From assembly GCF_900343145.1 (NCBI RefSeq), contig NZ_LT996886.1, positions 1,922,001-1,986,000 of the forward strand: a stretch of 64,000 nucleotides of DNA, in the 5' to 3' direction. The stretch comes from Tessaracoccus timonensis. Lineage in GTDB: Bacteria > Actinomycetota > Actinomycetes > Propionibacteriales > Propionibacteriaceae. A model generated the notes under the pieces. It made no database searches, had not been told where the DNA came from, and saw nothing but the letters and a program-made list of their open reading frames with translations. Of the stretch, positions 1 to 64,000 are shown piece after piece; position 1 is the first letter of the stretch, and every line of letters starts with the position of its first letter. The translations under genes and the position numbers were made by a program.

Positions 1-1806
1 AGCCGCGCCCAAGGCCGAGCCGCGATCGACGTCGTGCAGGCGAAGCCCGAGGTAGCGAGCGCCGTGGCGTGGCTGCTCGCCGACGTCGTGCTTGCCGACG
101 ACGGCGATGAAGCCGCGAAGGTAGTGGCAGGCAATCACCTGACCGCCGTGACGCAATCCGGTGACGTGTACCGTTCCTGGCTGGTTGAGGGCGGGTCGGC
201 GACGGGGCCATCGCTCATCGAGGTCTCCGCCCAGCTCGCGGAGGCGGAGGCGCTGCTGGAGGAGCAGGGGCACGCGCTCGACCGCATCCGCTTCGAGCAG
301 GAGCAACTGCGCGAGCGCCTGGCCGAGGCCGAGCGGGACGAAGCCGACGCGCTGGGCCAGCTGCACGCGTCGGATGCGGCCATGGCTGCCGTGGCCGATC
401 AGCTCAACGCCTACCGCCAAACCCAGGCAGCCGCGACGAAGGACGCCGAGCGCCTTGCCGAGGCCATCGAGCAAGCCACCACCTCGCGCGCACACGACGA
501 AGCCCAGCTCGCCGAGCTCCAGCAACGCCTCGAAGCAGCCTCTGACGAGGGCGAACACGACGAGCCCGATCCGCAGGAACGCGACGAACTCGCCGTCGCC
601 GCTCGATTGGCCAGGCAGAAAGAGATGGACGCCCGCCTACAACTCCGCACCGCAGAGGAGCAGGTGAAGGCCGTCGCCGGGCGCGCGGATTCGTTGCTGC
701 GGGCCGCCGAGCATGAGCGGCAGTCGCGCGCCAAGGCGAAGGCACGCCTGGAGCAGCTTCGTCGCGAAGCTCAGGTGGCCGGTGTCGTGCACGAGGCAGC
801 GCTGCAGCTCGCCGAGCGCGTCGAGCACGCACGCCAGCTCGCCACTCGTGAACGCGACCAGGCCGACGAGGCTCGTCGTGAAGCCGAGGCGCAGACCACC
901 CGCGCCCGCCACTCCGCCAAGGCCGCGAACGCACACCTCGACGAGCTCATTCGCGGCGCTCACAAGGACGAGATGGCGCGCATCGAACACCGGATGCGCA
1001 TCGAGCAACTCACGGAGAAGGTGCTCTCGGAACTCGGCCTGGAGCCGAAGACGCTCATCGACGAGTACGGCCCCGACCAACTCGTGCCCGTCATCACACG
1101 CGAGGACGGCACCGCCCTGCAACCCGACGACGAGCAGCCCGACCCCATCCCGTACGTCAGGGCCGAACAGGAAAAGCGCCTCCGGGCCGCCGAGCGCAAC
1201 CTTCAACTCCTCGGGCGAGTGAACCCCCTCGCGCTGGAGGAGTTCGACGCCATGACCGCCAGACACCAGTTCCTCGCCGAGCAACTCGACGACCTCCGAT
1301 CCACCCGCCAGGACCTCGTCGACATTGTTCGACAAGTCGACGACAAAGTGCAGCAGGTGTTCGAGGAAGCCTACGTCGACGTGGAGCGCGCCTTCGGGGA
1401 GGTCTTCACTCGGCTCTTCCCCGGTGGCGAGGGCAAGCTCGTCCTCACGGAACCTGGCGATTGGTTGAACACCGGCGTCGACGTCGAAGCTCGGCCGGCG
1501 GGCAAGCAGGTCAAGCGCCTCTCGCTGCTCTCAGGCGGCGAGCGCTCACTGGTGGCCGTCGCATTCCTGTTCGCACTCTTCATCGCCCGCCCGAGTCCGT
1601 TCTACATCCTCGACGAGGTGGAGGCCGCCCTCGACGACGCCAACCTCGGGCGACTACTCAGCATCTACGAGGAGCTTCGCGAGAACTCGCAGCTGCTCGT
1701 CATCACGCACCAGAAGCGCACCATGGGGATCGCCGATTCGCTCTACGGCGTCACGATGCGCGGCGATGGCATTTCGACGGTAGTGAGCCAGCGTCTGCAC
1801 GATTGA
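1..1806 (+). CDS. smc: Chromosome partition protein SMC, C-terminal part (5' end outside window)
   Basis: The frame is open from the first base, so the gene starts upstream and about 601 C-terminal residues are visible. SMC is the core ATPase of the SMC-ScpAB condensin complex, which compacts and segregates the nucleoid. The first ~60 residues look like the end of the hinge. A long Glu/Arg/Ala-rich coiled-coil arm follows, then the C-terminal ATPase head with the ABC signature LSGGER at about 1528-1545 and Walker B YILDEVEAALDD near 1600-1640, followed by the D-loop and an ITHQKRTM segment. The next gene on this strand, ftsY, lies beyond an inserted minus-strand glycerol block; in many actinobacteria smc and ftsY are closer together. 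Identification is secure. Confidence 0.97.
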   Translation, partial: SRAQGRAAIDVVQAKPEVASAVAWLLADVVLADDGDEAAKVVAGNHLTAVTQSGDVYRSWLVEGGSATGPSLIEVSAQLAEAEALLEEQGHALDRIRFEQEQLRERLAEAERDEADALGQLHASDAAMAAVADQLNAYRQTQAAATKDAERLAEAIEQATTSRAHDEAQLAELQQRLEAASDEGEHDEPDPQERDELAVAARLARQKEMDARLQLRTAEEQVKAVAGRADSLLRAAEHERQSRAKAKARLEQLRREAQVAGVVHEAALQLAERVEHARQLATRERDQADEARREAEAQTTRARHSAKAANAHLDELIRGAHKDEMARIEHRMRIEQLTEKVLSELGLEPKTLIDEYGPDQLVPVITREDGTALQPDDEQPDPIPYVRAEQEKRLRAAERNLQLLGRVNPLALEEFDAMTARHQFLAEQLDDLRSTRQDLVDIVRQVDDKVQQVFEEAYVDVERAFGEVFTRLFPGGEGKLVLTEPGDWLNTGVDVEARPAGKQVKRLSLLSGGERSLVAVAFLFALFIARPSPFYILDEVEAALDDANLGRLLSIYEELRENSQLLVITHQKRTMGIADSLYGVTMRGDGISTVVSQRLHD

Positions 1807-1820
1807 ACGCAGCCACCTCA

Positions 1821-1870
1821 AGATAGATCAAGTTCGTGGTGGGTAGACGAGCCACAAACTTGATCTATCT
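1821..1870. repeat. Dispersed palindromic repeat, copy 1
   Basis: A 14-bp perfect inverted repeat (AGATAGATCAAGTT at 1821-1834 and its complement at 1857-1870) encloses a 22-nt interior with a second short stem GTGG/CCAC. A near-identical element, including the loop GTGGGTAGACGAGCCAC, lies at 40602-40657. It sits between the convergent smc and glpK genes. Conservation of the loop as well as the stems argues for a repeat family rather than a simple terminator. Confidence 0.85.
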
Positions 1871-1885
1871 CGCGGTTCAGAGCGA

Positions 1886-1928
1886 CGACGCGGCCCCGCA
1901 CGCCGGTGAGACATACGGGGCCGCGTCG
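1886..1928 (-). terminator. Hairpin downstream of glpK
   Basis: A perfect 12-bp stem (CGACGCGGCCCC at 1886-1897 with its complement at 1917-1928) encloses a 19-nt loop. It starts 17 nt past the glpK stop on the minus strand. There is no clear U-tract, so it may act as a stem-only terminator or an mRNA 3' stabiliser. Confidence 0.6.
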
Positions 1929-1944
1929 AGGAAAGGGCGACGTA

Positions 1945-3465
1945 TCAGAGCACGTCGTCGTCCACCCACTCGAAGGTGCGGGTGACAGCCTTCTTCCACA
2001 GGCGGTACTGGCGGTCGCGCTCGCCAGCCTCCATCTCGGGCTTCCAACGCTTGTCCTCTGCCCAGTTGTTGATGACGTCCTGCTCGCCTTCCCAGAAGCC
2101 GACGGCGATACCCGCGGCGTAGGCGGCACCCAGCGCGGTGGTCTCGGCGACGACGGGGCGCACCACGTCGACGTTGAGCTGGTCAGCCTGGAACTGCATG
2201 AGCAGGTCGTTGGCGGTCATGCCGCCGTCCACCTTGAGCTCGGTGAGTTGCACGCCGGAGTCGGCTTCCATGGCGTCGAGCACCTCGCGCGTCTGGAAGG
2301 CCGTCGCCTCCAGCACTGCACGCGCGATGTGGCCACGGTTCACGTAGCGAGTGAGGCCGACGATCGCGCCGCGCGCGTCCGACTGCCAGTACGGAGCGAA
2401 CAAGCCAGAGAAGGCAGGCACGAAGTAGGCGCCGCCGTTGTCGTCGACGGTTTCTGCGAGCTTCTCGATCTCCGGGGCGGAGTCGAACATGCGCAGGTTG
2501 TCGCGCAGCCACTGCACGAGCGAACCGGTGACGGCGATCGACCCTTCGAGCGCGTACACCGCGTCCTGGTCGCCGATCTTGTAGCAGACGGTGGTGAGCA
2601 GGCCGTTCTCGCTGGGCACGGGCTCGGTGCCAGTGTTCATCAGCATGAAGTTACCGGTGCCGTAGGTGTTTTTGGCCATGCCCTTCTCGAAGCAGGCCTG
2701 ACCGAACGTCGCGGCCTGCTGGTCGCCCAGGATGCCCGCGATCGGGGTATCGATGAGGAGACCCGTCTTGCGGCCGTAACCGTACACCTCCGCCGACGAC
2801 TTAATCTCAGGCAGCATCGACATCGGGATGCCCATGTCGGCTGCGATGTCCTCGTCCCAGCTGAGGGTCTTGAGATCCATGAGCATGGTGCGCGACGCGT
2901 TGGTGACGTCGGTCACGTGGACGCCGTTTTCCACACCGCCGGTCAGGTTCCAGATGAGCCAGGAGTCGATGGTGCCCATGAGCAGGTCGCCCGCTTCGGC
3001 GCGCTCGCGAGCGCCCTCGACGTTGTCGAGAATCCACTTGACCTTCGGCCCACAGAAGTAGGTGGCCAGCGGCAGACCGACGCGGTCCTTGTACTTGTCC
3101 TGGCCCTCGTCGCCGCCAAGCTCCTTCACGATCTTGTCGGTGCGGGTGTCTTGCCAGACGATCGCGTTGTAGACGGGCTCTCCGGTGGTCTTGTCCCACA
3201 CGACGGTGGTCTCACGCTGGTTGGTGATACCCACGGCGGCGAGGCTGTGGCGGTTGATCTGTGCAACGCTGAGCGCGGTGCCAATTACCTCGCGGACGTT
3301 CGCCCAGATCTCCATGGGGTCGTGCTCCACCCAGCCTGCACGCGGGAAGATCTGCTCGTGTTCCTTCTGGCCGGTAGCGACGATCTGACCCGAGTGGTCG
3401 AAGATGATTGCTCGGCTGCTCGTGGTGCCCTGGTCGATAGCGAGTACGTACTTGTCTTCAGTCAT
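1945..3465 (-). CDS. glpK: Glycerol kinase
   Basis: This cytoplasmic FGGY-family kinase (506 aa, normal length) phosphorylates glycerol to sn-glycerol 3-phosphate with ATP, trapping glycerol that enters through the neighbouring channel. The N-terminal phosphate-binding motif DQGTTSSR is at residues 11-18. [20 protein letters not shown] and [12 protein letters not shown] are characteristic of glycerol kinase rather than other sugar kinases. It follows glpF with a 29-bp gap and is probably cotranscribed with it. The product is the substrate of the GlpABC dehydrogenase encoded upstream on the same strand. Identification is secure. Confidence 0.97.
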
Positions 3466-3494
3466 CGTTGAACCTCAATTCTTGTTTCGTATGG

Positions 3495-4247
3495 TCAGGG
3501 GAGAAGAACCAGTGACGCGAAGCCCGCGACGATGCCGCCCAGCAGCGGGCCGACGACGGGAACCCAAGCGTAGCCCCAGTCAGAGCCACCCTTGCCCTTG
3601 ATCGGGAGGATCGCGTGCATGATGCGCGGGCCGAGGTCACGCACAGGGTTGATGGCGTATCCGGTGGGGCCGCCCAGCGCGATGCCGATCACGACGATGA
3701 GCAGAGCGACGCCGAACGCGCCCAGCCAGCCCAGGTTCGCCGGACCGACGCCCACGCCTGCCGTGGTTTCGGCCGTGTACTTGCCGGCGCCGATGATCAC
3801 GAACACCAGCACGAAGGTGCCGATGAACTCGGTGACGACGTTCCACAGCGGGTTGCGGATCTGCGGGGAAGTGGCGAAGACACCGAGCTTCGTCGCGGGA
3901 TCAGGCTCTTCGTCGAAGTGCTGCTTGTAGGCCAGCCAGCACAGGCCGGCACCAAGCAGGGCGCCGAGCATCTGGCCGAGCATGTAGCCGGCAATCTGGC
4001 CGCCAGTGAATTTGACGCCGCTGGCCATGAGGCCAAACGTCACCGCCGGGTTGAGGTGGCCGCCGGACTTGTACGAGACGAGGACACCCATCATGACGGC
4101 GAGACCCCAGCCCCAGTTTACGAATAAGAATCCTGAATCCTTACCCTTCGACTTCACGAGGGCTGTGCTGGCGACGGTGCCGCCACCCAAGAGAAGCAGC
4201 AGCGTCGTTCCTACGAACTCGGATAGAAAAATAGTTGCGAAGTCCAT
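3495..4247 (-). CDS. glpF: Glycerol uptake facilitator (aquaglyceroporin)
   Basis: A MIP-family channel of 250 aa for passive glycerol entry. It has about six membrane helices and the two half-helix loops of the family. The first is NPAVT, near residue 66. The second reads NPVRD instead of the usual NPARD. That second loop sits in GYAINPVRDLGPR, whose Asp and Arg are the marks of the glycerol-conducting subfamily. An AAAGAGG ribosome-binding site precedes the ATG at 4247. It probably forms one transcript with glpK, separated from glpC by a palindromic terminator. The family is sure; glycerol specificity is supported by the context. Confidence 0.95.
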   Translation of the reverse strand: MDFATIFLSEFVGTTLLLLLGGGTVASTALVKSKGKDSGFLFVNWGWGLAVMMGVLVSYKSGGHLNPAVTFGLMASGVKFTGGQIAGYMLGQMLGALLGAGLCWLAYKQHFDEEPDPATKLGVFATSPQIRNPLWNVVTEFIGTFVLVFVIIGAGKYTAETTAGVGVGPANLGWLGAFGVALLIVVIGIALGGPTGYAINPVRDLGPRIMHAILPIKGKGGSDWGYAWVPVVGPLLGGIVAGFASLVLLP

Positions 4248-4371
4248 CGTTGGCCTCTTTGCTCTTGACTGCTATGTCGTGGTTTCCCGGGTTCCTATCG
4301 TTGAATACCGTCAGTACCGGGCTCTCCGATATTGAAGCACGTAGCTTCGCTGGAGCGTTCCTTCCTGAACG

Positions 4372-4411
4372 TTCGTGCACGATCGAACACCAGCCTATTG
4401 CGTTCGTGCAA
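4372..4411 (-). promoter_or_regulatory. Candidate operator half-sites upstream of glpF
   Basis: TTCGTGCAC at 4372-4380 and TTCGTGCAA at 4403-4411 (TTGCACGAA when read on the minus strand) lie 31 bp apart, about three helical turns, upstream of glpF. The same TTGCACGAA occurs in the glpA promoter region at 8605-8613. A shared element in front of both glycerol transcripts is what one expects of a pathway operator, and the SorC-type regulator at 8699-9676 is the obvious candidate. The sites are seen; the function is inference. Confidence 0.45.
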
Positions 4412-4416
4412 CAACA

Positions 4417-4450
4417 ATGTCGCCTCGACGAGTACTCGTCGAGGCGACAT
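4417..4450 (-). terminator. Perfect 34-bp palindrome, terminator of glpABC
   Basis: Two 17-bp arms meet without a spacer around AGT/ACT. The palindrome lies 14 nt past the glpC stop and, on the minus strand, is followed by TGTTGTTGC. It is well placed to end the glpABC transcript before the separate glpFK promoter region. Confidence 0.75.
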
Positions 4451-4463
4451 CCGGGGTATGTGG

Positions 4464-5726
4464 TCAGTTGCTGGGCGATTCGCTCAGCCCCAGTGCCTGG
4501 TGCACCAGCATGATGGGGTGCACCGCAGTGACCTTGGTGGAGTTCTGGATCTGCCAGCGGCAGGTCTCTGTGTCGCACGCGACGAGTCCCTCGTTCGTGC
4601 GCTCCACCATGTCGAACAGCGGCTTGCCGACGGCCTGGGCGACGTCGTACTTCTCCTTCTTGAGGCCGTAGGTGCCTGCGATACCGCAGCAGGTGGCGTT
4701 GGAATCTTGCACCTTGAGTCCGGGGATGAGCCGCATCAGATCGGAGGCCGGTGCGCCCATGCCCTGGCTGCGCACCTGGCAAGGCTGGTGATAGGGCATC
4801 TGCATCTCGATGGGCTGGAAGTCGAACTCCAGTTCGCCTGCGTCGTAGCGGTCCATCAGGAACTCTGAGATGTCGTACGAGCGCACGCTCACGTCGTCGA
4901 GAATCGGATCATCGATGCCGAGGTAGTGCTTCGCCTCGTGCTTCAGCATGCCCACGCAGCTACCCGCCGTGGACACCACCGGCAGTTCCTTGCCGGCGCT
5001 CGCAAGCGACTTCGCGAGCGCGAGCACCGACTTGGTGGCCTGGCCGAACAGGCCATTGCTTTGCGACGCGAGCCCGCAGCAGCCCTGCTTCGGCACCAGC
5101 ACCTCGTAGCCCAGATGCTCCAGCACCTCGATGGCGCACTTCGCGGCCTCCACCTCGAAGTAGCCACCGGCGCAACCATGGAAGTACACCACCGCACCGC
5201 GGGTGGGCTTCACAGTGGGCTGCCTGCGACGCTTGAGCCAGCTGTGCAGCGACTGTTTCTGCGCAGGCGGCATGGGAGCGTTCGCAGCGACACCCACCGT
5301 CGCTTCCATGATCTTGCGAATGGGCTTGTTCTTCAGCACTGCATTTGCCAGCGGCGCCACCGGGGTCATGGCCTTACCCATGAGCGTGGTCTGGGTGAGC
5401 AGCCGGTCGCGCACCGGGCCGCCGTGCTCCGCGCGCTTGACGGCCTTGGCGAGCGAGATGATCTCGGCCACCTGCACACCCTGCGGGCACACGACGGTGC
5501 ACGTACCGCAGCTGGAGCACCAGTCGATGGAGTCGTCGACGGAGGCCCCATCGCGGTAACGCTCACCCTGCGGTCCGGAGTACTTGGGCCCCTCAAACAG
5601 CGACGTGACGCCGGAGACGGGGCACGCCGTCTCGCAGATGGTGCACTTCACGCAGTGATCGAGACTGACGCGCCGCATCTCGTTGTCGAGACGCTCGCGC
5701 AGCTTGGCGGCAGATTTTGCACTCAT
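4464..5726 (-). CDS. glpC: Anaerobic glycerol-3-phosphate dehydrogenase subunit C
   Basis: The 420-aa Fe-S and membrane-anchor subunit passes electrons from the GlpAB flavoprotein to menaquinone. Two ferredoxin-type clusters are visible near the N-terminus (CVKCTICETACP and CSSCGTCTVVCP). Two CCG domains follow, with CCG at QGCCGLAS and ATCCGIAGTYG. The ATG at 5726 is chosen because it has GGGAGG 6 nt upstream and overlaps the glpB stop as ATGA; an in-frame start further upstream would lie inside glpB. Last gene of glpABC. Confidence 0.94.
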   Translation of the reverse strand: MSAKSAAKLRERLDNEMRRVSLDHCVKCTICETACPVSGVTSLFEGPKYSGPQGERYRDGASVDDSIDWCSSCGTCTVVCPQGVQVAEIISLAKAVKRAEHGGPVRDRLLTQTTLMGKAMTPVAPLANAVLKNKPIRKIMEATVGVAANAPMPPAQKQSLHSWLKRRRQPTVKPTRGAVVYFHGCAGGYFEVEAAKCAIEVLEHLGYEVLVPKQGCCGLASQSNGLFGQATKSVLALAKSLASAGKELPVVSTAGSCVGMLKHEAKHYLGIDDPILDDVSVRSYDISEFLMDRYDAGELEFDFQPIEMQMPYHQPCQVRSQGMGAPASDLMRLIPGLKVQDSNATCCGIAGTYGLKKEKYDVAQAVGKPLFDMVERTNEGLVACDTETCRWQIQNSTKVTAVHPIMLVHQALGLSESPSN

Positions 5727-6949
5727 CGTGAACCTCCCAGGATTGAAGCGGCGGCGCGCCATGCGCTCGCCACAGCGATTCCATCTCCGGATTTCTCTCG
5801 CGCACGCTGGGCGCCGGCGAGGATGCCGCCAGCCGCATGCAGATTGTCATAGATCGCGCCCGATTCGTCGACAGGGCGCATGTCCTCGTCGACCTTCACA
5901 CCCACCTCAAACAGGGGCTGGGGAGCACTGTGATCAGCAAGCACGAGCCCCTCCATGGTGCTGGCCGTCAGTGGCAGGCCGAACAGACGCTCAGTGATGT
6001 TCCCCTTTGAATCGACGGCGATGGCGCCCGATTCGAAACCGCCAGGCGCATGCACGACCGCGTCGCAGCGCACTCGTTTGGTGTGCCCGGCCGATGCCAC
6101 CTCGACGGCGGTGACACGCCCGTCGGATGCCTCAAAGCCCGTAGCCAGCACGCCCTGGATGTGGCGCACTCCGAGCCCACGCGCCTGCTCCAACAACGCG
6201 CGGAACATCCGCAAGCCGGGCATCGACGGGGGCTGCATCGACACCTCGGCTGCCGGCCTACCCACCGCATCTTGGAAGATTGCCCAGGCCGAGGGGTTGT
6301 CGAGCCCCACGACGGCTGGTACGAGCAGCACATCTGCGTCGCCGGCGGCGCCAGCCACCTTCTTGGCGAATTGCTTCAGCGCGACCGGATCGTCGAGCGC
6401 CTTCGCGAAATGCACGGGGGAGGGGTCTTGTTCGCCCTTCCGAGGTGCGAAATCCACCGACGTGGCCTCCGCGCGCAGCTGCCTGTCGCCGAATGTGGTG
6501 CGGTTGAGGTTGCCGGCAATCAATGCGGCCTGGAAATCCTTCAGTTGCTGCACTCCGACGACGGCGAACGACGTGTGGGTGTGCACGTCGGCGCCCGCGA
6601 GCGATGGCGCGGCGAGCGCGGTCGGCCGTACCGCACCGACGGCGGTCGGGAGGTGGAGGTTCGCGTCGACGGAACCCTGCAGCCCGAGCTGTTCGCCGAG
6701 CCACGACACCGACTCGCGCACGGTCTGCACACCGAGCGCCCGCAACGGGTGCTCGTTCGGCAGATCGTCCAGCACCTCGAGCGGGGTGTGCACGCGCTGC
6801 GGCGCGTAACCCAAGACGTCGACGGTTCCCTGGCCTAGCTGCAGACCGCCGGGCCCCTTCGCGATCAGCGTCACCTGGGCGCCGGCCTCCAACAGGCGGA
6901 TCGCCGCCGTCAGCCCCGCGAGCCCGGAACCAATCACACAGACCTTCAT
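5723..6949 (-). CDS. glpB: Anaerobic glycerol-3-phosphate dehydrogenase subunit B
   Basis: The 408-aa flavoprotein subunit begins with the dinucleotide-binding motif VIGSGLAGLTAA and contains the Gly-rich segment GGLQLGQGTVDVLGY typical of GlpB. In the family GlpB works with GlpA in oxidising sn-glycerol 3-phosphate to dihydroxyacetone phosphate with electron transfer to GlpC. It overlaps glpA by 4 bp (6946-6949) and glpC by 4 bp, so the three genes are translationally coupled. Length and order match the known operon. Confidence 0.93.
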   Translation of the reverse strand: MKVCVIGSGLAGLTAAIRLLEAGAQVTLIAKGPGGLQLGQGTVDVLGYAPQRVHTPLEVLDDLPNEHPLRALGVQTVRESVSWLGEQLGLQGSVDANLHLPTAVGAVRPTALAAPSLAGADVHTHTSFAVVGVQQLKDFQAALIAGNLNRTTFGDRQLRAEATSVDFAPRKGEQDPSPVHFAKALDDPVALKQFAKKVAGAAGDADVLLVPAVVGLDNPSAWAIFQDAVGRPAAEVSMQPPSMPGLRMFRALLEQARGLGVRHIQGVLATGFEASDGRVTAVEVASAGHTKRVRCDAVVHAPGGFESGAIAVDSKGNITERLFGLPLTASTMEGLVLADHSAPQPLFEVGVKVDEDMRPVDESGAIYDNLHAAGGILAGAQRAREKSGDGIAVASAWRAAASILGGSR

Positions 6950-8529
6950 CGCGCGTCCTCCTTTGCCTCACTCTGGGGGAGGTGCTCTACGTCCAGCGTC
7001 CCCGTGTAGATCCAATCGTCCAGCGCCTGCTGACGCACCTGGTCGCCGAGCAGGACGGGCTGGACACCCTTCCATCGGCCCTTCAAGAACGCCTCCAGAA
7101 GGTGCGACGCCTCGTCGGCACTATCCTTCCGCGCACTGCACGCGACGCCGGCGGCGCGCGTCGCGCAGAACCCGCCCTGGCAAGGGCCCATGCCGATGCG
7201 GAGCTGGCGACGCAGGTCGTCCAGGTTGCCGTCGGGTTGTGCTTCGAGGGCTTCGCGGAAAGCCGGCTCAGTGACGAGCTCGCACTCGCACAGGAGACGT
7301 TCGTCGAAGCGAGTTTCTTCGCGCTGCTCGAGGCGGTCGGTGATCCTGTGGATCTTGTGGTGTTCCTCGGGCACTGCCTCGTCGGCGGTGCGGCAGGGCC
7401 GGGTCTCACCGAGCTGGCGGCACATCGCGTCGACGATGTGTTCGGCCATGAGCCGGTAGGTGGTGAGCTTGCCGCCGCCGATGGTAAGTAGGCCGCGCAG
7501 GCCGTCGTGCTGAGAATGATCGATGATGGACATGCCGCGGCTCATGTGGCGGGTGTCGTCGCTGCTCACGCGCGGGTCTTTCACCAGCGGGCGGCTGCCG
7601 GCCCAGGCGCGCAGAACGCGGTTGCTGCGGAACCCGGGAATCATGTGTTCGCCCGCGTCCAGCATCTGCTGCACCTCGTCGGCGGGCACGCGGGTGTTAT
7701 CCGGGTCGTCGGTGTGCACGTCGGTGGTGCCGATGATTGACACCGTGTGCGCTGGCACGAGGATGTCGCCGTCGGTGGGGTAGACGAGGCGGTTCACGAC
7801 GGTGTTCACGATGCGGTGGTTCATCGCCACCATCACGCCGCGGCCGGGGACGACCGCGACGGGGTCGCAGCCCGCCATGGCCGACACCTGTCCGGCCCAT
7901 GGCCCGGCGCAGTTCAACACGAAGCGGCAATCGATCTGCACATCTTCGCCGTTGCGCTCGTCGCGACACAGTACCGCGGAGACGTGATCGTCCTCGCGAA
8001 GAATCTTCGTCACCTTGTGGTACGTGAGCACCTTGCCGCCGTACTCCATCGCGGAGCGGGCAGCGCCCCATACGAGCGCCCAGCCGTCGACGGACGCGTC
8101 ACGCACCTCGATGGCTCGCCCGATACCGGGGTTCAGCCGACGCTCGCGACGCAACGCTTCGGCGGCGGAAATCTCTTGGGCCGGGACGCCCGTTGCCGCC
8201 GCGCCCTTGAGGAACTCGTCGGCGAAGGCGGGATCGTCGCCTGGCAGGGTGACGAACATGCCACCCGTGTCTTCGATTGCGGCGGGCTGGATGCGTCGCA
8301 GAATCTCGTTCTCCGCCGCGCACTCCGTCGCTGACTGGGGGTCGCTCACTACGTATCGCCCGCCCGAGTGGAGCAGTCCGTGGAAGCGTCCCGTCGTGCC
8401 GCACGCTAAGTCGTCTCGCTCCACCAGGATTGCGGAATAGCCACGCATCGCTGCGTCGCGCACCACTCCCACACCCGTGGAGCCACCGCCGATCACTACA
8501 ACATCGGCCTTCAGGTGTCGCACCATCAT
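6946..8529 (-). CDS. glpA: Anaerobic glycerol-3-phosphate dehydrogenase subunit A
   Basis: The catalytic flavoprotein (527 aa) has an N-terminal FAD motif VVVIGGGSTGVGVVRD and the DAO fold. Its C-terminal BFD-like [2Fe-2S] domain shows CECELVT and GMGPCQGGFC. The domain and the adjacent glpB and glpC mark the anaerobic enzyme rather than aerobic GlpD. The ATG at 8529 is chosen because GGAGAGG lies just upstream; a second ATG follows directly, and in-frame extension upstream has no such site. First gene of the operon, 169 bp downstream of the regulator gene. Confidence 0.95.
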   Translation of the reverse strand: MMVRHLKADVVVIGGGSTGVGVVRDAAMRGYSAILVERDDLACGTTGRFHGLLHSGGRYVVSDPQSATECAAENEILRRIQPAAIEDTGGMFVTLPGDDPAFADEFLKGAAATGVPAQEISAAEALRRERRLNPGIGRAIEVRDASVDGWALVWGAARSAMEYGGKVLTYHKVTKILREDDHVSAVLCRDERNGEDVQIDCRFVLNCAGPWAGQVSAMAGCDPVAVVPGRGVMVAMNHRIVNTVVNRLVYPTDGDILVPAHTVSIIGTTDVHTDDPDNTRVPADEVQQMLDAGEHMIPGFRSNRVLRAWAGSRPLVKDPRVSSDDTRHMSRGMSIIDHSQHDGLRGLLTIGGGKLTTYRLMAEHIVDAMCRQLGETRPCRTADEAVPEEHHKIHRITDRLEQREETRFDERLLCECELVTEPAFREALEAQPDGNLDDLRRQLRIGMGPCQGGFCATRAAGVACSARKDSADEASHLLEAFLKGRWKGVQPVLLGDQVRQQALDDWIYTGTLDVEHLPQSEAKEDAR

Positions 8530-8582
8530 TGGTCCTCTCCGGCAGCGTCTAGATACACGCGGCCTACTCCTATCCAAGCGTG

Positions 8583-8622
8583 TTCTGATCGGCTTGTGGA
8601 GCGATTGCACGAATGATCAGAA
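8583..8622 (-). promoter_or_regulatory. Candidate operator in the glpA promoter region
   Basis: TTCTGATC at 8583-8590 and GATCAGAA at 8615-8622 form an inverted repeat with half-site centres 32 bp apart, about three DNA turns. Between them, TTGCACGAA (8605-8613) repeats the element found upstream of glpF. Widely spaced half-sites fit the tetrameric binding known for SorC/CggR-type regulators, one of which is encoded immediately upstream. The repeats are seen; the role is inferred. Confidence 0.5.
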
Positions 8623-8698
8623 AACAGGGTGTGGCCTGCACACTTCTTCAATAGACGCCGCCGTAGCGCGGAACTGTCCCGCGCTGTATTGGGGGCAA

Positions 8699-9676
8699 CT
8701 ACTGGAGATGCCGGGCCAGCGCCCGCGCCGTGTGATCGTCGACGACGAGATTCGTTACGACGCCTGCACGCAGCGCTGCAAGGAGTGCGACGGTGCGGCT
8801 GGGGTCGCCGACTACGCACAACCGGTGCTTGATGGAACGCAGCGTGCTCGGGCTCGGTCCGGTGGCTCGGGTGTTGAGGTGAATGCCCTCGTGAGAGCCG
8901 TCAGCGCGCAGCATGACGGTACATACGTCGCCGACCGCACCCTGATTGATGGCGGCGGCAAGGTCTGCGGGCTCGACGTGCCCCGCGGCGTACACGTGCG
9001 ACGGGATGCGGGCGTGCGGATAGCCGACGCCGAAGAGCGCCACATCGAGTGATGCAATGGAGGAGAGCACGTTGCGTATCGAGCGCTCACGCCACATCGC
9101 CTCGCGCGTTTCAGGGTGGTCGAAGAATGTTGGGACGGGAAACGGAAGGACGTGGGCGTTGCCGTAGTTTGTGGCGAATGCCTGCAGGAGGGAGCCGATG
9201 TAGGGCGTGCTGGAGTCGCGCGCGTGTGTGGCGCCGTTGATTTGCACCACCTCCACGCCCGAGACGGCCTGGGGCTTCAATTCGCGAGCCACATGCGCCG
9301 ACGTGACACCCCACGCGACGCCGAGCGATGTGCCGTCGGTGACGAGCGCGTCGAGGAGCGCAGCGGCCTCGGCGGCGACAGCTCGGAGTCGGTCGCTCGC
9401 GCCGGCTTGATCCGGCACATTCACGATGTGCACGCTGACGTCGAAGGCGTCGCTGATGAGGCGTGCAGTGGGGGAATCCGAGCCGGGTGGTTCGGCCAGG
9501 CTGATGCGCACGATGCCCGTTTCTCGAGCGCGCTGAAGGAGGCGTGACACCTTGGGCCGTGAGACGTTCAGCTCGCGTGCGATCGCTTCCATGGTTTCAC
9601 CGTCGATGTAATGCCGTCGGGCGGCGATGTACACCTGTCGGTCACGCGACTCCTGCATGCCTTTGCTCGCTGGCAC
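8699..9676 (-). CDS. SorC/DeoR-type sugar-binding transcriptional regulator
   Basis: This 325-aa protein has an N-terminal helix-turn-helix (ETMEAIARELNVSRPKVSRL, about residues 28-47) and a C-terminal SorC-type ligand domain of about 260 residues. Features include DGTSLGVAWGVTSAHVA and the phosphate-sugar-binding-like VALFGVGYPHA region. SorC-family proteins (CggR, DeoR of Bacillus) respond to phosphorylated sugars. It lies immediately upstream of glpA on the same strand, so glycerol 3-phosphate is a plausible effector, by inference. The GTG at 9676 has AGAGGAAA upstream; ATG at 9658 is an alternative. Confidence 0.87.
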   Translation of the reverse strand: MPASKGMQESRDRQVYIAARRHYIDGETMEAIARELNVSRPKVSRLLQRARETGIVRISLAEPPGSDSPTARLISDAFDVSVHIVNVPDQAGASDRLRAVAAEAAALLDALVTDGTSLGVAWGVTSAHVARELKPQAVSGVEVVQINGATHARDSSTPYIGSLLQAFATNYGNAHVLPFPVPTFFDHPETREAMWRERSIRNVLSSIASLDVALFGVGYPHARIPSHVYAAGHVEPADLAAAINQGAVGDVCTVMLRADGSHEGIHLNTRATGPSPSTLRSIKHRLCVVGDPSRTVALLAALRAGVVTNLVVDDHTARALARHLQ

Positions 9677-9776
9677 TGATTTCCTCTCGTGCGGACACGG
9701 GGCGAGATCCCCGCAACGTCATACGAGCCTACCTCGCGAGATGGCCGCGGGGCTGGTGCCCGGTAGGATCAGCAGC

Positions 9777-11048
9777 GTGATACTTCTCACTATTGATCAG
9801 GTCATTTTCTGGACAGTCATCGGCCTCGTGGGGCTGGCCATCGTCGTCGGCGGGGTCGTGGTGTTCCGCGACAACAAGCGCGCGCGTTTGGAAGGGCCCG
9901 ACAAGCCCGAGCTTGATTCCCGCGACGAGGAACCCCCCGCCGCCGACGTCGAGGCCCCACCTGCCGAACAGGGCCCCGTCGGTGAAGTTGCTGAAGACGA
10001 ACCGCCGCTGGTGGACGTGTCGAGCACGGCCGCGCCCGAGACGGAGCAACCCGTCCCGGAAGCGCCCGCTGAGGCAGAACCTTCCGATGAGGTTGCTGCC
10101 CCGGAGGCGCCGCTCGACCAGCCGGAAGCGCCGAAGTCGAGGCTCGCCAGGCTGCGTCGCAGGCTCGCCGGTTCCAACAACGCGCTGGCGCGTGCGCTGG
10201 CTGATCTGTTGTCGTCGAACAAGATCGACGACGAAACCTGGGACGACTTCGAGATGACGCTCATCAGCTCCGACCTGGGCGTGGGCCCGACGACGGAGCT
10301 CACCGAGGCGCTGCGCAAGGAGCTGGCCGTCGACGGTGTGTCTGACCCCGAGCAGGCCAAGCGCGTGCTGCGCTCCGAGCTGGTGAAGCTCGTCGATCCG
10401 ACGCTCGACCGCACCCTCAACCTCGAGAAAGACGGCGACAATCCTGCGGTGGTGCTCGTCGTGGGCGTGAACGGCACCGGAAAGACCACGACGGTGGGCA
10501 AGCTCGCCCGCGTGCTCGTCGCAGAGGGGAAGTCGGTGCTGCTGGGCGCGGCCGATACCTTCCGTGCTGCCGCTGCAGAACAGCTTGTGACGTGGGGTGA
10601 GCGCGTCGGCGTCGACACGGTGCGCAGCAACGAAGGTGCCGACCCGGCGTCGGTGGCCTTCGACGCGGTGGCGAAGGGCGTGGAACAGGGCGTCGACGTG
10701 GTCATCGTCGACACCGCTGGCCGTCTGCACACCAAGTCGGGCCTCATGGACGAGCTCGGCAAGGTGAAGCGTGTCATCGAGAAGAAGGCGAAGGTCTCCG
10801 AGGTGCTCCTCGTGCTCGATGCCACCACCGGCCAAAATGGCCTCACGCAGGCGCGCATCTTCCGCGAGGTTGTGGACGTCACCGGCGTGGTGCTCACTAA
10901 GCTCGATGGTTCCGCGAAGGGCGGCATCGTCGTGCAGGTGCAGCGTGAACTCGGCGTGCCGGTGAAGCTCATCGGCCTGGGCGAGGGCGTCGACGACCTG
11001 GCGCCGTTCGACACCGACGGGTTCGTGGCCGGCATCCTGGGGGAGTGA
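9777..11048 (+). CDS. ftsY: Signal recognition particle receptor FtsY
   Basis: The SRP receptor GTPase delivers ribosome-nascent chain complexes to the Sec translocon with Ffh. An N-terminal hydrophobic segment (VIFWTVIGLVGLAIVVGG, about residues 9-26) is typical of actinobacterial FtsY. An acidic Pro/Glu-rich linker and the NG domain follow, with G1 GVNGTGKTTTVGKLA, DTAGRLH and TKLDGSAKGG. The GTG at 9777 is preferred because its translation begins directly before the membrane segment; an upstream in-frame start would overlap the regulator gene. 423 aa. The companion ffh follows. Confidence 0.95.
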   Translation: MILLTIDQVIFWTVIGLVGLAIVVGGVVVFRDNKRARLEGPDKPELDSRDEEPPAADVEAPPAEQGPVGEVAEDEPPLVDVSSTAAPETEQPVPEAPAEAEPSDEVAAPEAPLDQPEAPKSRLARLRRRLAGSNNALARALADLLSSNKIDDETWDDFEMTLISSDLGVGPTTELTEALRKELAVDGVSDPEQAKRVLRSELVKLVDPTLDRTLNLEKDGDNPAVVLVVGVNGTGKTTTVGKLARVLVAEGKSVLLGAADTFRAAAAEQLVTWGERVGVDTVRSNEGADPASVAFDAVAKGVEQGVDVVIVDTAGRLHTKSGLMDELGKVKRVIEKKAKVSEVLLVLDATTGQNGLTQARIFREVVDVTGVVLTKLDGSAKGGIVVQVQRELGVPVKLIGLGEGVDDLAPFDTDGFVAGILGE

Positions 11049-11073
11049 CGAGCGCCGTCGCCACCTCTGACGA

Positions 11074-11123
11074 ATAAGGAATGAGGGATTCCACCTGTTC
11101 AGGTGGAATCCCTCATTCCTTAT
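11074..11123. terminator. Perfect 24-bp-stem hairpin between ftsY and ffh
   Basis: The arms 11074-11097 and 11100-11123 are exact reverse complements separated by TT only. The stem is far longer and less GC-biased than a usual terminator, and no U-run follows it. It ends 88 nt before the ffh start and may terminate ftsY transcription, or be a repeat element or an RNase III-type processing site. Confidence 0.7.
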
Positions 11124-11210
11124 CTCCCATATCTCCCGTCCACGGCGAGGTATCGATGGCCGGGTCGGGCTATCCTTAGGCGGGTACCCGAATTCGAGAA
11201 GGATCCTCCG

Positions 11211-12800
11211 TTGTTTGACACGCTGCAAGACCGCCTCTCTTCTGTATTCAAGGGGCTGCGCGCCAAGGGCCGGCTCACGGAAGACGACGTGAACTCGACG
11301 CTGCGCGAGATTCGCATCGCCCTGCTCGAAGCAGACGTCAACTTGGGCGTGGTCAAGGAATTCGTCGCAGCGATCAAGGAACGCCTCGTCGGGCTTGAAA
11401 TCTCGAAGGCGCTCAACCCGACGCAGCAGATTGTCAAGGCCGTCAACGAGGAGCTCGTCAACATCCTCGGCGGCGAGGCTCGCACCATCCGGTTCGCGAA
11501 GAACCCGCCGACGGTCATCATGCTCGCCGGCTTGCAGGGTGCGGGTAAAACCACTCTGGCAGGCAAGCTCGCCCAGTACCTCACAAATGACCACCACTCG
11601 CCGCTGCTGGTTGCCGCCGACCTGCAGCGCCCGAACGCTGTGAACCAGCTCCAAATTGTGGGTGAGCGCGCCGGCGTGCGCGTCTTCGCGCCGGAGCCTG
11701 GCAACGGCGTTGGCGACCCGGTGCAGGTAGCTCGTGACGCGATCGTGCACGCGGAGCGCCATCTGTTCGATGTGGTCATCGTCGACACGGCCGGCCGCCT
11801 GGGCGTCGACGAAGAGTTGATGCAACAGGCCTCGGACATCAAGGCCGCCGTGCGTCCCGACGAGACGCTGTTCGTCGTCGACGCGATGATCGGCCAAGAC
11901 GCCGTTAACACCGCCAAAGCCTTCGACGAGGGAGTTGGCGTCGACGGTGTCGTCCTCACCAAACTCGACGGCGACGCCCGCGGCGGTGCCGCACTCTCGA
12001 TCGCGCGCGTGCTCGGCAAACCGATCATGTTCGCGTCGAATGGCGAGAAGCTGCAAGACTTCGACCTTTTCCATCCCGACCGCATGGCCAGCCGCATCCT
12101 GGGCATGGGCGACATGCTCACGCTCATCGAGCAGGCGGAGAAGACCTTCGACGCGGAACAGTCGCGCGAGGCCGCCGAGAAGCTCATGGGCGGCAAGTCC
12201 AAGTTCGGGCTCAATGACTTCCTGAACCAGATGCGCCAGCTGCGCAAGATGGGGCCGCTGTCGAAGATCCTCGGCATGCTGCCTGGCGCCGCGCAGCACA
12301 AGGACGCCATCGACGGCATCGACGAACGTGAGATCGACCGCATCGAGGCCATCATTTGCTCGATGACGCCCAAGGAGCGCGACGATGTGTCCATCCTGAA
12401 CGGGTCACGTCGCGCGCGCATCGCGAAAGGCGCGGGCGTCGAGGTCTCGGACGTCAACAACCTCGTGAACCGCTTCGTCGACGCACGGAAGTTGATGGAG
12501 CAAGTGGCCGGAGGAGGGTTCCCCGGCATGGGCGGGATGCCCGGCATGGGTGGGTTCCCAGGTATGCCCGGCATGGGAGGCGGTCGCCGTCAGCAGGCGA
12601 AGGCGGCCAAGAAGAAGGGCAAGCGCGGCAAGGGTGTCTCGGGCAACCCGGCCAAGCGAGCGCAGCAGGAGAAACAAAAGGCACTGGGTAGGCAGGCACC
12701 GTCGGGTATGGACGGGATGCCGCAGATGCCGCAAAGTATGGACGACTTCGAGCTTCCCCCAGAGCTGCAGAAGATGTTCAAAGACCAGGGCGGTCTGTAA
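11211..12800 (+). CDS. ffh: Signal recognition particle protein Ffh
   Basis: The SRP54 GTPase of 529 aa binds 4.5S RNA and signal sequences and docks on FtsY. N domain at the start, then the G domain with GLQGAGKTTLAGKLA, DTAGRLGVDEEL and TKLDGDARGG. The Met-rich M domain includes the RNA-binding segment LNGSRRARIAKGAG, followed by a Gly-Met repeat tail (PGMGGMPGMGG) and a Lys-rich C-terminus. The TTG at 11211 is chosen because the family N-terminus (MFDTLQDRLS) begins there and AGAAGGA lies upstream; in-frame extension back to 11103 would run into the hairpin. Confidence 0.95.
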   Translation: MFDTLQDRLSSVFKGLRAKGRLTEDDVNSTLREIRIALLEADVNLGVVKEFVAAIKERLVGLEISKALNPTQQIVKAVNEELVNILGGEARTIRFAKNPPTVIMLAGLQGAGKTTLAGKLAQYLTNDHHSPLLVAADLQRPNAVNQLQIVGERAGVRVFAPEPGNGVGDPVQVARDAIVHAERHLFDVVIVDTAGRLGVDEELMQQASDIKAAVRPDETLFVVDAMIGQDAVNTAKAFDEGVGVDGVVLTKLDGDARGGAALSIARVLGKPIMFASNGEKLQDFDLFHPDRMASRILGMGDMLTLIEQAEKTFDAEQSREAAEKLMGGKSKFGLNDFLNQMRQLRKMGPLSKILGMLPGAAQHKDAIDGIDEREIDRIEAIICSMTPKERDDVSILNGSRRARIAKGAGVEVSDVNNLVNRFVDARKLMEQVAGGGFPGMGGMPGMGGFPGMPGMGGGRRQQAKAAKKKGKRGKGVSGNPAKRAQQEKQKALGRQAPSGMDGMPQMPQSMDDFELPPELQKMFKDQGGL

Positions 12801-12854
12801 CCCGTCGTCCAGCCGTGGCGCCGAGCCGCCCACATGAGCGAGTAGGCTCTCCAC

Positions 12855-13937
12855 ATGGACCAAGCACTGCATATCAACGCCACCGTGCTCCCAGGCGATG
12901 AGCCCGTCGACTTCTGGGTTGTCGATGGACGGGTCACGTTCGAGCCAGTCAAGCACGCGACGACGCTCGCCTCCGGCGCGTTCGTGCTGCCAGGGCTCGT
13001 TGACGCGCACTGCCACATCGGCCTCGGCGTCGAGGGCGCCGTCGACGACGCCACCGCTCGCGCCCAGGCTGAGGCCGACCTCGCCGTCGGCGTCATGCTC
13101 ATCCGTGACGCGGGCTCGCCGAAGGACACCCGCCCGATGCAGCAAGACCCGACGCTGCCCCGCATCATCCGCTCCGGGCGGCACGTCGCCCGTGCTCGCC
13201 GGTACATCCGCAACCTCGCTGAAGAGGTCGAGCCGGAGCAATTCGTAGAGCAGCTGCGGCACGAGGCGCGCAGCGGCGACGGTTGGGTGAAATTCGTTGG
13301 CGACTGGATTGACCGCTCCGTGGGCGACCTTGCGCCGAGTTTCCCCGCCGACGTGGTGCGCGAGGCCGTCGCTGCTGCCCATGAAGAGGGCGCGAAGGTG
13401 ACGTCGCACTGCTTCGCCGAGCAATCCGTCGCAGAGATCATCGACGCCGGCGCCGACTGCATCGAGCACGGCACGGGGCTCGACGACGACCAGATCGCCG
13501 TCATGGCGGAACGCGGCGTCGCGTTGGTGCCGACGATGATCAACCTAGCGCGCTTCACCGACTACGCAGCGCAGGGTGAAGCCAAGTTCCCCACCTACAG
13601 CGCACACATGCGCGACCTGCACGCCAGGCGCTACGAGACGATTGGGAAAGCCTATGACGCGGGCGTTCCCATCTACACCGGCACTGACGCGGGCACCGTG
13701 ATCAAGCACGGCCGCGTCATCGACGAAATCGAGGAGCTCGCCAAGGTGGGTGGCGCTGAGTTCGCGCTGGGGGCCGCGAGCTGGCGAGCCAGGGAATGGC
13801 TCGGCGTCGACGCCGTCGTCGAGGGAGCTAGTGCTGACTTCGTGGTCTACAGTGAGGACCCGCGTAGTGCGTTGCAGACGCTGCGTTCACCGCTGCACCG
13901 TGTACTTCGAGGAAAGGTACTGGCTACACATGTCTGA
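12855..13937 (+). CDS. Amidohydrolase-family protein
   Basis: A 360-aa TIM-barrel metal-dependent hydrolase. After a small N-terminal beta segment comes the metal-binding DAHCHIG, then TSHCF, EHGTGLD and the late Asp in TGTDAG, in the order expected for the imidazolonepropionase/dihydroorotase-like superfamily. The substrate cannot be told from sequence. It sits between ffh and sppA, a position where other actinobacteria also carry an amidohydrolase, and its 3' end overlaps sppA by 8 bp, implying cotranscription. Confidence 0.85.
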   Translation: MDQALHINATVLPGDEPVDFWVVDGRVTFEPVKHATTLASGAFVLPGLVDAHCHIGLGVEGAVDDATARAQAEADLAVGVMLIRDAGSPKDTRPMQQDPTLPRIIRSGRHVARARRYIRNLAEEVEPEQFVEQLRHEARSGDGWVKFVGDWIDRSVGDLAPSFPADVVREAVAAAHEEGAKVTSHCFAEQSVAEIIDAGADCIEHGTGLDDDQIAVMAERGVALVPTMINLARFTDYAAQGEAKFPTYSAHMRDLHARRYETIGKAYDAGVPIYTGTDAGTVIKHGRVIDEIEELAKVGGAEFALGAASWRAREWLGVDAVVEGASADFVVYSEDPRSALQTLRSPLHRVLRGKVLATHV

Positions 13938-15189
13938 TTTGCCCCCGCCCAACCAGGATCCGAAGAACCAGCCGAATCCTGAGCCACCCACGCAGGCTCC
14001 GCAGTCTGCGTCCAGCGCTAGCAGTCAGCCGGGTTCCTGGCAGGCCGACGCGGGCCCCGCGCCGCAGCTTCGCCCGGGGTACGCCCCGAAACCTCAGAAG
14101 CAGCCCGGTGGATTCAGCCGTGGCTTCGGCTCCGGCATGGGCTTTGCGCTCGGCCTGGGTGTGGTGCTCACCGTGAGCTCGATTCTGTCCGGTCTGATCT
14201 TCCTCGGCATGCTCGCAGTGACGTTGAAGGACGTCGAGGGCGACGCGACCACCACGCTCAAGACGGTGTGGGGCGACAGCAGCGCTGAGGGGCGTCTGCG
14301 CGCCATCTCGATCTCTGGCCCCATCCTGGCCGACGCTAGCGACGGATCGGTGCTCAGCGCTGGCACGTACGGTTACGAAGTTGCCGACATGATTCGCTCA
14401 CTCGACAAGGACGACTCGTCGGGCCTGATCTTGCTCATGAACACGCCGGGCGGATCCATCCCGGGCTCCGCAGCGATTGCCGACGCCGTGACCGACTACC
14501 AGAAGCGCACCGGCCAGAAGGTCATGGCGCACGTGTCCAGCATGTCGGCCTCCGGTGGCGTGTATTCGACGTCGTCCGCCGACGAGATCTGGGCCGACGA
14601 AGGCTCGCTGGTGGGCTCGATCGGTGTGATCTCCGGGCCGTTCCAGCGCTACACCAACGTCACCGCACTGGGCAGCACACTGCTCGAGGCTGGCGTGACG
14701 GCTGAGAAGATCGAGCAGGAGTACCTCAGTGCCGGTAAGGGCAAGGCCTTCGGTGATCCGTTTGTGGGCATGAGCGACGAGCAGAAGGCCAAGTGGATGG
14801 AGGGCATCAACGCCTCCTACGACAAGTTCGTGCAGCGCATGGTTGAGGGCCGCGGCATGGATGAAAAGGTGATCCGCGAAGAGATGGGCGCCGGCATGTT
14901 CAACGGCGAGAAGGCCGTCGAATACAAGCTCATCAACGGTGTGAAGAACCGCGACGAATTCTTCCGCTACGCCGCTGAGCAGGCCGGGCTCGACCCGTCG
15001 AAGACGAAGGTCGAGACGGTCGCCGATGACCTCGGATTTCTGGGCGGCTTCCTCGGCGTGAAGCGCGCGTACGGGCAAGCTCCCGCAGTGAAGCAGGGGG
15101 AGGGCGTCGTGCCGCAGTTGAGCCAAGCCATCTGCAGCCGCCACGCCATCCTCGCCTACCACGGGGCGCCCACTGCGGCGTGCGGCTAA
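13930..15189 (+). CDS. sppA: Signal peptide peptidase SppA-like S49 protease
   Basis: This membrane-anchored S49 serine protease (419 aa) would degrade signal peptides remaining in the membrane after cleavage. A Pro/Gln-rich cytoplasmic N-terminus of about 70 residues precedes one strong membrane segment. The peptidase domain then shows the family motifs LLMNTPGG, SMSASGGVYSTS (nucleophile Ser region) and GSLVGSIGVISG. The ATG at 13930 fits the family N-terminus and overlaps the preceding gene by 8 bp; upstream in-frame sequence is inside the amidohydrolase. Confidence 0.9.
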   Translation: MSDLPPPNQDPKNQPNPEPPTQAPQSASSASSQPGSWQADAGPAPQLRPGYAPKPQKQPGGFSRGFGSGMGFALGLGVVLTVSSILSGLIFLGMLAVTLKDVEGDATTTLKTVWGDSSAEGRLRAISISGPILADASDGSVLSAGTYGYEVADMIRSLDKDDSSGLILLMNTPGGSIPGSAAIADAVTDYQKRTGQKVMAHVSSMSASGGVYSTSSADEIWADEGSLVGSIGVISGPFQRYTNVTALGSTLLEAGVTAEKIEQEYLSAGKGKAFGDPFVGMSDEQKAKWMEGINASYDKFVQRMVEGRGMDEKVIREEMGAGMFNGEKAVEYKLINGVKNRDEFFRYAAEQAGLDPSKTKVETVADDLGFLGGFLGVKRAYGQAPAVKQGEGVVPQLSQAICSRHAILAYHGAPTAACG

Positions 15190-15198
15190 GTGCATCCA

Positions 15199-15232
15199 GA
15201 GCTGGGTTGGGGCATCATCCCCAGCCCAGCTC
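15199..15232. terminator. Bidirectional hairpin between sppA and the zincin gene
   Basis: A 14-bp stem with a single G-T pair (15199-15212 with 15219-15232) and a 6-nt loop lies just past the sppA stop and covers the 3' end of the convergent gene at 15215. It could end transcription from both sides. Confidence 0.65.
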
Positions 15233-15565
15233 GTGCAGGCGTTCTTCCTCGATGCCGTGGTAGTGGCCGAGTTCATGTAACAGCGTGATGGTCACCTCGT
15301 CGGCGAGTTCGTCGAGGCTGTTGCACATCCGCGTCAGCGGCCCCTTGAACAGCACGATGCGGTCGGGCAGCTGCCCAAAGTAGCTGCTATCTCGCTCGGT
15401 GAGTGCTTGACCCTCGTACACTCCCAGCGTGTCGGAACCATCGTCGGGCTCATCTTCGACGACGAACACGAGATTGTCGATGTGTTCCAGCAGCGCCTCG
15501 GGGATCTCGTCGAACGCCTCATCCACGAGCGCGTCGAAGTCGTCGTCGGCGATGTCCATGGGCAT
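15215..15565 (-). CDS. Small metallopeptidase-family protein (zincin-like)
   Basis: A 116-aa acidic protein ending in LLHELGHYHGIEEERLHELG. This HExxHxxGxxxxR arrangement marks the small actinobacterial zincin-like metallopeptidase family with extended zinc motif. No signal peptide or membrane segment is visible, so it is probably cytoplasmic. Its start lies 9 bp after the stop of the membrane-protein gene on the same strand, so it may be read from the ABC transporter transcript, though the family is usually a stand-alone housekeeping gene. Substrate unknown. Confidence 0.8.
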   Translation of the reverse strand: MPMDIADDDFDALVDEAFDEIPEALLEHIDNLVFVVEDEPDDGSDTLGVYEGQALTERDSSYFGQLPDRIVLFKGPLTRMCNSLDELADEVTITLLHELGHYHGIEEERLHELGWG

Positions 15566-15574
15566 GCCGCGAGC

Positions 15575-16135
15575 CTAACGGCGCGCGACGGACAAGGCCA
15601 CACCGGCCCCGAGCAGCACGCCCGCGCACACCCAGCTGCCCGTCTGCACCGGCTCCAGCGCGGGCCACGTCCAGATGATCGGCGATCCCAGGGGCAGGCC
15701 GCCCATGGACGCCAGCGCCGCCCATCCCACCGCGACGGCGGCGCTGGCCGCGGGGGATGCCGTCGCGGCGCCGAGCAGGACGATGCCGGCGTCACCGAGC
15801 ATGGTGCGGGCCGCGCCCAAGGCGGCGTCGGTGCCGAGCGCCAGCGCAACGATCCCGTGTGCCACGACGCAGGCCAGGACGAGGGCCACGTCCCACGCCC
15901 ACAGGTGCTGCGTGGTGCCGCGTTCGAGCTGTGGATTGCGTCGCGCCAGCCCGGCGCAGACCGCCAACGTCGGCGCGAGCGGAGCCAGATACGACACGGG
16001 GGAGGGGAGGCCCGGACCACCAGCCAGCGTCGGCAGCACGACGACCACCTTCGGCAGTGTGGCGACCACCGCGAGGGACAGCGCGAGCGCGACGGCCACC
16101 GCTGGGACGATCCGACTGCGCAGCCACCACGTCAT
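15575..16135 (-). CDS. Integral membrane protein, putative ABC transporter partner
   Basis: A 186-aa hydrophobic protein with about five predicted membrane segments (for example VPAVAVALALSLAVVATL near the N-terminus) and no recognised catalytic motif. The ATG at 16135 overlaps the stop of the preceding gene as ATGA, which decides the start. Position directly behind an ABC ATPase and a larger membrane protein suggests a permease or accessory subunit. I do not recognise the family. Confidence 0.7.
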   Translation of the reverse strand: MTWWLRSRIVPAVAVALALSLAVVATLPKVVVVLPTLAGGPGLPSPVSYLAPLAPTLAVCAGLARRNPQLERGTTQHLWAWDVALVLACVVAHGIVALALGTDAALGAARTMLGDAGIVLLGAATASPAASAAVAVGWAALASMGGLPLGSPIIWTWPALEPVQTGSWVCAGVLLGAGVALSVARR

Positions 16136-17322
16136 GGACACCACCACTGGGCCAGCCGAGTGTTGATCAGTGCGGCCTGCTCGGCCTCGGGCAGTGCCAG
16201 CGTTGCCTCGAGTGCGGGTGAGGGCGGTGGCAGTGGCGAGGGCGCGGAGGAGTGTGCGATCAGCCACTGGAGAACGTCGTATTCCTGCAGCTCGTCCTCG
16301 TTGACAGTCCCAAGGGGAGGCTGGCAGCCGTCGACCAAGCCCTGCGCCAGGGTTTCGGGATAGGACGCCGGGCCGGCCGTGACATTGATCCGCGCACTGG
16401 CGACCTCCTTGGAGGTCCGCTGCGCCGCTTCGCTCCAGGTCGCGGGCACCGCGATCCCCAGGTTACGCCAGTGGCGGATGATGGCGGCGACGTCGTCCGC
16501 CACCGGCTGGAGCCCGGGGGCGCGCTCAGGCCACAGGCACACGCGTGGCTCGGAGCCGGTGCAGATGGGACGATCGAGACGGGGCACCCTGGGCAGGTGG
16601 CCGGCATCTCCGGCGATGCCGTGGGCGGTCGCACCCGTGCCGACGACGATGACCGCCAGAACCGCCGCCAGCACGAGTCGGCCGGCGCGGCCGTGGAAGC
16701 GCAGGGCAATCAGCACCGTCGCGACGGCGATGAGGCCCACGCTGCATACGACGCTGCCCCACGCCACGGTTGGGTCCGGCACCGTGTCCAGGCTGCAGCA
16801 GCCGTCCCATCGCCCCGACATGTGGCGCAGCCACGGCGGCTCGATGGCCGGGGTGACCGCCACCCAGAGGTAGGCCGCAACCAAGGCGGCGGGGAGCGCC
16901 ATCACGACGGGCAGCCAGATGCCGATGGCCAGCCCGACCGCGCTCCACGCGACGAGGGAGAGCACGGCGGTGCCCCACACCTGCCAGGCGGGCGCGCCGC
17001 CGACCGAGCAGACGGCGATGAGCAGCAGCAGGCTCGTGGGCACCGCCACCATGGCCACGGGCCAGGCCAGGCGGGTGACCGGCAAGCGGGCCGAGGACAC
17101 GATGATGAGATTTGCGCGCCGGAGGCGCGTGCCCTCGGCAGCGGCGGCGACCGCCACAAGCATGCACAGGAGCAACAGCGCGTCGGTCTTCAGCGACGCC
17201 GCCCAGTACGGGCTGCCGTCACCGTAGAGGAGCTGGTCGTTGCGGAACACCGTGACCGTGTAGGCCATGAGCGGCAGGAGCCAGATGACCAGGCTCGAAC
17301 GAAACCACGCCCAGATCGGCAT
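16132..17322 (-). CDS. Membrane protein with C-terminal extracytoplasmic domain (DUF7224-like)
   Basis: This 396-aa protein has about six membrane segments in the first ~250 residues. A soluble C-terminal part of about 140 residues follows, containing RPICTGSEPRVCLWPERAPG with two cysteines in a Cys-rich signature. I associate that layout with the actinobacterial DUF7224 domain found on ABC-linked membrane proteins, from memory and not checked. The ATG at 17322 lies 1 bp after the ATPase stop and has GGGAGG upstream. It is the likely permease of the ABC system. Confidence 0.72.
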   Translation of the reverse strand: MPIWAWFRSSLVIWLLPLMAYTVTVFRNDQLLYGDGSPYWAASLKTDALLLLCMLVAVAAAAEGTRLRRANLIIVSSARLPVTRLAWPVAMVAVPTSLLLLIAVCSVGGAPAWQVWGTAVLSLVAWSAVGLAIGIWLPVVMALPAALVAAYLWVAVTPAIEPPWLRHMSGRWDGCCSLDTVPDPTVAWGSVVCSVGLIAVATVLIALRFHGRAGRLVLAAVLAVIVVGTGATAHGIAGDAGHLPRVPRLDRPICTGSEPRVCLWPERAPGLQPVADDVAAIIRHWRNLGIAVPATWSEAAQRTSKEVASARINVTAGPASYPETLAQGLVDGCQPPLGTVNEDELQEYDVLQWLIAHSSAPSPLPPPSPALEATLALPEAEQAALINTRLAQWWCP

Positions 17323-17323
17323 G

Positions 17324-18043
17324 TCACGACCCTCCCACGATGCGCAGGTACGCCTCCTCGGCCTGCTGGCGCGAGGCGCCGGCAGCCAGGCCGAGGAAGT
17401 CCTCGGGCGTGCCCGACCACGCGAGCGAGCCGGTGTGCAGCACCGCAACCTGGTGGTAGATGTCTTCGACGTCGTCGATCTGATGCGTGCTGACGACCAT
17501 CGTCAGGGAGTCGGGCACCGACTGCATGACGCTGCGGAACCGGTGGCGCTGCTCGGGATCCAGACTCGCGGTCGGTTCGTCCAGCAGCAGGACCTGCGGG
17601 TCGGACACCAGCGCGGCGGCCAAACCCAGCCGACGCAGCTGCCCACCCGAGAGCTTGCTGGATGGTCGGTCCTGCTCGTCTACCAGCGCCACCTGCGCCA
17701 GCGCTCGCAGTGCGGCGGCCTTCGTGTCCGATCGGGACACCCCGCGCAGCCACGCCGCGTACCGGGTGTACTCGAGCGTCGAGAGCCCCCGGATCGGAGC
17801 GATGGCCTGCGGCATGAAGGACACGCGGCGGCGCAACTGGCGCGCGGCGACGGGCACACCGTCGAGGAGGATCGCGCCCGAGCGCGCCCGGAGCTCACCC
17901 GCGATGATCCGCAGCAGCGTGGTCTTCCCCGCACCGTTCGGGCCGAGCAACACCGTCCGGCCGGTGGGAAACGTCAGATCGAGCCCCTCGTACAGGGGAC
18001 GCCTGCGGGAGTGGGAGAAGGTCAGGTCAGCGCATTGGATCAT
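17324..18043 (-). CDS. ABC transporter ATP-binding protein
   Basis: A complete 239-aa ABC ATPase with Walker A GPNGAGKTTLL, Q-loop MPQAIAP, signature LSGGQLRRLGLA, Walker B LLLDEPTASLD and H-loop STHQIDD. It belongs to the type that pairs with ABC-2-like permeases for export or lipid/antibiotic handling. The ATG at 18043 starts the ATPase fold directly. Genes on either side (a secreted protein and two membrane proteins) are packed within 35 bp, so one operon is likely. Substrate unknown; export of, or protection from, the adjacent secreted protein is one possibility. Confidence 0.88.
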   Translation of the reverse strand: MIQCADLTFSHSRRRPLYEGLDLTFPTGRTVLLGPNGAGKTTLLRIIAGELRARSGAILLDGVPVAARQLRRRVSFMPQAIAPIRGLSTLEYTRYAAWLRGVSRSDTKAAALRALAQVALVDEQDRPSSKLSGGQLRRLGLAAALVSDPQVLLLDEPTASLDPEQRHRFRSVMQSVPDSLTMVVSTHQIDDVEDIYHQVAVLHTGSLAWSGTPEDFLGLAAGASRQQAEEAYLRIVGGS

Positions 18044-18078
18044 CACAGGTAAGCTCCGAGGTGTGGGTGCAAGGGTGC

Positions 18079-18495
18079 TCAGTAGTTGATGCGGACTCCC
18101 TTGGCGGACGCCTTGCCACCTGAACCTTGTCCATTGACGCTTACGATCTGCATCCTGTACTCGTGGTTGCCTTCGTGCCCGCGCCACGTGGAAGACGCAC
18201 CCTTGGTGCATCGAACCTCGTGATCGCCGAGCGATGTTGCCGGCAACCAATCCGAGTTCCACCTATGTGCACGGTAGGTCACCGTCGTTGCGCTGCACCC
18301 ATTGACATGCGTGAGCTTGATGGTTCCGGGGGACTTGTCGTTATCCCACCACTTCTGGGACCACCATCCGGGTCCTTGGTTGGAGTAGCTGAACGTGAAC
18401 GACCCAGATGACGCGAGAGCTGGCAGCGCCATGCTGCCCGCAAGAGCAACTGCGGCGACGAGGGTGGCGCCGACGCGCTTGTAGTTGGACTTCAT
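18079..18495 (-). CDS. Small secreted Trp-rich protein of unknown function
   Basis: A 138-aa protein with a clear signal peptide: KR-containing n-region, hydrophobic core and cleavage after ALPALA (residue 28). The mature part of 110 residues is rich in Trp and Gly (GPGWWSQKWWDNDKSPG) and has just two cysteines, which could form one disulfide. A GGAAAGG site precedes the ATG. The gene precedes an ABC ATPase and two membrane proteins and follows a LuxR-type regulator, an arrangement seen with secreted bacteriocins such as the lactococcin-972 type. The sequence does not show that family's signature, so the function is unknown. Confidence 0.8.
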   Translation of the reverse strand: MKSNYKRVGATLVAAVALAGSMALPALASSGSFTFSYSNQGPGWWSQKWWDNDKSPGTIKLTHVNGCSATTVTYRAHRWNSDWLPATSLGDHEVRCTKGASSTWRGHEGNHEYRMQIVSVNGQGSGGKASAKGVRINY

Positions 18496-18603
18496 TGTGA
18501 ACCTTTCCCTAGGCTGAGGAACCGGGCTGAGCGCTCGGTGAGAGACTACCTGCTCCCTGTTCTGCCTCGGTATCGGCCAAAAGCCGGAAGTTGAAGAGAA
18601 GGT

Positions 18604-18626
18604 GCTGCCGAGCGTCTCGTGGCAGC
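18604..18626 (-). terminator. Hairpin after the LuxR-type gene
   Basis: GCTGCC/GGCAGC arms with an 11-nt loop, followed on the minus strand by a pyrimidine tract (ACCTTCTCTTC), 14 nt past the regulator stop. It probably separates the regulator transcript from the secreted-protein operon. Confidence 0.5.
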
Positions 18627-18640
18627 TACGCGGTCCTGCG

Positions 18641-18862
18641 TCACTTGATCACGCCAGTTCGGAATCCCCACGCCACGGCCGCGGCCCTTGAATGGGAGTT
18701 CGTCTTGCGTAGGATCGTCTCGACGTGCGCCTTGACGGTTGAGCGAGCTAGAACCAGTTGGGAGGCAATCTCACCACTCCTGTACCCGTCTGCGATGAGT
18801 TGCAAAACTTCTTGCTCACGGCAGCTGAGGTGCTCATTCGTGCCAGACCTCTCGATCCCCAT
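18641..18862 (-). CDS. LuxR-type helix-turn-helix regulator, stand-alone
   Basis: A 73-aa protein consisting of little more than a LuxR/FixJ DNA-binding domain: [16 protein letters not shown], then [20 protein letters not shown] and a terminal [14 protein letters not shown]. No receiver or ligand domain is present. The ATG at 18862 is chosen for a perfect GGGAGG 5 nt upstream; an in-frame start further up exists without such a site. It lies upstream of the secreted-protein/ABC operon in the same direction and is the likely regulator of it. Confidence 0.82.
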
Positions 18863-19156
18863 GACGTCCTCCCAGCGGTTCCCAATCACCGGCACATGGC
18901 TCGGCTGCTCCGATGTGGTGCAGCCTGCATGCAGTGTAGGGTTCCCCCCGTCGGCGAGCAAGGGTGCTGTGCGATGTGGCTGTGCGATCGGCTGGCTGCA
19001 TTAGGCAGATCCACAGGCCTCTGGCACAATGAACGATGCACCTTTTTGTCTGGAGCCCTCTCTCATCCAGTCGGAAGGCCCTCGGTTTGCGGGAACTCGT
19101 GCCCCACACGTGCTCTCGCCGCCCCAAACTGCACAACAATAGGAGTATCCACCAAC

Positions 19157-19678
19157 GTGGCAACCAAAATTCGTCTGAAGCGCATGGGCAAGATCCGCTC
19201 GCCCCACTACCGCATCATCGTCATCGACGAGCGCAAGAAGCGCGACGGGCAGGCTATCGAGGAAATCGGCCTGTACCACCCCAAGAACGACCCGTCTGTG
19301 ATCCAGCTCGATTCGGAGCGCGCCCAGTACTGGCTCTCCGTCGGCGCACAGCCCACCGAGGCTGTCGTGGCCATCATGAAGCGTACGGGCGACTGGCAGA
19401 AGTTCACCGGCGACAAGTCGCCGTCGGGCATCGACCCGCAGCCGGAGCGTCGTGACCGCGAGGCTGAGTTCGCGAAGGCCCTCGCCGAGGATTCCGACGC
19501 CACCGCTCCCGCCATCACCAAGGCACAGGAGAAGAAGGCAGCCGAGGAAGCCGAGAAGAAGGCCGCGGAAGAGGCCGAACAGAAGGCTGCTGAGGAAGCC
19601 GCCGAGGCCGACGAGCCAGCCAAGGCCGACGAGGCTGAGGAAGCTCCGGCTGAGGGCGACGACAAGGCCGAGGCCTGA
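19157..19678 (+). CDS. rpsP: 30S ribosomal protein S16 with acidic-alanine tail
   Basis: The first ~90 residues are S16 ([20 protein letters not shown]). S16 is an assembly protein of the small subunit. A C-terminal extension of about 80 residues follows, built of KAAEEAE-like heptads rich in Ala, Glu and Lys, bringing the length to 173 aa against about 80-100 for the basic family. Such tails occur in several actinobacteria. The GTG start at 19157 has AGGAG upstream. First gene of the rpsP-khpA-rimM-trmD operon. Confidence 0.95.
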
Positions 19679-19680
19679 TC

Positions 19681-19929
19681 GTGCTAGCTGACGCTCTCGA
19701 ACACCTCGTCGCAGGCATCGTCACGAATCCCGACGATGTCTCCGTGCGTGACAAGGACCTCCGCCGCGGGCGGCTGCTCGAGGTTCGTGTCCACCCCGAC
19801 GACGTGGGCAAGGTGATCGGTCGCCAGGGGCGCACTGCGCAGGCACTGCGTACCGTGATAGGCGCATTGGCTGGGCAGGAGCAGGTGCGGATCGACTTCG
19901 TCGACACCGACCGCCCCCGCCGCCGCTAA
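19681..19929 (+). CDS. khpA: KH-domain RNA-binding protein KhpA
   Basis: An 82-aa single KH domain protein (VHPDDVGKVIGRQGRTAQALR contains the GxxG loop, GRQG). KhpA-type proteins bind RNA and, in Gram-positive bacteria, partner with KhpB/Jag. The GTG start lies 2 bp after rpsP, and the stop overlaps the rimM start as TAATG. The position between rpsP and rimM is the usual one. Confidence 0.93.
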   Translation: MLADALEHLVAGIVTNPDDVSVRDKDLRRGRLLEVRVHPDDVGKVIGRQGRTAQALRTVIGALAGQEQVRIDFVDTDRPRRR

Positions 19930-20441
19930 TGAACGTCGAGGTCATCGTCGGGAAGGTCGGGCGCGCCCACGGAATTCGTGGCGACGTCTTCATCGACGTG
20001 ACCACCGATGAGCCGAAGCGCCGCTTCACTATAGGGGCACAGCTGAGGCTCGACGATGGCACCCAACTGGAGGTGGTCTCCGTGCGCAAGCACGGGGGTC
20101 GCCTCCTTGTTGCGTTCACGGGCCTGCAAGACCGCACCGCCGTCGAGCAGCTTACCGGGCGCCAGCTCTTCGCCGACGTGCCGAGCGACGAGCAACCCAG
20201 CGGCCATAACGAATACTTCGACCGTCAACTCGTCGGCCTGGAAGTGCGCTCGGCCGCGGGGTCACCGTCGGGAACCATCGTGGGCGTGCAGCACATGCCT
20301 GCGCAGGATCTCCTAGTGATTGACGTCGACGGCGACGAGCGTCTGGTTCCCTTCGTGGAGGCGCTGGTTCCCAGCGTGAACCTGGAGGAGGGCTTCGTGC
20401 AGCTCGCCGACATCGGTGGGCTCTTGGAGGACGTCGAGTGA
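19929..20441 (+). CDS. rimM: Ribosome maturation factor RimM
   Basis: The 170-aa 30S assembly factor binds S19 and helps 16S 3' domain maturation. The N-terminal RimM barrel starts [18 protein letters not shown], and the C-terminal PRC-barrel part contains [18 protein letters not shown] and [12 protein letters not shown]. It overlaps khpA by one base and trmD by 4 bp, so the operon is translationally coupled. Confidence 0.94.
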
Positions 20442-21136
20442 AGATCGACGTCATCACCACCTTCCCCGATTACTTCGCGCCCCTGCAGCTCAGCCTGATG
20501 GGCAAGGCGATTGAATCGGGGCTCATCGAGCTTGGCGTACACGATTTACGCCAGTGGACCTACGATCGCCATCACACCACCGACGACACCCCGTACGGCG
20601 GCGGTGCGGGCATGGTCATGAAACCCGAGCCGTGGGGCGAAGCCCTTGACCACGTCGAGGCGTCGTCGCCGGCGCAACCCACCGTCGTGATTCCCACGCC
20701 GGCTGGCACTCGCTTCACGCAGAGCGACGCCTACGAGCTCGCATCCAAACCGCATCTCGTGTTTGCCTGCGGTCGGTACGAGGGCATCGATCAGCGCGTG
20801 ATCGACCACTGCCACGCGCACTACGACACGCGTGAACTGAGCCTCGGCGATTACGTACTCAACGGGGGAGAGGTGGCCGTGCTTGCGATGACAGAGGCCA
20901 TCGTGCGACTCATCCCGGGTGTGATCGGCAACCCAGAGTCGCTACGCGAAGAAAGCCACTCCGACGACAACGACCGTCTGCTGGAATACCCGAACTACAC
21001 CAAGCCTCCGAGCTGGCGCGGGCGAGCAGTTCCCGACGTGCTCCTGTCCGGTAACCACGGGCTCATCGCGCAGTGGCGCAGGGCACAATCGGAGGCAAGG
21101 ACGAGGCAGCGTCGCCCTGATCTCATGGGCGACTGA
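20438..21136 (+). CDS. trmD: tRNA (guanine-N1)-methyltransferase TrmD
   Basis: This 232-aa SPOUT methyltransferase makes m1G37 in tRNAs with CNN anticodons, preventing frameshifting. Family features visible include [13 protein letters not shown], the [17 protein letters not shown] loop, [13 protein letters not shown] and [11 protein letters not shown] in the trefoil knot. The GTG start overlaps rimM. In most actinobacteria rplS follows directly; here sdhCAB intervenes. Confidence 0.95.
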
Positions 21137-21279
21137 CGGCTGACCTGCCCTTTCGCATCCACCCGTATTACGCAAGCCGCAAATATCGAAAATGCCCTAG
21201 TCGTAGACCAAATTAAGAACTTGGCGCAATACCGACCCCGAGCGCACGAACGGGCAGGAACTTAGCTACAGTACGGTGC

Positions 21280-21996
21280 GTGACGACAACAATGACTATT
21301 CATCAGCGGGCAGCTCGCTCGACTGTGGTCAAGAAGTTCACCATGGCGGTGACCGGCTTGATCATGATCGGCTTCCTGCTCATGCACATGTATGGCAACT
21401 TGAAGATGTTCCTGAGCACGGACGCCTTCGACCACTACGCACACTGGCTCAAGGGTGCCGACGGCGTTGAGGACATGATGTACCCCATTCTCCCGAATGG
21501 CACGTTCATCTGGGTCTTCCGCGCCGTGATGGTGCTCGTGATCGTGCTCCACTTCATGAGCGCGTTCTCCCTGTGGAGCATCTCCTCGAAGGCGTCTGGC
21601 CGCGGCTACCAGCACACCACGCGGATTTCGCAGACCTACTCCGCGCGTACCATGCGCTGGGGTGGCGTGATCGTGCTCGTGGGCCTCATCGTCCACCTGC
21701 TGCAGTTCACGATCATCCCGACGACGTTCCACGGCGGCCCCATCGACGCACCGCACGTCATGGTGGTGCACGCCTTCCAGCAGGTGTGGTTCGTCGCCAT
21801 GTACGCGTTCTGGATGATCCTGGTGTGTATGCACGTGCGTCATGGCTTCTGGAGCGCGTTCGCGACGCTGGGCCTCAACCTGTCGCCCCGCTCACGCGCC
21901 ATCCTGAACGGCCTGGCGATCTTCGTCGCGGTGCTCCTCTACATCGGCTTCATGGCCATGCCGCTGGCCGTGGCCTTCGGACTGATTGGTGCGTGA
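21280..21996 (+). CDS. sdhC: Succinate dehydrogenase cytochrome b subunit
   Basis: A 238-aa membrane protein of the cytochrome b558 type with five membrane helices. Conserved helix histidines are visible in LLMHMYGN, VLHFMSAF, LIVHLLQF, VVHAFQQV and MHVRHGFW, matching di-haem ligation by a single anchor subunit. It carries electrons to or from the menaquinone pool for the SdhAB head. The GTG at 21280 follows a 143-bp gap after trmD that must hold the promoter. Confidence 0.93.
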   Translation: MTTTMTIHQRAARSTVVKKFTMAVTGLIMIGFLLMHMYGNLKMFLSTDAFDHYAHWLKGADGVEDMMYPILPNGTFIWVFRAVMVLVIVLHFMSAFSLWSISSKASGRGYQHTTRISQTYSARTMRWGGVIVLVGLIVHLLQFTIIPTTFHGGPIDAPHVMVVHAFQQVWFVAMYAFWMILVCMHVRHGFWSAFATLGLNLSPRSRAILNGLAIFVAVLLYIGFMAMPLAVAFGLIGA

Positions 21997-22002
21997 TTAG
22001 CA

Positions 22003-23993
<1,991 letters not shown>

Positions 23994-23997
<4 letters not shown>

Positions 23998-24743
23998 AAC
24001 TGAAGCTACGTATCTGGCGTCAGGCCTCCAAGAATGCTCAGGGCAGCATGGTGGAGTACCACCTCGACGGCGTGTCCGAGGACATGTCCTTCCTCGAGAT
24101 GCTCGACATGCTCAATGAGCAGCTGACGGAGAAGAACGAAGAGCCTGTTGCGTTCGACCACGACTGCCGCGAAGGCATCTGTGGCATGTGTTCTCTGGTC
24201 ATCAACGGTGTCGCTCACGGCCCCGAGGTGACCACCACCTGTCAGCTCCACATGCGCTCCTTCTCCGACGGTGCCACCATCGACATCGAGCCTTGGCAGG
24301 CCGGGCCGTTCCCGGTCATCAAGGATCTCGTCGTCGACCGCACTTCGCTCGACCGCATCATTGCCGCCGGCGGCTATGTGTCGTCGAACACCGGTTCCGC
24401 TCCCGACGCGCACGCCACCCCGGCGCCGAAGCGCGAGGCGGACACCGCGTTCGACAACGCAACCTGCATCGGCTGTGGTGCCTGTGTGGCGGCGTGCCCG
24501 AACAGCTCGGCCATGCTCTTCACTTCGGCGAAGATCTCCCACCTGGCGCTGCTCCCGCAGGGCCAGCCGGAGCGCTACCGCCGCGTGAAGTCCATGGTGG
24601 CCCAGCACGACGAGGAGGGCTTCGGCAACTGCACCAACATTGGTGAGTGCGCCGCGGTCTGCCCGAAGGGCATCCCGCTGGAGTCCATCTCCCGCCTGAA
24701 CCGCGACCTCATGAAGGCGATGTTCAAGGGCGACGGCAAGTAA
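23994..24743 (+). CDS. sdhB: Succinate dehydrogenase iron-sulfur subunit
   Basis: The 249-aa electron-transfer subunit has an N-terminal [2Fe-2S] domain with [16 protein letters not shown] and a C-terminal domain with [12 protein letters not shown] plus later cysteines ([16 protein letters not shown]). The GTG start overlaps the sdhA stop by 4 bp. It is the last gene of sdhCAB and is followed by a strong terminator. Confidence 0.95.
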
Positions 24744-24757
24744 GCAAACCGCAAGGG

Positions 24758-24792
24758 AAGGTGCGGCGGGCTGGCGCAGCCTGCCGCACCTT
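24758..24792 (+). terminator. Terminator of sdhCAB
   Basis: AAGGTGCGGC (24758-24767) pairs with GCCGCACCTT (24783-24792), with further short pairing inside the loop, 14 nt after the sdhB stop and followed by TTCGC. Confidence 0.8.
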
Positions 24793-24876
24793 TCGCATGC
24801 GTGCCCACGTCGTCGGGCACCCTCCCGCTGGCGCGGACCCCGTCGGGTATCTCGAGGCCTCGCTTTTCCCCGCCGG

Positions 24877-24919
24877 GCAGGTGCAACCTGTGCGGCAACT
24901 GAGCGGATCATGTGTCACC
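24877..24919 (-). repeat. Dispersed repeat family 2, copy A
   Basis: Read on the minus strand these 43 bases match 46326-46368 with one mismatch. The element ends in GGTGACACATG and GTTGCACCTGC, so the two ends are themselves loosely inverted (GGTG/CACC). No gene is encoded in it. Confidence 0.85.
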
Positions 24920-24947
24920 AGCTTCCCGACGGTGCCTCGTCGCGGCT

Positions 24948-24999
24948 AGGCAGGTGACATCTGTTCCGGGACAGAGCCGCACAGGTTACGTCTGCCTGG
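24948..24999 (+). repeat. Dispersed repeat family 2, copy B
   Basis: A more diverged copy in the opposite orientation to copy A, sharing GGCAGGTGACA and GAGCCGCACAGGTTA; its nearest relative is 46259-46309. Copies A and B are about 30 bp apart in head-to-head arrangement, between sdhB and rplS. Confidence 0.75.
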
Positions 25000-25179
25000 A
25001 GCGAGGGGACGCGGCAGCGAACGCCGGCTCGATTTCCGGATGCGACGGGGATCTGGCAAGATTGCTCCTTGGCGCCAGCAGGCGTCTGGTGACGTGGTGG
25101 CTCCTGCCGTAGGGGGACCGTCCAGCACGTTGCGACGAACTACTACCGCGGTGACCTGCGGCACTGACGAGGAACGAAC
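25000..25179 (+). promoter_or_regulatory. Promoter and 5' leader region of rplS
   Basis: These 180 bases between the repeats and rplS must contain the rplS promoter, since a terminator closes sdhCAB. The stretch can fold into GC-rich stems (for example GCCAGCAGGCGTCTGG around 25073-25088), and L19 leaders are autoregulated in some phyla, but I cannot match a known leader motif here. Confidence 0.35.
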
Positions 25180-25530
25180 ATGACGAACCCCATCATCAAA
25201 GAGCTCGACAAGCAGTCGCTGCGCGACGACATCCCCGAGTTCCGCGCCGGCGACTCCGTGAAGGTTCACGTGAAGGTCGTGGAAGGCAACCGCTCCCGTG
25301 TCCAGGTGTTCGCGGGCACCGTGATCGCCAAGAACGCCGGCGGCATCCAGGAAGCATTCACCGTCCGCAAGGTGAGCTTCGGCGTTGGTGTTGAGCGTAC
25401 CTTCCCGCTGCACAGCCCCATCATCGACAAGATCGAGGTCGAGCGTCACGGCGACGTGCGTCGCGCCAAGCTGTACTACCTCCGCGGGCTCCGCGGCAAG
25501 GCAGCCAAGATCAAGGAAAAGCGCGCCTGA
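25180..25530 (+). CDS. rplS: 50S ribosomal protein L19
   Basis: A 116-aa L19, located at the 30S-50S interface. Family sequence includes [40 protein letters not shown] and [31 protein letters not shown] precedes the ATG. It normally follows trmD directly; here it has its own leader behind sdhCAB. Confidence 0.97.
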
Positions 25531-25611
25531 GCGAATCAGCGCTTCTCATACCTTCGAAGGCCATCGGGTGTTGTCCCGGTGGCCTTCGCCATTCCCGGTA
25601 GAGTGTGCGGA

Positions 25612-26406
25612 GTGAATGAACAGCCGAACACCGAAACACCCGAGGACGTCGACGCCCCCAGTGAGCGTCCAACCTTCGGGCGGCGTGTGCTCGGTTGGCT
25701 CGGCGAGGGCGCCATCATCGTTGTGGGGGCCATCGTCATCGCCGTGCTGCTGCGAACCTTCATCGGGCAAATGTTCGTCATCCCTTCTGGTTCTATGCAG
25801 AACACCATCGACGTCGGCGACCGCGTATTTGTCAGTAAGCTCGGCGGATTCCAGCGCGGCGACGTCGTCGTTTTCGAAGACCCGGATCACTGGCTCGGCA
25901 CCACACAAGCGCCAGACCCCGGCCCGCTGCAGCGCGGGCTGGAATTCGTCGGGTTAGTTCCCACCAGCGGTACGGAGCACCTCATCAAGCGGGTTATTGG
26001 AATGCCGGGCGATCATGTGCGGCTCAACGATGAAGGGAAGATCGAGGTCAACGGCCAAGCCCTCGACGAAACCCCATACCTGTTCGCAGAGAACGGTGTT
26101 CAGGTGGAGCCTGCGACGGTGCCTTTCGACATCGTGGTGCCTGCCGGACATATTTTTGTGATGGGAGATCACCGCAACGCATCTGGTGATTCACGTTGCC
26201 GACTCGCGAATGTGAAACAGGGCGAGCCGCAAGGCATGGCGGCGTTCATCCCGGTTGACAAGGTCGTCGGCTCCGCCGTCGCCATCGTTGCGCCACTCGA
26301 TCGGCTCTCCACGTTCGTCGTGCCTGAAACATTCGCGAGCGTCCCCGACCCTGCCGAACCTGCGCCCGACAAGCCTGTGCTGCACCACGTCGAACCGGGC
26401 TGCTGA
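25612..26406 (+). CDS. lepB: Signal peptidase I
   Basis: This 264-aa membrane protease removes signal peptides from Sec and Tat substrates on the outer face of the membrane. One N-terminal membrane segment (AIIVVGAIVIAVLLRTFI) is followed by the catalytic Ser in IPSGSMQNTI and the general-base Lys in HLIKRVIGMPGD; the box MGDHRNASGDSR follows. The GTG at 25612 is preferred because upstream in-frame codons overlap the region just after rplS. It overlaps rnhB by one base. Confidence 0.94.
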   Translation: MNEQPNTETPEDVDAPSERPTFGRRVLGWLGEGAIIVVGAIVIAVLLRTFIGQMFVIPSGSMQNTIDVGDRVFVSKLGGFQRGDVVVFEDPDHWLGTTQAPDPGPLQRGLEFVGLVPTSGTEHLIKRVIGMPGDHVRLNDEGKIEVNGQALDETPYLFAENGVQVEPATVPFDIVVPAGHIFVMGDHRNASGDSRCRLANVKQGEPQGMAAFIPVDKVVGSAVAIVAPLDRLSTFVVPETFASVPDPAEPAPDKPVLHHVEPGC

Positions 26407-27050
26407 TGGTCCGACTCGGGCAGGGCAACTACGCCTACGAGCGCGCACTGCTCCGCAGCGGGCTCGGGCCGGTGGCTGGAGTCGACGAGGCCGGCCGCGG
26501 TGCGAGCGCCGGGCCACTGGTGGCGGCAGCCGTGATTCTCGATCCATCCCGTCCCATCCCTGATCTCGACGACTCGAAGGCGCTCACCCCAGCCAAGCGC
26601 GAACGACTCCTAGAAGAGATCCGACGAAGCTCCCTCGCCGTCGCGGTGGCCGAGGTGAGCCCGGAGCAATGCGATGCGCTGGGCATGCATGAAGCCGACA
26701 TTCAGGCGCTCCGCAGGGCCGTGAGCAAGCTCGACGTACGCCCGGGATTCGTACTCACCGACGGATTTCCCGTCGACGGCCTGGACGTGCCGGGCCTGGC
26801 GATGTGGAAGGGCGACAAAGTATCCGCCTGCGTGAGTGCAGCGTCGGTGGTAGCGAAGGTGACGAGAGACCGCATCATGGCGGATTTCGCACAGGAGTTT
26901 CCAGAATACGGTTTTGAGATCCATAAGGGATACAACACGGCGCGGCACCAGGCCGCACTTGTCGAGTATGGTCCGACGCGAATCCACCGCTGGTGTTTCG
27001 CCAACGTTCGTGCCGCCCATAGCAGCCGCGCCACGGCCCCAGTACAGTGA
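26406..27050 (+). CDS. rnhB: Ribonuclease HII
   Basis: A 214-aa type 2 RNase H that cuts RNA in RNA-DNA hybrids and single ribonucleotides in DNA. The catalytic acidic motif VAGVDEAGRGASAGPLV is near residue 22, DDSKALTPAKR follows, and SAASVVAKVTRDRIM and HKGYNTARHQAAL are further family blocks. It starts within the lepB stop codon region, so the two are coupled. Confidence 0.94.
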   Translation: MVRLGQGNYAYERALLRSGLGPVAGVDEAGRGASAGPLVAAAVILDPSRPIPDLDDSKALTPAKRERLLEEIRRSSLAVAVAEVSPEQCDALGMHEADIQALRRAVSKLDVRPGFVLTDGFPVDGLDVPGLAMWKGDKVSACVSAASVVAKVTRDRIMADFAQEFPEYGFEIHKGYNTARHQAALVEYGPTRIHRWCFANVRAAHSSRATAPVQ

Positions 27051-27056
27051 GGAACC

Positions 27057-27365
27057 ATGAACTCCGAGGACCTTGATGAGTACGAGTCGAAGCTCGAGTT
27101 GGACCTGTACCGCGAGTACAAGGACGTCGTAGGAATCTTCACCTACGCGGTGGAGACAGAGCGGCGCTTCTACCTCTGCAACGCCGTCGACTTGAAGGTC
27201 CGCACGGAGGGCGGCGACGTGTACTACGAGGTGTCGATGGGAGACGCCTGGGTGTGGGACATGTACCGCCCCGCACGGTTTGTGAAGTCTGCCAAGGTGC
27301 TCACCTTCCGGGACGTCTCGATCGAGGAGATCGCGCACTCGGACCTGGAGGTGCCGAAGCCGTAA
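27057..27365 (+). CDS. DUF2469 family protein
   Basis: A 102-aa acidic protein beginning MNSEDLDEYESKLELDLYRE. The family is small, actinobacteria-specific and consistently placed between rnhB and yraN. No catalytic motif or membrane segment is visible and its function is unknown. Confidence 0.9.
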   Translation: MNSEDLDEYESKLELDLYREYKDVVGIFTYAVETERRFYLCNAVDLKVRTEGGDVYYEVSMGDAWVWDMYRPARFVKSAKVLTFRDVSIEEIAHSDLEVPKP

Positions 27366-27448
27366 TTTTTCCCATTCAGGCAAATTCACCCTGTGGAAAA
27401 CGGGCGTGAGGGGTGCCGAGTTGCCTATCACATAGGTGGAGGTGACTT

Positions 27449-27823
27449 ATGGTTCGTTTGGGAAAGGCGTCCAGGGCTCTCGGCTCATACGGTGAGGGAG
27501 TCGCGGCGCAGTATTTGCAGTCGAATGGGTTCCAGGTGCTCGAGCGTAATTGGCGCTGTGAGCATGGAGAACTCGACATCGTGGCGTATGAGCCATCCGA
27601 ACGCGTCGTGGTGATCGTCGAAGTGAAAACCCGCTCAGGCAGCGGTTTTGGTGCCCCCATTGAGGCGGTAACGCCGACGAAGGCTCGACGGCTGTACCAG
27701 CTGGCGCACATGTGGCTGGACGCCCATGAGGCGGGTGGTTCCAAGATCCGCGTGGATGCCATTGGGGTATTGCTGGGTGGCAAGGTGCCTGAGATTACGC
27801 ACATTCGGGGAGTTGCCGCATGA
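27449..27823 (+). CDS. YraN-family (UPF0102) endonuclease-like protein
   Basis: A 124-aa protein of the restriction-endonuclease-like fold: YGEGVAAQYLQSNG, RNWRCEHGELDIVA with the catalytic-type Glu/Asp, and VVIVEVKTRSGSGFG. The family resembles Holliday-junction resolvases, but no firm activity is established. It overlaps comM by 4 bp (ATGA). Confidence 0.9.
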   Translation: MVRLGKASRALGSYGEGVAAQYLQSNGFQVLERNWRCEHGELDIVAYEPSERVVVIVEVKTRSGSGFGAPIEAVTPTKARRLYQLAHMWLDAHEAGGSKIRVDAIGVLLGGKVPEITHIRGVAA

Positions 27824-29346
27824 GCACGACGGCGTGGTGCATCGCCCTGCAGGGGCTGGAAGGCACGAAAGTAGAAATCGAGGCGGCCACCACCATGAAC
27901 ATCCCCAAGACGGTGTTCGTCGGGTTGCCAGATACGTCGCTGAACGAAGCGAAAGAACGCGTCAAACATGGGGTGCGAGCCACCGGAAAGAAATGGCCCG
28001 ACGGCATGCTCACCGTCAATCTCTCCCCGGGTTCGGTGCCTAAGCACGGCACGCACTTCGACGTGGCCATTGCCGTGGCGGTGATGGCCGTCGATCCGAA
28101 GAATGAGGTGCGCACCGAGCTGCTTGCGGCCACCGTGATGTTCGGTGAACTGGGGCTAGACGGGCGAGTTCGCCCTGTGCGCGGCATCATTCCCTTGCTG
28201 CTTGCCGCGTCGAAACAGGGGTTCGCCAACGCCATCGTCCCGGCCACACAGCTCTCGGAAGCCGAGCTTGTCCCAGGTATTACGGTGTGGGGAGTGGAGC
28301 ACCTGGGCGAAGTGCTTGGCGTGCTCGCCGGCAATCCGACGATGCACCCCACCCCGCCATTGGCATCGTCCTCCGACACCCGCGCGCTGGTCCCCGATCT
28401 CTCCGACGTGCAGGGCCATGAGGACGGGAAATTTGCTCTCGAAGTGGCGGCTGCCGGCCGTCATCACCTGTTCCTGCATGGCCCACCGGGGGTGGGGAAG
28501 ACGATGCTCGCGTCGCGGTTGACGTCGATCCTTCCTCCGCTCACACCGGACGAAGCCATCGAGGTGTCGGCGTTGCACTCCTTGGCCGGAGAACGCCTCA
28601 CGGAGGGGCTCATCACCCGCCCGCCGTACCAAGACCCGCACCACACCGCGAGCCGGCAGAGCCTCGTCGGGGGAGGTGGCAGGGAAATCCGCCCTGGCGC
28701 CGTGAGTCTGGCCCACCTCGGAGTGCTGTTCTTGGACGAGGGGCCAGAGTTTGGGCAGAAAACGCTGGAGTCACTGCGCGTACCGCTTGAGAACGGGTAC
28801 GTCAGCATCGGTCGGGCCATGCACCAGGTGCAGTTCCCGGCCCGGTTTCAGTTGGTGCTCGCAGCGAATCCGTGCCCGTGCGGGTATTCCGGCGTCGTGG
28901 GCAAGGAGTGCTCGTGTCCACCGTTTCGAGTTCGGCAATACCAAGACAGGCTGAGCGGCCCCATCCTCGACAGAGTCGACATCCTGCATCGCATGCCAGC
29001 GGTGAGTCGGTTCATGGAGATCAACCAACCACCGTCGGAGACGAGCGCCGTCGTGCTCGAGCGTGTGCTGGAAGCGAGGCAACGCCAACGGCACCGGCTT
29101 CGCGACACCCCGTGGGCCACCAATAGCCAGGTGTCGGGTTCCTTCCTGCGCAAGAAACTACCGCTGCCAGATACGGCGCTCATCAACAGGGCGCTCGCGC
29201 GAGGCACCCTCAGCGCTCGCGGAGTCGACAAGGTGCTCCGCGTCGCCTGGACGCTCGCTGATCTCGCGGGCAACGACGTCGTTACCGACACCGAGCTCGG
29301 CGCTGCCATGCAGCTGCGTCTCGGCGAATCTGCAAAGGCGGCCTGA
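27820..29346 (+). CDS. comM: YifB/ComM-family Mg-chelatase-like AAA+ ATPase
   Basis: A 508-aa protein with an N-terminal Lon-protease-like domain and an AAA+ module (Walker A HGPPGVGKTMLASRL). The Walker B region reads LFLDEGPEF where the family usually has DEAPEF, and a C-terminal Mg-chelatase domain follows (AANPCPCGYSG, CSCPP). ComM is a hexameric helicase promoting branch migration during natural transformation in Vibrio. It sits beside dprA, the usual association. Confidence 0.9.
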   Translation: MSTTAWCIALQGLEGTKVEIEAATTMNIPKTVFVGLPDTSLNEAKERVKHGVRATGKKWPDGMLTVNLSPGSVPKHGTHFDVAIAVAVMAVDPKNEVRTELLAATVMFGELGLDGRVRPVRGIIPLLLAASKQGFANAIVPATQLSEAELVPGITVWGVEHLGEVLGVLAGNPTMHPTPPLASSSDTRALVPDLSDVQGHEDGKFALEVAAAGRHHLFLHGPPGVGKTMLASRLTSILPPLTPDEAIEVSALHSLAGERLTEGLITRPPYQDPHHTASRQSLVGGGGREIRPGAVSLAHLGVLFLDEGPEFGQKTLESLRVPLENGYVSIGRAMHQVQFPARFQLVLAANPCPCGYSGVVGKECSCPPFRVRQYQDRLSGPILDRVDILHRMPAVSRFMEINQPPSETSAVVLERVLEARQRQRHRLRDTPWATNSQVSGSFLRKKLPLPDTALINRALARGTLSARGVDKVLRVAWTLADLAGNDVVTDTELGAAMQLRLGESAKAA

Positions 29347-29347
29347 C

Positions 29348-30454
29348 ATGAATGAACGACAAGCCAGGATGGGCCTGTGCGCACTGGGCTCTCTCGCCTC
29401 GCCGAAGCTCGCCGCTTTGGTAGAAGAGGAAGGCGCGCAGTGGGTGTGGGAGGCGCTCAGATCGCAGGGCGAAACATCCGCGTGGGCGTCGCGTGCGCGC
29501 ACCGTCGATCTTGAGGCAGTGCAAGCAGCTACGCAGCAGTGCGGAGCGCGCTTCATTATCCCAGGCGACGACGAGTGGCTGGCCAGCTTCAGTAGCCTCA
29601 CGAGTGCTCAAGTGGGCGATCAAGGCGGGCAGCCGTTCGGCCTGTGGGTTCGAGGCGCACCCCTCGACGCCAGCCCTCCCGGCGTGGCGCTGGTGGGGTC
29701 GCGGGCGGCGTCGCAATACGGCCAAAACGTGGCGCTCGAACTCGCGGCAGACCTGGCTGCCGAAGGCGTCGCGATTGTCTCCGGGCTCGCTTTCGGCATC
29801 GACGCCGCCGCGCACCGGGGAGCGCTCTCAGTGGGAGGGATGACGATCGGTGTGGTGGCGAGCGGTGTCGACCAGCCGTACCCGGCGTCGAACGCGTCCT
29901 TGGCGGCGATGATCGCGCGCAAGGGCGCCGTGGTATCAGAGATGCCTCCTGGCAGTAGGCCAATGCGCCCCGCATTCCTGGCCAGGAACCGCATCATCGC
30001 CGCCATCACCGCTGGCACGGTGGTAGTAGAAGCCGCGCTCCGCTCGGGCGCGAAGAATACGGCGGCGTGGGCCAATGAGCTCGGTCGAGTGGTCATGGGC
30101 GTTCCAGGGCCGGTCACTTCGACGCTCTCCCAGACGCCGCACCGGCTCATCCGCGACGGTGGGGCGGTGTTGGTTACCGATTCGCGCGACGTGCGGGAGC
30201 TCGTCAGCCCGGTGGGTAGCGTGCCGGATTCTCGAGCCCGCGGTGAAGACGTAGCACTTGATCGCCTGCGTCCCGACCTGCGAATGCTGCGTGAAGTGTT
30301 CGTCGTGGGCGAAGAGATGCTTCCGTCCACCTTGTCTCGGCGCACGGGGCTGCCGTTGGCAGCGTGCCTCTCGGGTCTGCACGAGCTGGCGGAAGGCGGC
30401 TGGATCGAGGAAGGAGAACAGGGTGGTTGGGCGCTTCCTCTCTCCCGACGGTGA
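29348..30454 (+). CDS. dprA: DNA processing protein DprA
   Basis: The 368-aa DprA/Smf protein protects incoming single-stranded DNA and loads RecA during transformation. The Rossmann-like core shows GSRAASQYGQNVALELA, SGLAFGIDAAAHRGAL, ASGVDQPYPASN and the signature SEMPPGSRPMRPAFLARNRI. A C-terminal winged-helix-like segment follows. The ATG at 29348 is 1 bp after the comM stop. It ends 10 bp from the convergent ECF gene. Confidence 0.94.
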   Translation: MNERQARMGLCALGSLASPKLAALVEEEGAQWVWEALRSQGETSAWASRARTVDLEAVQAATQQCGARFIIPGDDEWLASFSSLTSAQVGDQGGQPFGLWVRGAPLDASPPGVALVGSRAASQYGQNVALELAADLAAEGVAIVSGLAFGIDAAAHRGALSVGGMTIGVVASGVDQPYPASNASLAAMIARKGAVVSEMPPGSRPMRPAFLARNRIIAAITAGTVVVEAALRSGAKNTAAWANELGRVVMGVPGPVTSTLSQTPHRLIRDGGAVLVTDSRDVRELVSPVGSVPDSRARGEDVALDRLRPDLRMLREVFVVGEEMLPSTLSRRTGLPLAACLSGLHELAEGGWIEEGEQGGWALPLSRR

Positions 30455-30464
30455 CCGCGCGAGC

Positions 30465-31340
30465 TCAGGCCACGCCGGCCTGGGCACCACTGGGGTGGGC
30501 CGTAGTTTGAATGCGCGCCATGCCCGCGACTCGCCGCAGCACCACCAGCAGCGGCCGCCCCAGCACAGCCAGGGCAATACCCGTCGCAAGAGCCCTGCCG
30601 GTGTCGAAGCCGGCCGTCGAGGTGAGCAGCGTGAACCACAAGAACGAGCGAAGATTGTCGACGAGTGGCGCACCTGGCACGTAGTCGAGAGCGCCTGCGG
30701 CGATGCCTTCGATCGACGTGCCTGTGATGAACGGCCAGAACCAGAGGTTCATCATCATGCCGTACACGTACGCGTTCACCACACCGAGCCCGATGAGCAT
30801 GGCAATCTCGGCCTTGCCGTGCACGCGACGGGGCAGCAGCCCGGCAGCCAGGCCGCAGATGCTCGCGCCCATCATCTGGAACGGAAGCCAGGGGCCAACA
30901 CCGGCGGTGAGCAAGGCCGAAGCGAACATCGCGGTATTGCCGAGCAAGAACCCAAAGCCTGGGCCGAACGCCCGTCCCGCGAGGATGAGGATGAAGAAAA
31001 TGCTCTCGACGCCGGCTGTACCAGCGCCAAGCACTGGCCGCATCACAGCGGAGATGGCCGAGAGCACGCCGAGCATCGCCAGCGCCCGGGTGTCGAGGCC
31101 GCCTTCGTTCACCTGCGCGAGCACCAACGCGAGCATGAGGGGCAACAGCGCGGCCAAGATGAAGGGAGCGTCTTGCGAATGCTGGGTGCCAACCCCCACC
31201 GCAGGTACGACGAACGGCCAGGCCAGGGCGAAGAAGCCGAACACGCTGATGACTCCAATGAGCAGCCACGAGGTCCACCCGAGATGGACACCAACGAGCG
31301 GTGCAGGGATGTCGAGACGGTCGTCAACGCGCGGCTTCAT
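30465..31340 (-). CDS. ECF transporter substrate-binding (S) component, probably for a cobalamin-type substrate
   Basis: This 291-aa membrane protein has six or more hydrophobic segments, including VGVLSAISAV-like GVLSAISAVMRP and GFLLGNTAMFASALLTAG, in the style of the CbrT-type S components. It binds the substrate outside and delivers it with the energising T-A module encoded directly upstream (start 17 bp inside the ATPase gene). A cobalamin riboswitch heads the transcription unit, so cobalamin or a corrinoid is the likely substrate; that assignment is by context, not by residues. Confidence 0.82.
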   Translation of the reverse strand: MKPRVDDRLDIPAPLVGVHLGWTSWLLIGVISVFGFFALAWPFVVPAVGVGTQHSQDAPFILAALLPLMLALVLAQVNEGGLDTRALAMLGVLSAISAVMRPVLGAGTAGVESIFFILILAGRAFGPGFGFLLGNTAMFASALLTAGVGPWLPFQMMGASICGLAAGLLPRRVHGKAEIAMLIGLGVVNAYVYGMMMNLWFWPFITGTSIEGIAAGALDYVPGAPLVDNLRSFLWFTLLTSTAGFDTGRALATGIALAVLGRPLLVVLRRVAGMARIQTTAHPSGAQAGVA

Positions 31341-32886
31341 GGAACTCCTCGACGGTCAGTAACGGCACCGGGCTCGCCACCTTGGACACCTGTGTGGCAA
31401 GGAGCTGGCTGGAGGCGAGCACGTCGCGGGCGGGGCCGTCGGAGACGAGCTCGCCCTCCGCCATCACCACGACGCGCCCGCAGGTGCGGGCGGCCATCTC
31501 GACGTCGTGGGTAGCGATGAGGATAGAACGGCCCTCGGCTGCCATGCGCGCGATGGTGCTGCTGAGCACGCCCTTGGCGGCGTAGTCGAGACCGCGGGTG
31601 GGCTCGTCGAGGAGCACCACCTGGGGGTCGCCGACGAGCTCCGCCGCGAGTACGACCGCGATCTTCTGCCCTTCGGAGAGGTCGCGTGGGTGCGTGTCTA
31701 GGTCGATGCTGGGCACGAGCTCCAGCAATAGTTTGGCGGTGGTGCCGTCGGGTACATCGGCTGCCTGGTCGCTGGCCTCGCACTCAGCGCGCACGCTCGC
31801 GAGGTAGAGCAGGTCCGATGCGGTCTGTGGCACCAACGCCACGCGCCCGGTGGCATCCACATGCCCCGACGATTTCTCGCCCGCACCTTGCACGGCCCAC
31901 AGGAGGCTCGATTTCCCACACCCGTTCCGACCCATGAGGGCGGTCACCTCGCCTTGGCGCAGGTGCAGGTTCACGCCTCGTACGGCGACGACACCGGGAT
32001 ATTGCACGACGATGTCATCGGCGCGCAGCACCACCTCGCCGCCGCGTTCGGGGGCAGGCAGCTGCGGGGGCTGTTCGGCCCATTGCCGTCGCTGCTCGCG
32101 CGCCATGCGCCTGGCCTCACGGATGGTGAGCGGAAGCGGTTCCCACCGTTCAGCTATCCCCAACTCAATGAGCGGGGGCTGTACTGGAGCTCCCCGCAGG
32201 ATCTCTCCGACAGGACCGTGGCGGACGGTGGCATCGGGTAGCACGAGCAGGGCACTGTCGGCGAACTCGATCACGCGCTCCATGCGGTGCTCAGCCAGGA
32301 GCACTGTCGTGCCGAGGTCACGAACGAGCCTGGAGATGAGCGCCAACACTTCCTCGGCGGCAATCGGGTCGAGTGCGGAGGTGGGCTCGTCGAGCACCAG
32401 CACTTTGGGCGCGCTGCACAAGACGCTTCCGATCGCCACTCGCTGCTGTTGGCCGCCGGAGAGCGTGCGCAAGGGGCGGCGTCGCAACTCTGCGATGCCG
32501 AGAAGATCAAGCGTCTCTTCAACGCGACGGCGCATCTCCGCCTCGGGAAACCCGAGTTGCTCCATGGAATAGGCGAGCTCTTCCTCGACGATATCGGTGA
32601 CAAACCCCGCCATCGGGTTCTGCCCGACGTACCCGACGGTCGTAGCCAGCTCGCGGGTCGGCGTCAGTGTGGTATCGACGTCGTCGATGAAGATGCGTCC
32701 GGTGCGCGTGCCGCCGGTGAAGCGCGGCACGAGGTTGTTCACTGCGCCCAACAACGTCGATTTGCCTGCACCGGTGGGCCCCACGACGAGGCAGAGTTCG
32801 CCTTCCTCTACCTCGAAGGACACGCGGTCGAGCCGGAGCAGCGGGCTGTGCGCGTAGCGCATGGTGACATCGTCGAAACGGATCAT
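31324..32886 (-). CDS. ECF transporter ATPase, two fused ABC modules
   Basis: A 520-aa protein that joins the two ECF ATPases, usually separate in Firmicutes. Module 1 has GPTGAGKSTLLGA, LSGGQQQRVAIGS and VLVLDEPTSALD. Module 2 has GRNGCGKSSLLWA, LSEGQKIAVVLAAE (an LSEGQ rather than LSGGQ signature) and VVLLDEPTRGLD. The ATG at 32886 overlaps the ecfT stop by 4 bp and begins directly at the ABC fold. Confidence 0.9.
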   Translation of the reverse strand: MIRFDDVTMRYAHSPLLRLDRVSFEVEEGELCLVVGPTGAGKSTLLGAVNNLVPRFTGGTRTGRIFIDDVDTTLTPTRELATTVGYVGQNPMAGFVTDIVEEELAYSMEQLGFPEAEMRRRVEETLDLLGIAELRRRPLRTLSGGQQQRVAIGSVLCSAPKVLVLDEPTSALDPIAAEEVLALISRLVRDLGTTVLLAEHRMERVIEFADSALLVLPDATVRHGPVGEILRGAPVQPPLIELGIAERWEPLPLTIREARRMAREQRRQWAEQPPQLPAPERGGEVVLRADDIVVQYPGVVAVRGVNLHLRQGEVTALMGRNGCGKSSLLWAVQGAGEKSSGHVDATGRVALVPQTASDLLYLASVRAECEASDQAADVPDGTTAKLLLELVPSIDLDTHPRDLSEGQKIAVVLAAELVGDPQVVLLDEPTRGLDYAAKGVLSSTIARMAAEGRSILIATHDVEMAARTCGRVVVMAEGELVSDGPARDVLASSQLLATQVSKVASPVPLLTVEEFHEAAR

Positions 32887-34049
32887 GACAGACCTCCGGC
32901 ATTCTCTCGCGACGTGGATAGCGTCGGGGGTGGTGTGAGTACGGCAGGCAGTGCGGCGACCAGCACAATTGCGACGAGCGGCAGGGTGAGCTCCGGCCAC
33001 GTCGGCGGGGAGATGCTGGGGTTGAGCACCCGTCCCGCGCTCGACCGTGCCACCCACTGCGCACCAACCACCGCTGAGAGCCCGCACGTGAGCGTGCACC
33101 ATTCGGCCAGCGCCCAGGGGTCGCGACGGTACCGGGTGCGCTGCACGTGGCGCCCGGAGATGCGCATTGCGTACACGATCGCGCATACCCCGCCGAGCAA
33201 GAGCGCCAGCTCGAGGAGGTTGATGCCCCACGACGTTGGCCCGAGGCCGGACTGTGCCAACAAGCAGTACGACCACACCGCGAGGAGCAGCACCCCAGCA
33301 AGCCCCAACGCCGTCGACGTGGCCCGCTCGCGCCCGGTTGCTTGCCCGCTGCGACCGTAGCCGCGCACTTCCATGCTCGCCGCCAGGGCGACGGAGCGGT
33401 CGAGCGCATCCGACAGCACGGGCACGACGATGGTCTCGATCCAGCCGAGCCGCTGCCGCCTGTTCTTCGGCTGTTGCTGTTTGCGCAGTTTGCGCACCTT
33501 CAACACGCGTGCCATAGCCTCGCCCAGCTGGGGAAGGGCGCTGAACGCGACAACGAGGATCGTCCCTAGCTCGTACAGTGCCGACGGGAACGCTGCGAGT
33601 AGGCGTTTGGGGTTGACGAGGGAGTTTGCAGCACCCACGGCGATGATGATGGTGGCGAGACGCATGCCGTCGGTGAGCCCGTAGAGCAGCGACTCCAGCG
33701 ATACTGGGCCAAGTAGACGGATGCCGCCCACCCAATCCGGCAGGGGGATAGAGGGCAGCCGGAACAGCACGGTGGCGCCGTCGCCACCCCCGAGCAACAC
33801 ACGGAAGGCAATGCGCACGACCACCACGAAGGCGCCCAGCAGTAAGTAGTACTTGAACCCTTTGGCCCAAGGGTTGTCGCCCCGCCGCGACACCGTGACG
33901 AGGCTCAACGCTGCGATGATCGCGCCGAGGAAGAGCACGTTGGTGCTCGACGCGGCCACCACCGCGAGCAGAATCGCCCAGCCCCACCAAGCAAACGGGT
34001 GGAGCGGGCGGGCAAGGAAATAACGCTGCAACATGGGTTCGACGAGCAC
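32883..34049 (-). CDS. ECF transporter transmembrane (T) component
   Basis: A 388-aa membrane protein with several hydrophobic helices and the cytosolic coupling helices that grip the ATPases; AASMEVRGYGRSGQATGRER contains the family A-R-G motif region. It is longer than typical EcfT (about 260 aa) because extra membrane segments occupy the C-terminus. The GTG at 34049 is used; ATG 15 bp downstream is an alternative. It is the first large gene behind the cobalamin riboswitch. Confidence 0.88.
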   Translation of the reverse strand: MLVEPMLQRYFLARPLHPFAWWGWAILLAVVAASSTNVLFLGAIIAALSLVTVSRRGDNPWAKGFKYYLLLGAFVVVVRIAFRVLLGGGDGATVLFRLPSIPLPDWVGGIRLLGPVSLESLLYGLTDGMRLATIIIAVGAANSLVNPKRLLAAFPSALYELGTILVVAFSALPQLGEAMARVLKVRKLRKQQQPKNRRQRLGWIETIVVPVLSDALDRSVALAASMEVRGYGRSGQATGRERATSTALGLAGVLLLAVWSYCLLAQSGLGPTSWGINLLELALLLGGVCAIVYAMRISGRHVQRTRYRRDPWALAEWCTLTCGLSAVVGAQWVARSSAGRVLNPSISPPTWPELTLPLVAIVLVAALPAVLTPPPTLSTSRENAGGLS

Positions 34050-34128
34050 GCCCTGGCCGGGCAGCCGAGAGTCTCCGCCAGCGGGGGAGTTTCGGCGCCG
34101 AGCGTAGAGGCGACGTGGTCAGTAACGC

Positions 34129-34248
34129 TCAGGCGTGCTCGGCGTCCGCAAGCGTGTATGCGGACGCATGCGGGTTCAACGGTGCGCTGGGGATGGTCGC
34201 AATCGCGACGACGGCCCCTGCGGCTCGCTTCATCTTGATGTTTGCCAT
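34129..34248 (-). CDS. 39-codon ORF between cobalamin riboswitch and ecfT
   Basis: ATG at 34248 has GGAAAGG 8 nt upstream, a better ribosome-binding site than many nearby genes. The peptide starts MANIKMKRAAGAVVAIA, which looks like a signal sequence or short membrane anchor, and ends ADAEHA. It lies 80 bp before ecfT and overlaps a strong GCGTCCGC/GCGGACGC hairpin (34142-34167). It might be a leader peptide, a small accessory subunit or a regulatory target of the riboswitch. No homologue is known to me. Confidence 0.5.
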   Translation of the reverse strand: MANIKMKRAAGAVVAIATIPSAPLNPHASAYTLADAEHA

Positions 34249-34264
34249 GTGGCAGCCTTTCCAG

Positions 34265-34380
34265 TGTGCTCTGGCTCGAGGTCCGGCTTTGCCCAAGGGC
34301 TTCACGGTTGCGCGACAGCGTCAGAATCACACCGACTTCTCGAGCTCGGCCTTACCCTACTCGCTTCGCCGAACCGGGCT
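34265..34380 (-). ncRNA. Cobalamin riboswitch
   Basis: On the minus strand the conserved core GCTGTCGCGCAACCGTGA follows GGTGTGATTCTGAC (34320-34333), and the B12-box-like AGCCGGACC comes at about 34281-34289. These blocks and their order match the cobalamin riboswitch consensus (GGTG.GAATC, CTG.CCCGCAAC.GTGA, AGCC.GGA.ACC). It lies directly upstream of the 39-codon ORF and the ECF transporter. The limits are approximate; the 5' part includes the GGGTAAGGCCG block. Confidence 0.85.
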
Positions 34381-34416
34381 GGAATAGGCGACGTTCTCGT
34401 CGAGGCGGCGGGCCCC

Positions 34417-34995
34417 TCAGCGCAGGGGAACGAAGAGGTATTCGCCGACGCGGCTGATCTCGGGCTTTCCGGCCTCGTTCTTCACGACGCGCCACATCTG
34501 GCCACCCACAGGCATCACCAATACGCCACCCGGCGCGAGCTGAGCGAACAGCTCCGGCGGCATGCGCCTGGCCGCTGCGGATACGAGAATCCTGTCGTAA
34601 GGGCCGCGGCCAGCATGACCGAGCTTGCCCTTGACCGCCTGCTTGATTTCCGCCCAGGGACGCTCGAAGGGGGAGAGGTTCGTCGCACCAAATTCGACGA
34701 GTTCGGGCTCGATCTCAAGCCCGAGGACGGAACCCTCTGGGCCGGTCAGGTATGCGAGCAGCGCGGTGGTCCAGCCTGAGCCTGCACCCACGTCGAGCAC
34801 GGAATCTCCGGGTCGCACATCGAGCAGGTAGAGCATGTCGCGCACCGTCGTCGGCTGCGAGTTCGTCTGGTTTCTGCCGATCGGCAACGGGCGGTCTTCC
34901 TCGGCCCGAGCACGAATCTTCTCCGGCAGAAAATTTGCTCGAGGCGTCGCTTCGATGGCTTCGTTGATACGAGCCTCAAGTGCGTCTCCGGTCAT
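34417..34995 (-). CDS. pcm: Protein-L-isoaspartate O-methyltransferase
   Basis: This 192-aa SAM-dependent methyltransferase repairs isoaspartyl residues of aged proteins. Family blocks are NQTNSQPTTVRDMLYLLDV, the SAM motif VLDVGAGSGWTTALLA and the late GGVLVMPVGG. It is the closest gene upstream of the riboswitch, transcribed the same way, 36 bp from the riboswitch's approximate 5' end. The family member is clear; canonical Pcm usually has the start motif QTIS, here QTNS. Confidence 0.88.
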   Translation of the reverse strand: MTGDALEARINEAIEATPRANFLPEKIRARAEEDRPLPIGRNQTNSQPTTVRDMLYLLDVRPGDSVLDVGAGSGWTTALLAYLTGPEGSVLGLEIEPELVEFGATNLSPFERPWAEIKQAVKGKLGHAGRGPYDRILVSAAARRMPPELFAQLAPGGVLVMPVGGQMWRVVKNEAGKPEISRVGEYLFVPLR

Positions 34996-35097
34996 GGCTG
35001 CTCCTTCGTCGATGGCGTTGAGGAGGAATCCTGCTGCCGTCTCCTCCCATCAACCTAGCGCACGCTGGTTGATGCGCGGCTGCGGTACCCTGACCGC

Positions 35098-36297
35098 GTG
35101 GGAAAGGGTATTCGTATCGCTGCACTGGTCTGTGCCGTCGCGCTGAGTGCGTGCGGAACCCAAGCCCCGACGGACGGCCCTTCGGCAGGGAAACGCACTG
35201 ATACCGCGGTGCAGGGCAGCATCGCCCCGGTGGAGCCCGTACCCGGCCTGCATGAGATCGGCCTCGACAAGGCCACAGTGTCGGTGGAAACCATTCCGGG
35301 CGCCTGGACTGAAACGAGGCACGGCATCACTACCGTCACCGACGGAGACGGCGCCGACGTCGTCGTCACCCAGTACGGGTGGGACGGAGCGCAGCGGTGG
35401 CAGCACACCGTCCGCAAACCGCGCAGCGACGACGGCCTGCACTCGCGGGTCAGCGTCGATGAAGCGCTCGGGGTCGTATCAGTGTGGTTCACCACCGATA
35501 CAGGCACGCAGACGGCAATCGTCTCAGGCGACATCCACTGGTTCGACCTTCAAGACGGGAAGGGCGACACCATCCGCCCAGAACGCACCGACGACCGTTC
35601 CAAGGTGGAGTCATGGAGTCACCTGGTGGGCTATATTTCGTATCCCGATTCCTTTGGGCCGTCGACGTCGTTCACGTTCCTTGGCCCCGATCGAGAGCCC
35701 CAGACGGTGCGGTGGAGTGACCTCCTTGAGGGAGAGGATCAGTCGTGGCTCACGGCAGTCGAGGGAGGCGTCCCGTCGTACTCCATCACTGCCCCCGACG
35801 GTTCAGTGCGTATCCAGCACGGCAACACGGTGGTGCTCGAGGGAGGAGCGAGCAACATGCGCTGGTTCCTCCTGCCCGGCGGTATCTATGCCGCGACGGG
35901 CATCCCCGGTAGTGAGCTCGTGGTGGTCGACGAAGAAGGCACCGTGCTGCTCGACTATGCAGGAGAGTGCCCGACGTCGGGTGATCTTGCCGGTCATGAC
36001 GGCGTGCTGTGGGCTGGCGGCCTCATGTTCGACTCCCGCACGGGCCAATCGCACTGTCTCACTGGGTTCGGGGACAGCTCGGCGTCGACGCTCGGACTCA
36101 CCTCGTCGGGCATCGCGCTCGGGAAGTCCAGCGACGGCATGTTGGTGTTCTCGGAGCCGTCGTACACCACGACGAGAGAGTCGGAGGTTCCTATCCAGTT
36201 GCAAAGCCGGGGAGGATACCTGCTTGCCATCGACGACCGCAACGACGAGCGTACGGTATTGTCCGCGTTCAATGCCGACGATCTCTCCTTGCCTTGA
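35098..36297 (+). CDS. Predicted lipoprotein, beta-rich
   Basis: A 399-aa protein with a lipoprotein signal (hydrophobic core, lipobox LSAC, Cys19) and a long extracytoplasmic part of short beta-strand repeats with Trp/Gly, suggesting a beta-propeller-like fold. Two later cysteines (GECPTSGD and QSHCLTGFG) could pair. No enzymatic motif is visible and I do not recognise the family. The GTG at 35098 starts 102 bp after the divergent methyltransferase. Confidence 0.75.
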   Translation: MGKGIRIAALVCAVALSACGTQAPTDGPSAGKRTDTAVQGSIAPVEPVPGLHEIGLDKATVSVETIPGAWTETRHGITTVTDGDGADVVVTQYGWDGAQRWQHTVRKPRSDDGLHSRVSVDEALGVVSVWFTTDTGTQTAIVSGDIHWFDLQDGKGDTIRPERTDDRSKVESWSHLVGYISYPDSFGPSTSFTFLGPDREPQTVRWSDLLEGEDQSWLTAVEGGVPSYSITAPDGSVRIQHGNTVVLEGGASNMRWFLLPGGIYAATGIPGSELVVVDEEGTVLLDYAGECPTSGDLAGHDGVLWAGGLMFDSRTGQSHCLTGFGDSSASTLGLTSSGIALGKSSDGMLVFSEPSYTTTRESEVPIQLQSRGGYLLAIDDRNDERTVLSAFNADDLSLP

Positions 36298-36417
36298 GCA
36301 CGTGTGGCAATTCGTACGGCCACAACGACAGAGCTAGACTGTGTGCGTTTTATGGGAAGCGTGCCGCAAAGTGAGGTGGGATTTGCGGCGTGAACGCTAT
36401 TCCCGGAGGGTCGAACT

Positions 36418-37632
36418 ATGGGCACCAATGCCTCGCTCGTGCAGCACGGTGGTTGGCCGTTTCTGATCACGTCGGCGATTGGTCGACTGCCGCCGGCGAT
36501 GGTGCAGCTTGGGCTGCTGATGTACGTCGCGCAGGTCGGCTTGGGCCTCGGGCTCGGCGGTCTCACGGTGGCGGCAGTCGGGCTGGGCACGGCCATCAGC
36601 GCGACGATCATGGGGCGCCTCGTGGACGCGTTTGGCCCGCTGCCCGTCGTGGTGTCGGCGACCGTGGTGCAAGTGGGTGGGCTCGTTGCTATCGCCGCCG
36701 TGACGCCAGCGCTGGTGGCCGGCGACATTCCTCCGACGACGCTCCTCGCCCTCGCTGCTGTGTGTGGGCTCGCGAACCCGCAGCTCGGGCCGATCGTGCG
36801 CTCACGATGGTCGCATTTGGGGCGGCGACACGGTAACCCACAACTCGTCCGGCAAGCGCTCGGGTACGAGGGCGCCGTCGACGAGATGAGCTTCATCATC
36901 GGTCCCGTAGCAGCAAGTACGTTGGTGGCCGGGCTCGGGCCTGACCTCGCGATTCGCGTCCTCATGGGCATCATCATCGTGGGGCAGGGAGTGTTTTGCC
37001 TGTACCTGTGGTCGTCGCGGGCGGACTGGGACCGCGGGTCGAGTCGCGCCCGCGCCACACCCGCCGAACGGCTGCCGATGGGTGCGCTGCTGCCGCCTAT
37101 GATCGTGTTGCTTTCGGTCGGGATTACCTTCGGTGCGACGCAGACCGCGCTCGCCGCCGTCAACGATGCCCGCGGGACCGAGCACCTCACCGGCATCGTC
37201 TACGGCGCGGTCGGCATTGGCAGCGCGTGCTCGTCGGTGTTCACCCCGAGGCTGCCAGACCGCGTCACGCTGCGGATGCGCCTCGCATTCGGCGCCGTGG
37301 GGTTGCTGTTGGCCGGTGCCGGGTTTTCGCTGTTGCCCACGTTGTGGCCGGCGCTCGTCATCGCCATTCTCATGGGCGTCGGCATTGGCGTCGTGCTCGT
37401 GACGGGATTCGCCCGCGCGGAAGAAGTGGCGCCGCGTTCGCGCGTGGCGTCGTCGATGACCATGCTCTCCATGTGCCTGACCCTTGGCGTTTCCATCGGG
37501 GCCGCGGCGGCCGGGCAGCTGAGCGACGTGCTGTGGCACGGCTTCATCCCGGTGCTGTGCGCGGGCGTGCTGGCGCTCGTCGCCGCGAGCTTCGTCGGGC
37601 GCGATCGGCCCCGCAAGGCCTGGAACCCGTGA
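36418..37632 (+). CDS. MFS transporter
   Basis: A 404-aa protein with twelve predicted membrane segments in two halves of six, typical of the major facilitator superfamily. It has a short central loop and the pattern GMGRLVDAFGP-like IMGRLVDAFGP between helices 2 and 3. Substrate unknown; the sequence resembles drug/metabolite efflux members. Ribosome-binding sequence CGGAGG precedes the ATG. Confidence 0.85.
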   Translation: MGTNASLVQHGGWPFLITSAIGRLPPAMVQLGLLMYVAQVGLGLGLGGLTVAAVGLGTAISATIMGRLVDAFGPLPVVVSATVVQVGGLVAIAAVTPALVAGDIPPTTLLALAAVCGLANPQLGPIVRSRWSHLGRRHGNPQLVRQALGYEGAVDEMSFIIGPVAASTLVAGLGPDLAIRVLMGIIIVGQGVFCLYLWSSRADWDRGSSRARATPAERLPMGALLPPMIVLLSVGITFGATQTALAAVNDARGTEHLTGIVYGAVGIGSACSSVFTPRLPDRVTLRMRLAFGAVGLLLAGAGFSLLPTLWPALVIAILMGVGIGVVLVTGFARAEEVAPRSRVASSMTMLSMCLTLGVSIGAAAAGQLSDVLWHGFIPVLCAGVLALVAASFVGRDRPRKAWNP

Positions 37633-37660
37633 GGGTGAGGGGCCGCGTCGGGAACCGGGC

Positions 37661-38383
37661 TTAGACGACGCCCTGGGAGCCGAGCAGCCACCCGATGAGG
37701 AACGTCGCGGTGAGGGCGAGCGCGCCGCCCAGAACAACGCGGGCCATGGCGCGCAGCGGGTCGGCTTCGCCCAGACGGGCCCCGGTGTAGCCGGTCGCGG
37801 CGAGGGCTACGAGCACCGACGCGAAGATCGCGGGCACCTTCGCAGGGATCGGCACGAGAATTGCGACGAGGAACGGCAGCAGTGCGCCGAGCAGGAACGC
37901 AGCGAAGGACGCGAACGCGGCATGCCAGGGGCTCACCACATCTTCGTCGGTGAGGTGGTGCTCGGCTTCGAGATAGGCGGCGATGGGGTCGTTGACGCTC
38001 AGCTCGTGGGCGACGCGCTCAGCGGTGGCGGGAGAGAGCCCCTTGCGCTCATACGCGCGGGCGAGATGCTGCAGCTGCCGTTCAGGGTTAGTCGCCAGGG
38101 TGTGACGTTCCTTGGTGATGAGGCTGCGCTGGGCGTCGGATGACGATGACACCGAGACATACTCGCCGAGGGCCATGGAAATCGCGCCGCCAGCCACCGC
38201 TGCCACGCCGGCAGCGATGAGCGGTCCGAGCGCCGACGTCGCGCCCGCGACGCCCACGACGACGGCCGCCGTCGACACGATGCCGTCGTTGGCACCGAGG
38301 ATGCCGGCTCGCAGCCAGTTGAGTTTCTGTGCACCCGCAGCGGACTCCTCTGCAGGTGCTTCGGGTAAATCCAGCACGGTCAT
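37661..38383 (-). CDS. VIT1/CCC1-family membrane protein
   Basis: A 240-aa member of the vacuolar iron/manganese transporter-like family: LRAGILGANDGIVSTAAVVVGVAGA and ISMALGEYVSVSSSSDAQR are its signature blocks, and about five membrane segments are seen. The cytosolic loop holds a helix with several Glu residues, as in metal-binding domains of the family. Bacterial members are thought to move iron or manganese. The ATG at 38383 fits the family start. Confidence 0.88.
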   Translation of the reverse strand: MTVLDLPEAPAEESAAGAQKLNWLRAGILGANDGIVSTAAVVVGVAGATSALGPLIAAGVAAVAGGAISMALGEYVSVSSSSDAQRSLITKERHTLATNPERQLQHLARAYERKGLSPATAERVAHELSVNDPIAAYLEAEHHLTDEDVVSPWHAAFASFAAFLLGALLPFLVAILVPIPAKVPAIFASVLVALAATGYTGARLGEADPLRAMARVVLGGALALTATFLIGWLLGSQGVV

Positions 38384-38517
38384 GATTTCACCGTATGCAT
38401 TGGCATCGTCCCTTGCCAGCAAGGGAAGGCAAGCCTGTGCAAGGTGAAGCTACCCTAACGATCTCCTTGGCTGGGTTGGCCTGGGTGTATGACTGATAGA
38501 GGAGATTGGAGGCGACG

Positions 38518-39726
38518 GTGGAAGCAGCCGGCTACGAGCGGGGCAGCGAGGGTTACCGTCGGGTGCTCATCTCGCTGTTCTGCGCCGGGATTGCGACGTT
38601 CGCGCAGCTCTACTCGGTGCAGGGCGTGCTGCCGCTCGTGCAGGCCGATTTGGGCGTGACCCCTGCCCAGTCCGCGCTGGCGGTGTCTGCGGCAACGTTG
38701 GGGCTCGCGTCGTCGGTGGTGGTGTGGTCGGCCGTGTCCGACCGGTTCGGGCGCAGGCACACCATGATCGTCGCCATTATCGCCGCGACGGTATTCGCGC
38801 TGGCAAGCATCTTCGCTCCGTCCTTTCAGCTGCTGGTGGCCATCCGCTTCTGCGAGGGCGCCGCGCTGGGTGGCATCCCGGCCGTCGCGATGGCCTATCT
38901 CTCGGAGGAGGTCCACCGGTCACACGCGACGCTCGCCTCCGCCACATACATTTCGGGAACGAGCATCGGTGGGTTGTCGGGGCGCATCATCGCAGCGCCG
39001 ATGGGGGAGCTGTGTGGCTGGCGCATCGGCGTGCTGTCAGTCACGTGCATGGCGGTGCTCGCCACGGTGGTCTTCATCGTCCTGTGCCCTCGGCAGCGCA
39101 ATTTCGTAGCGCAGCCGATCCGGATGGGGGCGATCACCAGGCGCATCCTCGGAACCCTCACCGACCGACGCCTGCTGGTGCTCTACGCTGAAGCGTTCCT
39201 GCTGATGGGCACCTTCGTCGCAATGTACAACTACTTGGGGTTTCACCTCGGCCAGGAGCCGTTCAATCTGTCTCCTGCGTGGGTGTCGCTGCTCTTCCTC
39301 GCGTATCTGTTTGGCAGCTGGTCGTCGTCGAAGGCTGGGAAACTCGCGGCGCGGTGGGGGCGCCGTCGGGTGCTCGTTGCGTCGACGGCGGTCATGCTGT
39401 GCGGTGCGCTGTTGACTCTCGTTGTGTTACTGCCGATCATCATCGTCGGGCTCGTGCTGTTCACCATCGGATTCTTCGCGGCACACGCGGTAGCGAACGG
39501 CTGGGTGCCAGCGCTGGCTCACAGGTCAGCGGCGCAGGCATCGTCGTTCTACACCCTGGCCTACTACACGGGCTCGTCCGTCGTCGGATACGCGAACGGG
39601 TTGGTGCTGGCGGGAGCTGGCTGGGGCGGGTTCATCGTCGCGTTGTGTGTGCTGGAAGCCGTCGCTATTGGCGCTGCCCTGGCGTTGCTGCCGGCCCGCG
39701 ACGACGAACTGGCCGCGGGCGACTGA
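38518..39726 (+). CDS. MFS transporter, YnfM/AraJ-like
   Basis: A 402-aa twelve-helix transporter. The MFS loop motif SDRFGRRHTMI lies between helices 2 and 3, and an N-terminal segment reads TFAQLYSVQGVLPLVQADLGV, common to the YnfM-type efflux subfamily. The GTG at 38518 has GGAGG 5 nt upstream, which decides it over an in-frame TTG 12 bp earlier. Substrate unknown. Confidence 0.86.
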   Translation: MEAAGYERGSEGYRRVLISLFCAGIATFAQLYSVQGVLPLVQADLGVTPAQSALAVSAATLGLASSVVVWSAVSDRFGRRHTMIVAIIAATVFALASIFAPSFQLLVAIRFCEGAALGGIPAVAMAYLSEEVHRSHATLASATYISGTSIGGLSGRIIAAPMGELCGWRIGVLSVTCMAVLATVVFIVLCPRQRNFVAQPIRMGAITRRILGTLTDRRLLVLYAEAFLLMGTFVAMYNYLGFHLGQEPFNLSPAWVSLLFLAYLFGSWSSSKAGKLAARWGRRRVLVASTAVMLCGALLTLVVLLPIIIVGLVLFTIGFFAAHAVANGWVPALAHRSAAQASSFYTLAYYTGSSVVGYANGLVLAGAGWGGFIVALCVLEAVAIGAALALLPARDDELAAGD

Positions 39727-39736
39727 CCGTCGGGAG

Positions 39737-40540
39737 TCAGCTCCGTTTTCTGTTCTTGCTCAATTTATGCAGTTCAGCGAGTTCTGATTTCGACAGGGAA
39801 TCCATGCCGGAAGCGTTGATCTTGTCGAGGAGTGCGTCGAGTTTGGCCTCAGCGTTCTGCTGCTTGCGTTCTGCTGGGCTGGGCTTCGGAGGTTTCGCTT
39901 CCACGACGCGGAGCTTCGCGCGGCTGCGGGGTCGCCGTCGCTGGGGGCCGGGTAGCCAGGTGAACTGCGTCAAGAGCCCGAACCGTCGCGCCCAGACAGC
40001 AGCTCCGAACAGGCTCAGCACGAGCCCGGTTAGTGCGCCGAGGTTGCCCACGGCGATCATCGGCAGCAGTTGCAGCGCCAAGATGATGGCACCGAACACC
40101 CAAGCGGGGATGCGGAAGAAGAACATCCGGTTCGGTGCTTCAGCGATGAAGATGAGAATGAGGAGCAGCTGGATCAGACCCAGCCCGGCCAACGGCGCGC
40201 TGCCGGGGAGAAGGAGGTCTGCTGCTAGGTAGGCGAGCGACACGATCACCCAGAGGCCGACGAGGAACGAGGCCATGCGCTGTTTGCCGAGCTGGTCTTC
40301 GATGGCGTTGCCGAAGTACCAAAAGAAGAAGATCGTGAGGACTGCCCAGATGCTGAATGGTTCGACGAACGGCCACGTGACCAGGCGCCAGACCTCACCG
40401 CGCATCACCGCGCTGGAGAACATCGCGCCGAATACGGTCAACGATCTGGAGAACAGTGCGACGAGGCTGCCCATGCCAGCAGCCAGCGCGACGAACAACG
40501 TCGTGGTGACCTCGAGTTTGCCGATTCGGAACCAGTACAT
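39737..40540 (-). CDS. Rhomboid-like membrane protein lacking visible catalytic residues
   Basis: A 267-aa protein with about six membrane segments in the rhomboid order (GEVWRLVTWPFVEP, FFFWYFGNAIEDQLG). Where active rhomboids have the catalytic GxSG, this one reads APLAGLG, and the partner His region reads GNLGALTGLVL instead of H.GG..G. The C-terminal tail ends in LDKINASGMDSLSKSELAEL, a short helical motif seen on some bacterial rhomboids. I infer an inactive, Derlin-like relative. The ATG at 40540 is used because upstream in-frame sequence runs into the palindromic repeat. Confidence 0.75.
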   Translation of the reverse strand: MYWFRIGKLEVTTTLFVALAAGMGSLVALFSRSLTVFGAMFSSAVMRGEVWRLVTWPFVEPFSIWAVLTIFFFWYFGNAIEDQLGKQRMASFLVGLWVIVSLAYLAADLLLPGSAPLAGLGLIQLLLILIFIAEAPNRMFFFRIPAWVFGAIILALQLLPMIAVGNLGALTGLVLSLFGAAVWARRFGLLTQFTWLPGPQRRRPRSRAKLRVVEAKPPKPSPAERKQQNAEAKLDALLDKINASGMDSLSKSELAELHKLSKNRKRS

Positions 40541-40601
40541 GCCACTAGATTGGCATGCTCGGGAAAATCCGGCGACGACGAACGCGAGTAACTGAGTTGC
40601 C

Positions 40602-40657
40602 CCAAGATAGATCAAGTTGGTGGTGGGTAGACGAGCCACGAACTTGATCCATCTTGG
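40602..40657. repeat. Dispersed palindromic repeat, copy 2
   Basis: A 17-bp inverted repeat (40602-40618 with 40641-40657) containing one G-T pair, with the same interior as the copy at 1821-1870. The two copies differ at about three of 54 positions, and one of these changes keeps the stem as a wobble pair. It lies 61 bp upstream of the rhomboid-like gene. Confidence 0.85.
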
Positions 40658-40730
40658 CGGTTCGCGTGGGAACGGCGTTGTGGCCTATACAAGGAAGTGG
40701 GGGAGATGTGGGGGAACGGCCCAAATGAAG

Positions 40731-40767
40731 AACCCCGCCTGGCTATATTGCCTAGTCAGACGGGGTT
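40731..40767 (-). terminator. Hairpin beside the tRNA-Leu remnant
   Basis: AACCCCG (40731-40737) pairs with CGGGGTT (40761-40767), plus GGC/GCC inside. It lies 6 bp beyond the tRNA 3'-end copy in the direction in which that tRNA would have been transcribed. It is probably the original tRNA-Leu terminator, left behind when other DNA was inserted. Confidence 0.6.
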
Positions 40768-40773
40768 TCGTGT

Positions 40774-40799
40774 CGTGTCCGAGAGAGGACTTGAACCTC
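40774..40799 (-). other. Copy of tRNA-Leu 3' end, attachment-site-like
   Basis: These 26 bases are identical to 46105-46130, the T-arm and acceptor 3' half of the intact tRNA-Leu gene, and in the same orientation. The rest of a tRNA is not present next to it: the flanking bases do not form D or anticodon arms. A lone tRNA 3' end at the distance of one small element is the usual trace of integration by a tyrosine recombinase. Confidence 0.75.
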
Positions 40800-40879
40800 T
40801 GCTTAAATCGCTGTAACTAGGTCTTATGCCGAAATCATCCGGCCATGTGTCTATTTTGTGTCTATTCGGGCCGTCGGCC

Positions 40880-40922
40880 CATACTCTGCATAGTCTGCAT
40901 ACTCAGCAATGTATGCATACTC
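40880..40922. repeat. Cluster of short direct repeats (CATACTC)
   Basis: CATACTC occurs at 40880-40886, 40898-40904 and 40916-40922, each 18 bp from the next, with TGCAT around them. Regular 18-bp spacing puts them on nearly the same DNA face and suggests iterons or protein-binding sites. They lie 27 bp upstream of a small ORF at 40949. Confidence 0.6.
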
Positions 40923-40948
40923 TGAGACACACAGGGGGAGTGCAGAGA

Positions 40949-41113
40949 ATGGCCGTTTGCGGCGTTTCCGGGCGTGTGGGTGCTCGTTGCGGCTGTGATG
41001 GTCGGGGTGGATGCCATGCCGCTATCTGTGAATGGGGCTTGCTTGGGTTGTGGGTGTGGGTGGCGGCTGTTGCCGTCATGGCAACGGTTGCTCGGGGTTT
41101 GCGGCTTGTCTGA
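40949..41113 (+). CDS. Possible 54-aa Cys-rich single-span membrane protein
   Basis: ATG at 40949 has GGGGGAG 8 nt upstream. The peptide has five Cys in its first 27 residues (MAVCGVSGRVGARCGCDGRG...) and a single C-terminal membrane helix (LLGLWVWVAAVAVMATVARG). Small proteins of this kind are common on actinobacterial plasmids and integrative elements. No function is known to me. Support is the ribosome-binding site and the repeats upstream only. Confidence 0.4.
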   Translation: MAVCGVSGRVGARCGCDGRGGCHAAICEWGLLGLWVWVAAVAVMATVARGLRLV

Positions 41114-41146
41114 GTGTCGGTGATCCATCTATCCCCATCCCCAGCT

Positions 41147-41593
41147 TTACAAAAAGGGTTCGGCGAATTCGATTGTGCGTTCGATCCTGGCTTGGCCACC
41201 ACCGGCGCTAGTCACGGTCGAGCCGTGGCCGAGCTGCTTCTCCACCTCATGGAATGGCACGGTGGCGGTGATGTCCACGTGTTGCGCCGTGACGTGGCCG
41301 TCGCTCGACAGGACCCCGCTGGCCGTGCCGTCGACGTTCAGTAGCGAGGATGCAGGCAGTGACATTCCGCCAGATTGGAGATCGATGTCATCGATCCATA
41401 TGTCTTCCTCGCTCAGCTCCGCTGGGGGTGACGGGGTGCTGGGCGTCGGGCGGGGCGCTGGCGTTCCCGGCTCCTGCCCAGCTGGTCTCGAGATGGAGAA
41501 CCATGCGATGACGAGCACGACGATGATCAGCACCAGCATGCCGAGGGCACCCAGCAGGACATACAGGACCGGAGAACGTTTCACGCACGTCAT
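41147..41593 (-). CDS. DUF2993 (LmeA-like) protein, C-terminally truncated
   Basis: A 148-aa protein with one N-terminal membrane helix (VLYVLLGALGMLVLIIVVLVI), a Pro/Thr-rich linker and the first part of a DUF2993-type domain: DGHVTAQHVDITATVPFHEV and GGGQARIERTIEF. Full DUF2993 domains continue for roughly 80 residues after this point; here the frame stops at EPFL. DUF2993/LmeA proteins bind lipids in mycobacterial envelope biogenesis. It is the last gene of the minus-strand cluster and ends about 350 bp from the tRNA-derived repeat. Domain assignment is from memory of motifs. Confidence 0.6.
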   Translation of the reverse strand: MTCVKRSPVLYVLLGALGMLVLIIVVLVIAWFSISRPAGQEPGTPAPRPTPSTPSPPAELSEEDIWIDDIDLQSGGMSLPASSLLNVDGTASGVLSSDGHVTAQHVDITATVPFHEVEKQLGHGSTVTSAGGGQARIERTIEFAEPFL

Positions 41594-41632
41594 TCTGCAC
41601 GCCTGCGGTGTCAGGCCGGTGGGCTCCGACCA

Positions 41633-43177
41633 TCAACGACCGGCGAGCCAATTCCTCCCGAAGTCCGTCACAACGATGTTCAGTTCCTTATCCTCCGTCG
41701 GCTCCTGTGCGGGTCCAGGCTCCGACTCGGCCGAAATGTCCGGCTCTTCGACGGAGGTCGCCGCCCCCTCTCGGAACACCTTGTCGAGCCGCACGGTCGT
41801 GACAGTCTCCGAGTTCCACGTCTCGCTGAGCCGTCCCTCACGGAAGACAAAGAGCCTCCGGGTCCACGACACCAGCTCGCGGCTGTCAGACGAGATGAGC
41901 ACCACGGCCATTCCACGCTCAGTGGCGGCAGTCAGGTGCTCGTGCAGGGCTGCTCGGGCTGCGGCGTCCAGCGTGGCAGAGGGATCCTCAAGGACTAGGA
42001 CCGCTGCGTTTGCGGAGAGCAGAGCGGACAAGTAGCGACTCTCCGTCTGACCGAACGACCCCTGCCGTTCGCCGAACAGCTTGAGCCCGTGGTTGTCCAT
42101 CTGTTCCATGGCTGCCAAGATCGAGGCAGTGGCGGTCTGAGCCTCGTCGAAGTCGTCGTCATCCTCGATGCCGACCACAAGGTTTGCGGCGACGTGATCG
42201 CCTCCCGCGCCCGGCCAATGGTGGGCGATGCCTGCTCGAACTGCTCCCTCGCGAGTGTTGATCGACGCCTGCCTGCCCTGTACTGTCACCGTGCCGCTCT
42301 CGACGGGTGCCTTCCCTGTCAACGCGGCAATCACATCCTGCATGCCCGAGTCTCGTCCACCGACGAACCCGACGATCTCGCCCGCGGCCACGGTAAAGCT
42401 CACGTCGGACACCACTCCGGACGAGAGGCCGACAACTTCAAGGGCCACCTGGTCTCGGACGTGAGATTTCGGAACGCTGTGAGCGATGGGGCCTGCGTGG
42501 ATCTCTCCTTCGAGGTCGGCGTCGGGATCCGTCTCTACAAGAGTCCCTTCGCGCAGGAGCAACACTCGATCGCACAAGGCGCGAACCTCGTCTAAGCGAT
42601 GGGAGACGTAGACGACGCTGCGGCCCTGGCTCGTGATCTTGTTGACGATCCAGTGGAGCTCGTCCAACTCACGCGTATTGAACCTAGCCGAGACCTCGTC
42701 GACAAGCACCACATCCACGGTGTCATCCGCCCACAAGCGCATGGATTCGACTAGGCCGACATCCGGTCTGGTGAGACCCCCTACCCGCGACATCGGATCC
42801 AGCGAAATCCCTGCCTGTGCCAACAGGGCCCGTGCACGCTGGCGTTCTTCCGACGGGCCGATGTTGGTGCCGCGAAAGATCGCCTGAGCGACGGTGAGCC
42901 CCGGGTTGACGTTGAAGCGTTGGGCGATCAGACCGGTCTGCGCCTCGCGGCCCTTTGCTAAGACGGACTCTCCGTGAGTGATCTGCCCGTCGTCGGGCTG
43001 GATCTCACCGGCGAGGATACCGAGCAAGGTGGACTTGCCCGCCCCGTTGGGTCCGATGATTCCGACGCATTCTCCGGACCGAACCTCCAGCTCCACATCG
43101 CTGAAGATCTCCCGGTTCCCGAAGTTCTTCGCCAGCTTTTCCGCGGAAAGTAACACGCGGTCATTCATGTTGGGCAC
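41633..43177 (-). CDS. RbsA-like tandem ABC ATPase, degenerate, no permease nearby
   Basis: This 514-aa protein has two ABC modules in the layout of monosaccharide-transport ATPases. Module 1 keeps Walker A GPNGAGKSTLLG (residues 42-53) and the H-loop YVSHRLDEV, but its signature region reads GGLTRPDVGLVESMR and its Walker B VVLVDEVSA. Module 2 has a non-standard P-loop (GFVGGRDSGMQDV) and VLVLEDPSATLD. No permease or sugar-binding protein adjoins it. The neighbours are a coiled-coil membrane protein and a BON-OmpA protein, so a role other than sugar transport is likely. The start is GTG 43177 or ATG 43168. Confidence 0.8.
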   Translation of the reverse strand: MPNMNDRVLLSAEKLAKNFGNREIFSDVELEVRSGECVGIIGPNGAGKSTLLGILAGEIQPDDGQITHGESVLAKGREAQTGLIAQRFNVNPGLTVAQAIFRGTNIGPSEERQRARALLAQAGISLDPMSRVGGLTRPDVGLVESMRLWADDTVDVVLVDEVSARFNTRELDELHWIVNKITSQGRSVVYVSHRLDEVRALCDRVLLLREGTLVETDPDADLEGEIHAGPIAHSVPKSHVRDQVALEVVGLSSGVVSDVSFTVAAGEIVGFVGGRDSGMQDVIAALTGKAPVESGTVTVQGRQASINTREGAVRAGIAHHWPGAGGDHVAANLVVGIEDDDDFDEAQTATASILAAMEQMDNHGLKLFGERQGSFGQTESRYLSALLSANAAVLVLEDPSATLDAAARAALHEHLTAATERGMAVVLISSDSRELVSWTRRLFVFREGRLSETWNSETVTTVRLDKVFREGAATSVEEPDISAESEPGPAQEPTEDKELNIVVTDFGRNWLAGR

Positions 43178-43895
43178 CCCCGGCGCTCCTCAGCGCATCT
43201 CGTAGTCGGTGAGCCTTCTCCTGCTCAATGAGGCGCAGGTTGTCGGACTCGTTCAGCCTCTGCACCAAGCTCTGGTTTTCCTCTTGGAGCTGGTTCAACT
43301 TAGTTTCGAGCGTTGCGATCGTCTCGTCCCACGCTTGGATAGCGCGTGCTTCCAATCTGGCCATCTCCTGCTCGGTGTGACGGAGCTTCTCGCGGAGGAG
43401 CTCTTCCTCGTCGGACTTGGTCGGCGTCTCGTCAAGGTCAGCGACAGAGGGCGCTGCCCGTGACGTTTCCTCGGGTTCGTAGGCCATCGCCCCTGCTGTC
43501 TCCATCCGTTGGTGAGGCTCCTCAGCAGCTGAGCTGAGGTCGCCTCCTCGGACCTCGGATGATTCGGCGGGCACTGCAACGCGCGCTTGACGCGTCGTCG
43601 TATCTTCCAGCGGATCAGGAGACGCGACCTGAGCTCCGCCACGAGCCGGGGCTACGGGCCCGCTCTCGGCTGTCCGCCGCGGTTGTTCTTGGATCTCCTC
43701 GCGAGCGGCATGCGTCGTGGCGGGGGCTTCGTGCGCGCGCTCCGCTGGCGGTCGCAACTGTCCCTCAGCGTGCGACGAAGCCTCCACTGGGGTGGACCGT
43801 CGACGGCCGATTAGGAAGCCCAGCAAGGCGGCCAAGGCGGCGACCACGACGAGGACCACGAGGATCTGCAGATATGCGTAGGCGAAACCTTGCAC
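43161..43895 (-). CDS. Membrane-anchored coiled-coil protein
   Basis: A 244-aa protein with an N-terminal membrane helix (residues about 4-27, YLQILVVLVVVAALAALLGF) and an Arg-rich stop. A disordered Pro/Ala/Glu linker of about 130 residues follows, then a C-terminal coiled coil (EEELLREKLRHTEQEMARLE onward). The GTG at 43895 is chosen because AAGGA lies upstream and the helix starts at once; it is 1 bp after the OmpA-gene stop. It overlaps the ATPase gene by 17 bp. Family unknown; a scaffold for the ATPase is plausible. Confidence 0.72.
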   Translation of the reverse strand: MQGFAYAYLQILVVLVVVAALAALLGFLIGRRRSTPVEASSHAEGQLRPPAERAHEAPATTHAAREEIQEQPRRTAESGPVAPARGGAQVASPDPLEDTTTRQARVAVPAESSEVRGGDLSSAAEEPHQRMETAGAMAYEPEETSRAAPSVADLDETPTKSDEEELLREKLRHTEQEMARLEARAIQAWDETIATLETKLNQLQEENQSLVQRLNESDNLRLIEQEKAHRLRDALRSAGGAQHE

Positions 43896-43896
43896 G

Positions 43897-44640
43897 TCAT
43901 CCTTCCTGGAAGGTGATTTCGACCCGACGGTTGAGCTGACGCCCGTCCGGGGTGTCGTTTGGGGCGACGGGGTTTGCATCCCCGCCTGCGACCGTGGTGA
44001 TGCGGGCTTCATCGACACCGGCGTCCAGCAGCACCTCTTGGGCGGCGGAGGCTCGTGCGTCGGAAAGCGCGCGTCGGCCCGCCTCGTCTTGGCCATTGTC
44101 GGTGTATCCCGTGAGCGTGACCATGACGTCAGGGTGCGCGGTCAAATATTCGGCCAACTCCCGCAGCACCGTCTCGTCTTCCGAGCGCACGGAGGCGCTC
44201 GCCCCTTCGAACATCAGGTTGGGGTAGGAAGGTGGTTCGGCCGAGGTCGATGGAGTGGCAGGGGTGGGGGAGGCGTCGTTCGTCACCGGGGGTGGTGTCG
44301 TGGATGGCGACTCAGGCGCCGCCGGGCTCGCTTCCTCGCTTGGCTGGGAGGAGCCCGGAGGTTGATGATCCTCGACTTGGACCACTCGCGTGCCACTCAC
44401 ACCCGAAACCACCGTGTGGGCTGTGTCCGCCGTCGCCGCATCGGCAAGGTTCGTCAGCGTCGCGTCGAAGCCCGAATAGGAAACGTCCGCGTGCACATCG
44501 GCGTTGGCCAATTCAGCGGCGGCACGCCGGGTGAGTTGAGACTCAGCCGACGAAACGACCCACGCTGATCCGGCCAATAGAGCTCCGGCCAAGGCCGCGG
44601 CGACGCCAGCCACCGGAGCCCATGATCTACCGCTGCTCAC
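43897..44640 (-). CDS. BON-OmpA family membrane protein (ArfA/OmpATb-like)
   Basis: A 247-aa protein with an N-terminal membrane segment (WAPVAGVAAALAGALLAGSAW). A BON-like half domain follows (about 50-95, ADVSYSGFDATLTNLADAA and VVSGVSGTRVVQVED), then a Pro/Ser/Thr linker and a C-terminal OmpA domain (about 140-247) with peptidoglycan-binding-type blocks VTLTGYTDNGQDEAGRRALS and NRRVEITF. This order is that of mycobacterial ArfA (OmpATb). GAAGGAGG precedes the GTG. It is the first gene of the minus-strand operon and would anchor the complex to the wall. The BON call is tentative. Confidence 0.8.
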   Translation of the reverse strand: MSSGRSWAPVAGVAAALAGALLAGSAWVVSSAESQLTRRAAAELANADVHADVSYSGFDATLTNLADAATADTAHTVVSGVSGTRVVQVEDHQPPGSSQPSEEASPAAPESPSTTPPPVTNDASPTPATPSTSAEPPSYPNLMFEGASASVRSEDETVLRELAEYLTAHPDVMVTLTGYTDNGQDEAGRRALSDARASAAQEVLLDAGVDEARITTVAGGDANPVAPNDTPDGRQLNRRVEITFQEG

Positions 44641-44911
44641 AGTGGATCCTCCTTCAGAGGTGCTCGACGTGCCTCCCGCTAGCGGTCAAGAAACGGTATC
44701 CCGGAGAGCTTACCGGGGTTTCCATCCCGAAGCGTATCACTGAGCGGCTAGGCTCAATGCGTCATTGAGGTTGAAGTAGTCCAAACTTGCATATCTCCGG
44801 AGTCCAATAGTGTACTGGTGGCTCCACAGTAGTTCCTCATCCATGGCCTCCAAGGAGGTCCGGGGGGCTTAGTACAACTGGACAGCACAGCAGTGTTGAG
44901 AGGAAAAGATT
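44641..44911. promoter_or_regulatory. Divergent control region between the two arms of the cluster
   Basis: 271 bases separate the BON-OmpA gene (minus) and the Roadblock gene (plus), so two divergent promoters must lie here. I see TTGACC on the minus strand near 44690 and a CCTCCAAGGAGG palindrome at 44847-44858, but no promoter that I can place with confidence. Confidence 0.5.
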
Positions 44912-45301
44912 ATGACCAGCAACTACATCGTCAGCAAGACTGATGAGCTCTCTAGGGTGATCGGCAATATGCGCCGGTCCATCCCGGAGCTACACGGCGT
45001 GATGATCGCGTCCACCGACGGCCTGCCCGTCGCCCATGATTTCTCGGACTCCGACGCAGAGCGCATCGCGGCCATGGCCGCTACCGCTCTGGGCCTCGGT
45101 GGGCGAATTGCTGAGCGCGCTGAGCTGGGCGATTTTGCCGAAGCCGTGGTTCGCGGACAGAACGGCTACATGGTGACGTACTCGGCCGGCACCGACGCCG
45201 TGCTCGTCCTCACCGGCCCCATCGACTCCAACCTCGGCCTCATGCGCATCGAAGCTCGCGTCGCCGCCGTTGAACTCAAGCAGCTCCTCGGGAGGGCCTG
45301 A
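44912..45301 (+). CDS. Roadblock/LC7-domain protein
   Basis: A 129-aa protein that is a single Roadblock/LC7 domain: SIPELHGVMIASTDGLPVAHD, then AAMAATALGLGGRIA and GYMVTYSAGTDAVLVLTGP. Bacterial Roadblock proteins such as MglB regulate small GTPases, and in Streptomyces conservons they sit with a histidine kinase, DUF742 protein and GTPase. None of those partners is present here; instead a globin gene follows 2 bp downstream. GAGAGG lies upstream of the ATG. Confidence 0.92.
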   Translation: MTSNYIVSKTDELSRVIGNMRRSIPELHGVMIASTDGLPVAHDFSDSDAERIAAMAATALGLGGRIAERAELGDFAEAVVRGQNGYMVTYSAGTDAVLVLTGPIDSNLGLMRIEARVAAVELKQLLGRA

Positions 45302-45303
45302 GC

Positions 45304-45912
45304 ATGGATTCGATGCATGACATCGCGAAGACGGCGATCGACCAGGCGCCCCCGGAGTGCCGCGTCCGCCCTGAAGATGCTGACGTCATCCAGCGGCACG
45401 CGGATGCACTCGTCGGGCTTGGACCCGAGATGGTCAATGCCTTCTACGACACCGTGTATGGACACTCGGAGACGGAGAAGATCTTCAAGCCAGGCGAGCG
45501 TCCCATGCGTGAGGAGTCGCTGCAGGGCTGGTGGGAACGGACTGTCCGCGGGCCCCTCGACGACGACTACTGGGCGTGGATGGCACTGGTTGGGCTCACG
45601 CACGTCATCCGGCGGGTGAACAACCCAATGATGCTCGCCATGGCCAACTTTGTGGCGCAGTTTGTGGAAAGCAGCGAGTCGCTGGAGATCTCCGACGATG
45701 AGCGCCGCGAGCTGTCGGTGGCCTTCCGTCGAGTCTCGTCGACGGTGAGCTCCATCATCACGTTCGCGTACGATCACGCAGTCAGCTCCGCGCTCTTCAG
45801 CGTCGCTGGTATGCCAGAAGCGCTCCTAGCGCGGCTTCGTGACCAAGAGGTCGGTGACGCTCTCGACAAGGCGCACAAGGAAGTACGCTCCGCTTCGCTC
45901 CACGGCTCTTGA
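45304..45912 (+). CDS. Protoglobin-domain protein
   Basis: A 202-aa protein whose first ~130 residues fit the globin-sensor/protoglobin family: VGLGPEMVNAFYDTVYG near residue 37, then WWERTVRGPLDDDYWAWMALVGLTHVIRRVN. His100 is in the position of the proximal haem ligand. The C-terminal ~70 residues are helical and carry no recognised output domain. It starts 2 bp after the Roadblock gene (GGGAGG upstream), so the two products are made together. Haem binding is inferred from the pattern. Confidence 0.85.
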   Translation: MDSMHDIAKTAIDQAPPECRVRPEDADVIQRHADALVGLGPEMVNAFYDTVYGHSETEKIFKPGERPMREESLQGWWERTVRGPLDDDYWAWMALVGLTHVIRRVNNPMMLAMANFVAQFVESSESLEISDDERRELSVAFRRVSSTVSSIITFAYDHAVSSALFSVAGMPEALLARLRDQEVGDALDKAHKEVRSASLHGS

Positions 45913-45919
45913 GCGAGTG

Positions 45920-45954
45920 AAACCCCGTGCCGTCACGCCGATGGCACGGGGTTT
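45920..45954 (+). terminator. Terminator after the protoglobin gene
   Basis: AAACCCCGTGCC (45920-45931) pairs perfectly with GGCACGGGGTTT (45943-45954), followed by CTCAC, 7 nt past the globin stop. Confidence 0.85.
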
Positions 45955-46062
45955 CTCACGCCGCAAAACACGCGGGCCGAGCAAAGGACACGAAGCTCAC
46001 AAGGCGCACGCGCGGGAAGGCCGTCCCGCGGTCCAATGCAAACGGGCGGACCAGGGAAAGAT

Positions 46063-46101
46063 AAACCCCGCATGACTGTGTTCATCAGTCATGCGGGGTT
46101 T
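46063..46101 (-). terminator. Terminator of tRNA-Leu
   Basis: A 16-bp perfect stem (46063-46078 with 46086-46101) lies just past the tRNA 3' end and ends in T-rich sequence on the minus strand. It differs in sequence from the hairpin beside the distant tRNA copy. Confidence 0.8.
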
Positions 46102-46104
46102 TCG

Positions 46105-46130
46105 CGTGTCCGAGAGAGGACTTGAACCTC
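46105..46130 (-). other. tRNA 3'-end repeat, intact side
   Basis: The 26-bp sequence within and just after the tRNA-Leu gene that is repeated exactly at 40774-40799. The pair brackets 5.3 kb that holds the Roadblock/protoglobin/OmpA cluster. Confidence 0.75.
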
Positions 46131-46192
46131 CACAGCCTAAAGCGGCCACTAGCACCTCAAGCTAGCGCGTCTACCAATTCCGCCACCCGGAC
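46107..46192 (-). tRNA. tRNA-Leu, anticodon GAG
   Basis: An 86-nt class II tRNA. The acceptor GTCCGGG pairs with CTCGGAC (one G-T pair). The anticodon stem CTAGC/GCTAG encloses the loop TTGAGGT, giving anticodon GAG, which reads CUC and CUU. A long variable arm and the GGTTCAAGTCC T-loop are present. CCA is not encoded. Confidence 0.95.
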
Positions 46193-46258
46193 AGGTGTTG
46201 CACTCAAGGGGAGCGCGAGTAGGAACTTTAGCAGCCCTCTCGCCGGCCAACCAAATCA

Positions 46259-46309
46259 GGCATCTGACACATGATCCGCGACTGAGCCGCACAGGTTACA
46301 GGTGCCTGG
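46259..46309 (+). repeat. Dispersed repeat family 2, copy D
   Basis: Shares TGACACATG, TCCGC and GAGCCGCACAGGTTA with the other family copies and lies 67 bp beyond the tRNA-Leu 5' end. Closest to copy B at 24948-24999. Confidence 0.75.
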
Positions 46310-46325
46310 AGGAGTGCCAGAGGCA

Positions 46326-46368
46326 GGTGACACATGTTCCGCTCAGTTGCCGCACAGGTTGCACCTGC
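46326..46368 (+). repeat. Dispersed repeat family 2, copy C
   Basis: Identical to copy A (24877-24919, opposite strand) at 42 of 43 positions, in direct orientation to copy D and 17 bp from it. It lies 55 bp from the stop of the aldo/keto reductase gene. Confidence 0.85.
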
Positions 46369-46422
46369 TTGGGCGGGAAACACGGCCGTACGGGGGCTGG
46401 GCGGCGGGCCAGGAGGCGCGGG

Positions 46423-47397
46423 TCAGGACGCGGCGGGGCGGAGGGCGTTAGGGCCGCCGGAGATGTCGTCGAGGGCGGAGACGATGGGGGCGACGAGTTG
46501 CTTGCCGTCGACGTCCATGAGCTCCTCGAGCTGATCGATCGTGCGCGGCCCGATGAGTGCCGACGCCACCTGCGGCGCGTCGCGAACCCACAGCAGGGCG
46601 ACTTGGGCCGGCGTGAGGCCGAGCCCTTGCGCAGCGTGCGCGACCGCGTCGCAAATCGCCAGCGACCGCGGCTGCAGATAGGGCTCCAGGAACCAGGAGA
46701 AATGCTGCGATGCGGCACGGGAATCGCGAGGCACACGCCCGCCCCGATACTTGCCTGTGAGCGCACCACGCCCCAGGGCGCTCCACGCCAGCACGCCGAG
46801 CCCGTGATGGTGCGCCGCACCGACGACCTCCACCTCAGCGCGACGAGCAAGCAGCGAATACTCCACCTGCACGCTACTAATCCGCGCCCGCCCCGGTACC
46901 GCGCTCTGCCACGTCGCGGCGGTTGCGGTTTGCCACCCGACGAAGTTTGAGACGCCCGCGTACCTCGCCATACCGCTGCTCACCGCGGCATCGAGGGCGG
47001 CGAGTGTCTCGTCGAGGGGAGCCTCGCCCCACGCGTGCACCTGCCACAGATCCACGTACGAGGTGCCGAGCCTGCGCAGCGACTTGGCGAGGTCATCCAG
47101 CAGCGCGCCGCGCGAGGTGTCGATCACGCGCTTCCCGTCTCGAACGACGAAGCCGGCCTTCGTCGCGATCACCAACGACTCTCTCGGCAAGCCGCGGGAG
47201 AGCGTCGCGCCAATCATCTTCTCCGCCGCTCCGGCCCCGTACGCAGGTGCCGTGTCGACGAGGGAGCCCCCGCGCTCGACAAACACATCCAGGAGACCCC
47301 GCGCGACAGTTGCGTCGACATCGCGACCCCACGCCATCGTGCCCAACCCGACGGGGGACACGCGCAGCCCGGAGGTTCCCAGAGGTCGTTGTTCCAT
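46423..47397 (-). CDS. Aldo/keto reductase
   Basis: A 324-aa NADPH-dependent oxidoreductase of the AKR barrel family. The start MEQRPLGTSGLRVSPVGLGT is typical, the catalytic Asp-Tyr pair is in VDTAPAYGAGAAEKMIG, the active-site His is in DLWQVHAWG, and the cofactor-binding GPRTIDQLEE comes at the end. It belongs to the YajO/YghZ-like group. Substrate unknown. The ATG at 47397 is used because upstream in-frame codons run into uppP. Confidence 0.9.
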   Translation of the reverse strand: MEQRPLGTSGLRVSPVGLGTMAWGRDVDATVARGLLDVFVERGGSLVDTAPAYGAGAAEKMIGATLSRGLPRESLVIATKAGFVVRDGKRVIDTSRGALLDDLAKSLRRLGTSYVDLWQVHAWGEAPLDETLAALDAAVSSGMARYAGVSNFVGWQTATAATWQSAVPGRARISSVQVEYSLLARRAEVEVVGAAHHHGLGVLAWSALGRGALTGKYRGGRVPRDSRAASQHFSWFLEPYLQPRSLAICDAVAHAAQGLGLTPAQVALLWVRDAPQVASALIGPRTIDQLEELMDVDGKQLVAPIVSALDDISGGPNALRPAAS

Positions 47398-47423
47398 GCG
47401 GTTCAGCCTATGCCGTAGCGGAC

Positions 47424-48248
47424 TCAGGCAGTGAGCACCCCGCCGAGCAACAGCGCTGCGACGACGGCCGCGAGCCCGAGTCGGTACCAGACGAAGACCT
47501 TGAACGAGTGCGTCGAGATGTAGCGCAGCAGCCAAGCGATCACCGCGTAACCTACGGCGAACGCGATGAGCGTGGCGACGACCGTCGGCCCCCAGCTGAC
47601 CGCACCGTCGGAGCCGATGTCCTTCAGCTTGTACAAGCCCGAGCCGAACACGGCCGGCAGCGCCAGCAGGAAGGCATACCGGGCCGAGGCTTCGCGGCTG
47701 TACCCGAGGAACAGGCCGCCGGAAATCGTCGCGCCTGAGCGGGACACGCCGGGGATCAGCGCGGCAGCTTGGAAGAAGCCGAGCGCCACGCCGTGCCCCC
47801 AGGAGAGCTTGTCGAGGTCGCGGTGGTTCTGGGCGCCGTGGCGGTCGGCGATGGCGAGCACGATGGCGACGGCGGCGAGCATCGCGACGGTCACCCACAG
47901 GTTCCGCAGGCCTGAATCGATGGCGTCTTCCAGCAGCAGCCCCAGCACAACGATGGGCACCGACCCGATGATTACCAGCCATCCGATGCGCACGTCGGGG
48001 TCGTTGCGGTCGTGTTTACCGACGAGCGCCAGACACCACCGGTGGATGATCCGCGTGATGTCCTTCCAGAAGTAGACGAGTACGGCGGCCTCGGTGCCCA
48101 GCTGGGTGACGGCGGTGAATGCGGCGCCGGGGTCACGTCCGTCGAACAGCAGTTGCCCGACGATGGACACGTGGGCGCTCGATGAGATGGGCAGAAACTC
48201 GGTGAGTCCCTGCACGAGTCCCAAAATGATACCTTCAAACCAAGTCAC
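47424..48248 (-). CDS. uppP: Undecaprenyl-diphosphatase
   Basis: The 274-aa membrane enzyme recycles undecaprenyl diphosphate to the monophosphate for cell wall synthesis; overproduction confers bacitracin resistance. Both family motifs are visible: LTEFLPISSSAHVSIV near the N-terminus and IPGVSRSGATIS in the second half. The GTG at 48248 has GGAAAGG upstream and gives the normal family start. Confidence 0.95.
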   Translation of the reverse strand: MTWFEGIILGLVQGLTEFLPISSSAHVSIVGQLLFDGRDPGAAFTAVTQLGTEAAVLVYFWKDITRIIHRWCLALVGKHDRNDPDVRIGWLVIIGSVPIVVLGLLLEDAIDSGLRNLWVTVAMLAAVAIVLAIADRHGAQNHRDLDKLSWGHGVALGFFQAAALIPGVSRSGATISGGLFLGYSREASARYAFLLALPAVFGSGLYKLKDIGSDGAVSWGPTVVATLIAFAVGYAVIAWLLRYISTHSFKVFVWYRLGLAAVVAALLLGGVLTA

Positions 48249-48344
48249 GAGTTCGCCTTTCCGTCCCGTATATCTCGCAGCGACGCACAGAATACGCCTG
48301 CGTCCCGCCCAAACGTAGTAGGCGGAACCGGGTAGCGTGTTGGC

Positions 48345-48980
48345 ATGACCATCCTGATTCTCGCGCGACATGGGCGTTCGACGGCAAATGCAGCGGGTAT
48401 TCTGGCTGGCCGCATGCCCGGGGTGACGCTCGACGACGCAGGCCGCGCCCAAGCGGAAGCACTCGAGCCGGCACTGAAGCAGGCGCAGGCCGCGTACTCG
48501 TCGCCGATGGAACGCTGCCGCCAAACGGCCGCCTGGGCAGGGTACCCCGACGCGGTCGTCGAGCACGGGTTGAACGAATGCGACTACGGAAGCTGGTCAG
48601 GCACGAATCTGGAAACCCTCGCGCACGAGGAGCTCTGGTCGGACATCCAGCTGCATCCCACCGCTGTCGCGTTCCCCGCTGGGGAGAGCATGCTCGCGAT
48701 GCAGGAACGCTGTCTCGCAGCCGTGCGGGGCATCGTCGAGCGCCACCCGGGAGAGATCGTTGCGGTATTCAGCCACGGCGACCCCATCAAGGTGATCCTG
48801 GCAGACGCGCTCGCCATGGATTTCGACGAGTTCCAGCGCATCGACGTGCCTCCCGGCTCGCTCAGCATCATCGACTACACAGGAACCAAGCCGCTGGTGC
48901 GGCTCATTGGCGGAACCCCCGACAGCGTGGGCACGCTCACGCCTCGCGGACACACCGTCGGCGGCAGCACGAACGCGTAG
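48345..48980 (+). CDS. Histidine phosphatase family protein (MSMEG_4193-type)
   Basis: A 211-aa branch of the histidine phosphatase superfamily: the active-site RHG in LILARHGRSTANAAG near residue 8, YSSPMERCRQTA, ECDYGSWSG and the second His in VAVFSHGDPIKV. Actinobacterial members with this neighbourhood (next to uppP, DUF3090 and mshC) are annotated as phosphomutase-like. The substrate is unknown. Confidence 0.9.
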   Translation: MTILILARHGRSTANAAGILAGRMPGVTLDDAGRAQAEALEPALKQAQAAYSSPMERCRQTAAWAGYPDAVVEHGLNECDYGSWSGTNLETLAHEELWSDIQLHPTAVAFPAGESMLAMQERCLAAVRGIVERHPGEIVAVFSHGDPIKVILADALAMDFDEFQRIDVPPGSLSIIDYTGTKPLVRLIGGTPDSVGTLTPRGHTVGGSTNA

Positions 48981-48989
48981 GCTAGAACC

Positions 48990-49508
48990 ATGCTCATGGA
49001 ATTTCGCCACCCCGATCGCTGCGTCGTGGGCACCGTGGGCGAGCCCGGCAACCGTCTCTTCCTCATCCAGGTATCGCAAGGCAGTCAGATCGCCGCGGTG
49101 GCCCTCGAGAAAGAGCAGGCGCAGCTGCTGGGCCGACGCATCACTGAGATCCTCGACCAGCTCGTCGCGCTCGGCGAACCCATCCCGGAGGCCTTCGAAC
49201 CGCGCGACATGGGGCCCCTCGACGCGCCCGTCGACGTCGACTTCCGGGCCGGCGCCATCGGGCTCGCGTGGGACGCAGGCCGGATGTCCGCGCAGATCGA
49301 GCTGTTCCCCGTCGAGGAGGATCTCGAAGGTGAAGGCACCCTGGTGCAGATCTGGCTCACCCCCGGTAAGGCCAGAGAATTCGCCGGCCGGGCCGAGAAG
49401 ACTGTCGCGTCGGGCCGCCCATCATGCCCCATCTGTGCCCAGCCGCTCGGGCCCGAGGGACACATCTGCCCGCGCTCTAACGGCTATCGCCGCAAGCTAT
49501 TCCAGTGA
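48990..49508 (+). CDS. DUF3090 family protein
   Basis: A 172-aa protein with the family's FRHPDRCVVGTVGEPGNRLF start and a C-terminal zinc-ribbon-like CPICAQPLGPEGHICPR. It starts 9 bp after the phosphatase gene and overlaps the next gene by 4 bp, in an arrangement conserved across actinobacteria. Function unknown. Confidence 0.92.
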   Translation: MLMEFRHPDRCVVGTVGEPGNRLFLIQVSQGSQIAAVALEKEQAQLLGRRITEILDQLVALGEPIPEAFEPRDMGPLDAPVDVDFRAGAIGLAWDAGRMSAQIELFPVEEDLEGEGTLVQIWLTPGKAREFAGRAEKTVASGRPSCPICAQPLGPEGHICPRSNGYRRKLFQ

Positions 49509-50230
49509 GCAGTCTGCGCATCCTCGGCCGCCTGCTCGGCGCCTCGAATCACACCTTCCTGGCGGAAGACGCGTCGGGAGATCGATGGGTGTACAAGCCC
49601 TACGCAGGCGAGCAGCCGCTGTGGGATTTTCCTGACGGTCCACTCGGGCGCCGCGAAGTGGCGGCGTATGCGCTGTCCGAGCACCTCGGCTTAGGGCTCG
49701 TGCCCGAGACGGTCTGGGGCGAAGGTGAGCTTGGCGAGGGCTCACTGCAGCGTTTCATCGACGGCGAGCTCACCGAGACCGTCGACGTCATCCCCGTCGA
49801 CGAGCTCACGGACGCGTGGCTGCCCATCGCGGCGGGGGAGGACGGTCAGGGCGGCCAGGTGGTGCTCGTGCATCGCGACGACGAACGCCTCCGCCAGATG
49901 GCTCTCTTCGACGTGCTCTGCAACAACTCCGACCGTAAAGCCGGCCACCTCATCGAGTCGAAGGGCCGCATCCTCGGCGTCGACCACGGGGTGACGTTCC
50001 ACGTCGACGACAAACTCCGCACCGTCTTGTGGGGTTTCGCAGGCTCACCGCTGACGAAGGCCGAGCTCACGGTCGCGGCTGCCGTGCAAGCCATCAGCGA
50101 GCCACTGGCTGACGGCCTGCTCGACGAGGAGTGGGAAGCACTCCGGGATCGAGCCGCCCGACTCTGTGCCGCCGGCGTCTTTCCGCAGCCGGGCACGAAG
50201 TGGCCTGCCATACCCTGGCCGCCCTTCTAA
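49505..50230 (+). CDS. SCO1664-family protein, PI3/4-kinase-like fold
   Basis: A 241-aa protein. The kinase-like signature FDVLCNNSDRKAGHLI followed by GVDHGVTFHVDD corresponds to the catalytic D..N and metal-binding DHG blocks of the phosphatidylinositol 3/4-kinase/HipA-type fold. Actinobacterial members are found with DUF3090 and mshC. Substrate unknown; the GTG start overlaps DUF3090 (GTGA). Confidence 0.85.
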   Translation: MSSLRILGRLLGASNHTFLAEDASGDRWVYKPYAGEQPLWDFPDGPLGRREVAAYALSEHLGLGLVPETVWGEGELGEGSLQRFIDGELTETVDVIPVDELTDAWLPIAAGEDGQGGQVVLVHRDDERLRQMALFDVLCNNSDRKAGHLIESKGRILGVDHGVTFHVDDKLRTVLWGFAGSPLTKAELTVAAAVQAISEPLADGLLDEEWEALRDRAARLCAAGVFPQPGTKWPAIPWPPF

Positions 50231-50287
50231 CGCGTCGGCCGTGGGCATCCGACGGTGCCTTGTGCCGGCTGGGGTAGATTGGTGGCC

Positions 50288-51535
50288 ATGTATTCGTGGG
50301 CCCACATCAACGTGCCAACCTTGCAGCCTTCCGAAGACATTTCGACCCAGTTGAGCCTCTTCGACGTCTCCACCAACCAAGTGATCCCGGTCGGCCCGGC
50401 CGAAGGTGTGGCGCGCATGTACGTGTGCGGCATCACGCCGTACGACGCTACGCATCTGGGGCACGCGGCCACCTACCTCACGTTCGACCTTGTCGGGCGC
50501 GTGTGGCGCGACCTCGGCGTCGAGGTGAACTACACGCAGAACGTCACCGACGTCGACGATCCGCTGCTCGAGCGCGCCGCCCAGACTGGCCAAGACTGGG
50601 ACGAACTCGCCGCCGACCAGATCGAGCTGTTCCGCACCGACATGGAGGCGCTGCGCATCGTGCCGCCGACGCACTACATCGGAGCCGTGGAGTCGATCAG
50701 CCTCGTCGTCGACGTCATCGACCGACTCGCGGAGTCGGGGCTCGTCTACCAAATCGACGATCCCGAGCACCCTGACTGGTACTTCCGCACCGCAGCCGTG
50801 GCGGGATTCGGGGAAGTGAGCCAGCTAGATGAAGTCGACATGATCTCGCTGTTTCGGGAGAATGGGGGCGACCCGGATCGCCCCGGCAAGCAGCACCCCC
50901 TCGACTCGTTGCTGTGGCGATTCGCCCGCGACGGTGAACCCGCCTGGGAGTCTGCCCTCGGCGCAGGGCGCCCGGGGTGGCACGTCGAGTGTGTCGCCAT
51001 CGCGCTGGAGTACCTGGGCGCGCATTTTGATCTGCAAGGCGGCGGCCGCGACCTGGCATTCCCGCACCACGAAATGTGTGCCGCCCAGGCGCGCGCCCTC
51101 ACCGGAGAGCGCATGGCTGGAGCTTTCGTCCACGCCGGGCTCGTCGGGCTCGACGGCGAGAAGATGAGCAAATCGAAGGGCAATCTGGAACTCGTCTCGC
51201 GCCTGCGCAAGGCTGGCGCCGACCCCATGGCCATCCGCCTCGCCTTGCTGAATAATCACTACCGCTCAGACTGGGAATGGACGCCCCAGCTGCTCGACGA
51301 GGCCGCCCAGCGCCTTCATCGCTGGCGCAGCGTGCTCAACGACCGCGCGGCTGTCCCTGCTGCCGACACGATCGCAGCAATGCGCACCGCGCTGCGCAGC
51401 GATCTCGACGCCCCGGCCGCCATTGCTGCCGTCGACGCCTGGATTGCGGCCTCTGCGGCCGTCGACTCCGACGACACCGAAGCCATTCAGCAGATGACAA
51501 CCGCGATCGACGCTCTGCTCGGCGTCGCGCTGTGA
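50288..51535 (+). CDS. mshC: Cysteine:GlcN-Ins ligase of mycothiol synthesis
   Basis: A 415-aa paralogue of cysteinyl-tRNA synthetase that joins cysteine to glucosaminyl inositol, the step before acetylation to mycothiol. The HIGH-type motif is seen as [14 protein letters not shown], and KMSKS in [16 protein letters not shown]. The zinc-binding Cys in [10 protein letters not shown] and WHVECVAIA are present. The length is shorter than true cysteinyl-tRNA synthetase because the anticodon-binding part is missing, which favours MshC. Presence of mshC marks an actinobacterium. Confidence 0.94.
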
Positions 51536-51543
51536 GGAACGCT

Positions 51544-51807
51544 ATGAAGTCGTTTGAATCGTTATTTGAAGAACTGACGCACACCGCCGAGACCCGCCCG
51601 GAGGGCTCCGGCACCGTCGCTCGCCTCGACGCGGGAGTGCATGCCATCGGGAAGAAGATCGTTGAAGAGGCCGCCGAGGTATGGATGGCCGCTGAATACG
51701 AAACACGTGAGGAAGCGGCCGAAGAAATTAGCCAGCTCATCTACCACTGCCAAGTGATGATGCTGGCCCTTGGGCTGAGCCTCGACGACGTGTACCGCTA
51801 CCTCTGA
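51544..51807 (+). CDS. hisE: Phosphoribosyl-ATP pyrophosphatase
   Basis: An 87-aa all-alpha MazG-like enzyme for the second step of histidine synthesis. The metal-binding helix reads [16 protein letters not shown] and the pair [15 protein letters not shown] follows. The ATG at 51544 is 9 bp after the mshC stop. hisG follows at 23 bp. Confidence 0.94.
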
Positions 51808-51830
51808 CCATCACGAAAGGCTGACCGCAG

Positions 51831-52691
51831 GTGACTGAATCGCTGCTCAAAGTGGCGGTCCCGAACAAGGGATCGTTGTCCGAACACGCGCGCACGATGC
51901 TGCTGAGCGCAGGCTATCGCCAGCGCAGCGACTCGAAAGAACTCACCCTCGTCGACCCGGATCACAACGTCGAGTTCTACTACCTTCGTCCCCGCGACAT
52001 CGCGATCTACGTGGGGCGCGGCGACCTCGACGTGGGCATCACCGGGCGCGACATGCTGCTCGATTCCAACGCCGCCGCGACGGAGATTATGGGCCTCGGG
52101 TTCGGCGCATCGAAGTTCCGATTCGCCGCGCCGGCGTCGTCGGGCATCGACGAGACCAAGCTCGACGGCAAGCGCATCGCGACGAGCTACGCCGGCCTGC
52201 TCGGCAACTTCCTGGCCGAGCGAGGCGTGCAGGCGGAGATCGTCGAGCTGGACGGTGCGGTCGAGTCCGCCATCCGTCTTGGCGTAGCCGACGTGGTGGC
52301 CGACGTCGTCGACACCGGAACCACGCTTCGCAAGGCAGGTCTGAGCCTCTTCGGCGACCCGATTTGCACTTCCGAGGCCGTGCTCATCGAGCGCAATGGG
52401 AACGAGGCCAACCATTCGGCGGTCGAAGCGCTGATCACCCGACTGCAGTCGGTGATGGTGGCACAGAACTACTGCATGATGGACTACAACGTTGCGGAAG
52501 ACGCCCTCGACGCGACGCTCGCGCTCGCCCCAGGCGTCGACGGTCCGACGGTGAGCTCGCTCGCCAAGGACGGTTGGTACGCGGTCCGCGCGCTCGTGCC
52601 GCGCAAGGGCGTGCACCTGCTCATGGACAAGCTGTACGACGCCGGCGCACGCGGCATCCTGCTGACCGAATTGGTGGCGTGTCGCCTGTGA
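51831..52691 (+). CDS. hisG: ATP phosphoribosyltransferase, long form
   Basis: A 286-aa HisG with its C-terminal ACT-like regulatory extension, so it is the hexameric long form that is feedback-inhibited by histidine and does not need HisZ. First enzyme of the pathway. PNKGSLSEHARTMLLSAGY, RPRDIAIYVGRGDLDVGI and the PRPP loop ADVVADVVDTGTTLRKAGL are visible. GTG start; overlaps the next gene by 4 bp. Confidence 0.95.
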   Translation: MTESLLKVAVPNKGSLSEHARTMLLSAGYRQRSDSKELTLVDPDHNVEFYYLRPRDIAIYVGRGDLDVGITGRDMLLDSNAAATEIMGLGFGASKFRFAAPASSGIDETKLDGKRIATSYAGLLGNFLAERGVQAEIVELDGAVESAIRLGVADVVADVVDTGTTLRKAGLSLFGDPICTSEAVLIERNGNEANHSAVEALITRLQSVMVAQNYCMMDYNVAEDALDATLALAPGVDGPTVSSLAKDGWYAVRALVPRKGVHLLMDKLYDAGARGILLTELVACRL

Positions 52692-53242
52692 CCGACGAGC
52701 AATCCACGCCGCAGCCCCAGCCGTCGGACCACCACGACGAGGGGAGTGCCGAGCCCAAGAGCCTCAGCTACGTGAGCGTCCCCGCGCTGCTCACGGCGAT
52801 CATCTTGTCGATGGTGCTCCTCAGCGGTGCGCTGTACTTTTGGTGGGTGCTCGGTCCGAGTGTGCGGGCGCAGGTGTCGACACTCCAGCTGGCCACGCTG
52901 GTGCTCTTCCTCATCGTGATGCTCGCGATGATGTTGGGCATCGGATACTCGCACCTGTGGGCAGGCGACGGTCAGGTCGTCGTTCGCAATGGGCCGTTCA
53001 TCAAGCACTATCCCATCGATCAGATCGCCGGCCTGCGGCTGCGTAAAGGCGACCCATGGGCATACCTGCTTGTCAAAGACGAAACCACCGAGACGGGCTA
53101 CCGTCGACGCGCCACGCTCGCCATCCAGTCGTTGGAAGGCGAGGGTGCGCAACGGAAGGTGCGGGCGCTTCGTCGCTGGCTGAAAGCCAATGGCGCGACG
53201 AGCGGCGACCTGCGGCCCAACGAAGACGACGCCCCACGCTGA
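52688..53242 (+). CDS. PH-domain membrane protein
   Basis: A 184-aa protein with a charged N-terminus, two membrane segments (LLTAIILSMVLLSGALYFWW and LATLVLFLIVMLAMMLGIGY) and a C-terminal PH-like barrel that begins DGQVVVRNGPFIKHYPIDQI. The same kind of gene follows hisG in mycobacteria. Function unknown. The GTG overlaps hisG as GTGA. Confidence 0.82.
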   Translation: MTDEQSTPQPQPSDHHDEGSAEPKSLSYVSVPALLTAIILSMVLLSGALYFWWVLGPSVRAQVSTLQLATLVLFLIVMLAMMLGIGYSHLWAGDGQVVVRNGPFIKHYPIDQIAGLRLRKGDPWAYLLVKDETTETGYRRRATLAIQSLEGEGAQRKVRALRRWLKANGATSGDLRPNEDDAPR

Positions 53243-53248
53243 GCGGCG

Positions 53249-53746
53249 CTACATGATGCCGCGCTGTTTCAGCAGCTCCTCGATCTCCCTATCTTCGTCA
53301 CTGAGTCCGTCCTTGCCAGGCTTCCCTGCGGGTGCCGCGGGCTTCCCCGCCCCCGCAGCGGTGGGGCGTTTCGTGTTTCCGACGGCGGGTTGAGCCCCTG
53401 CGACAGGACGGCGCCCGGCCTGGGGGTGAGGCTGTGCAGCAGCCTTGGCCTTCGGTTCCTTCGGGAGGAACAGCGCGACGATGGCGAGCAGCAGGCCGCC
53501 CCCGGCGAGGCCGGCACCTACCGACATGGTCGTGCCCCACTCAATTCGCTCCACCCAGTGCACGATGCTCATCACACCGTTCACCGCGAGGTCCACGATG
53601 CCCAGGAAATACAGCCCGAGCGGAATCAACGCATAGCCGACGGCACCTACCAACGGGCGGGCCCGTCGGCTATGGGCCCAGAAGCCAACGCCGAGGGCGA
53701 TGGCGAGAATCATGAGGATGATGGTGACCAGCAGGCTCGTGCTCAT
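53249..53746 (-). CDS. Small membrane protein with C-terminal SHOCT-like motif
   Basis: A 165-aa protein with about three membrane segments in the first 100 residues, then a Pro/Ala/Gly-rich linker and a short terminal helix EDREIEELLKQRGIM that resembles the SHOCT motif. No enzyme signature. It is convergent with the PH-domain gene, 6 bp away. Confidence 0.7.
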   Translation of the reverse strand: MSTSLLVTIILMILAIALGVGFWAHSRRARPLVGAVGYALIPLGLYFLGIVDLAVNGVMSIVHWVERIEWGTTMSVGAGLAGGGLLLAIVALFLPKEPKAKAAAQPHPQAGRRPVAGAQPAVGNTKRPTAAGAGKPAAPAGKPGKDGLSDEDREIEELLKQRGIM

Positions 53747-53814
53747 ACGTTCAGTCTCTCACAGCGATGGCGAACCCCGCGGGTTGTGCACCTCGCCGCA
53801 CTACAGTGGTCGGC

Positions 53815-54426
53815 ATGAGTGAGCTCGCGAACCCGAACGTCCGCTTCGCTGACGACCACGGCGAAGCGGATCCGATCACGCGCCAGGCCATCGCACGGGT
53901 TGACGACCAAACGTCGTACATCCGGGCGCTCGTCGCGCTGTGCTCGAGTCGGTTGCTCATGCCCATCGTCGCTACGGGCGACGAAACCGGCGAGCCAGAT
54001 CCAAATCGTCGCGCCGAGATGTCGGCCGTCAAACTTGTGAACGAGCACGGTGAGTTCCTGCTGGCTTTCACCGGCCTCGACTCCATGCAGCTGTGGAACG
54101 CCGACGCCCGGCCCGTCCCGTGTACGCTCGACGAACTGTGTGCCACCGTGCAGGAAGCCGGGGCTACCCAGCTGCTCATCGACGTCGCCGGCCCCACGTC
54201 GCTGGTCATCGCCGGCGAGGCACTCAATCTGTTGGCGCAGGGGTACGCCGTGGCGGAGTTCGAGGGTGAAGAGTTCGCGTGGGTGCGATACGAACGTGAG
54301 CCCGCCTTGTCGGAAGAGGATGCGCAACGAGCAGAGCAGATCTCCCAACTCGAGACTTCGCTCGACACGATGGAGAAGATCATCGCCGAGGCTGAGCGCG
54401 CAGAACGCGAAGAATCCGACGAGTAA
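53815..54426 (+). CDS. SseB-family protein
   Basis: A 203-aa protein with an SseB/type III-like N-terminal domain: RALVALCSSRLLMPIVATGD, LVNEHGEFLLAFTGLDSMQLW and VDVAGPTSLVI-like IDVAGPTSLVIAGEALNLL. A helical Glu-rich tail follows. The ATG at 53815 is favoured since upstream in-frame sequence overlaps the divergent gene. Function unknown; in actinobacteria it commonly lies just upstream of infC. Confidence 0.85.
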   Translation: MSELANPNVRFADDHGEADPITRQAIARVDDQTSYIRALVALCSSRLLMPIVATGDETGEPDPNRRAEMSAVKLVNEHGEFLLAFTGLDSMQLWNADARPVPCTLDELCATVQEAGATQLLIDVAGPTSLVIAGEALNLLAQGYAVAEFEGEEFAWVRYEREPALSEEDAQRAEQISQLETSLDTMEKIIAEAERAEREESDE

Positions 54427-54600
54427 CGCTCATCCTTGGCGGTGCTCGCTCGGCCTACCCCGCAGTGCTGCAGCAACGCGTTTTGGCGGTGGGGAAGCCG
54501 TCGGGTAACATTGGTCGAGCAATTTGATCACCCAACAGGGTCGATCCGTTCAAGTGGAGGCCACTCCCACCCGCGAACTGCCCCGGCGGCCGGGTTCACA

Positions 54601-54645
54601 CGCGAATGTTTCGCGTCGGCCTTCGCATGCGCGGGGGCCTTTTTG
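54601..54645 (+). promoter_or_regulatory. Attenuator-like leader of the infC-rpmI-rplT operon
   Basis: CGCGAATGTTTCGCG (54601-54615) is a perfect 6-bp hairpin. It is followed by GGCC at 54618-54621 that can pair with GGGGCC at 54634-54639, and then TTTTT (54640-54644). A hairpin plus T-run 33 nt before the coding start of a translation-factor operon is typical of autoregulated attenuation by L20 or IF3. The structure is seen; the control is inferred. Confidence 0.55.
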
Positions 54646-54677
54646 GTTGATCGCCAACTTTGTACCCAGGAGGCGTC

Positions 54678-55367
54678 ATCAGCACTGAACCGCGGATTAA
54701 CGATCGCATTCGAGTTCCCGAAGTCCGACTCGTCGGCCCCAAAGGCGAGCAAGTCGGTATCGTCCGGGTCGAGGATGCTCTGCGCCTTGCGCAGGAGAGC
54801 GAGCTCGATCTCGTCGAGGTGGCGCCGCAGGCACGTCCACCCGTCGCGAAGCTCATGGACTACGGCAAGTACAAGTACGAAGCCGCCCAGAAAGTGCGCG
54901 ACGCACGCCGCAACCAGTCGAACGTCTCCACCAAAGAGATGAAACTGCGTCTCAAGATCGACAACCACGATTACGAGACGAAGAAGGGCCACGTCGTCCG
55001 ATTCCTCAAGGGCGGCGACAAGGTGAAGATCACCATCATGTTCCGCGGTCGCGAGCAGTCTCGCCCCGAGCTTGGCATCCAGTTGCTGCAGCGCCTCGCC
55101 GACGACGTTGCCGAGTTCGGCTTCGTTGAGTCGGCGCCCAAGCAGGATGGCCGCAACATGCTCATGGTGCTCGGCCCCACGAAGAAGAAGAGCGACGCCA
55201 AGGTCGACCGCGACCGGGATCGCACGCGACGCATGGAGCAGCGGAAGGTTAACGCTGCTGCCGACAAGGCCGCAGAAGCGGAGATGCGCGCCAAGGCCGC
55301 AGCCAACAAGCCGACGAAGAAGAAGCGCGGCCCCGCAGACAACATGGACCCGGACATCGACCTCTGA
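54678..55367 (+). CDS. infC: Translation initiation factor IF-3, apparent AUC start
   Basis: A 229-aa IF-3 that keeps 30S subunits apart and checks the initiation codon. The family N-terminus [20 protein letters not shown] begins with ATC at 54678, with AGGAGG at 54668-54673. No ATG, GTG or TTG lies between this ribosome-binding site and the ATC; the nearest in-frame TTG (54660) is upstream of it. IF-3 genes use rare AUU/AUC starts in several bacteria for autoregulation. A long Lys/Arg tail ends [16 protein letters not shown]. Confidence 0.95.
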
Positions 55368-55411
55368 CGAGGCGTGTCCCTGAATTTCCCACTACAGAAA
55401 GTGAGCACGTC

Positions 55412-55618
55412 ATGCCGAAAATGAAGACGCACTCCGGCGCCAAGAAGCGCTTCAAGACCACCGGGACGGGCAAACTTATGCGCCGCCAGGCCAACCTTGG
55501 CCACCTCAACGAGCACAAGACCTCGCGACGCATCCGCCGCCTGAGCGGCAACGTCGCGGTTGTCGACGTCGAGGCCAAGAAGGCTCGCAAGCTGCTCGGC
55601 AAGCACAAGGGCCGCTAA
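55412..55618 (+). CDS. rpmI: 50S ribosomal protein L35
   Basis: A 68-aa basic protein beginning [20 protein letters not shown], the L35 signature. Second gene of infC-rpmI-rplT. GAAAGTGAG precedes the ATG. Confidence 0.97.
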
Positions 55619-55665
55619 GTCATTCCCATCCCCATCCGTTTCAGTTTTACGTTCAAGGAGTCACC

Positions 55666-56031
55666 ATGGCACGCGTGAAGCGTTCTGTTAACGCCAAGAA
55701 GAAGCGTCGCGAGATTCTCGAGCAGGCATCGGGTTACCGCGGCCAGCGCTCGCGGCTGTACCGCAAGGCGAAGGAGCAGATTCTCCACTCCGCCACCTAC
55801 AGCTACCGCGACCGCCGCGCCAAGAAGGGCGACTTCCGGTCGCTGTGGATTCAGCGCATCAACGCTGGCTGCCGCGCCGAGGGCATGACCTACAACCGCT
55901 TCATCAACGGTTTGAAGAACGCCGGCGTCGAAGTGGATCGCAAGATTCTGGCCGATCTGGCAGTGAACGACGTCGCGGCGTTTAACCAGCTCGTCGCGGT
56001 CGCGAAGGAGCATCAGGCCACCGCTGCCTGA
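55666..56031 (+). CDS. rplT: 50S ribosomal protein L20
   Basis: A 121-aa L20 with [20 protein letters not shown] and [20 protein letters not shown]. It binds 23S rRNA early in assembly and in many bacteria also represses its own operon by binding the leader. CAAGGAG precedes the ATG. Confidence 0.97.
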
Positions 56032-56038
56032 TTCCGCA

Positions 56039-56848
56039 GTGCGCCACGAACCGGACGCCGCGCTCCCGGTCGGGGTGTTGCGTTCGGTTCGTCGCTTAAC
56101 GCAACGCCGCGGTCGAGACGTCGCGGGTAAATTTCTCGTCGAGGGCAGGCAGGCGGTGCGCGAAGCACTCGCTGCAGGCAGCCTCGTCGACGAGGTGATC
56201 GTCGACGATCCCGGCAAGCATGTTGATCTGCTCGCCGGCTTCGACGGGCAGGTGTGGCAGGCCTCCGAGCATGCCATGCGCCAGATCTCTGACACGGTGA
56301 CTCCACAAGGCATCATCGCCGTGTGCCGCCAGCTCAACTTCGGGCTGGACGCGCTGGCAGACGCCAAACTTGTGGTGATCTGCGCCCAGGTGCGTGACCC
56401 CGGCAACGCCGGCACCGTCATCCGCTGCGCCGACGCGTTCGGCGCCGACGCGGTCATCCTCACGACGGGGTCCGTCGACGTCTACAACCCCAAGGTGGTT
56501 CGCTCGACGGTGGGCAGCCTCTTCCACATGCCCATCATCACCGGCATGGAGTTGAAGGCCGCAGTCGAGACGGTGCACGGCCTCGGCATGCAGGTGCTTG
56601 CAGCCGACGGCGACGGCGCACCGCTTGATTTGAAACAACAACGCGGCGAGCTCACCCGCCCGACCGCGTGGATCATGGGCAACGAGGCGTGGGGGCTCCC
56701 CAACGCCGACCGGGCCTTGGCTGACGAAGTCGTCGCTGTTCCCATGTGGGGCGGCGCAGAAAGCCTCAACCTATCCAGCGCTGCAGCGGTGTGTCTGTAT
56801 GCTACCGCCTCCGCGCAGCGCAGAAGCAGGGAAGGAGTCCCCCAATGA
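56039..56848 (+). CDS. TrmH-family RNA methyltransferase
   Basis: A 269-aa SPOUT 2'-O-ribose methyltransferase. An N-terminal substrate-binding domain ends with QGIIAVCRQ. The catalytic half carries motif 1 QVRDPGNAGTVIRCADAFGA, motif 2 TAWIMGNEAWGLP and motif 3 ESLNLSSAAAVCLYA. The target RNA (rRNA or tRNA) is not clear. It is placed between rplT and pheS, the usual actinobacterial position. GTG start; its stop overlaps pheS. Confidence 0.92.
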   Translation: MRHEPDAALPVGVLRSVRRLTQRRGRDVAGKFLVEGRQAVREALAAGSLVDEVIVDDPGKHVDLLAGFDGQVWQASEHAMRQISDTVTPQGIIAVCRQLNFGLDALADAKLVVICAQVRDPGNAGTVIRCADAFGADAVILTTGSVDVYNPKVVRSTVGSLFHMPIITGMELKAAVETVHGLGMQVLAADGDGAPLDLKQQRGELTRPTAWIMGNEAWGLPNADRALADEVVAVPMWGGAESLNLSSAAAVCLYATASAQRRSREGVPQ

Positions 56849-57954
56849 GTGGGCCGAATGACAACTATGACCCGAAGCAGGTCGCCGCGCTGGCGCCGGA
56901 AGTGATCGAGGGATACGTTGCTGACGCGCTCCTCGCCATCGACGAGGCTTCCTCGAGTGAGGAGCTGAAGCAGGTTCGGCTCGCTCACGCGGGCGACCGT
57001 TCCCCGCTAGCGCTGGCGAACCGTGAGATTGGGGCGCTGCCTCCCGCAGCGCGCAAGGATGCCGGCAAGCGCGTCGGGCAGGCCAGGGGGCAAGTGAATC
57101 AAGCCATCGCGGCTCGTCAAGAGGCCCTGGCTCAGCAGGAACTGGCGACGGCGCTCGTCGAGGAGCGCGTGGACATGACGCTGCCGGTTGAGATCGCCCC
57201 GCGCGGCGCCATCCACCCGGTGACCGCCATCATCGACCAGATGGTCGACGTCTTCGTCGCGCTTGGCTACGAGGTTGCAGAAGGCCCCGAGGCGGAAACG
57301 GAGTGGTACAACTTCGACGCGCTCAACCTGCCGCCTGACCATCCCGCCCGCGGTGAACAGGACACGCTGTGGATTGAGCCGCGCTCCGACGCGAAGCTGC
57401 TGCGCACGCAGACCTCTCCGGTGCAGGTACGCGAACTGCTCACGAGAGATCTGCCGCTCTACATCGTGAGCCCGGGCAAGGTGTATCGCTCGGACGAATA
57501 CGACGCCACGCACCTGCCCGTGTTCCACCAGCTGGAGGGGCTCGTCGTCGACAAAGGCATCTCGATGGCGCACCTGAGGGGAACGCTCGACCACTTCGCG
57601 AAAGCGATGTTCGGCGACGTCGAGACGCGCATGCGCCCCCACTTCTTCCCGTTCACGGAGCCCTCGGCGGAAGTCGACCTTCAGTGCTTCGTCTGCAAGG
57701 GCGAGTCCGTCGGCAACCCCGATCGCCCGTGTCGCACCTGCCGGTCCGAAGGGTGGATCGAGTGGGGCGGCTGTGGCATCGTCAACCCGCGTGTGCTGCG
57801 CGCCTGCGGTATCGACGCCGACGAATACTCCGGCTTCGCGTTCGGCATGGGCATCGAGCGCACGGTGATGTTCCGTAACGGCGCCCCAGACATTCGCGAC
57901 TTCGTTGAAGGCGATGTTCGCTTCAGCCAATCTCTGCTCGGAGGTGCACGATGA
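56845..57954 (+). CDS. pheS: Phenylalanyl-tRNA synthetase alpha subunit
   Basis: A 369-aa catalytic subunit. The N-terminal coiled-coil arm binds tRNA; the class II core shows RGAIHPVTAIIDQMVDVFVA, HLPVFHQLEGLVVDKGISMA (motif 2) and GFAFGMGIERTVMFRNG (motif 3). The ATG at 56845 is chosen for the ATGA overlap with the methyltransferase and the GGAAGGAG upstream. pheT overlaps by 4 bp. Confidence 0.96.
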   Translation: MSGPNDNYDPKQVAALAPEVIEGYVADALLAIDEASSSEELKQVRLAHAGDRSPLALANREIGALPPAARKDAGKRVGQARGQVNQAIAARQEALAQQELATALVEERVDMTLPVEIAPRGAIHPVTAIIDQMVDVFVALGYEVAEGPEAETEWYNFDALNLPPDHPARGEQDTLWIEPRSDAKLLRTQTSPVQVRELLTRDLPLYIVSPGKVYRSDEYDATHLPVFHQLEGLVVDKGISMAHLRGTLDHFAKAMFGDVETRMRPHFFPFTEPSAEVDLQCFVCKGESVGNPDRPCRTCRSEGWIEWGGCGIVNPRVLRACGIDADEYSGFAFGMGIERTVMFRNGAPDIRDFVEGDVRFSQSLLGGAR

Positions 57955-60440
57955 AGGCCCCAGTTTCCTGGCTCCGTGAACTCGTTATGCTGCCGAACGA
58001 CGTCAGCACCGAGGCGATCGCCGATGCCTTCACCAATCTCGGCCTCACCGTCGAGCGGGTGGAGCACGTCGGCTCTCCCGTGACCGGTCCGCTCGTCGTC
58101 GGGCGAGTGCTCAGCATGACGAACGAGCCGCAGAAAAACGGCAAGACCATTCACTACTGCCGCGTCGACGTGGGGGAGGCCCACAACGACCCCGCCACCG
58201 ACGAGTACCCGGCCTCGCGCGGGATCGTCTGCGGTGCGCACAACTTCCAGGTAGGCGACCTCGTCGTGGTCTCTCTCCCGGGTGCCGTGCTGCCCGGCGA
58301 TTTCCAGATCTCCGCCCGGAAGACCTATGGACACATCTCCGACGGCATGATCTGCGCCGAGGACGAGATCGGTCTCGGCGACGACCACGAGGGCATCATG
58401 GTGCTCTCGCAAGGCAATCCAGGCGACGACGCCATCGAACTGTTGTGGAGCGCTGACGATGTGCTCGACATCGACGTCACGCCCGACCTCGGGCACTGTC
58501 TGTCGATGCGTGGGCTCGCTCGCGAAGCATCGGTGGCCTACGCGGTGCCTTACACCGACAAGTACCGTCAGGCGCTGCCGGAGCAGGCCACTTCTGGCTA
58601 CCCCGTGCAGCTCGATACCGAGCGTTGCACCGCGTTCACAGCCCTCACCATCGAGGGCGTGAACCCTCAGGCCCCGTCGCCGAAGTTCATGGTGGATCGC
58701 CTCCGGGCATCGGGCGTGCGCGCCATCTCGCTCGCTGTCGACGTGACGAACTATGTCATGCTCGAATCCGGGCAGCCCCTGCACGCGTACGACGCCGATA
58801 AGCTCCAAGGCGCCATCACCGTGCGCATGGCGGCTGATGGCGAGCAGCTCGTCACGCTTGACGGGCAGACCCGCCAGCTCGACACAGACGACATGCTCAT
58901 CACCGACGAGTCGGGCCCCATCGGCCTGGCTGGCGTGATGGGCGGCGAGACGACGGAGATCAGCGAGACGACGACGCGCATCGTCCTCGAAGCTGCTGCG
59001 TTCGATGCCGCTTCCGTCTCCCGCACCTTCCGTCGCCACGGGCTCATCTCGGAGGCATCCAAGCGCTTCGAACGTCACGTCGACCCGGCGGTGAACTACG
59101 CGGCCGCGCGTCGGGCGGCGAAGCTCATCACCCAGTACGGTGGCGGGCAGGTGACGGGGGAGACCTTCGTCGGCAGTGCTCCCGCACCGCGCGTGGTGAA
59201 GCTGCGCGTTGGCCTGATCTCATCCGTGCTCGGTCTGGAGATTTCGGAATCCGAGGCCGCTCGGTTGTTGTCGGCTTCTGGCATCGGCGTCACCGCCCTC
59301 GGTGATTCGCTCACCTTGGAGATCCCGAGCTGGCGCCATGACCTCGTCGAGCCGTACGACATCGTCGAGGAGCTTGGCACCAAGATCGGTTACGACCGCA
59401 TCGGCAAGCGCCTCCCGGTGGCCCCGTCGGGCGGCGGTCTCACGCCGAGGCAGCAGGCCCGTCGCGACGCGATTCGCGCCGCTGTACAGCTCGGCTTCAC
59501 GCAGACGATGAGCCTGCCGTTCATGTCGGAAGACGACCTCGACCGCATGGGCATCGAACCCACCGACGTGCGTCGTCGCGCCACGCGGTTGGCCAACCCG
59601 CTGTCTGACACCCAGCCGTTCCTGCGCACGTCACTGTTGCCTGGGATGTTCCGCGTGCTGGCGAAGAACCTCTCCCGTTCCATCACCGATCTCGCGGTGT
59701 TCGAGTTCGGGTCGGTTTTCCTCGACGTGGACACCCACGCGGCGCCAAAGCCCGACGTCACCGGTCGCCCGTCGGACGACGAGATTGCTGCGTTGAACAG
59801 CTCCCTGCCCAACCAGCCTGAGCATCTGGCCGGCCTCGTTGCAGGTAAGTGGACGCCGGATGGCTGGGGCGGTGCAGGCGTCGACGCAGACTGGCGACAT
59901 GTTGTTGCCCTCGCGGACACCGTGGCGGCGGCCGTCGGCGTGACGCTGCAGCGCACGCAGGTAGACGACGTCATGCCTTGGCACCCAGGACGAGCTGCGG
60001 CATTCTTCGTGGGCGAGGCGCTGCTCGGTCACGCCGGCGAGCTGCACCCGAGTGTCATTGCCGCATTCGAGCTCCCAAGGCGCACGTGTGCCGTCGAGAT
60101 TGATCTCGGCAAGCTGCTCGACGCGGCCCCGCACGCTGGGAAGATTGGCGTCCTGCACGGCGCCCCGGTCGCGAAGGAAGACGTCGCCCTCATCGTTGAC
60201 GCGGATGTGCCCGCGGCAGCGGTACACGACGCACTGGTGGCAGGCGGCGGCGAACTGCTGGAGTCGGTGCACCTGTTCGACGTGTACGCCGGCGAGCAGA
60301 TCGACGAGGGGAAGAAATCGCTGGCCTTCGCGCTGCGCATTCGAGGTCCGAAGACGCTCAAGGACGCAGAAGCCGCGCAGGTTCGCCAAGCCGCGGTGGA
60401 CGCCGCGGTCGAACGTTGCGGGGCGGTGCAGCGCGCCTGA
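57951..60440 (+). CDS. pheT: Phenylalanyl-tRNA synthetase beta subunit
   Basis: An 829-aa subunit of the alpha2-beta2 enzyme. The N-terminal MKAPVSWLRELV start is followed by an OB-fold EMAP-like domain, the B3/B4 editing domain (ISLAVDVTNYVMLESGQPLHAYD), B5 and the catalytic-like B6/B7. A C-terminal ferredoxin-fold anticodon-binding domain ends SLAFALRIRGPKTL. Normal length. It hydrolyses mischarged Tyr-tRNA(Phe). Confidence 0.96.
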   Translation: MKAPVSWLRELVMLPNDVSTEAIADAFTNLGLTVERVEHVGSPVTGPLVVGRVLSMTNEPQKNGKTIHYCRVDVGEAHNDPATDEYPASRGIVCGAHNFQVGDLVVVSLPGAVLPGDFQISARKTYGHISDGMICAEDEIGLGDDHEGIMVLSQGNPGDDAIELLWSADDVLDIDVTPDLGHCLSMRGLAREASVAYAVPYTDKYRQALPEQATSGYPVQLDTERCTAFTALTIEGVNPQAPSPKFMVDRLRASGVRAISLAVDVTNYVMLESGQPLHAYDADKLQGAITVRMAADGEQLVTLDGQTRQLDTDDMLITDESGPIGLAGVMGGETTEISETTTRIVLEAAAFDAASVSRTFRRHGLISEASKRFERHVDPAVNYAAARRAAKLITQYGGGQVTGETFVGSAPAPRVVKLRVGLISSVLGLEISESEAARLLSASGIGVTALGDSLTLEIPSWRHDLVEPYDIVEELGTKIGYDRIGKRLPVAPSGGGLTPRQQARRDAIRAAVQLGFTQTMSLPFMSEDDLDRMGIEPTDVRRRATRLANPLSDTQPFLRTSLLPGMFRVLAKNLSRSITDLAVFEFGSVFLDVDTHAAPKPDVTGRPSDDEIAALNSSLPNQPEHLAGLVAGKWTPDGWGGAGVDADWRHVVALADTVAAAVGVTLQRTQVDDVMPWHPGRAAAFFVGEALLGHAGELHPSVIAAFELPRRTCAVEIDLGKLLDAAPHAGKIGVLHGAPVAKEDVALIVDADVPAAAVHDALVAGGGELLESVHLFDVYAGEQIDEGKKSLAFALRIRGPKTLKDAEAAQVRQAAVDAAVERCGAVQRA

Positions 60441-60531
60441 GTGCGAGGCGCCTGCGAGGCGTGAATCCGGGCGTCTGCGCGGGTCTCGCATCGACGTTTG
60501 GGTAGCATGGCGGCATGGTTGTGGAGCCGGC

Positions 60532-63240
<2,709 letters not shown>

Positions 63241-63244
<4 letters not shown>

Positions 63245-64000
63245 CGGTGGACATCGAAACGACCGTACGCAAGGCAGACACCCTCATCGAAGCACTGCCG
63301 TGGCTCGCGGAATACATCGGCGAGATCATGGTCATCAAATACGGCGGCAACGCCATGCTCGACGACGAACGCAAGGCAGCCCTCGCCAAGGACATCGCGT
63401 TCCTCCGTATCGTCGGCGTGAAGCCGGTGGTGGTGCACGGGGGAGGCCCGCAGATCACGTCGATGCTCGACCGCCTCGACGTGCACTCCGAGTTCAAGGG
63501 CGGTTTCCGCGTCACCACACCTGAGGCAATGGACGTGGTGCGCATGGTGCTGGTCGGGCAGGTAGGGCGTGAGCTCGTGAACCTCATCAACCAACAGGGG
63601 CCATTCGCCGTCGGGATGTCCGGTGAGGACGGACGCCTGTTCACCGCGACGCGCAGGACGACGACCGTCGAAGGTGAGGAGATCGACCTGGGGCTGGTGG
63701 GTGATATCGCCGAGGTAGACCCGTCGGGGCTTATCGACCTCATCGATGCCGGAAGGGTGCCCGTCGTGGCATCCATCGCACCCGACGAACACGGCGTGGT
63801 GCACAACATCAACGGCGATACCGCTGCGGCTGCGCTCGCAGCGGCGATCGGGGCGAAACGCCTCGTCATGCTCACCAACGTTGCCGGCCTCTACGCAAAC
63901 TACCCAGACCCCGACTCGCTCATTAGGGAGATCACCGCCGACGATGCTCGCGCGCTGTTGCCCACGCTCGAGACGGGCATGATTCCGAAGATCGAGGCGT
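63241..64000 (+). CDS. argB: N-acetylglutamate kinase, 3' end outside window
   Basis: The first 253 residues of the arginine-pathway kinase are visible. The phosphate-binding loop [12 protein letters not shown] and [14 protein letters not shown], then VNINGD-like [20 protein letters not shown] and [18 protein letters not shown] are typical; the arginine-sensitive form has an N-terminal helix, which is present ([19 protein letters not shown]). Overlaps argJ by 4 bp; the gene runs off the window end. Confidence 0.95.

Follow-up and report, generated by a model that had tools for sequence, protein, structure and literature searches.

Roadblock proteins are known regulators of small GTPases. In conservons (CvnA-D), a CvnB Roadblock protein is accompanied by a histidine kinase (CvnA), a DUF742 protein (CvnC, PF05331) and a small Ras-like GTPase (CvnD), and the accessory proteins CvnE (a P450) or CvnF (GAF) are haem or GAF proteins (PMC13343842). 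The MglA/MglB polarity switch also combines a Roadblock protein with a Ras-like GTPase. In addition, an orphan clade of actinobacterial MglB proteins has been described, for which no partners were reported (Wuichet and Sogaard-Andersen, 2014; PMC4316618).

Here we analysed a 64,000-nt stretch (the window) of the complete 2.76-Mb genome (G000) of Tessaracoccus timonensis. It contains a real, seldom found module comprising a Roadblock protein (E), a sensor-type globin (F), a wall-anchored membrane protein (D), a coiled-coil protein (C) and a P-loop NTPase (B). The module shares with the conservons the Roadblock core, a GTPase in the form found in relatives, and a haem- or ligand-binding accessory protein; however, it adds an OmpA protein, a coiled-coil scaffold and an ABC ATPase. 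E is CvnB-like by its Pfam assignment and its match to 3leq. No match to CvnC was detected in the window genome, and no small Ras-like GTPase of the CvnD type, which occurs only in the relatives' form; a CvnA-like histidine kinase near the Roadblock gene is absent between 36 and 50 kb of the window. With CvnC and CvnD missing and no CvnA beside the Roadblock gene, identity with a conservon was ruled out. The Roadblock and Ras-like GTPase of the MglA/MglB switch are matched in the Millisia and Gulosibacter form of the module, whereas the window form has no such GTPase and its operon encodes membrane and wall anchors. Like the members of the orphan MglB clade, E is an actinobacterial Roadblock protein without flanking conservon genes, and it may belong to that clade. 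In the literature collection searched, no publication mentions both roadblock and protoglobin.

Layout of the locus and its flanking repeats

All six open reading frames listed in the earlier note are present in the window (Table 1), and the gene order, strands and spacings given there match the sequence. E and F are separated by 2 bp and D and C by 1 bp; the C and B frames have 17 bp in common, and A begins 39 bp past B. The assignments of E and F to the Roadblock and protoglobin families were borne out by Pfam (Robl_LC7 and Protoglobin). The same is true of the OmpA part of D, and of B as an RbsA-like ATPase without a permease (ABC_tran; RbsA/AraG family models; no permease beside the gene). 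The exception is A, which had been called DUF2993-type and counted as the sixth component of the system: it matched no Pfam family at E<=0.1, and as no relative of A was found in any module locus searched, it was excluded from the module.

Table 1. Features of the locus, and frames from other loci mentioned in the text (window positions unless a locus label is given)
Feature	Position	Strand	Basis
E, Roadblock/LC7 protein, 129 aa, MglB/CvnB-like	44912..45301	+	Pfam 1.7e-17; closest solved structures
F, 202-aa globin of the sensor type (protoglobin family)	45304..45912	+	Pfam 1.3e-15; alignment; structure model
D, TM helix, BON-like domain, Pro/Ser/Thr linker and OmpA peptidoglycan-binding domain	43897..44640	-	Pfam OmpA 7e-18; model; Foldseek; alignment
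C, 244 aa, GTG start; coiled coil preceded by an N-terminal TM segment	43161..43895	-	alignment; profile match
B, permease-less RbsA-like double ABC ATPase	41633..43177	-	Pfam ABC_tran 2.4e-25; family models; tree; motifs
A, 148-aa predicted membrane-anchored protein, inside the islet, outside the conserved module	41147..41593	-	no Pfam family; no homologue
Divergent intergenic region separating the two arms, 271 bp	44641..44911	.	sequence
Outer copy of the 26-bp direct repeat (tRNA-Leu 3' end), att-like	40774..40799	+	repeat search
26-bp direct repeat, inside the 3' end of tRNA-Leu(GAG)	46105..46130	+	repeat search
DnaJ-like frames (Pseudoclavibacter / Bifidobacterium MAG)	L084:12200-13555, L089:12376-13677, L091:10485-11537		
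Loci of the ~123-aa family	L099:8960-9328, L106:2899-3267, L102:7458-7829, L126:7917-8288, L127:1267-1638, L128:7235-7609		

The region from 40774 to 46130 has perfect 26-bp repeats at both ends and holds all six genes. Zero such repeats are expected by chance, and a terminator-like hairpin adjoins each copy. Since repeats of a tRNA 3' end flank the cluster, the window copy looks like an islet inserted at a tRNA gene. The GC3 of the module genes (0.69-0.81) is lower than that of most neighbours (0.76-0.87). No integrase was found in the islet, and the search gave zero matches to phage families. In relatives the module occupies other sites without such a tRNA. The other module loci were rejected as tRNA-bracketed islets, having no tRNA nearby except a tRNA-Thr (L052) and a tmRNA (L091).

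Sequence features of the encoded proteins

E is the sole Roadblock match in the window genome, and its closest solved relatives are 7f8m and CvnB5 (3leq). The structure model of F (pLDDT 89) has the protoglobin/globin-coupled sensor fold with an extra C-terminal helix, and its top Foldseek matches are globin-coupled sensors. Alignment of F to AfGcHK and GsGCS placed His100 on H99 and Tyr48 on Y45 (positions counted on the alignment), which we take to be the proximal haem His and the distal position of AfGcHK, respectively. F thus resembles the globin-coupled sensors and sensor single-domain globins AfGcHK, Tlr1989 and GsGCS in fold, proximal His and distal-position Tyr, but it has no fused effector and is paired with a separate Roadblock gene. 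All 20 F sequences retain the proximal His, and 16 of them retain the distal Tyr. In the massiliense/Arachnia group (L011, L012, L013, L049), F has lost the distal Tyr together with a helix segment of about six residues and has retained the proximal His, which may reflect altered ligand binding or early decay.

The order of E and F and their close spacing, from an overlap of a few bp to 37 bp, are conserved in all F-positive loci of several families, and the E and F trees share their main split, between Propionibacteriaceae and other lineages. Haem binding by F is predicted, and gas sensing is a putative role; we give about even odds that F serves the Roadblock protein as a functional haem sensor. 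F is missing from 8 of the 21 loci in the family, so gas sensing would be optional.

The transmembrane segments and orientation of D and C were read from sequence. The AlphaFold model of D has a helix (11-46) followed by a beta-beta-alpha-beta arrangement ahead of a disordered linker, an order that would be expected for a BON domain; no BON match was obtained with Pfam. By model and Foldseek, the OmpA domain resembles OprF, Pal and the C domain of Rv0899, and in the alignment the Asp and Arg of the peptidoglycan (DAP) site (D181, R196) are retained. The transmembrane helix, BON-like region and OmpA C domain recall ArfA/OmpATb (Rv0899), which however belongs to another operon, whereas D is tied to a coiled coil and an NTPase. 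An alignment of C from 13 loci revealed a conserved C-terminal motif, RLE.gA..AWD. The length of C ranges from about 143 to 1315 aa (L010, L011, L012, L013, L049, L052, L061); the transmembrane start is kept throughout and the C-terminal motif in most.

B shares two fused nucleotide-binding domains (NBDs) and the NBD1 motifs with RbsA-type double ABC ATPases, but differs in having no permease, a missing Walker A2 and a clade of its own. Walker A1 (K48) and Walker B1 with its Glu are kept, and the H-loop of NBD1 is kept in nearly all copies. Walker A2 is lost in B of all module members, in contrast to the transporter control (L100); the LSGGQ-type signature of NBD1 is degraded or lost and that of NBD2 is weak and partly kept. 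With Walker A2 lost and the NBD1 motifs kept, one composite ATP site is left. Of the features of an RbsA-type importer, B has two fused NBDs and the Walker A1 and B1 motifs, and lacks the adjacent permease and binding protein and intact signatures. B is probably an ATP-dependent switch and not a transporter.

A tree that included permease-linked Propionibacteriaceae ATPases of the RbsA type as controls placed B in a clade (support 97/97) apart from the permease-linked control and from the other ATPases of the genus. The clade covers 17 genomes; every one of the 16 genomes that have E and do not belong to genus g17 is among them. B directly follows C, with an overlap or a few bp between them, in seven genomes; in nine it lies away from the E-D-C locus, and both B and E are still carried. 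This unlinking occurred about once in the B tree. No permease or binding protein was found beside B in the module loci, and the unlinked copies likewise have no adjacent permease. In the seventeenth member (G135), C and B are kept, E is gone, and truncated F and D lie end to end (L097:6690-8040), which we read as a deletion or an assembly fault.

Distribution of the module and the gene after C

The E profile matched 21 of 198 Propionibacteriaceae genomes, in 5 of 29 genera. Among the named loci matched by a Roadblock scan of GTDB contigs are Arachnia propionica, [Pseudopropionibacterium] massiliense and Tessaracoccus sp. OH4464. D adjoins E in 18 of the 21 positive genomes and C, by similarity or position, in 20, the lone exception being at a contig edge. 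F is found in 13, within a few bp of E. In genus g17, a co-directional E-F-D-C operon is present in two genomes and an E-F-D run up to the contig end in a third (L053-L055), and two further genomes have an E-C operon; B occurs in this genus only as an unlinked sister type, with no GTPase and no NTPase beside C. The single E-F-D-C operon indicates that the two arms are one unit, and the proposal that they belong to one system is upheld by their co-location across families as well. According to the earlier note, independent occurrence of the genes in other genomes would have spoken against a common system; across actinobacteria they recur together, A excepted. We conclude that E, F, D, C and B almost certainly constitute one functional module.

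In the window's genus, E was detected in 13 of 39 genomes, and the identical 13 carry a B of the clade described above. The probability of this overlap by chance is about 1e-10 if the genomes are taken as independent, which they are not, so the figure overstates the association; shared ancestry partly explains it. In wider samples the module is rare. F was found in 1 of 395 genomes of the class, the window's own, and E in 4 of 396 genomes of the phylum, three of which have distant Roadblock loci without the module. In the Gulosibacter family, 3 of 300 genomes were positive.

Outside the family, the scan of GTDB contigs detected Roadblock loci in Kineosporia, Frankia, Dactylosporangium, Millisia, Pseudoclavibacter, Gulosibacter, Dermatophilus and others. 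In four lineages (Millisia, Gulosibacter, a Dermatophilus MAG and a Micrococcales MAG), C is followed directly by a small Ras/Roc-like GTPase and then by a second Roadblock gene. Two loci (L076, L078) contain the full operon E-F-D-C-GTPase-Robl2; F is absent from L080 and D from L088. The C proteins of the ABC-type and GTPase-type loci are homologous (hhalign 98.1%, E 1.2e-13). The two NTPases exclude each other: the GTPase profile matched only 1 of 198 Propionibacteriaceae genomes, and that genome lacks E. No second Roadblock was detected in the window genome, and its Ras matches fall only within long frames (963 and 502 aa), as would fit GTPases of translation or ribosome assembly. The earlier statement that the Roadblock protein lacks its usual partner therefore stands for the window genome, which has no small Ras-like GTPase, but not for the relatives, which encode a GTPase and a second Roadblock protein after C.

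Because B follows C, the C proteins are homologous and the GTPase is absent from E-positive genomes of the family, B stands in the place of the GTPase, and we consider it likely that it took over this slot. Parsimony favours an ancestral GTPase form and a later arrival of B, since Roadblock-GTPase pairs are widespread in bacteria (PMC4316618). The slot is not always filled by an NTPase: in g17 it holds none, and in Pseudoclavibacter it holds a gene for a DnaJ-like protein. In a Bifidobacterium MAG, a DnaJ-like frame likewise neighbours the Roadblock gene and is encoded on the opposite strand.

A 122-aa protein encoded beside sister-clade ABC ATPases (G139, G097) was considered as a second Roadblock protein, which neither Pfam nor profile comparison supported. 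In other actinomycetes, its relatives are neighbours of Roadblock and GTPase genes. Proteins of about 123 aa (alignment A14) make up an undescribed family with no significant Pfam match; their genes adjoin or lie close to those of permease-less RbsA-like ATPases in some Propionibacteriaceae, and in other actinomycetes they adjoin Roadblock/GTPase genes.

Candidate signalling mechanism and alternatives

For the protein-protein contacts, the direction of control and the output we infer the following scheme. The locus would encode a transmembrane signalling module built around the Roadblock protein. D would be tethered to peptidoglycan outside the membrane, and C would cross the membrane and display its coiled coil inside. 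The P-loop NTPase encoded right after C would bind the C scaffold, and a dimer of E would regulate the NTPase docked there. Where present, F would pass a haem-ligand or redox signal to E. In Propionibacteriaceae, the Ras-like GTPase would have been replaced by the permease-less RbsA-like B with its single composite ATP site. The output would probably concern wall growth or envelope stress. We give this scheme as a whole a probability of roughly 0.5. That B is a direct client of E is a tentative proposal, to which we give somewhat less than even odds. We hold still more tentatively that the Roadblock protein has exchanged one client for another: in place of a Ras-like GTPase, a non-homologous ABC ATPase would now be the nucleotide switch in a module that is anchored in the wall and controlled by a haem sensor.

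The main alternative for B accepts the module as real. In it, E would work by itself or with a different partner, and B would only power or remodel the C-D envelope complex in an FtsE-like manner, free of Roadblock control. This would agree with the overlap of B with C rather than with E, with the retention of E without an adjacent NTPase in g17 and Pseudoclavibacter, and with the reports of orphan actinobacterial MglB proteins (PMC4316618). B and E are nevertheless co-retained even where B is unlinked from C, and elsewhere the same slot holds a GTPase, the usual Roadblock client; we regard this alternative as somewhat unlikely. We find it quite improbable that B energises a sugar-type importer with a permease encoded at another site and that its position beside C is accidental. 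The family models do group it with RbsA/AraG ATPases, yet a permease is missing beside B in every module locus and beside the unlinked copies, its clade is distinct from the permease-linked control and the other ATPases of the genus, and the decay of its Walker A2 and signatures goes further than in the RbsA pattern.

As for the other arm, F might be a globin for NO or O2 detoxification that shares only a promoter with E, which would suit a single-domain protein without an effector domain that is absent from many loci. The constant E-F order and close spacing in several families and the common main split of the two trees argue against this, and we think it improbable. That the two arms are unrelated neighbours is suggested by their divergent orientation in the window, with 271 bp between them; their union in a single operon elsewhere, their co-location in several families and their enclosure in one repeat-bracketed islet make this extremely improbable.

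Under the preferred reading, in which B has replaced the GTPase of a wall-anchored Roadblock module, an ABC ATPase in the GTPase slot would be a natural exchange of P-loop switches and would directly test what Roadblock proteins recognise. The module would also connect an anchor in the cell wall with a sensor globin of the haem type, and it would place orphan actinobacterial MglB-like proteins in a physical context.
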